Shown here: positions 1 to 64,000 of the stretch, piece by piece
Numbering within the stretch: position 1 is the first letter of the stretch
Layout: the number at the start of each line of letters is the position of its first letter
Assembly: GCA_002189035.1 (NCBI GenBank)
Contig: NEEC01000011.1
Span: 2,604,001-2,668,000 of the forward strand
Direction of reading: 5' to 3'
Length of the DNA: 64,000 nucleotides
Source of the DNA: Utricularia gibba
Taxonomy: Eukaryota; Streptophyta; Magnoliopsida; Lamiales; Lentibulariaceae
The notes under the pieces: model-generated
The model's input: the letters and a program-made list of their open reading frames with translations, nothing else
Told to the model about the DNA's origin: nothing
Database searches by the model: none
Translations under genes and position numbers: made by a program

Positions 1-1845
1 GTTCACTCGTCCAAAATGTATGAATCCACCAGCTTCCAGTATCCTTTTTTTCTCAACAGGAAGGTGTGGTTTGTGATCTTTGGATAAATCATGTGCCTAA
101 AACGATGTTCAACAATATTGAAATAAATGCCAGAGATCCTCACTGTTTAACAATACTGCATCAGCTACTGAACTAAAAGTTGATTTAAAAGGCCTATGTG
201 ATAATTTCTGGTATTGAAGATAAACGTTGCATTCATATAATGCTGATATTACGTGTCAATAACTCATATTTTAAACGAAGGAAATTTATTGCCTTTCCTT
301 TCCGAGACAAGACACATCTCGAGTCGCCCACATTTGCCACAGTGAGTTGATTGTCCCGGAGAATAGCAACACATGCAGTGCTCCCAGAGCTTGGGCCTTT
401 ATGGTCGCCTGAAATACCCTGTATAGGGAAGCATGCTGATAAATGAATAAAAGAGCTTGAAGACTCAAGAATGCAAATATTTGAACTAAACTAGTTCAGG
501 GAGTAAGAGAGAGGAATACGAGTTGCAATAGGATGAAAAAGAATACCAAGAATATATCCTTCACTGACCAAGAATATATCCTTCACTGAAATAAAACTAC
601 ATGGCACCATTGATTGCAGACCTGCCCACGGGAGAAAGATGCCTGCGCATTAGCACCCTCCGTTTGCCTAGAGTTGGATTGTTGTTCCATGCCCTTCAAG
701 AATTCCAACTCTTTCTGTCCGGAAGTCTCACACATCATCTCATCTATCCTACAGCCGGAAGAACATTAGACTGAAATTTCTCATAACAGAAAATCAACAT
801 TATATGCAACCACTTGTTCCTGCCAGGTGAGGTTAACCATATGAGTCTTGTAACTATCATTCTACGAACTAAAATACTTTAGAAATAAATCAAACATAAT
901 TTATTTCCATCGAGAAAGCTACTTCAAAGGACTAAACTAGAAATAATTCAAAAAAAAGAAAAAAAAAAACGAAAAATGAAAGTCAAGTTTGGATGACCAT
1001 TGCACTCGAATGAAATTTAAGATACAAATCCCAAACGCAGATCTGCGAATACCTGAGAAAAGCATGCCTCAGAGATGACTCCAAATCACCAGCTAAATAC
1101 GCTTCATCCTGAAGTATCTGATGATGAAGAAACTTTGCACAAAATCCTGAAACTTCTTTGCCTGATAAACAAAATAATTCTTGTCGTTTACTCACTAAAC
1201 AACTCATATCCTTAAGTGAGTAATCAATTTGCTAATATATGAAAAAAAAATCAGTACAATAAACAGCCAAGAGCCTTAAAAAAAGATCAAAGCAACTAAG
1301 GGAAATAAGAATCACAACATATTATCGCTGGGTAGAGAATCACAGAGAAAAACAATGTGCATTTGACATAAAAAGGTGAATCTATTATTCGTCTTTACCC
1401 CCATGGCCATCATAGACTCCAAAGAAAGAGGTAGGACCGTCCAAATCCATAAAAGCAGCATGCTGTCCGCAACCAGAGTCAACATAGGTGAACACTTGCC
1501 CATTAATAAAAATAATGATCAAATTCAACAGCTGAAGAAACTGGAAAAGATATCCATGGCACGTCATCTTATGTCAAACAACACAAGTGACGCCAAACAC
1601 ACTTCCTATTCAGTGGCAAGACATGAAAATCCATATCCATATGAGGCAATATTTCTCAACGCAAGCAGATATCACAGTATGAGCATACGAAAATTAAAAA
1701 GTCGGTTGAGCAAATGCAAAGAATTTACAGCGTCTTCCATTGTTGTTCTCCATCCCTGCATTGAAGACAAGCCATATCTCAGGATATCATTCTCGCCATC
1801 CTCAGAGAACTTCTCAGTCTTCGGTGTGCTTAAGTACCCCCCCAT
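1..1845 (-). CDS. Protein phosphatase 2C, plant clade (3' end outside window)
   Basis: Serine/threonine phosphatase of the metal-dependent PP2C family. Exons read on the minus strand: 1729-1845, 1399-1462, 1053-1161, 622-748, 293-418 and 1-96, which continues past the edge. The start at 1845 gives [20 protein letters not shown], the usual N-terminus of the Arabidopsis At2g25070/At4g31860 type. Visible motifs are [17 protein letters not shown], the metal-binding [20 protein letters not shown] and DHKP. All junctions close in phase. The last complete intron (97-292) starts with GC rather than GT (AAG|GCAATA), because the reading [13 protein letters not shown] requires it. An untranslated upstream exon is likely, since a splice acceptor (TTTTCCAG) sits just before the start. 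It diverges from the proteasome gene. Family certain; exact orthologue not determined. Confidence 0.93.
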
Positions 1846-2581
1846 GTTGATCTGGAAAAGTAATTAACAATGAATATTTTATCATAACATACAGAAAACA
1901 GCTCGTGTTGTACAAAAATGCAATTCCACAGGAAGTGATGCATAAAACATAACTCAGCCACAACAAGTGATCCTGAGAAAACTCATGAACAAGAACGCAT
2001 AAAACTTACGGTAAACAACCAGATGATGCATGCGAAATCATAATTTCGTATGTCGGAAACTAAGTCGAGAAAAAGAAAACCCAATCAATCAACCGTAAAA
2101 TCACTCCACAGGAAAGACAGAATATCAGAAACTAGTGATTTGGACTCATGAGCTCACCCGCGCCAGTGAATCAGCGAAGTGTTCCCGCCATCAGCAGCAC
2201 ATGTTTTTGATCAATCGCGATGACGCTTTGCGCGAAATACGATTACAGATTTGTATATGGAAAGCTATTTCCATGATTAGAGAGGGAAGACTTGAAAATG
2301 ATGTTCGTTGCTTTAAAATTGGGCCTAGGCCCATTTTCAGTAACGGCTCAAGTATTATAATTGAAGCCCAAGCCCCAAATGTTTCTTGTGGGAAGGGCTA
2401 CATGTTCCATATTCATTCACGTTTCACACAAAAACAAAGGTGCATAGATTTTCTCTTGATTTCTCGCAGAAAGTATGGAGATGAAGGTGAGTTTCACATT
2501 CCATTTCGGAAACAAGAGTGCTCATGGAGTGATTCAAGGTGTTTTGAAGTGTTTTTTTTTTTTTTTCCGGTGGAATATTGG
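1846..2581. promoter_or_regulatory. Divergent spacer between PP2C and PBG1
   Basis: About 0.7 kb between two outward-reading starts, so it must hold both promoters and 5' UTRs. It contains a GGGCC-type stretch near 2320-2335 and a run of T at about 2549-2566 just ahead of the PBG1 start. The long open frame on the plus strand here is continuous with PBG1 exon 1 but has no family similarity upstream of 2582, so I treat it as UTR. Confidence 0.5.
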
Positions 2582-4023
2582 ATGTTAAAGTCGGCAGATT
2601 CAGTTTTGGGGATGCGTAATTTGCTGGGTCCTGATGCTGATTCTCAGAGAACACTGTAAGTTTTCATTCTCAAGTCAAATTCAAGACATGACTATCTGGA
2701 GTTCTCAGACAAAAATCTACCCTAAACGGGTTCGGCGTTCTAATATGATTGAGTATTGCCAAATGGAAAACAATTGTGTCTTTTGCTATCTACACAGGGT
2801 TCCTTACGTGACTGGAACATCTGTTGTTGGCATCAAGTATAAAGATGGAATTCTCCTAGCGGCCGACATGGGAGGTTTGATATTCGTCTAACTCGTTTTG
2901 GACTTAACTTGGAGTTGCAGTTGAAAATTTTCTTTCTCTGAATGCTGGTTTGTGTAGTTGTATTTGGTCTGCTTATGGTTAGTTATCCTTATTTTTGAGC
3001 TGGATTTTTTTAAGAACTTTTTCCTTACCCGATCTTTTTACCTAGTTTGAAGAGGAGTGGTGGGTGCTTCAGCTAAACCATATATTTTGTGGGATCTGTG
3101 TATAATGATTCCTTTCAATAGGTTCATATGGGTCTACTCTCCGCTACAAATCCGTGGAACGATTGAAGTCAGTGGGAAAGCATTCGATCATTGGTGCAAG
3201 TGGGGAGATCAGTGACTTTCAGGAGATAATGAGATATCTCGATGAGCTCATGTACTTGAACATTGGCGGGCATTCTGCTATAATTTCTTTCGTTTCATCT
3301 GTTATAGAAATGTCATACGTCCTATTTTATGCAGAATTTATGATAACATGTGGGATGATGACAACTCCTTGGGTCCTAAGGAGGTGCATAACTATCTGAC
3401 TCGGGTCATGTACAACCGTCGCAATAAGTTCAATCCCTTGTGGAACTCCCTCGTGATAGGAGGAGTTAAAAATGGGCAGAAGTATCTTGGAACGGTATTT
3501 TTTTTTTCGTTTCTGTATCACGAGCAGCCTTAGCCAATTCTCTGTATTTTCTTAATCCATTCTTTGTGCAACCTTAGGTTAACATGATCGGTGTGCATTA
3601 TGAAGACGCCCATGTGGCCACTGGATTTGGAAATCACTTAGCACGACCAATTTTACGTGATGAGTGGCATGAAAACTTGACTTTTGAGGAAGGTGTAAAA
3701 TTACTAGAGAAGTGCATGCGTGTGCTGCTGTATCGTGATAGATCAGCAGTCAACAAACTGCAGGTTTGTAGCATCCGCTACAGATGTTTTTTATCACTGT
3801 TTTCTGACACCATACATTGCCTTTATAATGCTGCTGCTTCAGATCCATGCATGAATTGGTTCAATGTTACGGGTATTTGATGCATGAATGTCTTCTCTTA
3901 TGCACTCAGATTGCCAAGATAACAGAGGAAGGCGCCACAATTTTTCAACCATACTCACTGAAGACTTTCTGGGGCTTTGCTGCTTTTCAGAACCCTACCG
4001 TGGGTGCCGAGGGCTCATGGTGA
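2582..4023 (+). CDS. PBG1: 20S proteasome subunit beta type-4 (PBG1)
   Basis: Non-catalytic beta subunit of the 20S core proteasome (nucleus and cytosol), predicted 246 aa, the same length as Arabidopsis PBG1. Exons: 2582-2655, 2798-2874, 3122-3251, 3335-3494, 3578-3763, 3910-4023, all GT-AG and in phase. Conserved blocks: YVTGTSVVGIKYKDG, AADMGGSYGSTLRY, GASGEISDFQE, NMWDDDNSLGPKE, NYLTRVMYNRRNKF, GFGNHLARPILRDEWH, and the C-terminal NPTVGAEGSW. I chose the ATG at 2582 because it gives the family's N-terminal length; an in-frame ATG at 2612 is the alternative. It is convergent with the RING gene downstream. Confidence 0.96.
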
Positions 4024-4340
4024 TTATTCCAGTGACTGGAATAGTGTTGTTCCAGGTCCATGTTATTTCTTTGTGCTCTTCTGAATTTTACTGTACGAAG
4101 GCTCTGTGGCTTCTTGCTGGTCCCTTCCACCAGTTAGCAAAATGAAGAATCATAGCCTTTTTATTGATGCGCTGAGCAAGACATTAATTTCTCACTAAAT
4201 GCTAAAGAGTGTGTTTTAGATTCTCAGCCTGCAACTATTTGATGTGAAATCTATCTCATTTCCACAAAAAAATGATATCTCATGAGAAAGACATGTTTTG
4301 CGTTGAATCTACTGAAAAAATGGAATTACGAAAGGCAACA
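4024..4340. other. Convergent 3' spacer, PBG1 / RING gene
   Basis: Short AT-rich stretch that should hold both 3' UTRs. I see no further gene or repeat in it. Confidence 0.5.
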
Positions 4341-7300
4341 TCAAGGAGGCTGATTCTCACCAAGTGCACAAGCAAGACAAGGAGGATTTTTCGCTTGATC
4401 GTCCGGAGTGATTTTCTGCAAACAAACGTCATGAAATGTGTGGTGGCAAGGTAGAATAGCAACCTGTGGTGGAACTTCGGGAATAGAAACAGGGCCTTGA
4501 GGGCTGAAGGAGAGATCCCTGTGGCACAAGTAGCATTTGTATCCGCTGAGCTTAGGTGGGCTATCAGGAGCTACAAAATTAATAAATTATATGACCATTA
4601 CATTAATTTGATAGAGTAAATTGTGTATTTCAAAGTTGGCATACCACGCGGAATCTTGTGTACACGTGAAGGTTTGGAAGATTGGATGGGAGCTTTGGAT
4701 GACTTCTGAGACCCTTCATGGATTCGCAGCGGTTGAAATTTATAGTGGATCTGCTTATCTGTTGTCCTCCTAATCTTTGACAGGTTTACACGAGGATTTT
4801 CTATTACTGGTCTCTTCATTGATAGATTGCCTGAACTCAGCTCTTGACTTCTTGTTAGAGGCACTGTTGCTGTAAGATGTGAACAAAAAAAAAAGGCCTT
4901 GAAGAACTGGATATGAAAAAGAAAAGATATGGACAAGTTTACCACTAGAGAAGCAGCCTGTCATCAGATTAGACTGAGAATTTTTAGCAGAACGAACTTG
5001 CTGGTATGGAGCTGGCATCAGCAAGGTACCTCTAGGATAGCTTACGCCTAGAACTTCTGTTGCTGGTCTCTGCATCGATGGATTGCTTGAACTAGGCTCT
5101 TGATTTCTTGTTATAGGCACCGTTGCTGTGTGAGGAAAAAAAAGGCCTTGATAAAGAACTGGATATGAAAAAGAAAAGAAATGGACAAGTTACCTCTAGA
5201 GAAACCTATCATCCGATTAGCCTGAGAATTTTGAGCAAGACTAACTTGCTGGTGTGGAGGTGCCATCAACAAGGTACCTCTAGGATAGTTTACGTCTAGA
5301 ATTTCTGTTTCTGGTCTCTTCATTGATGGATTGTCCGAACTAGGATCTTGATTTCTTGTTAGAGGCGCGGTTGCTGTAAGACGTGAGCAAAAAAAAAAAA
5401 GGGCCTTGAAGAAGAACTGGATATGAAAAGGCAAAGATATGGGCAAGTTACCTCTAGAGAAGCCTATCATCAGATTAGCCTGAGAATTTTGAGCAGGACT
5501 AATTTGCCTGTATGGAGCTGGCATCAGCAAGGTACCTCTAGGATAGTTTACTTCTTGATTATCTTGTAATTGCCGATCCCGTGAAACTGGGTGGCGTGGA
5601 GCTGCGGCTGGTAAGTTTAACTGCTGAATGTCCTGAGAATGTTGAACTCGCGCAGGTTGCATGTGTAGAGCTTTGATCAGAAACAATAATGGATTAGGAA
5701 GTCTCTACAAAAAATTGATAATCTTATAGAGAAACTACAGGATGTCTAGAAAAAATGTCTAGGAAATGCGTTCTTATGGAATTGAAAGACTGGAGATTTC
5801 TGCTGTAGAGCTACGATGTTAAAAAAAAAAAAAAATCAATCAACACTCCGCTACAAAGCCAAAGGTAATTATATCATCAAAATATCTAGCAGCTTGCGGA
5901 ACAAATTGGAGTCAAATGAGACCTCTTGCAATACGAGAGGGATCATAAAAATTCTGCACAAGTGTCGGCCTTGCAGGGAATTGAGCAGGTGAAACACACC
6001 AACGAGGAGCTACAAGCCAAAAGCAGATTCATTAGAACATCTAAAAAAAGAAAAATACTTACTGGTAACTGTCCAAACAGAATGTCATCAGGCAGCTTAG
6101 GAGAATGTCACAATGAGAAATATCTACAGAACGCAACAACCACGACATCCGGAAGTGAAGCAATGATTAGAAGTTCGTTCTACTAGAGCTTCTCTAGAGA
6201 TAAAAATGTCAGGCAGCCTGCGCACGTTTAGGATGAAATGCAGACCTATATTCGTTTCCATTGCCATCCTCGGTAAAAATGGATGGTTTCGGCTTGGAAC
6301 TATCACCAAAAAAAATGTATTAGAACTTCTTGAGATAGACAAAAGGTTGATATGCACATACAATACAAGGAAACCTGCCAAGTGAAGGATAAAGAAACAG
6401 ACGTCTTGCAAGATGAGAGGCATCAGGTGTAGCATGTTCAATTCTAGGCCTTGCAATAACTAGATCCGACGAACGAAGCCGATTTTGAGCTACTGGGATA
6501 AAAGCACATTATCTTAGACAATCCAGAGAGAAGAATATTGATTGGTAAACAAATAAAAACAATGTAGCAGTCTGCTTGCGCACTTTATGTTATATCATAA
6601 GCAGTGAGCTTATTTCGAATAAGTCGATCAAACAAGAACTTAGCTATAACAACCAAAAAGAAACATGAAACAAGGCAAAGGCATAAGCTTAATTATGTTA
6701 ACAAGAAATCGTAAAAGCATACTCACACCTATTGTAGGTTGGGAATTATCCATTACAATCGGTTGAACTCCTGGCAAGGGTTGGCCTGGAAAAACATGAT
6801 AATTTTGGGAACTTTGACTACGTGAAAAGTGACGTCCGTGTCTCAAAGGAGCAAAGCTGTAGATGGGATTTCCAACTACATTGTCAATGTACGGTGTAGT
6901 CAAACTCCCTAAAAAATATAAACCTCATTAATAAAGCAATAATTTTCGTAAAGGCAAATTCTGTGCTATTTGAGCCGCTAGTCTATTTAAGGTAACCGAA
7001 GAAAGATCATCATGATAGCTTCTGCTCCCATTACAACTTGATCATTCCTTTCACCTTCTAGACTGGGAATTTTCTAGACTGAAGTGTATGTAGCAATATT
7101 CAAAAGGATCGTTCCGAACAGGCCCAAATACCACTATAAATTGAAAAGAAGAGGCCTACAGTGCATCACCTTCTTCGGCATTGTTGATGCACCTTCCTTC
7201 ATGGCCTATGAGAATGTTGTGGGGTCGTCCTCTCCAGTCACTGCCACGGCATGGCCATGGTTGGTTTGTTAAATTTGTAGATACAGGTACCCCTGATGCC

Positions 7301-7709
7301 TTTACAGAGTGTGCAAGAAATTAAAACAACATGTCATTTTACCTATGAATAGAAAAATATGATAACCAAATTGCATAGCGTGCTTATCAACCTGAGATCC
7401 GTTAACAACGTCACTTCTTCCAGGGTCTCGAGAAGGTGTTCCGGTGTCCAACTGATAAGGACTTTCAACTCCAACAAGAAAGTTAGGAAGGTGGCTTTGG
7501 ACATCATTCATCTTTACAGATGTCTCACGCAAAAAGTTGCCTTGTTGCCAATCCATGTCCATATGATGCTGCGAACAATTAGCATTATCCTGCAGAACTC
7601 GCCAAGGGATAAAATCAGCTCCGGAACTACCACCACCTTCGCCCATGTTCTCATCATGAACCTCATCCACTGGTGGAAAACTCAAATCAAATGGAAGCCT
7701 ATCTCCCAT
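4341..7709 (-). CDS. RING-finger protein with tandemly duplicated internal exons
   Basis: Predicted 611 aa in ten exons: 7367-7709 (donor could be 7343), 6729-6908, 6375-6489, 6226-6299, 5923-6009, 5452-5670, 5194-5373, 4943-5125, 4645-4869, 4341-4570. The C-terminal exon carries a RING of C3H2C3 spacing: CYLC, then LPCHHTFHDVC, then CLAC, suggesting E3 ubiquitin ligase activity. The rest is polar and low in recognisable domains. Four consecutive exons (5452-5670 to 4645-4869) share the core NYPRGTLLMPAPYQQ...AQNSQANLMIGFSRG or its N-terminal part, are bounded by phase-1 introns, and even share intron sequence. The start at 7709 opens MGDRLPFDLSFPPVDEVHDE. The RING call is firm; the substrate and orthologue are unknown. 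Exons 3-5 are the least certain. Confidence 0.8.
4645..5670 (-). repeat. Tandem exon-intron duplication, about 4 units of 250-300 bp
   Basis: Unit starts on the minus strand are at 5670, 5373, 5125 and 4869, giving periods of 297, 248 and 256 bp. Both exon and intron parts repeat: the exons keep CCTAGAGGTACCTTG and TTCTCTAGAGG-like ends. The introns keep a stretch like the gtaacttgtcc start plus a poly-T/TTTTTTTCCT acceptor. All exons are symmetrical (phase 1-1), so each copy preserves the frame. Confidence 0.88.
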
Positions 7710-10152
7710 CTAACGAACTTCAAGACCAATTAAGCTCATGGATCAACCTTTCAGTTACAGAGAGAAATGAGATACAGTGATTCAGGTAAAGTAGATGACA
7801 CTGCAACAAAAAGGAATAACTGCAAAATAAATTAGTAAGAAGCTAGACTCTTAGCCAAGAACTACAGGAAAACACACAATCTTAATTTTCTAGTCGCTAC
7901 ACATGGATACAAACAAAAATAGATTCACAACACAGGGCAACAGAGCAACAATAGCTATATGCTTTAGGATATCTTTTTCCATGTAATCCACGGAAAATAT
8001 CCAATTAATCACCATTGATAAGATTTCAACGAGAACAGTGATCAAGCGCATAACCCTGACTGGACGAGAAACTGGGTTTAATGAAATTCTTCGATTTCCG
8101 ATTAAAAAACAATGACTACGCGTTTCAATGAGCGCAACAAACTCTTCGTCTTGTTACACAAGCAATCCTGGACATCTGAATTTCATTTCAATAAGAACAA
8201 TCACAGAGACTTCTCCCAATGGCATTCAACCGAATTATCAAGAAAGAACGCAAATATTCCGCGTTAACCACATCAGAGCGACATTTCCTAACAGAATCAG
8301 AACACGTAAATCAGGCCTCTGACGCAGAATCGAAGTCTCCCTACCGTCGAAGAAACGACGGCGATCGGATGAACGATCAACCGCGGTTCGAAATGATATT
8401 CACAGCCGGAAATGGGTGAAGATACAGTGAGTGGAGTGTGCTTTTGGAGGATGGCGGTTTCGCCTCGAGGGGATCAGCGAGCAAGAGTTTGGCGCTTTCA
8501 GATTTAAAGGGTCAAAAGCAAACCCACCACTGGGGCCCACGATTCTCATACATTGGATTTGTAACGCGTCACGTGGCGCTGACGTGTAAATTCATAATTT
8601 TCTACATTTAATTTTAAAATTGTTACTACATAATTATGTAAATGAAATACTCCAAACTTGGTTCCCCATAAAGCTGTTCGAAACGTGGAAGAATTAGGAG
8701 AAAACCAAAATTTTGAAATGCAAAAAATAATAATAATATCAACAACATTAATAAATATTGATTCTATACATCAAAAAGCTTAAAAAATGTCAAATTTCAA
8801 TCAAAATTAATAGCCCTTAGAAAATCCAAAATGACATCAAGATTTAAATGTAGTGAGTGGTCTACACTGACCTATCAAGAACTGATCTTGAATGTTTGCA
8901 GATCTCCCAATCAAGAGGGGCTAAACCAAGTCTCATTGGCAGCACCATGTACAGCTAACACATATCATCAGTGTTTTAAAATGATAAAAAAAAACTGTAA
9001 ATCATTTCTATATGAGGAGTTTGTGGTTAAACTGTGGTTATGTTGAAGTTAAATCAATCCATATCATGAAATCAGTATATCCTAAGGGCCAGAAGGTGGA
9101 AACATTAAACAGCAGACATCTGTGTGGTGTACTGGAGTCCAGCAAAATGGAGATCAAATTTACTTCCAGTGCCCAGAACTTTGGTTCCAGTCACTCCAAG
9201 ATGCGCCAAGAATAAATCAAACTGCCAGCAGCTCAAGGTATCTGATACATATAAATGAAGTACATGGCTGGCAAAGATATGAGCCCATGGTCATGTACTG
9301 TGAAGTATACATCAAGAGAGACACCATTGAAGTGATATTGGAAACTTCCTGCAATTAAAATCACAGCCCTGAATGTGCATCTCCACAGAGAGTGACACGA
9401 AATGAAGCAGGAGCAAACGTCACCAAGGCATGCACACAAACATACACATCGATGAGTAGAGCATAAAGCTTTGACTCCAATTGAGGGAAAGAATTAGCTA
9501 CTGCATACTGAATTCCAGCAGGTGCACCCAACACAACTGCTGATCACCAGAGCCCCTGAAGATCAACGACAAAGAACCAGCAATATTTATGTCTCCAGAA
9601 CTAACCAGCATGGAGACTCGCGAAACCTGCGGGTAGGACTCTCAGATACTGTTTTCACAGCGAGAGAGGTGAAACTAATCACACAACTGCCGCACTAAAA
9701 AAAATAAGGCTCAACTCACTGAGCACTCATCAGGGTATCCGTGAAACAAACTAAAAAACATAAATCTTTCTCCTCACTCTCCAGAAAAGAACACCTGCTA
9801 TGAAGCATCTAGTGCAGTGCACGATTTCTCCCCTCTCAAACCTAGAAGATGAATCGCCATTACGGTACAAAAGGGTTCATTGATTTTCGGGGCTAGGGGT
9901 TTTTAATCTTGTAAATCAAATCATTTTAATATTAAAAATAAGGAAAAATTATGTTAATCATTTTCTTGAATAAAAAATTGTTTTTTGAGGAAGAGCGGCT
10001 AGTGGTCGGGATGGGAGCTTGGCAGCCACACTTCCACGTCTCCAGCCAAGCGAATTTACCACCTCAAACTCCAGCTCTCATCATCTTCTTCTTCCTCTTC
10101 TGCTTCCCATTTTGCTCTGTCTCGGAGTTTTGGCAAAGAAGCGGCCACCAAA
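7710..10152. other. 2.4 kb spacer: RING promoter, unassigned sequence, rubredoxin promoter
   Basis: The first ~750 bp upstream of 7709 is likely RING-gene 5' UTR and promoter (probably with a UTR intron); 8450-8800 becomes AT-rich. From about 8830 to 9870 the composition is more balanced and looks transcribed, but I find no long open frame, recognisable domain or tRNA. The last 150 bp before 10153 is CT-rich 5' leader of the rubredoxin gene. Confidence 0.4.
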
Positions 10153-10918
10153 ATGGCCTTAGTATCTTCGGGTCCCAAGTCCATTCCCCTTTCGCCGCTC
10201 GGAAACGGCGGCCTCAGACTCCTCCCTGATCGGTTCGCTCTCATGTCATCATCCTTCTATTCTCCGTCTCTCCGCAAACTCACGCCCCCCGCCATCCGCA
10301 CCGCTACTGGGTCAAGATTCTCCATGCGCGTGGCTTCCAAACAAGCCTACATTTGCCGTGATTGCGGGTTGGGTTTCTTTTCCCCACATTCACTTTCCGT
10401 TTGATGATAAGGATTCGGGATCTGGAGTTGGGATTCTGCTGTGTTTGTGGTGCAGGTACATTTACAGTGACAAGACCCCTTTTGAGAAGTTGCCCGATAA
10501 CTTCTTCTGTCCTGGTAAGCTGCATATTTCTGGGTCGATGCTAAACAGGGCTGTCTGCCTGATTTGAGCTCTTTCAATGTATTCACTGCAGTATGTGGAG
10601 CACCAAAGAGAAGATTCAAGCCATATGAGAAAGCAGTGAGTAAAGATGCAAATTCAACTGATGTAAGGAAGACAAGGAAGGCACAGGTGAAGAGAGATGA
10701 ATCCGTTGGGTAAGAACATTTCCTGAATCTTGAATCTTGATGGAGTTTTTGATTGCTTTAGACGCTTCACAAGTCTTCTCTGAATAGCTCGGTTACGATA
10801 CTCCTGAAAATGGTGTCTGTGTGTGTTGTGCAGGCAAGTGCTGCCCTTTGCAATAGCTCTAGGAGCTGCAGCATTAGTTGCTGTGTACTTGTACATCAAC
10901 AGCACTTACCAAGGTTGA
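10153..10918 (+). CDS. RBD1: Chloroplast membrane-anchored rubredoxin (RubA/RBD1-like)
   Basis: Predicted 158 aa. Exons: 10153-10367, 10456-10514, 10592-10709, 10834-10918, all in phase. The first ~60 residues are Ser/Pro/Arg-rich and lack acidic residues, like a chloroplast transit peptide. A rubredoxin iron site follows: YICRDCGYIYS and FFCPVCGAPKRRF (two CxxC pairs). The C-terminal segment VLPFAIALGAAALVAVYLYI is a single membrane helix. Rubredoxin plus a C-terminal helix is the architecture of cyanobacterial RubA and plant RBD1 (At1g54500 type), which are needed for photosystem II assembly. The domain is certain; orthology to RBD1 is inferred from architecture and localisation. Confidence 0.88.
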
Positions 10919-11122
10919 AGATGACCTCGTTGCTGAACTTGGAATTTGTCATCTCCTCAGAGAATTTCCAGTTTTATTCATTTTGCAGAACACTGATCTG
11001 CATTGAACTTCACTATATATAAATATAAATCATTTTGCCTGATCAGGGAGAAGTGTTCTTTTTCATACAACAAACAGATTTCCCATCAGGGGACATGAAA
11101 GCAGACTTAGCAGAAGTAAAAC

Positions 11123-12298
11123 TCATACTTGAACGGGCGTGTCACCACTAAGCCCGCATTCTCCCTTCATCTTGTCTTCCCTGGTTTTTCTGCAGAAGAT
11201 CACCCAAGAATTCACCTCCAAAGCGATGCAAATCCCCAGCAAAGTGGACAGACACAAGCAGTAAACGAGCTTGGAGTACGAGTTCTCAATTCCCAGGACA
11301 CTGAATCCATGAATGACATTCACAACACCCACGATCGCGCAAGCATATCCAACGAAATGGTGGTATGACTTCCAGTATTTTCGATACTTGTTACTCGTTC
11401 TCGGCCGGAGAAGCAAGGCAGCCGTCTGCAGCCATCCCAAGCAGAACACCACGATCCCTAGCTTCCAGTAGAGGCCGTACACCCCTTTGGTTGGAGATTG
11501 TTCACGCAGTTTGATTCCGACTGCGAACCCCACAGTTCCGATGAGAACTGCGGGTATCTGAATCCCCAAATGAGCGTAGAACCACACTGGACCGATGGCC
11601 TGGATGGGTCGGAAGTATCGAGCCACGGCGGCCCCAAGGGGTAGCAGCAATCCCCATGAGGCGGCGTTTATAACCCCATGGATTACCCGGAGCTTTTCAA
11701 ATTGGCCGGGGATGCTATCCGTCGTTCCAGACAACACATCCAAGGTGGCTATCGACGAAAGATCGTTCGCCGTCGTGGGATGTATGGTTGGCGAATAGCC
11801 TTGAACAAATCGCCCACGGTTCCATACGATATGAAGCCTAGTTCTGTTCGGAACCAGTCTGATTGTCGCATGAATTTCGACGGTGGCAACACGGCCGCCG
11901 TACAAGGTTGCGCTAGACGAAAGAAGGTGGATATCCAAGGGGTGCGATAGGAGGCGACCAGTCCCCAGCTTCACCGTCGGGTCCAAAATGTAGGGAAGAA
12001 GAACCACCTTACCCGAATTTGGATCCAAAAAGGCGATCAAGGCTCGCGTCCCCGTCATCTCCGGCGACGTCGGGTTTAACCCGAATCCCACCCACCCAAC
12101 CTGTGAGATGAAAGTGCCCGCGAAGAGCAGTTCAAGAGTGGCGTTTGTGGGGTGAAAGGTCCACGACAGGGAAGCTTGTTGTGTGGGAAGAACCAAACAT
12201 TCCTGCAACTTTTTACCCACATCCGCACACGGGAATGAGTGTGTGCGCGCTACACTGAAGAAGAAGAAGAGAAGCAGATGACAGAGGAGGAGAAGCAT
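11123..12298 (-). CDS. Cytochrome b561 and DOMON domain protein, intronless
   Basis: Predicted 391 aa from one exon. The ATG at 12298 opens directly into a hydrophobic signal peptide (MLLLLCHLLLFFFFSVA). A DOMON (AIR12-like) domain spans about residues 30-180 (LSWTFHP, GWVGFGLNP, WNRGRFVQGYSPTIHPT). About residues 200-365 form the cytochrome b561 core, with helices around INAASWGLLLPLGA, IPAVLIGTVGFAVG, GIVVFCLGWLQTAALLL and YACAIVGVVNVIHG, and histidines HGVINA, HLGIQ, HHFVGY and HGFSV fit for haem b. These are plasma-membrane ascorbate-linked redox proteins of the At5g47530 type. An upstream in-frame GTG extension has no support. Confidence 0.93.
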   Translation of the reverse strand: MLLLLCHLLLFFFFSVARTHSFPCADVGKKLQECLVLPTQQASLSWTFHPTNATLELLFAGTFISQVGWVGFGLNPTSPEMTGTRALIAFLDPNSGKVVLLPYILDPTVKLGTGRLLSHPLDIHLLSSSATLYGGRVATVEIHATIRLVPNRTRLHIVWNRGRFVQGYSPTIHPTTANDLSSIATLDVLSGTTDSIPGQFEKLRVIHGVINAASWGLLLPLGAAVARYFRPIQAIGPVWFYAHLGIQIPAVLIGTVGFAVGIKLREQSPTKGVYGLYWKLGIVVFCLGWLQTAALLLRPRTSNKYRKYWKSYHHFVGYACAIVGVVNVIHGFSVLGIENSYSKLVYCLCLSTLLGICIALEVNSWVIFCRKTREDKMKGECGLSGDTPVQV

Positions 12299-13610
12299 GA
12301 TGCAAGCATCTGAACAACAATGGCGAATACCATGGAAAAATAAGCATACATTTCGAAGCAGGCCTTCATGCACACATGATGATGCTTAGTTGCCCTGCCT
12401 TCACTTCTAAGACATGCCCCCAAATGCTCTTGTAATAATTTTTGAACCTTTCTTTTCATAACATGGCCATATGTCAAACATCATGTGAAAAAAATGATAT
12501 TAAATATATTAAATCCTTTTATTCTAGTTCCATCATCATGATATATGGGCCTTAGGCCCAATGGGTAGGTATCCGGATCCATTTATTTGAAGCCCATTAT
12601 AGCAAGCGTGGAAAAGAAGTCGATCCGGGTTATGACATTGGGCCCAGAGGGGGGCGGAAACACTGATCCGGCCCGTTGGATTCAAATTCATATCTATGAT
12701 CTGGATCAGGTTTGATTCAACGGCTGCGATTCACTTGCGATTAAAGCAAAAGAAAGAAAACAAAAAGAAGGTTGAGAAATCCTGGGGGAAGGAAAATGTT
12801 TGCTGCCCAATGAGATGAATCCAACGAGAGCGGCGGCGTAGCAGCACCGCGTCGCCCTATCGGAAGCAGACAGCTCACAAAACTAGTTTCGATGTGTGCA
12901 AAACATGGCCGCATTGCCCACTTTTGTCGCAATCGGATGGAAGTTTTTTGCACATGAACTGGAGCTCCGGTCGGACAACAGAACCGAGATTCCCGGAACT
13001 CCAAAAGAGTAAAAAGAACTAAACTACCGTCAAAATGAAAACTCGGAGAAGACAATTAAACTTGTTGACCAGAAGATCTGATGAGATACGGCTTTGCTTC
13101 CCTCAGCTGGGTGGAGCTGAGAGAGGAAGAGTTCTGAAATTAGGGTTTCTTTGTCTTTATTTATAGCGGGGAAAATGTCCGCCCGCATCCTCAGGTATAT
13201 GCTTCAGGGTATCTTCTCTTTTCCTACTTAATTAGATGCACTTATTATATTATAAATGGCTCTATTTTTAAAAAAAATTAAAATACATTATATAGTATTT
13301 TACTATTTTCAGATTATATTCGATTATTCAGAGTCCGATAACATTTTTTATGCATTGATAAGTATGTTTATTTTATAAACTTATTTTTCCAATATATACA
13401 TATATAATATATAAGACCATTTTTTGATGATCACTTGGGAGTTATGTTTTCATGTGTTCACCAAGATGCTACAGCCTCAGCTTACCAGCAGACAAAATTT
13501 CCAGGCAAAGGAAAAGCATGGCGACGCATGAGGGGGAGCCTGTACACTGTGCGTTACAAAAATGGGGAGGCAAAATGAGACCACCTCTCTTTCTTCTGTA
13601 TCTTCATCTG
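12299..13610. other. 1.3 kb spacer with minus-strand promoter-like signals
   Basis: Holds GGCCTTAGGCCCAATGGG and TTGGGCCCAGAGG (site-II-like GGCCCA) near 12545-12650, and a minus-strand TATA plus telobox at 13140-13165. No convincing coding exon was found. 13220-13440 is AT-rich and probably contains the end of the MORC 3' UTR. Confidence 0.4.
13140..13165 (-). promoter_or_regulatory. TATAAATA box and AAACCCTAA telobox, minus strand
   Basis: On the minus strand CTATAAATAAAG (TATA at 13158-13165) is followed about 10 bp later by AAACCCTAA (13140-13148) and a pyrimidine-rich leader with CTCTTCCTCTCTCAG. This is the usual arrangement of a plant housekeeping core promoter. It lies ~850 bp upstream of the DOMON gene and could serve it through a UTR intron, or a non-coding transcript. 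Confidence 0.45.
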
Positions 13611-16600
13611 TTACACCTTCGCCAACTTCACATCCAGAGACAAGCGCTCCAGGGAGCGCCTTTCCTCTTGTAGTTCAGTTGTGAGCTGCGCTATCTGTGT
13701 CAGCAAACCGGAAGAAGGAGACCATCAAGTTGGATAACCAGCATATAGAGAATGGGATTAGTAGGCGTACTTTGGTATCCAGTTCCTTGTCTCTGTTCTC
13801 TAGTTCCCCCAGTCTGAAATATAAGATCAGGGGGTTCATTGTTCGGGTGAAATGTCGCACTTCGCAAGGAGAGAAAATGGCAGTTGTCACTTACAGCGTG
13901 CGGAGTCGTTTGTTCTCTGCATATAGTTTCTGAGTGTCTTGCTCCAAGACTTCATCTTGCACACCAACATATTCAGTCTCTATGTTTTCCTGGTATAGGA
14001 TTTGACTGTCACCACTTGTTTGAAAAGAAGAGGCTCCTGCGTTGCTATTGGGATCACCTGTGGAAAACTCCCATTTCAGTGATAGCACCGAGACACTCAT
14101 GAAAGCTATGGCATTTCTTACCTGAAGGAACCTCCCGAGAAGAAGGCATAGAGTGGTGGTTTTTCGGCATAGCATTTTGATGCAAATAATGCAGCTGTCC
14201 AGTTGTTTGAATCGATCGGGATTTCTTAACTTGGCGATGGCCAATGAGTCCACAATGATGATCCCTTCAAATTATAGGCAGCATAATAGCATTCTCCCAC
14301 TAAATCAAGCCGATGTATTGAGACCTCAAAAACAGACAATCCGCAAGTGAACTGCAAGGAAAAACTCACCAATATTCTAAAGCCATCTGCTTCAAACGTG
14401 TTTCAAGCTTTTGGAAAATTGGAGTTCTCTCAAAATCCTGCTTATTGTGCGTTGGCTCCATGAAATCTGCTTCCAAAACCCCTGCAACATCAACGGGTCA
14501 GAGTTTCATAATATTCGGAAGAGTTTCAAGAAAAGGAAAATGTACAGAATTCTCACCAACAACTCCTCTGCCTCTGCTGGATGAATATGTCAAAACATGC
14601 CAAAAAGGCTGCAGTGCAAGGAATGAAGAAAAAGTTAAGAGTGAGATAGAGTGATGCTATAAGAGACGAAAACAATTTTGTTTATGTGAAAGGTGTCAAT
14701 GGGGTGTGCAGGATAATGATAAAAAAAAGAATCACCAAAATCAATCTGTTCTTATGATAAACATTAAAACCATGTATGTTGGCTTCTGCAGCATCCTTGA
14801 GAAACCCAATTGATGTTATAACCGATTTCTGCAAGCAGCAACCAAGAGTTGATACTCATACTGTTCAAAGGCATATTATGTTGAGCAACCCTATTTCCCG
14901 AAACGCTTTGCTGAAACGCATCCTTACCTCTACATTGTGAGGTTTGTACACTATGAACTCTGGATCTTGAAGGTCTCGAACAATGTTATGGTAGTGAACA
15001 GGTTGCCCACGCAGCAAAATACAGAAGTTATCAGGGATACGAAAATATAAAATGGATAAGTAAGTCTGCAAAAATGAGAGTACATACACTTAGTAGAACT
15101 TGATTTGCGAGCTGTGGGGAAAAAATAACACTGTTGATAAACGTGAACTTACACGAAGTGAGTAATGAAGACGATTGGCAAGATGAGACTCTCTTGCAGT
15201 TGGTTTTCCAGCAATTAGCATCTTCCCAGAGATAAGAATATCCTGAAAAAATACCACACGAAGTATAACAACAAAGCAATGCAATAAGGATGTGAGGCTG
15301 CAAATCAGTGAATGCTTAATAACATGAACCTCAGAATCAGTTTCGAAATCAAGCTCAAATCGCCCAAAATCATCATGCCATAAGTTATAGATTACTATTC
15401 TGGTACCATGTGGCCCAATTTTTTCACACTGCAATTTATTTAGCAAACAGAAATGACAAACGAGTGTTAAAGATGTGGCAATATAGCAACTGAAACTGAT
15501 GAAGGAAACATGATTGAAAGTTATATATTGAAAACCAGCGTACTTGATCCAAAATTTTGTCTAAGGTGCAATATGGTGACCACTGCAAGAGGACAGCAAG
15601 GTTACTGCTGAATTGCTTTTCATCTTGAATTGGCATCCATATACAATTCTCCGAATCGAACTGATAATCAACCTGAAAAATAGATGTGGATAAAGCAAGC
15701 TATATCTTCATTGAAATATCAAAAGAATCTTCAAAGCTTGATACAATCTAATGAGAAAAAAAGGCCAAAACCAGCCTCTACAATGTTTCACAAGCATGCC
15801 CCAACCCTCCAAATAGAACTTGCCTTTGGAACTACTATACTTTCTTGTCCAGTTTGCATTAAAAAGGTGTAAGATAGCATGCCTATACTTTGGGTAATTC
15901 TCCTGATCAAGGAAACAGTTTAGTCAAGCACTAAGGAAGAGGGCATGCCTGGTTTTTTTAATAGGTGTCCACAGTATTATTTTCTAGAAAAATAAGAGAA
16001 ACTCCTGAATGATGAGTAAACAATAGAAAATGAGGTGCTGAGGAGACCTCTCATTTTTGGGACGACTGAATATGATGACGTCTGCCCCAAGTCTCATAGA
16101 ACTGGTCTTGAAACCATTACCATCTGAAATGGCATATGTCAGGAGCTTACTTAGGAAAATAAAAATAAACATGGTATAACACTCACATTTTCCAATAGAA
16201 GATTCCAGCTTATTATCTGAAAAACCAAAACTTAAACAACCTCTCATTGCACCTGGATCCATGCCTCCACCATCATCTGATTTAAGAATAACAGAACGTG
16301 ATTCTTTCCATCTTAACACTATGGCATGCAGATGATATCCTTCAAATTATTCAAAAGTACCATGAATAAGCAATGCTGGGGAGTTATCCCTGGGATTTAC
16401 AGTTTTATCTAGAACGACAAAAGTGGCTCCATTGTGTATCTATAAAAGCATGGATATTGATGGAGACCAATTGTAAGCTAATAGAAGATAATAATACAGC
16501 AAACATTGACACTGTAGAATTCGGTTCCAGTAAATGAATCAACATGTTCGGATAGAATGTTTTTCTTTTTTTTAAGCATCAACAATGTGCCTCTTATGTC

Positions 16601-18880
16601 AAATTCTGATTCATAAAATGATATATGGAACTCTGGATTGTTATTACATCTTCAACAGTACACACAGAAAGATAATAACACTCTTGCCTTAATCAAATAT
16701 AGAGAACACACAAGAAAACAGCTAACTTCACCCATAACGGGAACAATTTCATGGGAACTCTGATTTAGCTGACCAGAAGCTAACTACGATCAAAGTAAAG
16801 TGAAAACAAACAGAGAAGTTGCAGGCACTAACTGTACATCGAAGCAATGAAAGTGCTGCAACAAAAAGAAAGTGGAGAAGCATTTTAAAAGCAGAGGCAG
16901 CTTAGACAAGGTAATCAAGGTAGAGCAATGGAGAGCAGATTGGTAGCGTAGATGCAAATCCAAATCAAAGCACATCAAATGTTACATGTATACATAAATG
17001 AGATACCTGATCAACAGAATTGTCAACCAGTTCGGCTATAGCTGCAACCAAGAAATGATACAAATGGATGAGAATGCCATAATCATTAGATTCAAGACAT
17101 AATAAAACTGAAAAATCAAGCCATCAAGGACAGTCTCACCGCCAAAGACCCATTTGTGTGAAGTAGCATTCGAATGAAGAAATTTGGGGTGGACATTAAG
17201 GTAACTCGCACTATCTGTCGGCCAATGACAGAAAAGGTTAAAATATAAATGGTGCATTTGGTTCGCAGTTTTAAATGTAAATGGTTTAAAGTTACTTGGT
17301 TGAAGATAAAACGTAGCATGTCATTTTTAACTAAAAAATGTGTTTGGTAAATGTAAATTAAAAAACAACTTAGTTGTTTTGAATTACCAAACATTCTTAT
17401 TTTTCACCTCTTTCTAACGTAGCTCCCTTGCTTCCAAGAAATATGAATTAATTTCACTAGTTTTGAAAATCACTCACTTGGTATCCCCAGCTTATGTTTA
17501 CATTCAAATATTTCACCTCAATGTTTAACATACTCTATCATGCTCAAGCAAGATCACTTCTATGGGTCAGGGAGTGAAATACTTTGGTTGGAAAGCTTAT
17601 AAGGCAGTGCATCATCATAGTTTCCAGCCTTCCAAAATTGACGACAAATGGGTGCGGAACATACTGATGGTGTGAAATCAGGCCCTTCAAACTGTTTGTC
17701 AAAATTACATATAAGAAAAACATGATTGGATAGTGTTGGCGAAAGAGATGACGAACAATAGAACAAAGCATTTAGCAACAAGCAATGAACATTTCCTTCA
17801 ACATTGTGAAGTCGAGCACTAATGTTTAAAACAAGAGTGATTCTAAGATAAAAACCTATTATTATAGTGAAAAGTTGTGTGGTTGGTCAATGTTACATGC
17901 GAATCAAAATGCAGAGAAGCACGCACACACAATGAAACGAATTCAAAGAAAAGGATGCATTTCAGATGGATCCTTACGACAAATCCACCCCAATAACCCA
18001 TCTTTGGAAATCATGCGTACAACAATTAATCATTATGACTTCTCCTTTTTTTCTATCTAGAAACACCTATTTGAGAGTATATGCATAAGATAGCAAATTG
18101 GGAGCCCAACATGGACGCAAATCAAGGAATCATGGTGATTACTAGTGTGTACAACATGCCCTTATATTTTTTATACTTTAATCAACCATGAAAGAGAGTT
18201 CACATAAAAACATGCCAAATGAGAATGGGACTCATGTCTCACAGATGATAAGACACGGAGGTGATTCAAATATCACAAGCTGTGAAGTTATGGGCCACTT
18301 TTCAAAAACTAGTCCTCAAAAGGTTCTATCTTTGACTTTGATAAAACTGATTTATCTAATCCATCCATAAAACATAACATGTGTTACTCCTACATACATG
18401 ATGATTTTTAAGGAATAATTTGTAGTTCACACATTTATAGGTGCAATTATTAAATAGGATTTAATTCGAATAAAATATCACCTTTGAATTTCAAGATGTA
18501 TTTAATATACTATTTAAACATCGTAATATAAAATTATATTAATTAATTAAAAAATTAACCTTAATTTTAGAACATAATAATTTTTATCTTTACTCCAAAA
18601 TTATATCCTTTTACTACAAATCATAACAGTCATAATAAAAAGCAGATTAACTGGTTCTCCTGAGTAACGCATTCGTTGACCAACTAACCAATATACAGAT
18701 TGAAAATGGGTTACTTTTGATCGTTCAGTTTAGCCCACAAAAAAAAAAAAAAAAGCAGTGTCACCATTCACAACTACCTAAAACCTGGCAGCTAAAAAGG
18801 AAAATATCATAACAAAAAAGCAGTAGTATCCCTTTTTTACAACAAGTTTAAAGCTCACTTACCTTATTGACAGGAAGCAT
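13611..18880 (-). CDS. MORC-family GHKL ATPase
   Basis: Microrchidia ATPase acting in chromatin compaction and gene silencing. Nineteen exons give ~568 aa: 18863-18880, 17583-17691, 17140-17214, 17007-17041, 16361-16439, 16187-16276, 16048-16123, 15824-15902, 15544-15672, 15330-15428, 15153-15242, 14928-15065, 14736-14828, 14557-14608, 14370-14481, 14122-14264, 13895-14057, 13771-13813, 13611-13694. ATPase motifs: AELVDNSVDQ (about residues 70-79), DDGGGMDP (106), GKYGNGFKTSSMRLGAD. The S5-fold follows (GTRIVIYNLW, LRGQPVHYHNIV, YHKNRLI, GVLEADFMEP). The end is a charged coiled coil, as in plant MORC1/2/6. The intron at 15673-15823 has a GC donor (AAG|GCAAGT). The 18-nt first exon (MLPVNK) is the weakest part; a further 5' exon is possible. 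Confidence 0.93.
17258..17400. mobile_element. Possible MITE remnant in a MORC intron
   Basis: AT-rich block with inverted ends GCATTTGGTTCG / GAATGTTTGGTAATTC (the latter reverse-complemented) and several internal AAATGTAAAT repeats. I cannot define a target duplication, so the borders are approximate. Confidence 0.3.
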
Positions 18881-19345
18881 GAATGTCGCCCCTTGCTATA
18901 GGCAGTTATTCAACCCAGAAACTAAAGCGCGCGCAGAATCCCCAACGCTGAGAAGCATGTGGCTTCCGAATTTGAATTTCCGAATTAGGTCTTGAAAGGC
19001 CCAATTCGAACCACGCCGATTTATTTAATTCCATTTATTTAAAAACAATTTTAAGAAACATTCCGAAAAAGATTAAAAAAAATTAAAAATCTACAATTTT
19101 TAAATTAATAGCAAAAGAAATTGTATAAAAATTATTACAAATATATCCTACATATTTTGTAAATAACATATATTTAATAGATACATTTTTCATATTCTTT
19201 TTTTGCTATTGTATTATTTTAAAAACATATATTTAATATTTATGAATTTTAATTTTAATCATGTAAGATGTACTCATCTAAAAATAAATAATTAAAATAC
19301 ATGAAAATTTCAATTTGCAATGAGCGAGTACCAAGTCACAGCCGC
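18881..19345. other. AT-rich spacer, MORC promoter / RRP40 3' end
   Basis: 18881-18965 is the MORC leader; 19010-19310 is very AT-rich with no open frame. No repeat or RNA gene seen. Confidence 0.4.
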
Positions 19346-20969
19346 TCACTGCAACTTCTGGAGGAGACTTTCAACCCGGGCTTTCTGCTGTGCTGGAGTC
19401 ATCATCTCCGTTTGGATGATCGTGTTCGCGACCAGAACCACAACTGAAGGGGAAGCGGCATTCACCTGCATCAGTGCAAGAGGTGGGTTTGGACATGGAG
19501 GAACCCAAGCAACAGCTAAGAAGGGGATGAGGCTCACCCATACGCGCCCATTCAGACCAACAGCGATCTCAAAAGCAATCTTCTTTCCAAGTGTCTCCAG
19601 AACAGGGCAGGTTGGAGAGCTCAGCAGCCTGAGCCAACACCTCTAGCTAAATGAATATCCATGCTTCTACTTGTATGATGCTCTGAAAGAAGGAATGAAG
19701 TATCTTACATTCGGGATAATCCTGTCGATGTCTCCAACATGAATCCATCTTTAAGATGCCCATATTCTGCGGCTTTTCCACTTCCTATGGAAAAAAAAAA
19801 AAAAAAAAAAAGTTGTGGGCACATCGGGGAACGAAGGATATCAAGAAAACAGGCGATGTGTTGGCATTCATCACGATGATGAAAATTGTAGCTCATCAGT
19901 AGGCTGACCATCCATGCATGACAACTCAGGGTTCATGTCAGGAATTGCCTTAACAACACGAACATACAGCAGTGCTCCGATCTGATGATGAAGGTAGGGA
20001 ATGGCAAGTATTAAATAACCTAGCATACACTGTTATGACAGAAACATTGCACTAAACCAGGGAAATCTGACTTCCTGGATCGAAGATATTCACCTCAAAT
20101 TTAGGAATGTTTCTTCTTGTTCCTCCTTCAAAAGCAAGCACTGGAAGAAATGCTAACATAGGACCCTTTATATCGACAAGGAAATTCTAGCATAGATATC
20201 GGATAGGTTAGAGGGCCAACCAGGGAACATATCCTCATAGTGAAATTATAAAGGTAAGAGTTAACTTGATAACTGTGTGAAGGAAACAGTTTAAAACAGC
20301 ATCTTTGACCCGCTTGATGAGATTTTTTTAAAAAAATATGAGCACAATATACTCAAACATCTGTGCCATGATCAAAATAAAAATAAAAAGACTGCATAAC
20401 TTACATCTGCTTTTGTATCAACCACTATGCCTAGAACATTATCTCCAGCAGTCGGCACATACTGTTAAGAGACAACGCCCCTCGTTTGTTTTAGCAGAAA
20501 ACACTGATAATAACCAATATGATACTGCAACCCCACACCCTAAATCAATAACTCACACGCTTATGCGAACTTTCGACCCAATATTTGCTTGGCTTTGAAA
20601 ATCTGAGTTTTCCTGCCTTAGTAACAGATATTACATCGCCATCCTGAAACAAAAATATAAATTGAAGATAAACACGCTTATGACGAATGCCCAAGGCCTA
20701 GAGAGCTCAACAGAAGATAAACAACGTAATCTAAGAAGAAAACCTGGCGGAGTCCCCCACCAACCCTGATGGTTTGATTATCCATTTTAGAGAGGTCCAG
20801 CACTACATCTCCTGGAAACTACCAAAGGAAAACATTTCTACCATCAAATAAAAGCCTTTGAAACTACTACACAATTCCCACGTCTATGCAAAAGGCAAGG
20901 AATCTAAAAAACACCTACCACTTGCTCATCTACGAGGCTTGAACCTGAGACCAGAGGTTTTGCCTCCAT
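19346..20969 (-). CDS. RRP40: RNA exosome core subunit RRP40
   Basis: Cap subunit of the RNA exosome (nuclear and cytoplasmic 3'-5' RNA decay and processing), predicted 240 aa. Exons: 20919-20969, 20744-20818, 20557-20643, 20405-20461, 20094-20186, 19909-19981, 19709-19784, 19538-19628, 19346-19465; all in phase. N-terminal PGDVVLDL and GGGLRQDGD, S1 domain around YWVESSHKRYVP and LGIVVDTKADNFLVDIKG, then FEGGTRRNIPKFEIG, MNPELSC, SGKAAEYG, and a KH domain with the unusual GLNG loop typical of Rrp40. Intron 19785-19908 contains a ~21-nt homopolymer A run on the plus strand. The family is clear over the whole length. Confidence 0.95.
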
Positions 20970-21375
20970 TATCGTATCGCACCCAAAACACTAGATTACC
21001 ACGGAGAGAGTGGCGTCGCGGGAATTCTCCGTAGTTGTTCTATTCAGTAATGGGCTCTCTACTTTAAGTTCCCAATCCCAAACACAATTTTTCATCAAAT
21101 CCTCAAGCACAAAACCAACAAAACTCCGTCGAAATTGCGAAATCGCCCAAAACCCAACAGACGGCGAGGAGAGTACGACGCAAGACGCCGGCGGGAAACA
21201 AGAGACAACAAATCAATCATACTTTCCATTCAGGGCCATCTTTTCACAACCGGCCCAACCCAATAACAAAGGCTCAAATACTTACGTACAAAAGCCCAAA
21301 TTCAAAGGTATTGACATTCTTGCCCCTACACAATCACAGCCGCCGACAACCACCACCTCTACCCTATCTTCTCTT
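20970..21375. other. Spacer, RRP40 5' leader / HT1-like 3' end
   Basis: Contains RRP40 upstream sequence with a GGCCCAAC-type motif near 21250 and an uninterrupted plus-strand frame with no family similarity and only a GTG start. I assign no gene. Confidence 0.45.
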
Positions 21376-22600
21376 TCATCCCTTTCCAGATTGGCTGCTG
21401 CACAGAGGCATGCAGTTCGGAGCCCATTTCGGAAGACCGCGCGCATCCACCGGCTCGCCTGAAGCGAGAACTCCCGGATTCGCATCGATCGAATCGGCGT
21501 AGCTCTCGAGGAGGGCAACAATCTCGTCGAAGTTGGGTCTCTTCTCCGGGTTGCTTGCCCAGCATCTGTGAATCAGATGACCAAGAGCCGATGGGCATGA
21601 CGGAGGCAGCTGCGGCCTTGCATTCTGTGCACGAATCAGTATTCAGAAGAAAGTAGTGTTTTCTAATGGAAACACATGGGTGGAAGAGTACCTTCTGGCA
21701 TACTGCAAAGGCTGCTTGTTCAGGACTCAGATCATGGAATGGCGTCAGAGCGGTTAAGAGCTCCCACATGACTATCCCGAAACTGTAGACATCCACCTTC
21801 TTGGTGTGGTGCTTCTGCTTGATCATCTCGGGGGCCATCCATCGGTAGGTTCCTGTAAACAATCCATTGAAACAGTTGCTTTTTCTGCACTGGGATTCCA
21901 AGCATGAAATCCCAAAGTCTGCAACTTTCACAGACATGTCAAGGCCGAGAAGCAAATTCTCAGACTTGAGATCACGGTGGAGAATCCCCTGGGAGTGAAG
22001 ATACTGCATTCCGTGAGCGATGTCTAGAGCCAGCTTCACGACGAGCTTCAGAGGAACCGAGTATGGCTCCTGCTGATGCAGGAACTTCTTCAAGGATCCA
22101 CCGGGGTAATACTCGGTGATGATGCAAAACACTGGAGGTTTTTTACATGCGCCGATGAACTGCAACCAAGGGAAGCATTAGCAGTGCATGGTAACAGAGA
22201 TCAAAGAGAGATGAGAAGAAGGGGAGCTCACAGAGATGATATTGGGGTGATTGAGCCTGAAAAGAAGAGCAACTTCTGAAGTAAACTGCTTCTCCAAAAA
22301 CTCAGCTAGCTGAGTGTCTTCCTCTGGCTGACTAACGAGCTTAATAGCCACATCTCTGTCTTTATACAAACCTCTGTAAATCCTGCTATGCCTCCCTGTA
22401 GCAAACTTCTGTCCTATGTACAACTCAGACATATCAGCGCTCCAATCTTCTTCCCCTCCACCCTTAATCTCTGCCCCTGCAGAAACCAAGTAGCTAGACC
22501 ATGAAACCGCTCTTTTGTACTCCCCCAAAGACAACCTTCTCTCGAGATTTCTAGGTGCGCTCGCTATTTTCCTCAAGCTCAAACACCCAGGCTTCTTCAT
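21376..22600 (-). CDS. HT1-like Raf-type protein kinase
   Basis: Predicted 361 aa in exons 22232-22600, 21692-22159 and 21376-21624, phase 0 throughout. Raf-like MAPKKK of the C group, closest by eye to HIGH LEAF TEMPERATURE 1. Motifs: glycine loop FATGRHSRIYRG, VAIK lysine, FIGACKKPPVFCIITEY, HRDLKSENLLL, DFG in VADFGISCLESQC, GTYRWMAPEM, DVYSFGIVMWEL, HRCWASNPEKRP. The N-terminal ~65 residues are basic then acidic and not conserved. The activation segment has about four extra residues (CRKSNCFNGLFTGTYRW) compared with HT1. The start at 22600 is the first ATG in frame after an upstream stop. The kinase call is firm; the HT1 orthologue is tentative. Confidence 0.9.
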
Positions 22601-23759
22601 TTCAGAAACAAGATCACAACTTTTCTTCACGGGAGCCACGGATTCATCACCAAGGCACAGAAAAATGGAAGCTTGGGGTCATCTAAGAGGGGAAGACGCG
22701 TTGAGGAAGAAGAGTAGACAGAAAAGGGCCATGATCGTGAATGCCTGTTTCTATCCATCTGCCTATTATTGCAGGGAACGGATCAAGGAGTGGGAATACC
22801 TCTACAGGGAATCAATAAAATAACTCAACGTGTAACCGAGGGCGACAGAGGAGCACGACAAGGGCAGTTTAGTGCAAACTAGAAGAACGTGGGAAGATCA
22901 TCTGAACAGGCGACACGATGTCACCATGATCATGACTCCATACCCACTGTTTTCCATTAATGGCCCTCAGCTAGAAAACCGGAAGTGGAATCCCTAGAAG
23001 GGTTGTTTGGTAATTTCACGGACTCGGGCCGAGGAGTAGGTACGGATCGCCACATTCACGTGGGCCGGTTGCGGTTTGTCACAATAGGGGGTGAGATTCC
23101 CCATAAATGTGGGCCCCATATCAGTTAGTACTGCGCCGTATGACGTTTCCGTATACAGACCGGGCCGGCCCAATTCGCATCACCCGGACCCACCCCACCC
23201 ATCCACAACGCAAATTTTGACATATTAAAAGCTTAAATATTGCATGTTGATAATTATATTTATTTGGTACACATGTTTAACCAATCATATCGATCATGAT
23301 CGAAAAAGAAATATTTCGATCAAAGTCGTATTACGAACCTAATTTGTATCCATAGCTCAAATTCGACGAATTATGATAAAAAAAATATAATTCATCATGT
23401 CACACGAGTTATATACCTAAACTCGATTAGTACCACAATATCCTTTCATATCTTGAACAAATTCCAGAATCCGGAATTTTTTAAAATTTAAAACCTTGAT
23501 TAATTATGAAAATATTTTATTATTCGTAGCGTGGGGCTTGTAATAACGTCCTTGCAACAAGGACATGGTTGGGGTTGGGCCCACCACATCACATGCCATA
23601 CGATCTGTCGACCTGCTTTTGTGTGTCTCCGTTAGATTGCAGATGCATTAAAGGCATCCGGAATGATTGCTCTTGACTTTGGGTGGACCAAAAGGATAGG
23701 ATTTATTTGAAGAATTGTCGAACAACCAAACCATGGAGCCAAAATACATGGTTTTGGGA
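22601..23759. other. 1.16 kb spacer, HT1-like promoter and COQ2 3' region
   Basis: 22601-22900 is likely HT1-like 5' leader. 23030-23210 contains several GGGCC/GGCCC motifs; 23220-23540 is AT-rich. No coding exon, repeat or RNA gene recognised. Confidence 0.4.
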
Positions 23760-26069
23760 TCAGGATGATATCTTACCAAAGAATATCCCACAGAATACAA
23801 GGGCCCCGAACCACTTATTGGACACAAACCTGTGGGAAAAAATGGAACAAAATGAGGAAATGACAGAAAATCATGATATGGTTGTATCAGAGAAGAGAAT
23901 GAAAGATCCAGTAAAGGTTTACTATTGATCATGATTCAGGAGACCATGCTCGCTATGCAAAGGTGAACCAATGAATTGGAAAGGCCACAGTATGCTTGTG
24001 AAGTAAACTAGCCAATAAGCAAATAGGACCATGACCAAATAACTGAAGAGGAGATGGATGGGATGGGAGTACCCACATTCTATTGCAATCGGCACGGCTT
24101 GAAAGGTCTACGGTCATCTGCCAGGCTAAGTGTGTGGAAGCTGCTGCTAAGAAAGCATAGAATGGGATGCCTGCCCAGGTCAAGTGCAAATACGCTGTAA
24201 GAGATACAATTCATGCCAACAGGTTAAAAAGGAATAGGAAGAGAGGAATGGAAGACCACTTGCTTATATTGGCGTTGTAGCCACTGAGAGCTAAGCTACT
24301 GATACATGCCAATCCAAATACAGAAAGCCACGCCTTGGTTGAATCACCAAATCGAAGAGCAGTAGATTTGACACCTACTTTCAAGTCATCCTCCTTGTCC
24401 TGAGCAATCGAACATTCAGGAACTGGGATAGTTCATAACATTCCGAACATAATACAAGATGTGATGGGAAGCTCGACCTGATGTGCATAAATTGTATCAT
24501 ATACAAGCGTCCAAAACACACCCGATGCATACAGTGGGAGAACCACTGACAAATCAAGGCTTCCCTTGACGGCAGCCCATCCAAGTAATGCACCCCAGTT
24601 GAATGTCAAGCCGAGGTAGGCTTGTGGCTGCATGAGAATTGTCTGCTTTTATCAGCTATATTGGTTGTGCGAGTTGGAGTCCATAATGGATGGGTAACTA
24701 GAAGCCGTATAATTTCTATATAGAAACAGAAGAAATGGATACAAAATTACTTTACCCAGTATGTCACTCTCTTCATGAGAGGGTATGAAAAGACAAGAAG
24801 CAATGATGAAGCTCCCAAAACACGGCTGAAATAATCACACATGTATAATCGATGCAGATCAAGGATAAAAGTAAAAGAGCAGAACATAAGTGGAAATCTT
24901 TTCTTTATGCATTTGGAACTTTCACCCTGAACTTGTCGGAAATACCTAAAATCGTTTAACTGTAAGAGAATGCCCAGTCCCAAAAGCAACTGAGAGCCAA
25001 GAAAACAAATTCCTTGAAATGGAGTTAAAACGCCACTAGCAATGGGCCTCTTCATAGTCCTATGCACCTGCGCCAGGAACAAAGACATTTGGTTGTATCC
25101 AAAAACCACCCCGTGGTTAAAAAAACACACACACACGCCGAGAACATGGAAATATTTTGCAACAGAGTGGAGTTGGATTGGAAATGCAACGCAGACAGAT
25201 AGATATAAACCATTATTTGCCTTAACATCAATGTCCCTGTCAAGCAAGTCGTTGATGGTGCACCCAGCACCACGCAAAAGCAACGCCCCAACGCCAAAAA
25301 GCATAATCATCTTAGTATCCGGAAGGCTCCCTGGCGCCGCAGCCATAGTGATTGACCTAAAACCAGGAACCTCATCCTAATCATCTTTGAACTATTAAAA
25401 TAGCATCAGTGTCAATTTCGAATCTTTTCAAGGAAAATACAAAAAGGAAGACGCGGAGTCCACTCTTTAAAGCACATAATAGCCATAATGTGCTTCAAAC
25501 TATGACTGAACAAACAGGAGAATGAGAACACCAAACTAGAATATAGCCAAAACTCAAGTGCAACGAATGATATTCAGAGCATCCGAGCATTAAAAAGCAG
25601 AAACTCTCAACTTCAGTACATTTTGAATAAAGGATATGAAAACCACTTACCACATACCTGGCCAAGCTAGAAGCCAAGTCCCAATGGGCTTGTCAAGCCG
25701 CGCCAAGTGAGCATAAGGCCGTGCAACTGCAGGCACATAAACGTCTATCCATGACCGAATTTCATCCACATTGTTTGATTTTTCCTCTTTTCTGTCAGAT
25801 GCTACACTGCAGAAGCGAGAGCACTGAACAAGCTCACCGTACGCGCTGATCGACCTGCTAATCCATCGGCTAGAACTTCTCCAATAACTAGTAGGGCATA
25901 TATTTCCCGTATTCCCCAGAACATCCACCTGCTGCGAGCGAACGCGAAGAAGGAGATTACCCGGTACTGAAGACGCAGAACCTAACCCCCCATTATAGAC
26001 AAATTGATGCAGAAAACGAAAGCCCTTGCAACGCGCAGCGACTCGCGATAGGCGATTGTGCAATAGCAT
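23760..26069 (-). CDS. PPT1: 4-hydroxybenzoate polyprenyltransferase, mitochondrial (COQ2/PPT1)
   Basis: Joins the polyprenyl tail to 4-hydroxybenzoate in ubiquinone synthesis in the mitochondrial inner membrane. Exons: 25651-26069, 25221-25356, 24946-25067, 24756-24825, 24478-24627, 24264-24399, 24077-24170 (or to 24194), 23760-23829; ~398 aa. A long Arg/Ser-rich N-terminus fits a mitochondrial presequence. Active-site Asp motifs: [11 protein letters not shown] and [13 protein letters not shown]. Multiple membrane helices include [11 protein letters not shown] and [12 protein letters not shown]. The end is [18 protein letters not shown]. Two introns begin with GC: 25068-25220 (AAG|GCAAAT) and the one starting at 24263 (TAA|GCAAGT). 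For the latter, the inner acceptor at 24170 matches the Arabidopsis length better. Confidence 0.93.
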
Positions 26070-27355
26070 CCTTACTGAGCATGTGCAGGCCGCAATCCTC
26101 AATCCAAGATGCAGAAACTTTCAGAACTCAGGCCACCTATTACCGAGGCCGACGCTGCTGCATGCCCCTGGAATTAGGGCAACGGTTTTGAATCATGAAT
26201 CTTTAATAATAACGATTTTATTAAATACGAATTATTTTAAAATATAGAAATAAATCATATTGAATTTATGATTATATCATTAGATCATAATTAATTGTAA
26301 TTAAATTATTCATTTTTTTAAAAAAAATTATATTAATTTTAAACTTTTTAAATCATTTTTTTTGTAATTAAATAGGAATTTATAATATATTATTTAAATA
26401 ATATATTTATAATAGTATATAAAATTATTTTTTAATTTAATCAAACTCCAAATCGTGTCAGGCTTTTTACTCACATCAAAAAACGTAAAAAACTTGAGGA
26501 TTAAGTATTTGAAACGAATAATATCGTACAATAATAAATAATATGAATAGTCATATTTCATATCAAAACTAAATCACAATTCATGGCAATGATAGGATGA
26601 GACCATATTCCATAAGAATACTAACAAGTCAGAGGACTTTGGATAATTTGATTACCAACGACAAAATAAATATACTTAAGTAGAAATATCATTTTAATCT
26701 TATATGAATTTTTTTATCCAAACAAATAAACGTAAAATGGTAAAAATTAACCATACATAACCGATAATATTGTGTAATAAAATTGAGTTTTTACATTTGT
26801 TATTTTAATTCTAAACAAAGTACTTCCCCCCTCTTTCTATTCTAACGAGACGAATTCAAATCATTATTTTGAAGACGAAGTTTTTCCAGATCCAGGCATG
26901 GCGTAGCCCTCCACCGGAGACAAAGCGCAGTAGACTGGTGCACTAATTGTAGGCAAAATTATTAAAGAGCCCCCTACTCAAGAATCCACATCTAATACGA
27001 CGGGCGATCAAGGAAGGCCGCCCTGCCGCTGCTCTTCCCCATAGCCACCCAACCACGACTCGTTCTCGGACTCGGACTCCTCTGAGCACCACCTTGCTGA
27101 CTTCAACCAGCTCGATGCAACGGAGTCCAGTCCGCGGCTCCAGAGACGTACGGTGGTGGGTGAGGCCCAGGTTGCTGTCTGGCCAAATTTCCAAGGCTAT
27201 TAAAAACTGATTTGGTTGAAGATGGGTACCTGCAGCCAAATTGCCCCGTTTACTTACCAAACTAAACCTTTCTTCTGCTTTTAATCTGGCTTCCTTGATC
27301 CCCCACCAATCCGATGCGGATGTCGGTATCTGCCCCTCTCTGATGAGGCCAAGCC
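26070..27355. other. 1.3 kb divergent spacer, COQ2 / ATL
   Basis: 26170-26860 is strongly AT-rich with no open frame. 26880-27350 is GC-richer and likely includes the ATL 5' leader. I see no gene, repeat array or RNA gene. Confidence 0.4.
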
Positions 27356-27763
27356 ATGTTCCCTGAAATCGTCATCTCCGGGATTCTCCTCACCGTCGGC
27401 ATAGCGGCTCTGCTGATCATCCATTTCTGCATCGTGCGGAGGGGGGCGTCCCCTCCCGGTCCCCCCGACGGCACATCGAACCCAGCAGGGGAGCCTCGCG
27501 GAAACCGGAGAATGAACCGGGAGGACATCCAGAGGCTGCCCAGCTTCCATTACAGAGTGGAGGAGGCGCCGGAGGAGGGGATCAACTCCGAATGCGCAGT
27601 CTGTCTGGAATGCTTCAGAGACGGGGAAGCCTGTAGGGTGCTGCCCAAGTGCGGCCATAGCTTCCACACGGAGTGCATTGATTCTTGGCTTCTGAAAACG
27701 GGTTCTTGCCCCATCTGTAGAACCGCTACCAAATCCCCCCTCTTGCACCAATCCCAGACGTAG
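27356..27763 (+). CDS. Short ATL-type RING-H2 E3 ligase
   Basis: Intronless, 135 aa. One N-terminal membrane helix ([20 protein letters not shown]), then a Pro/Gly-rich basic linker, a short GLD-like region ([10 protein letters not shown]) and a RING-H2: CAVCLECF, then [17 protein letters not shown], then CPICR. The order helix-linker-RING-H2 is the ATL family of membrane E3 ubiquitin ligases. The short tail after the RING makes it a compact member. A C-rich tract follows about 120 bp downstream. Confidence 0.93.
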
Positions 27764-28688
27764 AGCTGCCCAGAATCACCAAATTTCGCATTCTTTTAAT
27801 TCCATTTGGGCCTTGAACTTTTCCTGTATGCTTATCTTTCTTCCATTTTTGCATCCTCAAGCAATGAATGAACAGAGATAAGACCCGACCCGACCCGCCC
27901 ATTTCCAACTTTCCATACTTTATTCTTGGAGACATCTTTTTCCTTGGTATACTGATAGCGCATATCCCAACTATACTCCAAGATTTAATCCATAGAGCAA
28001 GGTTTTAAATTTCACCGAAATTTCGAGTATATGGATCTATTTGATCAATACTTATTATTATTACAAATTTTTATCGTCATATGTCAATATTTTCTTGAAA
28101 AATTAGTTTATAAACCCAATTCAAAATCCGAAATTTTTCGGATATTACTATTGAGACAACAATTTTTGGAAGCCATGGGGGTTGATTGATGTTGGCAACT
28201 CAATGGCAGAGTATGGTCCCATGCTCATCTACATCTCTTTCATGTCAAATTGATGCCAATGAAAAGAAGATTTTGTTGGCAATTTAGAACCCTAATCACC
28301 ATGCACACATAAAAAAATAATATTAAATTGATTCAATGTATAATAATATATTATTAATGTTATTTTAAAAACGAGTTCAATTCGTTATTCGAGTTAATTA
28401 TTATTTGAGTTGAATTTAATTTATTAAGTCTTTAATTAAATATTCTTATAAAATATAATTTTTTTAATTGTAAACAATGATAGATTCGAATCCCAAGTAT
28501 AATTGAATTCATTTATTTTAAAAAGGAAAAAATATTATTATAAAAATTTGGGGGCATTGAAATCTGACACCCTCAACATGGATGTCTCCGGATGGTGAAT
28601 ACAATCGCGATTGGTACGCAATGTCAGTCCCATTTGATTCTTCTTCTGCCGCCGTCCTCATTTTTCAATCTCACATTGCTGCTCATCC
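27764..28688. other. AT-rich spacer after ATL
   Basis: Probable ATL 3' UTR to about 27960, then AT-rich DNA to 28560. A tRNA-like GATTCGAATCCC string at 28474-28486 is isolated and not part of a cloverleaf. No gene seen. Confidence 0.4.
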
Positions 28689-29135
28689 ATGGAGCCCCAG
28701 ACGCGCCCGCCCATGGATCCCATCGTGGAAGCCTCGGAGGCCCTGTCCCTGAACCCCCACCGCCGCTGCTTCTCATTCCTCTGCTTCCCCCGGACGGCGG
28801 CGGCGGCGGCGGCACCCGCCGCGGAGGGGGAGTCGTGGTGGCAGAGGATGCGGAGCTGGGCACGCGGGGTGGACGCCCTGATGAAGATCCGCCTCTGGTC
28901 CGAGATCCCGCGGTGGAAGACGTTCATCCGGCGGCTCAATCGGAGCCGCAGCGGCGGCCCCCGCCACGTGAGCTGCCAGTACGATCCCCTGAGCTACGCC
29001 CTGAACTTCGATCCGGGGTGCGGGGATTTGGATGAGGAGTCGGGCGGCGGCGATTACTTCTCCCGGAACTTCACTTCCAGGTACGCCATGGGGTCCCTGG
29101 ACCTCCTCAAAGCCGCGCCGGGTCACCCCACTTGA
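28689..29135 (+). CDS. Plant-specific conserved protein of unknown function
   Basis: Intronless, 148 aa, GC-rich. It carries blocks I associate with a conserved land-plant family lacking a described function: WWQRMRSWARG, LWSEIPRWKTFIRRLNR, CQYDPLSYALNFD and a C-terminal FTSRYA. It has no signal peptide, membrane helix or enzyme motif. An Ala run (about residues 36-44) comes from a GCG repeat. Start 28689 is the first ATG in frame; MDPIVEAS at residue 9 is an alternative. The ORF is credible from the conserved aromatic/basic core; no function is inferred. Confidence 0.75.
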   Translation: MEPQTRPPMDPIVEASEALSLNPHRRCFSFLCFPRTAAAAAAPAAEGESWWQRMRSWARGVDALMKIRLWSEIPRWKTFIRRLNRSRSGGPRHVSCQYDPLSYALNFDPGCGDLDEESGGGDYFSRNFTSRYAMGSLDLLKAAPGHPT

Positions 29136-29979
29136 CCGCCATGTGAAACCAAAAGTTAAGTTACTTACTGTAGGGTAAAAAATGCTGTTTGATGTAATGT
29201 ATTTGGTAAACGGTTATGTGTTCATATGTTGGCCTGGGTGAATTTGGAATGGACCAGAGTGGATTCATCAGTTTTGAAAATCAGCCTTTTAATAACAATC
29301 ATTTAAAAAAAACATATGAAATTTTAATGTTTTGTTTAAAATATGTTGGGACAGGATATGTCAAGTTGGATTCCATTTAAAGTACAATTTAATGTGTGAT
29401 TTGATGTTGATAAGGATGTTCCTTTTGTCATAAGAAACAAGGGGGAATGTACTTTGTATGTAATGACTCCGTCTTGGATCCGGAAACCAGGATCCGCCCC
29501 GTTCTGTCCTTGTAGTGTCGTTAGTTTCTGTTATTTTTTTTAAAAAAGAAAATAATTTGCTTTTTGGGCCCCTTACAAGGGCTTTTATTTCCCAGGCCCA
29601 CTTCCAAATACTATATATATTTAAAAAATTCTATTATCTGCGTTGGGTTGGGATCCATTGCACTCCTCTGTTGTTCGACGCAGCGCCACCCGTGTAAAAA
29701 GACCACGCCGGAGTTGAAAAGGAGATAAGGGTGCGGGTGTCCGGGATCCCAACAAGAGAAAAAAACACACACAGTCGGGGTGTCTGTGTCTGCTTCTGTG
29801 TCTGTGGGGATTATATATATAGCAGAAGAGAAGAGAAGAAAGCAGCTCCCATGTTACTTGCGTCTCTTCTGTCACCCCATTCTCCAACTGAGCTTGGGCC
29901 TCCCCGGGGGCTCACTCTACGGCATCCATCCAACTCTAATGTCGACTGCGTTGTGTTCATATCGAAGCTGAGATGATGA

Positions 29980-30014
29980 TTTAGGATTTAAGATTTAGGA
30001 CTTAGGGTTTAGAG
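29980..30014 (+). repeat. Degenerate interstitial telomere-like repeat, five 7-bp units
   Basis: Five units in register: TTTAGGA, TTTAAGA, TTTAGGA, CTTAGGG, TTTAGAG. This is the plant telomere repeat TTTAGGG with zero to two changes per unit. Chance origin cannot be excluded for so short a tract. Confidence 0.5.
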
Positions 30015-30057
30015 TCAATTAGTATTCTAACTCTATTTTTGTATTATTTAGGATTTA

Positions 30058-30249
30058 GATTGTATTTGATATAGATGATAAATAGAGATAATTAAATGAG
30101 AAAAGAAAAATACTATGAATAATTTATTCATAAATATGGTATAAAATAATCAAAATTAAGTAATTAGGATAAAATTATATTATCGTTATCTTATTTTTCT
30201 ATACTTCCTATTATCTCTAATATGATTTATTCATGTACCAAACACAGTA
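30058..30249. mobile_element. MITE-like element, 192 bp, TTA target duplication
   Basis: Imperfect terminal inverted repeats of about 35 bp: left GATTGTATTTGATATAGATG, right end reverse-complemented TACTGTGTTTGGTACATG, with AGAGATAAT shared further in. TTA flanks both ends (30055-30057, 30250-30252), as for PIF/Harbinger-type Tourist MITEs. The AT-rich interior has no coding capacity. A ~44-bp imperfect direct repeat (30002-30046 and 30250-30293) also flanks it, so alternative origins are possible. Confidence 0.55.
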
Positions 30250-30917
30250 TTAGAGTTTAGAGTCAAATAATATTCGAATTCTATTGTTGTATTCAATAGT
30301 AACATAGTGTATGGAAGTTGATTTTAAAGTATATTTTATTTAGCATGTGACATTTTGTAAGAATTGAATTTAAGATAAATTAAAATCACATATACAATTT
30401 TATTGAAAATTAATGAGATATTATGTTTTATATTGAACTATATATTTATTTCGAGTTTATTCTTGTCTTTTCTTTACTTCTAAATAAATATAAAACTAAT
30501 CATTTAAAATTATATTACGAATACATTGTAAATCTAAAATTATAAAATATATTTTATCTTAAAATCATATCAAGAAAATCTTAAACCACGTGTTCAACCT
30601 AAACCCGTAAAAGAAAATAACGGTCATGGTAATTTCACCCCAGACTTGCTGCTAATCACGACGACCATTATTAACACGCCCCGTGAAATAAGGCAGCTCT
30701 TTACAGCTAGCTAAATGATCCCATGAATCCCCCGGCTTACTAATATTATATTGTATAGTTTCTTACTAATAAAAAAGTATTTTTTTAATTATTTCATTTT
30801 TTTGAAATGTTTTAATTTAATTTTCGAATTTCAATATTCTTTTTGAATCTTTGTTTCTTTTTGGGACGTCTTTTTATCCCGGCATGAATATGCCCATCGC
30901 ACTCCTGCCTCGCGCTC

Positions 30918-30925
30918 TATATATA
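30918..30925 (+). promoter_or_regulatory. TATA box of the NAT gene
   Basis: CTCTATATATACC, about 70 bp before a 5' UTR splice donor (GTGCAG|GTACTTG at 30993/30994). The acceptor is at 31120 (TGCTGCAG). The leader intron carries a (GAAT)n microsatellite at about 31075-31105. Confidence 0.55.
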
Positions 30926-31141
30926 CCTTTCTCCTTTTTGCTTTCTCCTCGCCCTTTGGGCTTCTGAAAACCTTCACTTCACTTCTTGTGCAGGTACTTG
31001 TCCGTTTTCATGCATCAGCGATACCCGTATCGGCTCGTCTTCTACTTCTTTCTGCACCCCTTGTGTTGCACCAGATGAATGAATCAATGAATGAATGAAT
31101 GAATCTCTGGTGTGCTGCAGATAACCGAAGAGAAAGAAAAA

Positions 31142-33914
31142 ATGGGTGATTCCAAGTTCGCCGACGATCCGCCGCCGCATATTCCCAAGGATCAGCTTCC
31201 TAATGTTCACTACTGCATCACCAGTCCACCGCCATGGCGTAAGGCATTCAATGAATTGGTTGTGTTCATGGGAGTGGTTAGGAGTTTGTTGGTCCATGCT
31301 TTGGATGTTTTCTAACTTTTCCTCCAAATTTTAGCAGATTTTTTGCACGGCAGCTGTTTGTCTTTATGTCTCTTTGTCGGAATCATAAACTTTGTAATAA
31401 GTTTTTCTTTTTCAGCGGAGGCTATTCTTCTTGGCTTTCAACATTACCTTGTCATGTTGGGTACAGCAGTAATTGTTACCACTGCCTTGGTGCCTCTTAT
31501 GGGAGGAGGAGATGTAAGACATAATTTTTTTTTAAACCTGAAGATCATTTTGTAATCAAATTTGTATGAAAGAAAAACAAGTCTTTACACCGTCATTGGT
31601 CAAACACTAAGCAATTACATTAGCTGTTGGATCATTCATTTTCTGTGTATTCAGTTTTATGTTGATTTCTACAGGCAGAAAAGGCACAGGTACTTCTGAC
31701 CTTACTCTTTGTTTCTGGGCTGAACACCTTCCTCCAGTCCTGGTTTGGAACAAGACTGCCAATTGTTATGGGAGGCTCCTTTACATTTGTTGCCCCTACA
31801 CTCTCCATCATTCTCTCGGGTAGATGGGATGATCCTGATCCGATATCGGTTCGTCCCATTACATTCATCTTGATGAATCAACATAAGTTGAAGGATGCAA
31901 CAGATAGTTGGAGATAATGGCCTTACGTTTTGTTTGGTGGTTGCCTTGTCAACTTTGCAGAGATTCAGGAAGATCATGCGGGCTACTCAGGGAGCATACA
32001 TAGTTGCGTCTACAATCCAAATTCTACTTGGATTCAGTGGCGTTTGGCGGATGGTTGGAAGGCAAGATTGTTGCCATTACATGTGCTTTTGTTGGGAAAC
32101 TTCAATTTGCATCTATGTTACTAACTTTGACAAATGCCATAGGCTTCTAAGTCCCATCTCAGTAGTGCCCCTGGCTGCTCTTGCCGGATTCGGGCTATAT
32201 GAATACGCATTTCCTGGGGTATGTATGCTGCATCTCTTACCCAAGAGAGGAACTTCTTGATTCACTTGTTGTTTGTATTAGGTTGGAAAATGTGTTGAAG
32301 TTGGGCTTCCAGAGCTTGTTCTCTTGATTCTATTCACACAGGTTCTAGAACTCATTCTACTGATACATGGAAATGCTTAGTCTGCTCAGTGCTAATGACG
32401 CCCCTTTGGTGAATGCAGTATCTACCAAGGCTGCTGCACCGTGCCAAATACCTTTGTGACCGTTTTGCAGTGATCATAACCCTGTGCATCGTTTGGATTT
32501 ACGCGCATATACTTACTATCGGAGGAGCGTATGAAGGGAAGCCATTGGCGACTCAAGCAAGCTGCAGAACTGATCGTGCAGGACTCATCGATGCATCTCC
32601 ATGGTGAATGGCGCATCCATCATGCTGCGTTTGAAACATTTGATCTGCTCCTGAGTAGTTTCTGTTTTGCTTACCAGGGTACGAGTTCCATATCCATTTC
32701 AATGGGGAACTCCTTCGTTCGATGTTGGTGAAGCTTTTGCCATGATGATGGCTGCACTTGTTGCTCTTGTAGAGGTAAGTTTCACCCCACTTTTCACTTC
32801 ATTTTTCGATATCTCAGGACCCTTTTGTTGCTCACATCGCAGTCATCTGGAGGGATAGTCAGTGTTTCAAGATGGTCCGGCGCAACCCCATTGCCGCCAT
32901 CGGTTTTTGCCCGTGGAGCAGGCTGGCAGGCAACACAGACGTCTACAACCCATTTACAGCACAAACTGCTAACTAATCTCTGTTTTTGTTTAATGATTTC
33001 AGGGTGTTGGAACCTTGATCTCCGGCTTGTTCGGGACAGCAAATGGGTCCTCTGTAGCCATGTAAAAGTCCATTATTTCAGATCCAGCTTCTTACACAGA
33101 CAGCACCAACCTTCCTTTCCTGTGCATTTATACAGTGAGAACGTGGGGCTGATAGCACTAACCAAAGTTGGAAGCAGAAGAGTGGTCCAGATATCTGCAG
33201 GATTCATGATATTCTTCTCTGTTCTTGGTAAACTCTCTTTTCTGCAATTTTTTTCCAGAGAAAGAGACACAAATGACAGAAGAAGGTTGTGTAATGTAAC
33301 AGGGAAATTCGGAGCAGTTTTCGCCTCGATCCCGATCCCCATTGTTGCTGCTTTATACTGCGTCTTCTTCGCCTACGCAGGTGCATACACACTATACCTC
33401 CATTACACATTGGAATAACAGCACGCCATTTTTACACCCTTCTTGCTTACTGGAATATATAACAGGGGCTGGTGGATTCAGTTACCTCCAGTTCTGTCAA
33501 CTGAACAGCTTCAGAAACAACTTCATTCTCGCCATCTGCTTCTTCCTGGGCCTGTCGATCCCCCAGTACTTCAACCAGCACACCGCCTCCAAGGGATACG
33601 GCCCTGTTCACACTCCCGGAAGATGGGTATACAGAAACAAAATAACCAGAACTTTTTAAGAGCCTGTTCCTTGACGGGGGGGCCTGTTTTTGCAGTTCAA
33701 CGACATGGTGAACGTGCCGTTCTCGTCGGAGGCGTTTGTGGCCGGCGTGCTGGCCTTCTTCTTCGACAACACGCTGGAGAAGAAGGAGGAGCAGGTGAGG
33801 AAGGAGAGGGGGAAGCACTGGTGGGACAGGTTCATGGCCTTCGAAGACGACGCAAGGAGCGATGAGTTCTACTCGCTCCCCCTTAACCTCAACAAGTACT
33901 TCCCATCTGTTTGA
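31142..33914 (+). CDS. Nucleobase-ascorbate transporter (NAT/NCS2 family)
   Basis: Plasma-membrane purine/xanthine-type transporter with 12-14 helices; 527 aa in 14 exons: 31142-31238, 31416-31513, 31675-31848, 31961-32061, 32143-32218, 32282-32341, 32419-32603, 32678-32774, 32843-32929, 33003-33061, 33136-33227, 33303-33380, 33466-33626, 33696-33914. Family blocks: AILLGFQHYLVMLGT, QSWFGTRLPIVMGGSFTF, the NAT signature ENVGLIALTKVGSRRVVQ, GKFGAVFASIPIPIVAALYC, VPFSSEAFVAGVLAF. Length and N-terminus (PKDQLPNVHYCI) fit the NAT5/6/7 clade. Two introns start with GC: 32062-32142 (AAG|GCAAGA) and 32930-33002 (CAG|GCAACA). Part of this gene recurs at 36055-36387. Confidence 0.95.
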
Positions 33915-34479
33915 TGGAAACGATGAAGACCATGTTGTCCGAATCAGGGCAGGGCACTCACCTCCTCAAACATCTTCCCTGTCTAAATAAATATCTGATT
34001 TTCAGATAGCTCGCTACATGTCCATGAAAACCAGCAACACCAAAATTTTACCCCGTAGTTGCCCATTTTACCCCTACTAAACTACCGTTTTTGCCCCTAT
34101 ATGATCAGTTTTTACCCCCCTCAATCGGCAAGTATCCCCCCTAGCTTCATCATTCAAATGCTTTGATGTTAAAGATTCAGGTAACCCGAACCCGATATTT
34201 TCTAAAACCGGGTCAACCCATTTCATGGGAGCTTAAACCTAAACTTTTTATCTATTAAATCTAATTCTTTGGATCCAATCATGTAGAAATGCGTAATTTA
34301 CAAATATGATCACTTTACATTGAAATTAAGAATTTTATTTATTGAACTAATATACATACATGAAACTTAAACATACAATAAACGTGGATCACATAATAAG
34401 TATTTACAAAGGGAAGGTGAGCTGTTTCTCAGTGTCCAATTTCAAAATCCCCATACAAACCGCCTACTAGAAACAATGA
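33915..34479. other. Convergent spacer, NAT / unknown gene copy 1
   Basis: NAT 3' UTR, then a C-rich stretch at 34046-34130 with repeated TTTTACCCC-like units. From about 34190 to 34440 the sequence is duplicated at about 36403-36600, downstream of copy 2. Confidence 0.55.
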
Positions 34480-35009
34480 TCACTCGGAATGCGTGAGACT
34501 CCGCCCAACACCTCCCTGCAGTTCCTTGAGCGTTTCGGGGAAGAGCTCGAGGATTTTCTTGGCGATGTAATGGCCGATTTTGTGTCCTGGTACAAGGAGA
34601 AAGGGATTCATTCAGCACTCAAACACTGTCAACAAGTGTCTAATTCATCACCATCAACTTACCGTAGAATCCGCCGGCCAGGATGGCCGCGTGGTTCCCA
34701 GCACTCAAAACTGCTCCGGCCACTTTCCCAGCGGCTGCGCTGCCGGCGCAGACACCCACCTCAATCCCCTTCCTCAGAATCTGAAGAGCTTGGTCGCGAG
34801 TGGGATTCTTTATGAAGCTGATGAGAAGAGGCGCTGCTTCAACAGCCTCTGCAGCAGCAACATTTACCAGGAACCGCAGTCAGTTTGCTGTTTGCATGGG
34901 ATCCATGGACGGAAAAAAAAAACAACTCACCCTTAGCCAGCCATAGCTTTTCCATAACTTCTTCCAGAGCCTCTGCTGCCTCCTCCAGAACCTCTCCTGC
35001 CTCCGACAT
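34480..35009 (-). CDS. Small protein of unknown family, tandem copy 1
   Basis: Predicted 123 aa: exons 34931-35009, 34663-34848, 34480-34586. I do not recognise the family. The N-terminus is acidic and helical (MSEAGEVLEEAAEALEE). A hydrophobic and Gly/Ala-rich middle follows (PLLISFIKNPT, AGSAAAGKVAGAVLSAG, AAILAGGFYG), then an amphipathic basic C-terminus (GHYIAKKILELFPETLKELQ). It looks membrane-active or membrane-associated. Exons 2 and 3 have exactly the same lengths (186 and 107 nt) as copy 2, and the splice sites are conserved. A TATA box at 35183-35192 and a probable leader intron support transcription. Conservation of frame between copies argues for a real gene. Confidence 0.7.
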
Positions 35010-35182
35010 GATTGATACCTGCCAACATTAAAAACCAAAAGGTTTACGCAGTGTACAAATTCTGATTCAACTTCCATGGAGCCACACACACACACAAAAA
35101 CTAACACATACGATGCTGCTCATACCAGTGTATTTTAACAACTTTGGTTTACGCAGTGTACTATCCTCCCTTACTCGTCTCT

Positions 35183-35192
35183 CTATTTATAG
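35183..35192 (-). promoter_or_regulatory. TATA box of unknown gene copy 1
   Basis: CTATAAATAG on the minus strand, about 175 bp before the ATG at 35009. The leader contains a GTATCA-preceding acceptor (TTGGCAG), so a 5' UTR intron is likely. Confidence 0.6.
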
Positions 35193-36054
35193 GGAGAGCC
35201 GGTGGACCCGCTGGGGCTTGACCCGTTGACCGTCAACGGACTTGACCCGAATCCGATGATTATTGAGGTTTGCTTACGTTTCAAGAAAAACTAATTAATG
35301 TATTATTAAATTAAGTATTTAGTTATAATTAAATATATATGATTTTTTAATATTTGATTACCGACATATTATCATAATAAAGTAATATGTATCCAATGGC
35401 GCGTCTCTGCGTGTCCATAAATCAACTCAATTTGCATTTTACAACCATAAATCAACAGCGCAGGCCCCACCTCATTAACTCCGGGGTCCATAACAAATAT
35501 ATTAAAAAATTATTTAAATTTAATATAATAATAATTATTATTTTATCTGAAACGAAAGAATCAGTGATAAAAATTTAAATGGACAACAAAGAATCTGTGT
35601 CGCTCATAGAATCCATTTAATATTTTATCCTGAATAAATGTTTTCACATTAAAAAATCAATTAAATAATATAATTATCTGATAAACATTACCAAAAGAAT
35701 GATAAAAAACCATATTTTAAAACGATACACTATCAATTATATTGTATGTTTCCAAGTCTATTGACATGGTCAATATATACCTTGGTTTTCGCCAGGTGGG
35801 GCCACAGATCATAGCTTGAGGCACAAGATATCTTAGATATTTCCGATTTCTGATGATGATGATGCAGCACATCAGATCAGATCTGATCTGTACAAATTAA
35901 GGTGGATTCTGGAAGAACACCGCAAATACTTGGAAAAACAACTCACTGTTAGTATTCAATATATACAGTTGTGTAAACTTGTTTGTTGGGCTAAACATGT
36001 ACAACTACAAAATAAAAGAAGCCAATAGGCCCGGCCCATAAAATGTGAAGTCTC

Positions 36055-36387
36055 TGTTCTCTTGATTCTATTCACACGGGTTCCAAAACTCATCCTACTC
36101 ATACATGGAAATGCTTAGGCCTTGTTTGATATGAAGTTATAAGATTGGTTTATAATAAATTTAATAAAATTATGTTGTTTGATATGTGGATATAATTATA
36201 CTCTTATATATGGGTATAATCATTATTATATCCATATAATACCCTCATATATAGGTATATGTATATCCAAATAGGGGTATGAATATTTTAATACCTACAT
36301 ATTTGAGTTTAGATAAACCCAAATAATCTAAAACTATGAAAATCTAAATCAATCAACCAAACAATGACTTAGTCTGCTTAGTGCTAA
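36055..36387 (+). pseudogene. NAT exon 6/intron 6 fragment, split by a MITE
   Basis: 36055-36117 plus 36372-36387 match 32318-32396 of the intact NAT gene with few changes (TGTTCTCTTGATTCTATTCA, ATACATGGAAATGCTTAG, GTCTGCTTAGTGCTAA). Exon 6 ends with ACACGGGTT instead of ACACAGGTT, so the splice site is lost. No other NAT exon is present, so it cannot be functional. Confidence 0.88.
36118..36368. mobile_element. Tourist-like MITE, 251 bp, TTA target duplication
   Basis: Ends GGCCTTGTTTGATATG and (reverse-complemented) GTCATTGTTTGGTTG form imperfect terminal inverted repeats. TTA occurs at 36115-36117 and 36369-36371. The intact NAT intron at 32374-32385 (GCTTAGTCTG) is the uninserted site and has a single TTA, which fixes both borders. 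The interior is AT-rich with no ORF. PIF/Harbinger-derived by TIR and TSD type. Confidence 0.82.
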
Positions 36388-36753
36388 GATCAATTTATAT
36401 TAGAACCAGGCCAGCCCATTTTATGGGAGCTTAAATCTAAACTTTTCATCCATTATATAAATGCATCATTTATAAACATGATCAATTTATATTGAAATTA
36501 AGAATTAGATGTATAGAATAAATATATATAAACCTCAAATACGTAATAAACTTGTATCAAATAACAAACAAACACTAGTAGAACAAACATTACACGGAAC
36601 GGGAGCGGTTTATTCCCATAAATACTACACAAAGTGTTCAATTGCTAAATCCCCATGAAAACTGCTCATTGATCCAAACAGAGACGGCGCACCGCAGGAG
36701 ACAAACTGACCAGAATCAATGGATATGCACATTTAATGCATCCAGGGCGTTCC

Positions 36754-37242
36754 TCAACCGGAATAAGTGAGACGCCGGGTAGCCTCTCCCTGCACTTGCT
36801 TCAGCGTTTCCGGGAAGTACTTGAGGATTTTCCTGGCGAGGTAATTGCCGATTTTGAAACCTGGTTCGAGGAGAAAGGGATTCAGCACTCAAACACTGTC
36901 AACAAGTGTCTAATTCATCACCAGCAACTAACCGTAGAATCCGCCGGCCAGGATGGCCGCCAGGTTCCCAGCACTCAAAACTGCTCCCGTCACTTTCCCA
37001 GCGGCTGCGCTGACGGTGCAGATAGAAATCTGAATCGCCCTCCTCAGAATCTGATAAGCTTTCTCGCGAGTGGGTTTGATTATGAAGCTGATGAGAAGAG
37101 GCACTGCCTTAGCAACCGCTGCAGCAGCGACATTTAGCAGAAACTGCAGTCAGTTCGTTGTTTGCATGGAATCCATGGACGGAAAAAAAAACAACTCACC
37201 CACTGCGTTTTCCAGAACCTCCGTTGCCTCCTCCATGTCCAT
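36754..37242 (-). CDS. Small protein of unknown family, tandem copy 2
   Basis: Predicted 111 aa: exons 37200-37242, 36933-37118, 36754-36860. Paralogue of the gene at 34480-35009, with the same intron phases and exon 2/3 lengths. Shared blocks: PLLISFI, PTR, SAAAGKV, GAVLSAGN, AAILAGGFYG, KIG, KIL, FPETLK. The N-terminal exon is 12 codons shorter (MDMEEATEVLENAV). Differences such as VEVGVCAG/IQISICTV are mostly conservative, suggesting both copies have been under some selection. Function unknown; the Gly/Ala-rich hydrophobic core suggests membrane association. Confidence 0.68.
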
Positions 37243-38472
37243 GATACCTGCCAACATTCCAAACAAAGCAAATGTTTTACGCATTCTTCAAATTCTGATT
37301 CTAATAAGAACGGAAACTGGCTCCTGGAAACAAACGGGATCCTGATCATACTCATCACACACAAAAACTAACACCTACCAGAAGCCAAAGGTGTGCTGTG
37401 CACTTGGTTTGGATGGATCGAGCAAAGGTAATGTTGTGGAAGACGACCAACTGCAAGTCCTCTCCCTCGCTCTCTATGTATTTAGAAACGGGAGGGCCCC
37501 ACAGGTGCTTGACCGTTGATTTTTGAGACTTATTATTATTTTTATTAAATTAAAGAATTTATAATGAAATACATTTATCGCGTGTTAGTTTTTAATATTT
37601 AATTGCTAACGTAATACATATTTAGCATCTAAAATATTCCATAAAGGGCCACCACCATGACTTGACTGTTGACCAGTCTTTTAAAAAACTGATTAATAAT
37701 AATATACTATTTAAATTTAATATAATTTTAATTAAAATGGACTCATTCGTTCATACAATCTGTCAGTTGGCATTTAATATCTTATCCTTAATAAATGTTT
37801 TCACATTAAAAAATAATGATTAAATATGCCGAGAAAAGCAATGGCGCGTGTCCCCGTGTCACAGATGCGTTCGTTTGGACTCATTCACATGATCATCCAT
37901 CACCTGGAGGCTGGAAATGGGACAAAGATTGATTTTTGCAAGGTGGGGCCACAGGTGAGAACTCGTGGAAATTTCCGATTTCAATTTACTCGCTCATTAT
38001 TGTTTTTTATTTATTTTAAAAAATCGAAGACATTGCACCCAGCAAATCTAATTTTTAATATTTGAGTAAAATGATTCTTCATTTTTTAATACAAATTATG
38101 TATTTCATCTTTATTAACAAAATAAATTTCCAAAATTTTAATTATAGGATATAATTAATTTTCAAAATTTTATATTTTAAATATTTTTTGATCCACTACT
38201 ATTTAAACATTTGAGATACAATTTTTTAGATCAATATAAACAATGAATATTAAATTATTAGAAATCAGTTTTTCAAAAAGTAAGACCCATGTTTTAAAAT
38301 GGTGAAAATTGATTACTTTTATTATTATTATTTTTGAGTAATAAGATAATAATAATAAAAGAATAGAAAGCATTTTGAATCCAATGATATTTGCGAAGGC
38401 TGTGTACTCCCAATTGGCATTTTGGTGAAAATCTTGGCAGTTAAAAAATGATGATGATGACGATGATGCAGA
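37243..38472. other. 1.2 kb spacer, copy 2 promoter and DCL1 3' side
   Basis: 37243-37990 is the duplicated upstream flank of copy 2 (its TATA is weaker than that of copy 1). 37990-38460 is AT-rich with ATT and GATGAT microsatellite-like runs. DCL1 3' UTR is probably at its right end. Confidence 0.45.
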
Positions 38473-41400
38473 TCAGGAATACCATCTGTTGAGGAGCTCC
38501 AGGAGGACAAGCGCGGCGGAGTCCTTGGCCTTCTTGACGCTGGGCATGGGCTCCCCCACGCACTCGTCCGTCCACCCTCGATCCGGAGTGTTGATCCGCA
38601 CGCAGAATGTGAATCTCTTCGCGTGCGCAGGGCCTCCCTCGTGCACGCACCTACCCAGCAAAAGGGTTTCAATCTTGGAGGATTCTGACACCGGTGAGTA
38701 GGAGTAAGTAGCTGGCAGCTTACTTGTAGGAGGGCATCGGCCAGTTCCGGCGGAGGCAGATGTCGTTCAGCGTCTGCCGGGTGAAGTTTTGGATGCCCCC
38801 GTTCTGCTTCTCCTTCCCTTCGATTTCTTCCTCCTTTGCCTTGGCTGTCTCCTTCTCCTTCAGGGCAACCAGGGCATTGCGTGCAGCCAACTTCTGGGCC
38901 ATCTTCTTCTGAGGGTTGTGTGCGACTCCCACCTGCACGCCGTCCACGTACACCTCTACGGTTGCCAGGTTCCCGATCCGGGTCGCTTTGTACTCCAGCC
39001 CTTCGGCTTGGTGCTGGCATCTTTCTTGCAGTTCTCGCACAGGGTGCATCGGGAGGGTTTCTGGGGTCACCATGGGGTTCAGCAGGGGTTGGAACACCTG
39101 CAACAGAACGACAGGAAATCGAATTAGAAGCTCCTAACAGACGCTACAAGGCCATGGGGAAATCTAACCTTCCATACAGCCCCTGTGTTGCAGCCGCTGT
39201 CGAGGAAAACAGCTCCGGCAATCGACTCCACGATGTCTCCGAGGACCTTGGGAGCTTTACAGTCCCCCAGCCCAAACGAGTTGAAACCAGGCTCTGAGAG
39301 CTCCTTGCGCACCTCCTTTACAAAGTCGTGAATCTGGAATGCAGGGGAAGAAGAAATGTAAACAGATGTGTAGTTCAAGAGACAACATAGCAGAAAGAGA
39401 ACCTGTCTCTCAAGTGCACTTGATCCATGCCGAAGGTGCATATGGAGGTTATGCTTTACAGCCACACGAGCAAAATTCTCATTGTTTACTGCAGCAGCAC
39501 GCAGGTCAGTGAGGCGCCCCGGCGGCAGATCTGTGTAGGTGAAGAAGAGATGCCTTGTGATCAGATGATCAAGAACAGCATCACCCACAAATTCTAACCG
39601 CTGATAGCAAGAGATTCCAGAAGATGGGCGAGATGCATGAGTTATAGCTTCTATCAGAAAGCTCCTGTCTTTGAATTTGACATCCAGTGAGCCTTCCAAA
39701 GCTTCAAAATCCACAGTTCTTATGATGTTGTCTGGAACACAACTTGGCCTAACTGAGTTGCTCATTTCCTTCAAATCAAAGTCTATTTCAATCCCAATCC
39801 ATCGCATTAGGTGGTTTGCCGCATTCTTTCCACCCTCAACATAAAATATACCAATCAAAGCTTCCACTACATCTGCCAGTGTTTTACCAGATAGGACACG
39901 ATACGCACTCGTGTCACCCTCAAGTTCCCCATCTTCAGTTTCGTACTCTTCATATTCATCATCATACTGAACAGCTGGTTTTGAGTTCGAATCAGACTGA
40001 ACTTCCTTGTCAAAAACAGAGGGTGGCTCTTCTTTTGTGTCCTCATCAAAGACAGGAAGAACTCCTGGTGCAGCCCATCTTGAAGGAGCAAATCGATCCG
40101 CCTGGATATAAGACTGTAGTCCCTTTCTCAATGCATACTGATAGAGCACCAAATTGCTCACCATCTGCTGTCTCATCCTAGTAAGCTGTCCCTCGTGTTT
40201 CTGGGGATGCTTAAGGAAAAGAAATCTGCTCACCACCCATTTAAGATACGCATCACCTAAAAGCTCTGCTCTCTCATAGCAGAACGTTTCTTGGCATGAT
40301 GCGGCTGTCAAGGCTTCCAAAATCTACAAGAAAAAAAAGGTTCACAACTTCTGAAAGTTCAAAAGCTAAGCCCAAAAGCCTGTAGAATACAAACCTTTGA
40401 AGCAGGAACTGGATAATTAATCATGGCCTTGAGCTGTACGGCAAGAAGCATACTTTCAATCCTTCTCATTATTGATGGCAGTCTTTGAGCACCCCTGACT
40501 AGTGGCCCAGGAAGTGGATGCACAAAACAGAGCTCAGGAGGGAGAAAAACATAATATATCTTCTCATGTATTTCATCTAATTCACCATCGTGGCCTACAT
40601 AAGAAACTTCAATAACTGAAAAGGATATATCCAAGTGCCTAAGCACATGAAGGTAAAGGATAATGGGGCACACCTTCAGAATGTTCAAATCGTGGTGACA
40701 AAAGATTCTTGCAGTATGAAACACCGCGGGCTCTTATGAGAGGTTGCTGTTTATACATCAAAACCACACCATATCTGAAGTACAAAGAAGATTGGCCATC
40801 AGCAACACCAATAAATCACACATAATCATGGATGGAAACTTGAAGAGGAGATGTCATCTAGCAACATGTTAATAAGAAAAGAACGAAATCATGCAGAACA
40901 TACTTCTGCTTGTAATAATCGGCATAGGAACTATATTCTAGAGGACCAAGATAGCCTTCTTTTCTGGGGAATGAGTTCTCAGCCGTCATATCTAAGCGCA
41001 CAGAATCTACATAAAACCGCTTCCCAGAATGAGCAGCAGTGACAATTTTTCCTACCAAATCTCGTGCTTCAATACAGGAATCAGCCAGCACCAACTTGCC
41101 CTTGCTGAAGTCAAATTGGCAGCCTAACTCTCTAGCATCTCTTTCTAGTGCTAATCCAGATGCTTTTACCACATCAAATTGTGCCACAGCTCCTCTAATT
41201 CCATAGGTAGGGTGGCATGCTTGCTCAAAGGGCATATTGTGCCTTAACTTACCGAATCCATATTCTCTTCGGTCTCCACCTAGTGTACGTTCATTAGTTC
41301 CAAGATACACATCAGGCCTAGCTCTTTGAAGAGGATTGTTCCAAGCATCAGTCTTCATCACATTTTCAATAAGTGCCCAATCAATGCAAGTAGCTGCATT

Positions 41401-44400
41401 AGAAGATGTATTACCAACTAGAGGAATGAAGAGGTATGCCTTTGAGGTATCCCAGGGTGTGTTGGATGGTTCGACATCCACATCTAACACAATGCTCATT
41501 AGTCTTACATGAAAGCTCTTGAGCAGTGCCAACTGTAGATTAACAGATCAATGGTTGTTACAAGTATAGATTTCAGCTTTGGAACACATCTTAAATCACC
41601 AAAAAAAAGACAAGGCAACAAACCTGACTTTCTCGAATATCTACAACTCCATGAAAGACCAGACTTGCCTTTGTTATCACAGAACGGGCAATAAATAAAT
41701 CCACTGACAAGGTTAATACCTAAAACAGATCAAATGACATATAAAGAATCCATCTTGAACCATTCATAAATTCAAAAATGCAAAAATGAAGTACCTCTGC
41801 ATCCAACTCACTGCCAAACACTACGGCAAATTCTGATACTTGAGTAGAAAGAGGATCTTTTGAAAAACCAAAATTTTCACATTTAATGTGATACATGTAA
41901 AGATGAAATAACTGTGCGTTATCACAGCCTCCCCCTGATAATATCCAATCACCCTATGGACACAAGATATAGAGATGATTATCATTCAAAGAGAAAGCAG
42001 GTTCATAGGAATAACTTAAAAGATGCGGAGCAACTAGGTGGCAACACCTTGATGAAATCTGGATGTCCTTTTGTAAATAGTAACTTGAAAAAATTAATTA
42101 ACATTTAGTGGAATTCTCAAACTCCACAAACTAGTATGGCAGAAAAAATAACCTGCAGAATATCAGCTACTCCTTCAGGGTAAAATTCTCTATGCCTAGC
42201 AGTACCAGGAAGAGGATCTCCATCATCATTTTGTTCATCCTTGTCCGCTTGCCCACCAAAACCCTTGTCAGGCAGAAGCATGTCAGTGAAGGCCCCCATT
42301 TCATGCAGCTTTTTGCAAGCAGCCAAACAAACAGCCTACATGTAGAAATATCCATCAAAAAGCAATTACAATGCTCACATGAAAAAGAACCCAAGACTGT
42401 GATAAGTGAGAAATGCCTGCTGTGCGAGACGCATGGATTTGCACAAAGGCCCCTCCAATTTCTCAAATGGCGCATTACAAGGCAGCTGAAGCTTGCATGA
42501 ATACTCTGTGGGGCATCCGGGTGTCTCATGGCGCTCCATAGTAAACTCAGGATGAAGAATTGAGTATCTAGGGAAAGGTAATTGTGCATGTGAGTTGGAA
42601 TTTGAACAACGACTCATGCACCGAAAGATGCAACAAGTTCACTCAGAAATAGTGAATACGAAGTCCACAGACACGAAGAGAGACCTGTCACTGGGAAGCT
42701 GGGAGCAATAAAAGTGTATAAGTCCAACAGCAGAATTTAGGCTCACGACAGCACCGGTTGATTCAACCTGGTATATAGTATCAGATACTGCCTCCGCGGT
42801 ATTCATGCCATTGAGAGACTTTAAATGGCTTATATCTGTCCTCTCTATGGCTTCTTTACGCAAGGTCTCCTCACTGTTCCTCGCGTTCTTTAAGAAGGCC
42901 ATATGTGAAAAGTTTCCTCTAAAAACAAAGATTGATCACTTTTACACACATACGTTTACTTCAATAGTGAAAAATACAGAAACTGAAAATCTTTTTCTCA
43001 TGGCTACCTCTCAACCATCAATATGTAATCCGATCCAGGCTTTCTAGCACGACCTCTAGATTGAATATAAGCCAGAACTGTCTTGGCAAGGTCAAAGCGA
43101 ATGACAACATTGCACTGTCGAATATCAAGCCCCTCTTCAGCAACACTTGTGGCAACTAAAACTGTCACCTGGAGAAAAGACGCAAATGAATTGAGAGGGT
43201 AGACAAAATTTAGATCAGAAATGAGTGCACATAGAAGAACATACACGTCCATCTCGAAACCGAGATATTGTGTCTTGCATTTGACTAGTTCGCATTTCCT
43301 GACTGTTATTGTGGCCAATCAAAGTTGCTGACTTCACAAAACTTAATGATGGTAGCTCCAAAAAAACCTGGGAGCACAATGTGCATTTGCTTTTTGGTCA
43401 GAACACATCAAACTACAAACCTCTAAGACGTGCATCTTAAACACTACTGACCTTAGGAAGAACCAATGCTGTCACAACACGCTCAACAAAAATTATAGCC
43501 CGAAAATCTTCTGTGTGTTGATACTTGAGAAGAATTTTAATCAATGACTGCACCTTTGGAGTTACTTTCCCATCGGCGACAGCAGCTCCAATAATCACAT
43601 CCACGTGCTCTCCACCAGATACAACTAATAAAAGCATATCCATAAGAGATTGTTCATCATATGAAATTTGCATCATACATTTCAACTCTCACCATGACTT
43701 TCAGAAAGCTCCCCCTCTTCCAGATCATCAGCTTCCTTTTTAACAGCCACATCACCATCCGTATCTATGCCAGTAGAATCATTAACTGGTATGGCTCCTT
43801 CACACAAATGACACTGCAAAAGTGTAACAACTTTTTGCAGATATGATTCTTGGAACTTGATATCTAGTTGATAATTTGCCCTTTCATCATTCTGTAAAGA
43901 GGTTAAAAATCCTTGTGCAACCTGCATCCGGAATCACAATAAAAGGTTCTCACTTAGCAAACTAAACCATATATGAGTTCATAATCAGCATAACATCGAA
44001 AAAAAAGGAAAAAAAGGTCTGTGACCCAACAACATACACCTTCACGATGTGTCCAAAAATCAAAATACCTTAAAGGCACACCATTGCCCCAGCTCTCCAA
44101 GTGCATAGTTAACTGCCCTCAGTTTTTGGATTAAATTAGCGGCACCATCACTTTCAGTACGTTCAGATACACCATAAACTTGGCGGAGCTCTTCCTTTGC
44201 ACCAGCATCTCTTGCTCCCATGCATTGCCATTTGCTTCTTCTAGAACTTAGTCGAGCCGCCTCCTCAACTGCTTGCTCCATTTGTTTTATTTGCTCATGA
44301 AGAGACCATAAAGTAGCAGCTTTATCATACTCAACAACCACTTCTGAAGGCATTGGTACATGTTTCTCTAGCTCTGAACGGTCTTTTATTGTACATACCA

Positions 44401-46208
44401 CTGAATCCAGCTTACTTTCCAGATTCCGAATTTTAATAGCACAATCAACTTGGCTAGACACACCTGAGTTAAATTATAGGTGTAAATGGAGATAACAGAC
44501 ACATACAACACACAATTACTTCGATAGTAAAAATAGAAAACATTAAGGGAAAACTATCTAGTCAATACATCACCCAGAAACGTTTAATCAGCATAAATTT
44601 TGAAACAATGACAACCATTCTACACCTTACATATACACACATAATGAAAAAAAGCATACCCTTCAAGTTCACAGGAGATGCAGTCATGCCGAAAATTGAT
44701 GGCCTCCTCTCCTTGGGAGTTGTGTGATAAAACTCAGACATGACTAAAGAGTAAGGATGTTTTTTTACAGCATGATGGCACTCGTCTAAAATCAATAGAT
44801 TGATTGCTTCCATTTTCACAATGCTGTGTCTAAGTATGTTCAGAAGAATCTGAGCAGTCATCACCAGGACCTTGGACCAACAATTGTATAAGCAGGCAAA
44901 GTTAAGCATGTCTTGATAAACATTCTAGCCATATTGAAAATGATGTAGTAGTTGAAAGATTTAAGAAAGAAGCAGCAATTTGGTCCGAACTTGGATAAGG
45001 AAAAAATTAATGAAAATCTAGGAGAACTCAGTGCATCTAAAAATTGTGTAAACGACTGTCAAGTATTCAAAAATACCTGCTTGCTATCAAACTCACGCTG
45101 CCACCTTCTTGCATCCCAGAAATCCTGTCCCATTTCACCACAATAATGACCAACCTGATAACCTGTCCGTTCACGGATTACTTCAGCTTGCTGCAACACA
45201 CTATACGTTAGACACTGCCCGAAATCATTAAAAATGGAAAAATGATATTTAAATTCTTAAGTATTATACCTGGTACACAAGAGGAACTTTTGGCACCAGA
45301 AAGACAGCCAGCATTTTCTTATTTTGCTTTTGTAATTCCATACTGACGCTTTTCAAAAGTAAAATAGCAATTAATGTTTTCCCAGCTCCTGTTTCAAGAA
45401 ATGCAATTGTATTTCTCTTCTTTGCCTGCTCAAGAACATCCAACTGGTATTGACGAGCCTGTTCTTCAAGAAGTTTCTCCTTTGGCTCCTCAGACTTCTT
45501 CTCAAGTGAACATCCTGAAAACTCTCTAAATTTATGAGTTTTCATTTTATCATCTCTGTTCTGATAATATTCCCAAGAACCCACGTGAAAAATCAATTCA
45601 TTTGATTCTTTTTCTCTTTCCCAGTAACCAGTTGCTTCACGATAATCCCTGTCCTTCCTGGTGCACATGGTGTGGCGGTCTCTCCTCTTCAGTTGATTAC
45701 CCTCCTGAACATGAGCGTCCATATAATCTCCATTATGCTGCCTCTTCCTGCCAGAAGTTCTCTCTGAAAGTCTTTGGTCACTCTTTGGATCCCTACACCT
45801 TACTGTTTTGTCATGCCTTCGCATATTATCAAAGAGAGCACGGCCCCTTTTTCCATATTCACCATTGGTTGAGCCATTGGTCCTTGGCAATGGCCTCTTC
45901 CCATTGCTGTTGGCGATTGGTGGCAATGAGACAGATATTTGGCTAACAGAGCCAGTTCCTTGGACAGTTGAGGATGAACTGCAAATTGAATTTTGGATAG
46001 AAAAAGTCTGTGTGTGATCCATATCGCAATGGCCAGAAGCATTTCCATCACCATTCTTAAAATGAGAACTATCTCTTGGAAGTGTCGCAGATGCAGGCTT
46101 CTCATCCACAAAATAATCATTACACAGTTCATCCTCACACGCATCTAGCCAAAACGAGTTTGCTGCTTCAGAACTCACTGAATCTCCAGTGTTCTTCTCC
46201 ACATCCAT
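38473..46208 (-). CDS. DCL1: Dicer-like 1, miRNA-processing endoribonuclease
   Basis: Nuclear RNase III that makes miRNAs; 1911 aa against ~1909 in Arabidopsis. Exons: 45270-46208, 45077-45190, 44660-44870, 44069-44463, 43693-43921, 43452-43624, 43245-43367, 43008-43168, 42685-42918, 42417-42567, 42153-42335, 41795-41953, 41624-41719, 40904-41532, 40674-40774, 40395-40594, 39403-40323, 39169-39333, 38724-39097, 38473-38650. Arg/Lys-rich N-terminus; Walker A GAGKT (274-278); DECH (380-383); helicase C with [11 protein letters not shown]283; PAZ around 1150-1310; RNase IIIa ERAELLGDA (1383); RNase IIIb LEFVGDAVL (1609); two dsRBDs at the end. Catalytic acidic residues are intact. Intron 42336-42416 has a GC donor. 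The ATG at 46208 precedes FWLDACED. Confidence 0.98.
41711..41806 (-). promoter_or_regulatory. miR162 target site, split over DCL1 exons 12 and 13
   Basis: The spliced sequence TTGGATGCAGAG (41806-41795) joined to GTATTAACC (41719-41711) pairs with plant miR162 with only a few mismatches, near the ends and in the centre. It lies at the conserved position in DCL1 mRNA. The site exists only after splicing. In Arabidopsis this mediates negative feedback of miRNA production; here it is inferred from the match. Confidence 0.8.
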
Positions 46209-47043
46209 TTGGCCCAAGTAATGAAGTTATAAATAATGAGTTCAATAATACATCAAGCAAAGGATCAGTAACAGGGTAATGCAATTTTCCCCTTTCCTGT
46301 TTATCTCTATATGGAATGCAGTAGAAACTGTGCACAACAACAAGCACCCTACTCCAACAAAAGTAAGCAAGATTTCTGCTATTACATGAATACGCTTCAC
46401 AGTTCACACCAAGAGTAATCACTAGGGCGAAAATAAGAACAAACCCACAACAGTTTACAATACTGAAATGACAAATAAGGCGTATTCCTGCAGAATCAAA
46501 CTGCCCAAGAGCGATGGAGAGAGAAAGAGAGAGACGGGAAAGCAGATAAGCGTGACATAGACCACTAAGGAAGCACTTGAGGAGAAAAGAGATCAGCCAC
46601 ACCAAAGTATCCAGATTCCAAGATTCGGCGCCCAAATTCGGTCTATCATCCCACGCCACTCTGCTCTCTCTTCTCTTCACTTCTCTTCTACCATGAGAGA
46701 ACCCCAAATCCCAAAAAAGAAAAAAAAGATTTTCAAAGCCCAAGTCCACGGCTTGGAACTCCGGCAAGTACCCCTGCCGTAAACCTCCCTATACAACCAG
46801 CAGCTCTATGGAAACCCCTACTAATTCATCGCCAATTCTTAAAACTCGTTCACATGGGCAAAGAATTCCCACTTTTCTCGGGCGTCTAAAAAATTTTGTC
46901 GCCTTATTCATTACCATGAAGATGACTTAAAAAAAACCCCCAAATTTCCAAAAAACTATTAGACACTTCATCATTCTTCTTTCCGATCGCTTCAATAATT
47001 ATTATGGCCCCTTTATTACAACTACATACTTCAAAAATACTTG
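46209..47043. other. DCL1 5' leader and MCTP 3' spacer
   Basis: 46209-46790 shows leader-like composition with CTCTCT/GAGAGA tracts and probably a UTR intron. The rest is the MCTP 3' flank. No other gene seen. Confidence 0.45.
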
Positions 47044-50000
47044 CTACAACAACCTATCGGACAACCCCGGCAGCCGTCGGAAAAAGCTCAGACTAGTCGG
47101 CCGCATTGGGTCCCGGAACATTGGGTGGCGGAGGAGGTAGAATCCCATGGCGACGGCCACCATCTTCGGCGGGACAATGTACAAAATTAGCGTAACTGCA
47201 AAACACAGCCCAACAAACAGCTTCGTTGCACGAGGATCCCTCCAGCTCACCAATCCCTGTACCCTTTCTCCCTGAGTTGCAATATCACCTAAAACAGTTT
47301 GGACCCGACCCGCCAAAATCCTCAACCGGTCATACCTAACCCGGATAACGTCCGGTGGTCGTGAGCTCGGAAAGGGGTCGAACTCCTCATCAAGTTCATC
47401 CGGATCAACCGTATCCGCTTGAGAGAGTTGGATATCCATACCCGCCGGGATTTTGGGCTTGAACCGGTGACGCCAAACGCCCAAGAGAAACAAATAAAGA
47501 AATCCGGTGGGTACGATCAAGTCCGGGTACCAGACGAGAATCAGATAGAGGCAATGGATCAGAACCGTTTTAACCGGGTTTTTCCATCTTCGGATCTGAT
47601 CCACCCATTTCACAAACCCGATTGTCCACCCGATAACCGCCACGATCCGGATCCAATTTGCTTTGCTTTTTCTCATGCTCCAAGTGTTTGAATCCACATC
47701 CAACATGAACTTCACCACTTCCGGTCCCAACGGCGGCTCCGATCTCCCGAGCCACATCGCCACGATCTTTGTCGCCGCGATCCGTAGCGCATCCTGCTGC
47801 GCTACTCCCAGGGGTCGGAGATAGTGCATCCGCGGCAGCATTGGTTGGCCGTATACACCGCAAGTATCCGGCAACAACGACGGGCAAACGAACCGGACCG
47901 CCAATTCGATTTCCCCCATTTTCTTCAACCCGCTCCGGGTCAAAACCATCAACGGGTACGAGTTCATGTACACTTTGTCACTCTCCAGAGTGGATACCCG
48001 GATCCGAATCTTCCCGATACGGCAATCTAATTTATCGTCGCCGCCGTCCACTGCAAACATTCGCCAGTTATCGAATACTCCGACTGTCAATACCGTGCAG
48101 GGATCGTGAACTTGCCATGTGTATTGCTCGTTCCATCTCGGGTCGAAGCTATCCATGACGGTTCGGGTTCGGACCCATTTCTTGCCGTACTTGGCAACGC
48201 AGTAAGAATCCGTGGAGCCTTTTCCATTGCTGCCTTTCGATTTCATGGGCAATAGTCCTCTGCATCCCAGAATCCCAAGCTCCAAAACTCCGATGCTCGG
48301 CTTCCAGAGCTGCTTCGCCGTCGGCCGGAAATCGCTGCAGAATTGTGAGGGCTCATCGAGGACATGGTAACCGCCCTCCAAGCAAATTCTCAGATTTAGC
48401 CTCCCGGAGTAGGATCCATTCCCACCGTCGAGATTATACCATTTCGATGCCACGTGGCGATCATCGGGGCGTTGTTCGATAGGTTCCAGGGGTATCATGG
48501 TGTGCCCGAGAAGCGCTGGATCGGCGCCAGTGCGGTCTTCGACGAGGAGGATCAGGCTTTCCTGATCCAAGGGCTCCCCGGCTACGAACAACAAATCCTC
48601 GTTCCAGTGAAACGCGGGTGCATGGTTGTTCATGGATCCTCGGCGGGTACGGGCTGATTGGAACCCGAGCTGAGCTTTGACCCGGATTTCTGGGGCAGTG
48701 AGTGGGGGTAGATTGGGAATAATGTGAAGGTCTTGTGCTTCGATGACTGTGACCCGAAGGTACCACATTTTAGGCGACTGGTACACCTTGGGCCGCGTGT
48801 AGGACACGGAAGGTTGCGGCTGTGGTTCGTCGGCGCTCCAGGATTCCGGGAACGCTTCGTCGGCTTGGGTACCAATCCAGACGGCGAGCTGGAGATCGCC
48901 GGATACTCGGTTTTGGTCGTCTCCGGCGCTGCCTTCCAGATGGTACCACTGAGGAGCCAAAGGGCTGTCTGGTGGATCCCGCACTGGTACGTCGGAGAGA
49001 TCGAAGCAGACGCCGCCGAGGAACCTTTCCGTCGGGCCGTCCCATACGGAAATTTCTAGAGTGGATGTGTCGGCGGCGTCTTTATTGTAAGCAAAAGCAA
49101 AGACTTGATTCCATTCCGGATTCGCTGGAGAATCGGTCGCCGGAGAGATTTTCCCAGGCATTGAGCGGACAAGATGGCTCAGAGTGCGGATTCTGACGTT
49201 TGGATTCTCGTTCTGCAATAGCCCGCGGGCTTTGACAATGCGCACGAACAAATACTGCATGGGCTCCACCAGATCGAACGCCTGAATTCTCTCCGAGGTG
49301 TCACCTATCGCCTTTCCGGTGATAATTTTCGGAGAGTAGTTTTCATTGGCCGATCGCCTGATGAATTTCATTCTCTCGCCGGTAATTGGCGGCGGCATCC
49401 CATTACCCATCTGCATTCTTCTCAATTCCGGCGGAGGCCCATTCTCCGGTGGTGGTTCATGTCCCGGAGGAGGCTCGTGAACTCTCATCGGTGGCGGCGA
49501 ATGATCCGGCGGCGGCAATTGCACATGGGTGTGCGCCGGCATTGTGGGATGTTCCTCCATAACCACGAATACCGGTTTTTTCATGACTTCCTCCGTTGCG
49601 TGCGGCTGCTCCTGAGACTGCGTTGGTTGCTGCTGCGCTTGCGGCGGCTCTTCCAAAGGCTCATCACAGTAGGAAATTTTGAGTCCCAATTCACCTCGTA
49701 TCCAATTGAAAACACTCTTCTTTTCCAATGTATAGTACACCAATCCTTCATCACCCTTCTTTAGAAACTGGGATCCATACAATTTCACCCTCCCCAGAAA
49801 ATGATTCCTCCTCGCATTCCCATTTCCGCTGTACCTCTTGTCATTGAATACTTCAATGTTCAGCTCCTCATAGTCCATGGTTCTCGGGTCTGAAACAACG
49901 AATTCTAACGCCTCGTTCCAAACAGGATCAAGGCTTTGTAGTACTGTAGATGTCCTTTTTTTCTGGCCATCAAAATCCACCACCACATAGGGGCTTGAGC

Positions 50001-50127
50001 TTCCTAGGCCATCTTTGGGAAGAAGGTCTCTGGCCTCGACCACTTCCACTACCAGTTTCCGGATACTAGATGACATTTTCGGCTGTTGATCCAGGGGCGG
50101 TTGTTGATGCTCGGTTGGTGTTGTCAT
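47044..50127 (-). CDS. MCTP protein, QUIRKY-like (four C2 domains plus membrane region)
   Basis: Intronless, 1027 aa. Multiple C2 domain and transmembrane region protein, a plasmodesmatal ER-plasma membrane tether. C2A at about 20-150 (LVVEVVEARDLLPKDG, GSSSPYVVVDFDGQKKRTS). A Pro/Gln-rich linker follows (about 160-250), then C2B about 285-430 (YLFVRIVKARGL), C2C about 455-600 (LRVTVIEAQDL) and C2D about 620-770 (LELGILGCRGLLP, WNEQYTWQV). The phosphoribosyltransferase C-terminal domain carries the terminal membrane hairpins (WYPDLIVPTGFLYLF, LILYIVPPKMVAVAMGFYLLRHP). The N-terminal C2A and linker resemble QKY/MCTP15. The start at 50127 (MTTPTEH) also resembles QKY; the upstream in-frame stretch has no ATG. 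Confidence 0.95.
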   Translation of the reverse strand: MTTPTEHQQPPLDQQPKMSSSIRKLVVEVVEARDLLPKDGLGSSSPYVVVDFDGQKKRTSTVLQSLDPVWNEALEFVVSDPRTMDYEELNIEVFNDKRYSGNGNARRNHFLGRVKLYGSQFLKKGDEGLVYYTLEKKSVFNWIRGELGLKISYCDEPLEEPPQAQQQPTQSQEQPHATEEVMKKPVFVVMEEHPTMPAHTHVQLPPPDHSPPPMRVHEPPPGHEPPPENGPPPELRRMQMGNGMPPPITGERMKFIRRSANENYSPKIITGKAIGDTSERIQAFDLVEPMQYLFVRIVKARGLLQNENPNVRIRTLSHLVRSMPGKISPATDSPANPEWNQVFAFAYNKDAADTSTLEISVWDGPTERFLGGVCFDLSDVPVRDPPDSPLAPQWYHLEGSAGDDQNRVSGDLQLAVWIGTQADEAFPESWSADEPQPQPSVSYTRPKVYQSPKMWYLRVTVIEAQDLHIIPNLPPLTAPEIRVKAQLGFQSARTRRGSMNNHAPAFHWNEDLLFVAGEPLDQESLILLVEDRTGADPALLGHTMIPLEPIEQRPDDRHVASKWYNLDGGNGSYSGRLNLRICLEGGYHVLDEPSQFCSDFRPTAKQLWKPSIGVLELGILGCRGLLPMKSKGSNGKGSTDSYCVAKYGKKWVRTRTVMDSFDPRWNEQYTWQVHDPCTVLTVGVFDNWRMFAVDGGDDKLDCRIGKIRIRVSTLESDKVYMNSYPLMVLTRSGLKKMGEIELAVRFVCPSLLPDTCGVYGQPMLPRMHYLRPLGVAQQDALRIAATKIVAMWLGRSEPPLGPEVVKFMLDVDSNTWSMRKSKANWIRIVAVIGWTIGFVKWVDQIRRWKNPVKTVLIHCLYLILVWYPDLIVPTGFLYLFLLGVWRHRFKPKIPAGMDIQLSQADTVDPDELDEEFDPFPSSRPPDVIRVRYDRLRILAGRVQTVLGDIATQGERVQGLVSWRDPRATKLFVGLCFAVTLILYIVPPKMVAVAMGFYLLRHPMFRDPMRPTSLSFFRRLPGLSDRLL

Positions 50128-51396
50128 TCTGCCATAGACTTCTCGCAGGTACCACTCTTTCTCCAATCGATACTCTCAATTCCTCAAGCCTTTTCTCTGT
50201 AGCTCCTCTTCTTGTGATATTGAGAACTATGAATACCATGAAGGCATTTGCCTCTGCCAAGAGCAATGGTGAAATGCTTTGTGTGTATCAAGTGTGAATA
50301 TTGTAGTAGAATGTTGATTATTCGTTTGTGCCTTTGTGGGGTGAAAGAAGAGATTAGATTCCATTCTCTTCATTGAAGTTTTCTTGCCTTTTCTCTATTA
50401 TATTCTTTCATCTTCTCCCTTTTGGTTTCAGTTCGAATTAGCACCTTCTTAGTTATTACTCTTTAACCGGTACACTTAAAACCACATCTGGTTCATTGGT
50501 TATGGCACAAGTGACTGCATCCTTAATCCTTGCGTTGGTTCATAGAACTGCGATGACATGCCACTTCTTGTTTCATTCTTTTGTAGTTTGCTCTTTGTTA
50601 CTTACAAAAATATGCCCTTGTAGCTAGCCTACTGCTTTGAAATTATTTTTAACTCCATCAATGTGGAACTCCTCCCCACACCTCTTACTGATTTACGCTC
50701 GGGAAACCATATCTTAGATGCTCGTACCACATTATTCTGCCCCTCAATCCTTTTGTCAAAAGTGTGCAGCAAATTTTTTAGAAAGTGGTTCAAAAGCTTT
50801 CGGTTTCTTTATTCAGGTTCTTATTCTCCCCACTTGTGATTGAAATCCAGATCTCACCGGCCATTAATTGAAGACCACTGTATCCCTTCATACTAAACCG
50901 TGTTTAACTTTAGCCAAACCAAGTTTTGGTCATATGTTGATGCATACAAGACCAGGCACCAGACACGAAGAAAGCTTCTTGATCTAGTTCACATGGAAGC
51001 AACGGTAAACAATTCCAACTTTTGTGATAAATGGGCTTGTTTTGAATCTGATCCTTAGGTGATGGGCTTGTTCACGTTCTCTTCTCTGTTTTCATGCGTA
51101 AAGAGAACAAATGCCATTAGCCAAGTGTTCTTCTTTTTTTTTTGTATTTCAGCAGAAGGTTTGGCTAGAGAAGAGAAAGCTATGCAGCGAACATCTAAAG
51201 CACAGGTCTACAAAACTCCCTCATGAATAAAAAATCAAGCAAACACTTACCTCTCTAGCATCCTTCTTCCTCATGCCACAAATATAAACTGCACCCATTT
51301 TACATGAATCAGGGAATAGCTAACTATTTGTGGTTCAGATGATCCCTCATCTCGTCATCTGCCGGGGAAATGGCTACCATTTGAGAATCTCAAGCT
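50128..51396. other. 1.27 kb spacer, MCTP promoter
   Basis: Upstream region of MCTP and 3' side of the next minus-strand gene. Mixed composition, T-rich near 51130-51145. I see no coding exon, repeat or RNA gene. Confidence 0.4.
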
Positions 51397-52754
51397 TCAA
51401 GATGACTCATACTGCTGATCTGCAAAGCAATATTAGAACAGCTAGGTAAGACCGATTTGAACAAGGTTGTGAATGATTCAGATCATAGTGTATATGAATC
51501 ATATATCTTGTATGGTTGCAGTTCCCACAACCAAAAACCAATACGAGTTTTGACACAAGGATGACATTGTAAATTTCGGTGCATACCTTCGACTTCAACC
51601 CTCATGCGTTCTATAAGGTTGGCCAAGTTGGCACATATCTTCGCCTCAAGAGCTAATGAGCCAACAACTCCACCAAGTGATACCAACTCATGAAACTCAG
51701 AGTGCATCACGAACGTAGAGAAGTGTTCATCCACAGACATACTAAGGCACTTCACAACATTCTCCAGCGTTGGAATCCAATCACACACCTCCACCCCTGA
51801 GGATGCTTTCGGGCAAGGAACAACTTGTGGGAACATATTGTATTTCCTAATCCATTTCCCCAGGTACTGAATCAAGCCCTTCATCTCATCAAAGGAGAGC
51901 TTACTAACAGAAGCAGAGAAGATAACATGGTCGAAATTCGGAGACGAAAGCACATAATGCAAACATAGTTCGGTCACTGAGAAGCCATCGTATGCCAGCA
52001 TGATCAACAGAGCAGCTTCCTTCAAGGTAGACATCTCTTTCCCACTCTCTGCATTTTTACTAAGCTTATCGATCACTGATTGCGCCTGTTTCTCCCAGTG
52101 CCTTCTTATGCTCACCAGACTCTGGTATCCATTATCAGGGAAACTCAAAAAGTACTTGAGTATGCACAGTAGATCATATGCCTGGAGATCCAAGTGCTTC
52201 AGAGACAAAATGATGAGCTCAGAGTTCAGTTTTTCGATCAGCTTGGAAACCAGATATGTGGCATTGCATCGTTCTACCAACCCATTGGTTATCAGAGTCT
52301 CAAGCAAACTCCAAGCATCTAACTTGAGGCAACCCTCCAAAACTAGCCCCCTGAATTCCTTACCCATCATGAACCCTAATTTCTCTACCACTTCACAGGC
52401 GTATCCTTCTCCTGGCCTACCGAAGACGGAGGTAATCCCCGCTTTCTTCCCTGATTTCACCAAATAAGAAGCCACCATGTCCAAGAACTCACCTTTACCG
52501 AAAGAAACCTTTCCCAGATGGCGGCGAAGTTTCTTGGAGAAATTCAGGCTTAATTCGGTAAGGGCAGTGTCGGTTTGCGATAATTCCCAACCGACGACCT
52601 TTTGTGCTGGAAACCCGGATTCAGATGCTTCGACTTCAGGCTTCAGATTCAGGAGCACAGGTTCCGAGCTAAGCACTACTGGATAATCGGAGTCGTGGCC
52701 TGAAATGCTCTGTATACCACTTGAAGCTTTTGTAATTACTTCAAGAAGAGTCAT
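51397..52754 (-). CDS. Conserved-looking protein of unknown function, two exons
   Basis: Predicted 396 aa: exon 51587-52754 and a 23-nt last exon 51397-51419 (ending QQYESS), joined at phase 1. A long clean frame with plant codon use, Leu-rich and mostly helical (SLLETLITNGLV, YDLLCILKYFLSF, LSFDEMKGLIQYLGKWI). It has no signal peptide, no membrane helix and no enzyme motif I can name. The N-terminus (MTLLEVITKASSGI) starts at the only ATG near the frame start. The repeated helical segments could be an armadillo/HEAT-like scaffold, but that is a guess. Gene reality is well supported by length; function unknown. Confidence 0.8.
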
Positions 52755-53928
52755 TTTTTCTTTCTCAGTGAGGCGATGAGAACTGTCGATCAGTTAATCG
52801 AAGAATTCAGCAATCGTGCTTTGTTTGCTCGTGTCGGCGGGAACGGCAGCTGCGGCTGCGACGGCCGAGGCAGGTTCAGGCGTTATAATACAATGGGTCT
52901 GCGGGGGGCCGGGGGCATAAAATTGGGCCACGCCACATTCAAAATCAAAAAGTATTCTCCGGCCCAGGTTTTCGAACATTTCCATTGCCGACAGCGTGGA
53001 CTCTCGTTTTCTCCCCAAACACAATTCTGTGTATGGCTGATATTAGCATTGTCATCAAGGAACTGGTATTCGTTCCCGGATGTGTGGTGTTCCAGCCGGG
53101 CACGCGCAATGGATCCTGCTATCTCTCTTGTGGCGTGGGAGTGATGCTCAGTATCCAATGTGATGTTTATTTTTGTTCATTGTTGTGTTCAGAGATCTTG
53201 AAACCTCCCATGGATTGAGTAGTTTGTGGACTATATCTGTGAGGGGCACACAAGGGGAGGGATTCCCGGATGCACCTTCAGGAAAAGTGAACACCGCTTT
53301 CCTCGAGTTGCCACAGACATGGATAGCAAGCTATTCCTTCAGCAGCAACATGGAGTCATCTGCTCCTTTTCTCTATGTACTGAGCCGGTACAGTGTCGTC
53401 ATGGTCCTTGAGTCATCATTCCGTGGTAACAGTTCTTTCATCTGCACTCCAACAAAAAGTCAATTCTCAACTGTGCCTTTTCTTTTTCCAGATATACAAA
53501 CACTCGAGGTGCTTCTTAGCCACTGAGGTCAGAGAAAGCAACATGCGGAGCTGGAAGGATGACGATGGAGGTTTTGGCTACCCCAAAACCTGCAAGAAGA
53601 GGCAGCTATCCACAAAAGGTGAACAAAGTTGCTATAAAATGCAGTGAATTCGGGGTACATACTGGTTACATAACATTTACCGGACTCTGTTCTATATCTT
53701 AGCCAACTTTCTTGGCTGGTTATTAAATGATTCCATGGCTCCGTGAACAGCAGAATGAAAGCAAGAATAAGCCAAGAAATAAAAGGGCCATTGGGCAGGT
53801 TCACCACCCATCAGAAGGGATGTTTGCTAGTTGACTGTTGTTTCTGTTACAATCTTGGGCAGTAGATATAGAGTACTGTCACGTTATGTTACAATCACCA
53901 TAGTTAAGCTTTTTATTGATTCTCATCC
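52755..53928. other. 1.17 kb spacer, no assigned gene
   Basis: Must hold the promoter of the gene starting at 52754 and the 3' UTR of the glycosyltransferase. Several 70-120 codon frames exist on both strands, none with a recognised family. One minus-strand frame (52794-53024) ends in a PCNA-box-like QSTIAEFF. Confidence 0.45.
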
Positions 53929-55793
53929 TCAGCTAAGGCATTGCTTACTACGAAAATCTTCCAGAAGCATTGTCATGAGCTTTTTCAGTCTTTGGGCACC
54001 CGGACCAGGCTTGAAAAGGGAATCATTACCTCGGATGGAGCAAGGGTCAGCTCCGGCGCCACCGCACCAGCCACCAGGAACAAACCGATTACTACTTCTG
54101 TTGAGTAACACCTCGTCGATCTTTTCCAGAACCGGGTCATCCTTGTGGAACTTCCTGGCAAAGGGGGCACTGCTGTTAACCATGCTACTGAAGTCCTTGC
54201 TTGTTAATACCCTGGGGTGCTGCTTTGGGGGAGTGTCCCAGGCAATGTAGTGGAGATCATGGCTTACTGCAGTGTGTCTAAATTCATTGTTGTTGCAGAT
54301 AATCGTATGAAAGTAACCTTCGGGAGACGACACGAAGTTTGTATAGTACATGAGGATAGTTCTTGGGAGGTTATCCCAGCCCCATATGCAGTACTCCAAA
54401 AATGAACGGGTTAGCATGACCCAAGCTGAGCCTGTTGAAGCGATGCAACTTTTACTTCATGTCTCATATTTGAATGCAAAATAACACGGTTCAGAGATGT
54501 AAATACGCAACACAGAGTGTAATCTATGATGAACACCAAGTTGAAATTCAAAGTATCAGAACTTGCTCACCAGTAAACAACTTAAAAGATGTTGGCAGTG
54601 AACGACGCTGAGTAGTCACTGCAATATCTGATTTCCTTGATAAGTATAGACCAGGATCTATTATGATTGGCTTTGCTCTTTGATTCCTAAAAACAAGAAC
54701 ACATAATATGAGATTAAGCAAATTCTTGTTTTGTAGTGCAAAGCTTTCAATACGTGCAGAGAAACATACAGCTTCCACCCATATATTTGTCCATGCTCGA
54801 TGAAGTTCAGATCACGAGGCACATTCGACAAAACATAGAGTAGGTCTGTGCTACAAAAAAACCCACAACCAAACATCAGTTGACGAGAACAAAAAAACCA
54901 TTACTGAAGCAAAATGGTATTTATGGTGCAGTTCCAGATTCCAACTCAGGGAAGATGTTAAGATAGTTGTATTGCTTCCAACTAGAAAGGACGCCACAAA
55001 GAAAAAAATTGTTTTGATCTCATGCAAAAAGAAAGAAAGCTTTGAAATCGTTTCACCAGTTCTCTTTCTTCTAATTCAATAAGATATACAAACGGTACAT
55101 AATACTCCAATTTGTGCAGTTCTTGAAAACAAAGTTTCACTGATAGCTGAAGGACAACAATTTAAGCAAGTACAAAACAAAGACCTGACCATCTGGGGTG
55201 ACAAGAGGATAATCAGATGCACTCAGATTAATAAACCAGTCCCATTTCGAGCTCTCTCTCAGTAATATTGCTACGGCTTGAAGGGTACATGCTATCATGG
55301 TCGGACCTTTATACGTTACCAAATTTGATTGAGCCATTACACGAACATTCTCAACTTCACTAAACGTCGGATCATTCTTCACAGACATGGTAAGATTCAA
55401 CCTCTCCTTCGGAGAGGACTCCAAATCCATATGAAGAATGTACTGATTTCTGGGATGATACACAGCTTTTAATGTCCTCATCATCCTCTGACTATCACCT
55501 TTTGTTCCAGAAATTAAATAAGCAAGCCTTGGCGGCTCGAGTTCTGAAGGTTCAACGATATGAGTAGAGTTGCCGAAATCAGATTCCACGAAGTAATCAG
55601 AATCAGAATCAGAAATTTCAACTTCTTGATTGAACTGAACCTGGGTATGTGGTGATAAGTAGAGAAGAAAAATCGTTGTAGAGCAAAGAATGATAAATCC
55701 AAACAGGGAGACAAAAAATGGAAGTTTCCATCTTCTATCATTAAACAGCAACACCCTCCCCGAAGCAAAGTGAACACCTTTTTTAAAGCTCAT
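53929..55793 (-). CDS. GT14 beta-glucuronosyltransferase-like protein (Core-2/I-branching family)
   Basis: Golgi type II membrane glycosyltransferase, 432 aa: exons 55190-55793, 54770-54845, 54571-54686, 53929-54431, all in phase. Short cytosolic N-terminus, one membrane anchor (FFVSLFGFIILCSTTIFLLY), acidic stem, then the GT14 fold: PPRLAYLISGTKGD, DWFINLSASDYPLVTPDD, LLYVLSNVPRDLNFIEH, RRSLPTSFKLFTGSAW, EGYFHTIICN, DLHYIAWDTPPKQHP. Plant members of this clade (GlcAT14) add glucuronic acid to arabinogalactan proteins; that specificity is inferred. I chose ATG 55793 since the upstream frame opens without ATG. Confidence 0.94.
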
Positions 55794-56541
55794 CTCTTCA
55801 GCTATCCCAAGCAACCCCACCCAGAAGCTAAATTCTTTTCTATAATCAATCTCCCAAATCAATTTCAACCCCCTTTAACCAAACTGAGCCCTCAGAACTG
55901 CGTGATCTCAAAAAAACTCATTTTGAAAAACTGTGAAGTTTCCAAGCGTTCCCCGAGCTTCTTCGGGCTTACGCTACACGTCGGCATTCTACAAGTCCCC
56001 ATGCCGTCGCAAAACTGCGGCGAGAAGTGTGGAGACAAGCGATCCAGGACTCGGAAGAGTAAGACGAGGGATTGGCGAAGATGAAATCGACGGCAATGAG
56101 TGAATTCAAGAGGCGGGTGCAGATGCCGCAGGTGCACCTGAGCAACACATTAACATTTCCCATTACTATTTAACAATTATTTATTCTCAACAAATTATAT
56201 CCCGCGCTGTAAACCCGACAGGTCCTCGGAGCCTCGTCCGCCGCCCGCCGGCGCGGCTGCTCCGGGATCTGAAATCTCTTGTAACCGCAATTGTGGAATT
56301 GGGATAATGACTCTTGTATTCCGCCGACGTTGAAGTCAAGAAACAGGAATGAGAACGAGAACATAATACCAGGTTTTCAATTTGGAGCCTAAATTACCAA
56401 ATCTATACACTGCTCTGTTCATTGCAGAGAGGATGAAGAAACAACTAGGAAAAGGCATGATCTTGATTACATACGCAGTCATACAGCCGAACCCAAAACA
56501 CTTGCCATTTCTCCCAATGCGACTAGCGGTCTCCAATCCGG
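55794..56541. other. GT14 5' region and HVA22 3' spacer
   Basis: 55794-56160 looks like a leader with probable UTR intron. 56200-56340 is a GC-rich patch. No separate gene recognised. Confidence 0.4.
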
Positions 56542-58025
56542 TCACCACGGCGAGTAATCATCGTATCTGTAGTCGTCGTAAGAGCCATGGTGAAGACTCC
56601 GGGAGGTGTTGTGATCCCTGGTCTGAAACCAAGCACCAACAGCATGAAAATCACAATGTGCAACCACAAACAGCCAACAACAACCTCAAAGGATCCAGCA
56701 AACAGTCGAAATTCTAAAGCAACGGGAACCCCACAAGAGATCTCAGAAAAAAAAATGGTGTTTCAAGCACTTCGTTTGAACTGGTAGAAGCAGAACTGTG
56801 ATGCGTTTCCAGGTATCTTAAAGGCTTTTGAGATATGGTTCGAATGAGATTCATATTGAATAGTTAGGTAAGGGAAAGGGTACATACCCGATGAATGATC
56901 CTCTCAAGAGCTTCGCTTCCATTCTCTTGAATGTATTTCTCAGCAGCAGTGAGGATGTCATCTTGTTTTCCGAAAGCATCCTTCCTCCTTGGAACATACC
57001 AGATGTTAACTGTCTTCTGGCGAGTAACGAGATATGGCCTGACATAGTGTTGATACACATAAGCTGCTCCACTGAAGTATGGAAGGACTAGCCAGCAGGT
57101 GAAAATGAGCTTCGCATACGACCAAAATGGCAGCCTTGAAGAAACAAAGTTTAGCTTCCCTTCGTGAGAAAAACTTCAGCTGATGGAAGAACATGTACAG
57201 TAGCACAAGGCAACACAGGGATAGCAAAGAAATCCCTTGCCGAAGTAACCCCTAGAAAATCAAACCACCATGGATTGCTATCTGAAACACTCCCCCTTTC
57301 CTACATCCTTCTATGCGCTACTTTCTATACCTTAACTTCACTAAATTCCAGCTCGGAAACCCAGGAGAGCAGCTTATTACTACATGGTGCTCATTACTTA
57401 CTTTCGCTATACAATGCAAACAAGAAGAAAACTAAACTGCAAGCTAAACATCGTTCTTCTAATGAAATTACACTTACCATTCGATAAGCTTTGCAAAAGT
57501 GAGCTCAAAGAGTGTAATCATTGAATAAAGAACCCAGTACGTTAGCCATTGCTGATCATCTGCAGATGCCTTCGTTTCGATTGCCTGAATAGACGCATAT
57601 CTGCCCAAGATTCAAGGTCCCGCCATTATTACGAGCACAATACTCCAACAGCATCATCACACACACGAATAGGACAGCAACTGAAAGATACTGAAAGCCA
57701 ATAGCTTCACTTACAGAGGGTAAACCAGACTAACTACAGGCCTGCAAAAAAGGAGCAAAAGCACGCAATCAAAATCCCATTTCTTCAATAAATGCTGGCA
57801 TACCCAATAGAGAATTATAATTGCCACCCGGAATCAAGTTCCAATTTTTTTAAAAAAATAAAACTTAGACCCTTGGCTCAACCCGAAAAATCTCCTATTC
57901 ATACTACCATCATGCTCTCTCTGACAAGAAACCGATTAATAGTAGAGAAAGGATGTTTACCCAGCAAGAATGTCGAAATTTGTCACTATCAGTTTGAGGA
58001 AACTCGCGACCCCAGATGCACCCAT
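56542..58025 (-). CDS. HVA22-like protein (TB2/DP1/REEP family)
   Basis: ER-shaping, stress-related family; 180 aa. Exons: 57961-58025, 57715-57741, 57478-57600, 56888-57134, 56542-56622, all in phase. The TB2/DP1/HVA22 core is VVSLVYPLYASIQAIETK, DDQQWLTYWVLYSMITLFE, KLIEWLPFWSYAKLIFTCWL, LPYFSGAAYVYQHYVRPYL. A C-terminal helix follows (ILTAAEKYIQENG) and a Tyr/Asp-rich tail ending DDYSPW. The N-terminus (MGASGVASFLKLIVTNFDIL) and length match HVA22-like protein a. The spacing of two reticulon-type hairpins is intact. Confidence 0.95.
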
Positions 58026-58463
58026 CTCATAAAAACTAAAAATCCAGAAGATCTGTGACCTTTCGACAGCGGAATGTACTCAGAAATGATAAAAATTGGA
58101 GTAAAGAGGCTTCCTTTCTTCAATCGCACGCGTCCAACCGGGGAATAGGATAAGTTTTCGAACCAAACTTTGAGTTCACAAAAAACCGAAATAGAATGAT
58201 ATGATGCAGCGAATAACGAAGACAATTTGTAGGCAAATGGACAGGTGTTGTCCAGATGTGAACCCCAGATCTGCCGTCGATGACACCAAACGCTGTCGGT
58301 ATGGCCCTAAAACAGTATCATTTATTTTCTTTTAAAATTACTAATTATTTCAATTAATATTGGGCCTGAAAATGGAGCCCATGAGCCTGTTAATCCATGA
58401 TGGCCCAATAACGGGTGCTCGAAATCCACCGTTGTCCCTCTCCTGAGACCTGGCTCTGCAGCG
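58026..58463. promoter_or_regulatory. Divergent promoter, HVA22-like / CLPR2
   Basis: 438 bp between outward-facing starts. Contains TGGGCC at 58361-58366 and GGCCCA at 58402-58407 (site II/TCP-type elements common in housekeeping and plastid-protein promoters) close to the CLPR2 start. Confidence 0.55.
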
Positions 58464-60174
58464 ATGGCGTTCTCGTTATCCTCGCATCTGCATTCGGGAA
58501 TGGAAGTTTCTCAGCCGGCGATCAGGTTCTACTCCTCCTGGGTATTACGCATCCTTGGGCCACGTCGTCTTTCTCACCCTTACGTATGACTGTGCTTTGC
58601 AGTTGTGCCAGCAAGGTGTATGCGGGGTTAAGGTTCCAGTCCCCGAGTACGTCTTCTATCCGAAGATTATTTGGGTTTCATCATTTTATGTGAATTATAA
58701 GTTTTACTCATTTGGTATTCAACAGATTGCTTTGGATTTGGAAAACCGAATTTGAATGTGGAGTTTCACAGAAAAGTATACGAGAGTGTTCGTTCAAGGT
58801 AAAGGTCTACGTTATTGTTAATATGTTGAGCACTCTCAGTTAATTGAATTCCGGGTTATTTTCTAGTTGATTAATGATGTTTACTGCTCTATTTTCGCTG
58901 TACAGAAACGGGAAGGCAACAAAAGCCCGAGTTTGTATGATGCCAATTGGAACTCCCAGAGTGCCTTACAGAAATCAAACTGAGGGAACTTGGCAATGGG
59001 TTGATTTGTGGAATGCTCTCGTACGTAATCTTCCTCCTCGGTTTATCAAGTGCGAGAAACCGCGAAACTTCTCAGATTCTGTTTCTTGTTTATATGAGAC
59101 TTTTTGAATTACCATTGGGTTTGGGTTTGGGTTTGGAAATGTCTTCTTGATTAAAGTTTTTGTTTGTTTTTTATTCTTTTACTGCAGTACCGGGAACGTA
59201 TTATTTTCATCGGGCAGCATATTGATGAAGAGTTCAGCAATCAAATCCTTGCGACAATGTTATACCTTGACAGCGTTGATGACTCGAGGAAGCTGTATAT
59301 GTACATAAATGGTCCTGGAGGGGATGTGTGATCTCTTTGCCCCATCATTTGTATTTTGTTTCTTTGCTTTTGCATCCCACTGCTGAAGCATTTCTCTCTT
59401 GGCTGTATGCAGCTTACTCCTAGCATGGCCATCTATGACACTATGCAAAGCTTGAAAAGTCCTGTGGGTACTCACTGTGTTGGCTTCGCATATAATCTGG
59501 CAGGTTTTCTTCTTACTGCTGGTGAAAAGGTACATAAAAAGTAGTCTTAGGACCATTGTTATAATCAGAAATAATCTTCAAATAGGGTGGCTCCACGAGT
59601 ATATTGTAGTTGAGAACCACGTAAATAAGCCCCCCTGTGTTCCAACCTTGATCTCGAACCAGATTGCTCATCCCATAAACCATTTTTTTAGGGTAATCGA
59701 TTTGCAATGCCCCTTTCAAGAATTGCTCTTCAATCGCCTGCTGGAGCCGCCCGTGGACAGGTGTGTGTGGCTGCTTTAGTGTCTGCTATTCCATGAAATT
59801 GTTCCATGTTAATTATAGGACACTCTTTGCAGGCAGATGACATTCGAAACGAAGCCGATGAGCTGCTAAGAATCAGGGACTATCTCTTTAAGGAGTTGTC
59901 TAAGAAAACTGGACAACCTGTGGAAAAGGTACTGCCGTTGGTTTCTGCATTTTCAGCTCCTTGACTTCTTCACACTTTTTATACTGAAGAACAATTGATG
60001 TCTTACTTATTTTGATTCCGATATTTCGCTACACAGATCCTCCAAGACCTGAGTCGTATGAAGCGGTTCAATTCCCAAGAAGCCCTTGAATATGGCCTCA
60101 TTGATCGGATTGTGAGGCCCTCCCGGATAAAGGCTAATGCTCCACAAAAGGGAGGGACTACAGGTCTTGGTTAA
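58464..60174 (+). CDS. CLPR2: Chloroplast Clp protease subunit ClpR2 (non-catalytic)
   Basis: Structural subunit of the stromal Clp core; 283 aa. Exons: 58464-58525, 58603-58646, 58726-58798, 58906-59020, 59188-59325, 59413-59529, 59692-59760, 59833-59928, 60037-60174. A transit-peptide-like N-terminus is followed by [93 protein letters not shown]. The catalytic Ser of ClpP is Asn here (AYNLAGFLL) and the catalytic His is Gln (RIALQSPAG), as expected for ClpR2. Exon 2 (44 nt) is the least certain. Confidence 0.95.
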
Positions 60175-60588
60175 TCAAGTTGCGGGTGCTGGTAAAGTAT
60201 AGATCTTTGTTCCATCTGCTCTTGAACCCTTCCTTGGCTGTCAGCTTCCTAGAATATTCAATCTTATGAAGTTGCTTCTTTGTTGTGCAGCACGGAGTTT
60301 ATTCTGATCTGAGCTGTGGGTTATAATCATTCCTATAGTGTATGAGACAATGTATGCATTTCAATTAGAATATATGCCTTTTTCATTTCCAATAGCACTG
60401 CATCCCTGTCGAGTAAAGTATCTATGCTGCTAGTACAGGCGTTATGTATATGCATATCAATGCTGTTTTTCAGTAGCACCGAAACTCGATAAATAAGAGT
60501 CGGCAGCTATGAGATTACCATCATGAATGGAAGAACTCAGAGGAGGTATATATACTTGTGTTGTTATGTTTGCTCCAGACCATCTTCA
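60175..60588. other. Convergent 3' spacer after CLPR2
   Basis: CLPR2 3' UTR, possibly with a UTR intron, and the 3' UTR of the following minus-strand gene. No gene seen. Confidence 0.45.
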
Positions 60589-61613
60589 TCAGGATGAAGC
60601 CAGCAAGCACCCAAACACTTTCTGGAAGCATTTTGATTGTTGGATGGAGTTCCTCAGCAGCTGACTGATGAAGCTTGGAAAGGGCAGTGGAGATGAGTTC
60701 TCCGATGTCTGTGCAGCCTTATCCTCGATACTCCGATGAAGGTAGAATGTCCTCCGGCCAAGATCTCCGATCAAATCAGACCTGCTCAGACCTGTTTGCT
60801 CACAAGACAATGGGTACACGATGAGACACATTCTGAGTCAAAGATGCCCGCTTCATACCCAACTCACTTTCAAGTGTGAACTTGGAGTGGTGCAGACCGC
60901 ACGTGGTAGCTGCATCTTTCTCCAGCAGAGGCGTTCTTCCTTCTTCCCTGTACCTCTCCAGCACCGTGCTTATCATCTCGTCCACGGTGGCTCCCAATCT
61001 CACGATCGCCCGTACCGGCCCGGGGCTTCCTTCCACTGTTACATTCACCAACACCTTGGCATCCTTGTCGAAACCTCGCTGCAATCGAATCGTACATACT
61101 CCTTCAGTTCCCGACAAAGAAGATGAACTACTTAGGTGTTGACGTGTAAGAATGTAATAACTGTTAGAAGCTGAATGAAGATCGTGTCTTTAATGCTGAA
61201 AGAGTTGAAGATGCGTACAGGTATTACAATTCTTTGAAAACTAACACACGCATTCACCGAATCAGACCAAACAAACCGCACGCCCGTAGTATGTATAGTA
61301 ACTTTACCTTTGTACCCCTCACGGGGGCGCGATTGGCGGGAGAGCTGAAGATGTCGCTGCACGTGCGCTGCCGGGCAAGTACTTCTTCAACCTCAGTCTT
61401 CGACGGCTCCGATTCGGCAGGGACGTTCCGAAGCGACGGCTGCGACAAGCTTCTTGTAATCCTTCGCGAGGAGTTCCTCCGCCGGTGTTTCCGGCCGGAA
61501 GAAGATGAAGAAGTCGGCGATGGCGAAGGTGAAGGCCTTGCAAGTCGAGGATTAGTGATCGTCCTCCGATCGACCGGAATCCTTCGGCTGAGGCCGAAAT
61601 CCTCCTTTGACAT
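60589..61613 (-). CDS. At4g22758-like protein (DUF7054 type)
   Basis: Three exons: about 61310-61613, about 60868-61135, and 60589-60791. Exon 1 is Ser/Arg/Pro-rich ([20 protein letters not shown]). Exon 2 holds the conserved ubiquitin-like block [39 protein letters not shown], and exon 3 begins [20 protein letters not shown]. This matches the land-plant At4g22758-like family; no biochemical function is known to me. The exon 2/3 junction is clear (phase 1). The exon 1/2 junction is uncertain: several donors exist around 61280-61320 and the acceptor is 61137 or 61167. Confidence 0.78.
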
Positions 61614-62117
61614 AAAAGTCTGGAGGAGAGTGCGTGCAACTGCCCCCGGTAGGAAAAATCGAACTTCCAGCTTTATAATATTTAACCAAAAAAAAGTTAA
61701 TTCATATTCATTAAAAAAACACCCAAAAATTAAATTGTGAATATAATTTTTTTCCTTTAAAAGCACAAAACAATTCAATAATTAATATTTTATTAAAATA
61801 AATTCAAATATATTTTTTAACTCATTCAAATCGATTTTAGTGATTCCCACGCATGTATGTAACTGAAGAAACTGTTTGAAGAAATATGGGGCCCGTGGAC
61901 CCACTAAAAAGTGGACATTTATTGGGCTGCATCCAGTTCGATTCAGTGGGCCGGCCCAACAATTATGAAATATAAAGTTGATTAATATTAAAATTAATTT
62001 GATTAAATTACAAATTGAAATTGAGAAATTAAAAAGTTCAATTTGATGTATTAGCGGACAAGGATATTGAATAAGTGAAGTCCGTGTTTGGACAGTCCGT
62101 GACTCTACACCTCGACA
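61614..62117. promoter_or_regulatory. Divergent spacer, At4g22758-like / LTPG
   Basis: About 500 bp, AT-rich in the middle. Contains TGGGCCGGCCCAAC near 61950 (palindromic GGCCC core). Must contain both promoters. Confidence 0.45.
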
Positions 62118-62942
62118 ATGGGACTCTCGAAGATCGCAATCGCCGCCGTGGCGACGGCGCTATTCCTACTGTTCCTAGGAACCGCCGAGGCGCAGTCGGC
62201 GGGAGGTTGCATTCAGCCGCTGCTGGTGTGCGCGCCTTTCTTGAACGGCACGACTCCGTCCGGCGAGTGCTGCGCCGCGATGCAAGACGTCATCGCGCAT
62301 CAGCTTCCGTGTCTCTGCGCTATCTACTCAAATCCCGCGGTTCTTCAAGGGATTAATGTCAATCTCACTCAGGCTCTCACGCTCCCAGCACAATGCAATA
62401 TCCACACCGGGGTTTCCGTTTGCTTCGGTACAATCAAACTCAGATCCATTTGAATTATCATTAATTGAGTTTTTGTGTGTAACTCTGCGTCTTGTTGTTG
62501 TTAATGAGCAGCGCCGCCGCCGGCATCGGCGCCCCGCCCATCCCCCGTCCCGACCCCCACAACAGGTATCGGGATTCAAACTCTTGTTTAGGGTTAAATT
62601 AAATGCTAAAGTCAAAGATTACAACCGCACCATGTGAATGAGTTGGGGTGGGTGGTGAAAATGCAACCGCGTTGGGCTCAGAAAGCATTCATTCCATGCT
62701 TGACTAGTTTATCCACATCTTTCTTGTTACCTTTTTTGCTGCAAGTTTTTGACCGTTTTACGGTGTGGTTCTGAATCGGTTTCTGAGTTGAAGCCATTTG
62801 TCTCTTTAAAGTTGTGATCTTGGGTTTTGGGTTGTTAATCTGACCATTGAGATGATGTTGTTCAGATAATGGTATCGGAAAAGCATCCTGGATCGGGCTG
62901 CCGGCATCAATCTTTGCCATGGTTCTCGCATTTCTCTATTGA
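62118..62942 (+). CDS. GPI-anchored non-specific lipid transfer protein (LTPG type)
   Basis: 146 aa: exons 62118-62427, 62512-62565, 62866-62942. Signal peptide IAAVATALFLLFLGTAEA. Eight-cysteine motif in nsLTP order: C, C, CC (GECCAAM), CxC (LPCLCAI), C (PAQC), C (VSVC). A Pro/Ala/Ser-rich spacer follows (APPPASAPRPSPVPTPTT), and the C-terminal hydrophobic segment ASIFAMVLAFLY ends right at the stop, as in a GPI-attachment signal. Likely secreted to the cell wall side of the plasma membrane and involved in cuticle or wall lipid handling (family knowledge). All junctions are in phase 1. Confidence 0.93.
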
Positions 62943-63802
62943 GCTTGGTACCAAGCTCGTACAGGGTTCTACTTGATCTGTGTGATGAGCGAAGCCTTGG
63001 TTTGTATGGCGATAATGATTCTTGAGAAAACCAGACATCTCATGTACTATTTTCCCTTTTCAAGTCCTGGTATTTCGTTGCGATTAGCAATGAGAGAAAT
63101 CCAGTTGCTTCCTGTGTTTCGCTTTTTGAAATACGTTTTCCTCGCAAGCGAGTAGTGCGTTGGGGGCGCCGACGAAGCAAAAACCCATCCTCTCCTAATA
63201 GAAGCCCTGGTATCTTCTATAAGGGGAGGATTCCGCACGGTAGTGGCACTTCCGATGGGGAAGGGATTCTTGCTCAGTTCCTAGTCCGGTTGTCGCGATT
63301 ACGCTGTTCCCTAGGTGCGTGTTTGTCACACTTGCAACGTCCAACACCAGCGATCAACGGTGAATCGGAATGAAAAGTAACCACTCCGATCGGGCGCCAC
63401 GTGATATTCCTCTCCGGGGAGGTACCTTGGTTGATTCTCCGAAGGCGATGGAATCCTGGAGGAGCCACTCGATTAGACAAAAACGACAATGGGGTACTTG
63501 GGTGTGGAAGGTTTCAGGGTAGTAACCGTGGAGCTTCTTATGTCAGCCGTTCGATTGTGCCCCATCAACGGGAAAGAATATTAGTTAATTCGGAGGAGGA
63601 GATGTGGATATGGAGATTTGAGTGTGGACAGGAGTGAGATAAAACGTTTCCCCAAGGAAAAAGGCTATCTTGCTCCTCCGTGCCGGAATCTACTCGCCTC
63701 CGAGGTATATTCTCTCCCGTTTCGGCTAATGTTTAAAAAGGGCTCTCATTTTGTGTAGCTTTGCGTGTTAGAAGATCAGGGATACAATGTATTAACTGTT
63801 TG
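62943..63802. other. Unassigned 0.86 kb after LTPG
   Basis: More GC-balanced than other spacers, with open frames on both strands but no family recognised. A G-box core CACGTG lies at 63398-63403. It may be the promoter and leader of a gene running off the right edge; a possible donor (CTCCGAG|GTATAT) is near 63705. Confidence 0.35.
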
Positions 63803-64000
63803 ATGCCATCACGTTGTACCTCTGTTCAGTTCGAAGTAAATATGGTGTCTTTGATCACATTACCTCCTCTACAGCAGGCTTATCTGTCAAGTTCATCAGC
63901 CCAGGTAATATTTTGGCCTTTAATGGCTATTCTTCAAGTTTACCCACGCTATGAATTTTTAAATTTATGTTTATGCAGTTAGGTTTGCAGGGGCGTGGCC
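63803..64000 (+). CDS. Possible start of a gene running off the window
   Basis: An ATG at 63803 opens 34 codons (MPSRCTSVQFEVNMVSLITL onward) to a good donor at 63904/63905 (CCCAG|GTAATA). An acceptor at 63978 (TTATGCAG) continues in frame (LGLQGRG) to the edge. The family is unknown and the model rests only on splice-site quality and an open frame. Confidence 0.3.

Follow-up and report, generated by a model that had tools for sequence, protein, structure and literature searches.

Evidence for tandem duplication of an exon-intron unit upstream of the RING domain in a gene of Utricularia gibba

Introduction

How can a gene be lengthened from within without loss of either its reading frame or its splice sites? 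The question is raised by a predicted RING gene in Utricularia gibba, in which a stretch of exons and introns just upstream of the RING is repeated. The gene lies on the minus strand of a 64,000-nucleotide stretch of contig NEEC01000011.1 (positions 2,604,001 to 2,668,000; GenBank assembly GCA_002189035.1), here called the window, and all coordinates below are those of the window (Table 1). A preliminary description of the sequence proposed that the gene has grown by repeated exon-intron duplication, and that the number of repeats may vary. No report of exon duplication in this RING gene was found in the literature that we searched.

We prefer the view that the array is the product of an ordinary internal tandem exon duplication, passively tolerated, that lengthened a P/S/Q/N-rich and probably disordered region preceding the RING. 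We give this reading a probability of about 0.8. Below we describe the gene, the anatomy of the array and a route by which it could have formed, and then weigh the alternatives against the divergence of the copies.

Table 1. Features of the RING gene and its tandem array (window coordinates).
Feature	Position	Strand	Description
Whole gene model	4341..7709	(-)	11 coding exons, 631 codons, ATG at 7709, TGA ending ~4341
E1	7709-7392	(-)	gene model
E2	7299-7170	(-)	gene model
E3	6908-6729	(-)	gene model
E4	6492-6403	(-)	gene model
E5	6299-6246	(-)	gene model
E6	6009-5923	(-)	gene model
E7, 219 nt	5452..5670	(-)	unique 5′ half, repeated 3′ half (VNYPRGTLLMPAPYRQISPAQNSQANLMIGFSR)
Tandem array, three units	4790..5551	(-)	starts 5551, 5293, 5045; last unit ends before 4789
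Intron 7, 78 nt	5374..5451	(-)	repeated intron, copy 1
E8, 180 nt, 60-aa cassette	5194..5373	(-)	full hybrid copy
Intron 8, 68 nt	5126..5193	(-)	repeated intron, copy 2
E9, 183 nt, 61-aa cassette	4943..5125	(-)	full hybrid copy, one in-frame 3-nt insertion
Intron 9, 73 nt	4870..4942	(-)	repeated intron, copy 3
E10, 225 nt	4645..4869	(-)	repeated 5′ half, unique 3′ half
E11, C-terminal RING-H2-like domain and stop	4341..4570	(-)	Pfam, ligand pattern, PDB matches

The RING gene and its product

Every intron of the gene model has GT-AG borders; nine are phase 1, and only the first is phase 0. The modeled spliced frame is free of stops over its 631 codons, and a stop-free coding sequence was obtained in 0 of 2000 shuffles, a figure that flatters the model because the exons were picked by eye for frame. 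The order GC1>GC2>GC3 holds across all coding blocks, the repeat exons included. The donors of E4, E5, and E6 (C/GTCTG, G/GTCTG, and G/GTCTC, respectively, the slash marking the exon end) are weaker than the other donors, and this stretch is therefore the least certain part of the model; the repeat is unaffected.

A separate observation concerns E4 and E6, whose 3′-ends and donors are similar (window 6400-6430 and 5920-5950, minus strand). The two sequences, TGATGCCTCTCATCTTGCAAGAC/GTCT in E4 and TGATCCCTCTCGTATTGCAAGAG/GTCT in E6, agree at 22-23 of 27 bases (nucleotide p = 0.001, protein p = 0.015, both uncorrected). This likeness may reflect an older exon duplication within the RING gene.

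The ligand pattern C-x2-C-x20-C-x-H-x2-H-x2-C-x12-C-x2-C is found in E11 (residues 568-623), with all eight metal ligands present in RING-H2 order and spacing. Pfam zf-C3HC4 scores 22.9 bits on this exon (cut-off 21), and the top PDB matches of the RING region, which are weak, are RING E3 ligases (RNF126, Arkadia). The gene product is probably a RING protein of the ubiquitin-ligase type, and E3 activity would be expected of it. The fold of the RING exon predicted from the single sequence had a pLDDT of 50, a confidence too low for use.

The pieces of the long N-terminal part that were tested, exon 1 and the cassette, matched no Pfam family. In the cassette region, P, S, Q, and N together make up 39% of the residues and disorder-promoting residues are abundant, a composition that points to a region that is probably disordered. 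No further copies of exon 1 or of the cassette were found in the 100.09-Mb assembly (516 contigs), and other RING hits in the genome have 35-39% identity, confined to the RING. The possibility of paralogs or homoeologs in the genome was rejected on these grounds; the RING gene is single-copy.

Anatomy of the array

The array adjoins the RING exon on its upstream side. Each of its units begins midway through an exon, takes in the whole of a 68-78-nt intron, and stops midway through the exon that follows. Compared in register, the units are 258, 248, and 256 bp long, a range of 248-258 bp that replaces the period of 250-300 bp first proposed. Their pairwise identities (86.7, 86.9, and 85.3%) span exon halves and intron alike. 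TRF places the array at 4798-5555 (period 248, 3.0 copies) with a score of 1046, which no other repeat in the window approaches, and a separate repeat-finding run, independent of TRF, also picks it up. The proposal that the gene has grown as a unit of exon, intron, and exon was duplicated in tandem is borne out by this identity of 85-87% between units.

The breakpoints of the array fall within exons, beside a short GTAAAC common to E7 and E10, and these two exons therefore share only one half each. The preliminary description had four exons and their introns as mutual copies. Shared sequence is indeed present in all of E7-E10, but E7 and E10 are half-copies and the array has three units. Its outer limits, 4645 and 5670, were correctly drawn, being the exact outer ends of E10 and E7. 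The three units amount to two whole added cassettes, E8 (60 codons) and E9 (61 codons), in agreement with the frame-neutral cassettes of ~60 residues that had been noted upstream of the RING.

The borders of E7-E10 were set by splice-site consensus. So defined, all four exons are phase 1-1 with lengths divisible by 3, and the three introns between them are all phase 1, as had been claimed. GT-AG introns occupy homologous positions in every copy, and adjacent copies are alike in exon and intron at those positions. From these features of the DNA, tandem exon-intron duplication is well supported, and E7-E10 would be spliced as modeled. It may be added that intron 7 (5374-5451, minus strand) has a length, 78 nt, that is a multiple of three, and is stop-free in frame; its retention would therefore preserve the protein frame.

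How the array may have arisen

The ancestral segment would have consisted of the 3′ half of E7, a short phase 1 intron, and the 5′ half of E10. Illegitimate or unequal recombination could have rejoined the E10 half to the E7 half within coding sequence. With the junction beside a shared stretch of 4-6 bp, the outcome would be a hybrid exon, its acceptor coming from one parent and its donor from the other. The ~250-bp unit would then have been duplicated a second time, yielding another hybrid exon. Each added exon would insert ~60 residues, with the frame unchanged and the splice sites retained, because the added exons are multiples of three and are bounded by phase 1 introns. The likeliest effect would be to lengthen a flexible spacer that sets the RING apart from the N-terminal region, a change passively tolerated, and the added cassettes would be neutral in effect.

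The hybrid exons carry traces that bear on this scheme. In both E8 and E9, the left part resembles E10 and the right part E7, the change-over coming immediately before GTAAAC, a position consistent with a junction at short homology. Just to the left of the junction, E8 and E9 have in common a TTCTAG that is absent from both parent exons, which suggests that the hybrid existed before the second copying. The order of the duplication events given above would follow from this shared motif. The singleton sites (12, 17, and 17 per unit) make the three units nearly equidistant, and distances alone therefore give no order of events. It is only from the half-repeat anatomy that we infer an ancestral state with one unit.

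Divergence among the copies and alternative readings

The copies differ at 13-15% of their sites, with no near-identical pair; divergence between copies is 8-16% in introns and 10-21% in exons. The pooled pN/pS between copies is ~1.08, from pairs that are not independent, and no third-position excess was seen among the inter-copy differences. As pN/pS is ~1 and exons have diverged much like introns, no amino-acid constraint is visible between the cassettes, and such constraint would appear to be weak. A ratio of ~1 would equally fit untranslated segments. Indels are distributed differently: one, of 3 nt and in frame, per ~540 exon bases vs. ~4 per ~219 intron bases. The contrast (Fisher p = 0.027; p = 0.12 without T-tract indels) is a hint of constraint on the frame. 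That all frames are open, as was first remarked, is true but weak evidence of selection, since one cassette has a 43-72% probability of staying stop-free after 10-26 random substitutions. Selection on the cassettes was considered and rejected, given the pN/pS of ~1.08, the lack of third-position bias, and too few sites.

Tandem exon duplication has been linked to mutually exclusive splicing, and is often the source of mutually exclusive exons (PMC6071210). The RING-gene array resembles such clusters in that its neighboring exons are homologous, symmetric, and of nearly the same length, and their introns are alike, and the skipping of phase 1-1 homologous exons preserves the frame. We nevertheless think it unlikely that isoform diversity is served here by alternative use of E8 and E9, whether through skipping or through mutual exclusion. 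The splice sites are similar and of consensus type in all copies, and the pN/pS of ~1 gives no sign that distinct functions are maintained. Also, the region differs from mutually exclusive exon clusters in showing no excess RNA structure: its overall folding, as distinct from specific docker-selector pairing, is no better than that of shuffled sequences (z = +0.94; 84 of 100 shuffles fold equally well). On the evidence of overall folding, mutually exclusive splicing via RNA structure was set aside.

Distinctly less probable is an array that is still changing by unequal crossing over, so that alleles would differ in cassette number. Unequal crossing over can act on tandem units of ~250 bp that have introns in common, and the cassettes are frame-neutral. 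Recent turnover would, however, leave a near-identical pair, whereas divergence is 13-15% in every pair and the units are nearly equidistant; the comparison covers a single locus in a single assembly. The variable repeat number suggested by the preliminary description was not supported, as neither near-identical units nor a second locus in the genome was found. Nothing suggests current copy-number change, and we claim no recent growth of the array.

We consider it slightly more improbable still that the segments are not exons but a diverged intronic tandem repeat in the RING gene, with frames open by chance. The exon calls rest on consensus, the inter-copy differences lack third-position bias, and an open frame in a single cassette is not improbable. 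On the other hand, the frame of all 11 exons contains no stop and keeps its phase throughout the array, GT-AG consensus is found at every border, and GC content by codon position is coding-like.

It is very doubtful that positive selection is diversifying the cassettes in the way reported for duplicated exons in grass CENP-C. In some pairs pN does exceed pS; in the E7-E9 3′ halves the values are 0.126 and 0.021, which, coming from only 10 differences, would indicate the direction of diversifying selection and only the direction. Against this, the pooled pN/pS is 1.08, with very small numbers and non-independent pairs, and the introns have diverged at about the rate of the exons. Least probable of all is that cassettes both alternatively included and diversifying under selection would make of one RING gene a set of ligases with differing substrate-reaching or docking segments.

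Relation to known systems

Taken as an ordinary tandem exon duplication, the RING-gene array is another case of the kind known from CENP-C, with breakpoints within exons. The CENP-C gene of grasses has undergone recurrent tandem duplication of an exon pair (PMC549713). In both genes, exons and introns are duplicated in tandem and in frame, in two or three copies. In both, the duplication lies in a middle region of low conservation, next to a C-terminal domain that is conserved, and purifying selection between copies is weak or absent. The RING gene differs in that the breakpoints lie inside exons, making the unit half exon-intron-half exon, and in that a RING protein is encoded.

With plant RING-H2 proteins, the predicted product shares the C-terminal arrangement C-x2-C ... 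C-x-H-x2-H-x2-C ... C-x2-C and a zf-C3HC4 match above the Pfam cut-off. It would differ from them in coming from a single-copy gene and in its long N-terminal part, the tested pieces of which belong to no Pfam family.

Gene growth through tandem exon duplication is a well-known route, and the RING gene illustrates a known process. The example is clean, in that symmetric phase 1 exons permit lengthening even when the breakpoints are within exons. Such breakpoints are tolerated because each parent exon supplies a hybrid exon with one splice site. On present evidence, the array poses no new question.

Neighborhood of the gene

On the plus strand, a convergent gene (window 2475-4024) resembles that of a 20S proteasome beta subunit; its end and the RING-gene stop are ~320 bp apart. 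At 545-589 in the window, TRF also finds a 22-bp tandem repeat in two perfect copies (ACCAAGAATATATCCTTCACTG).
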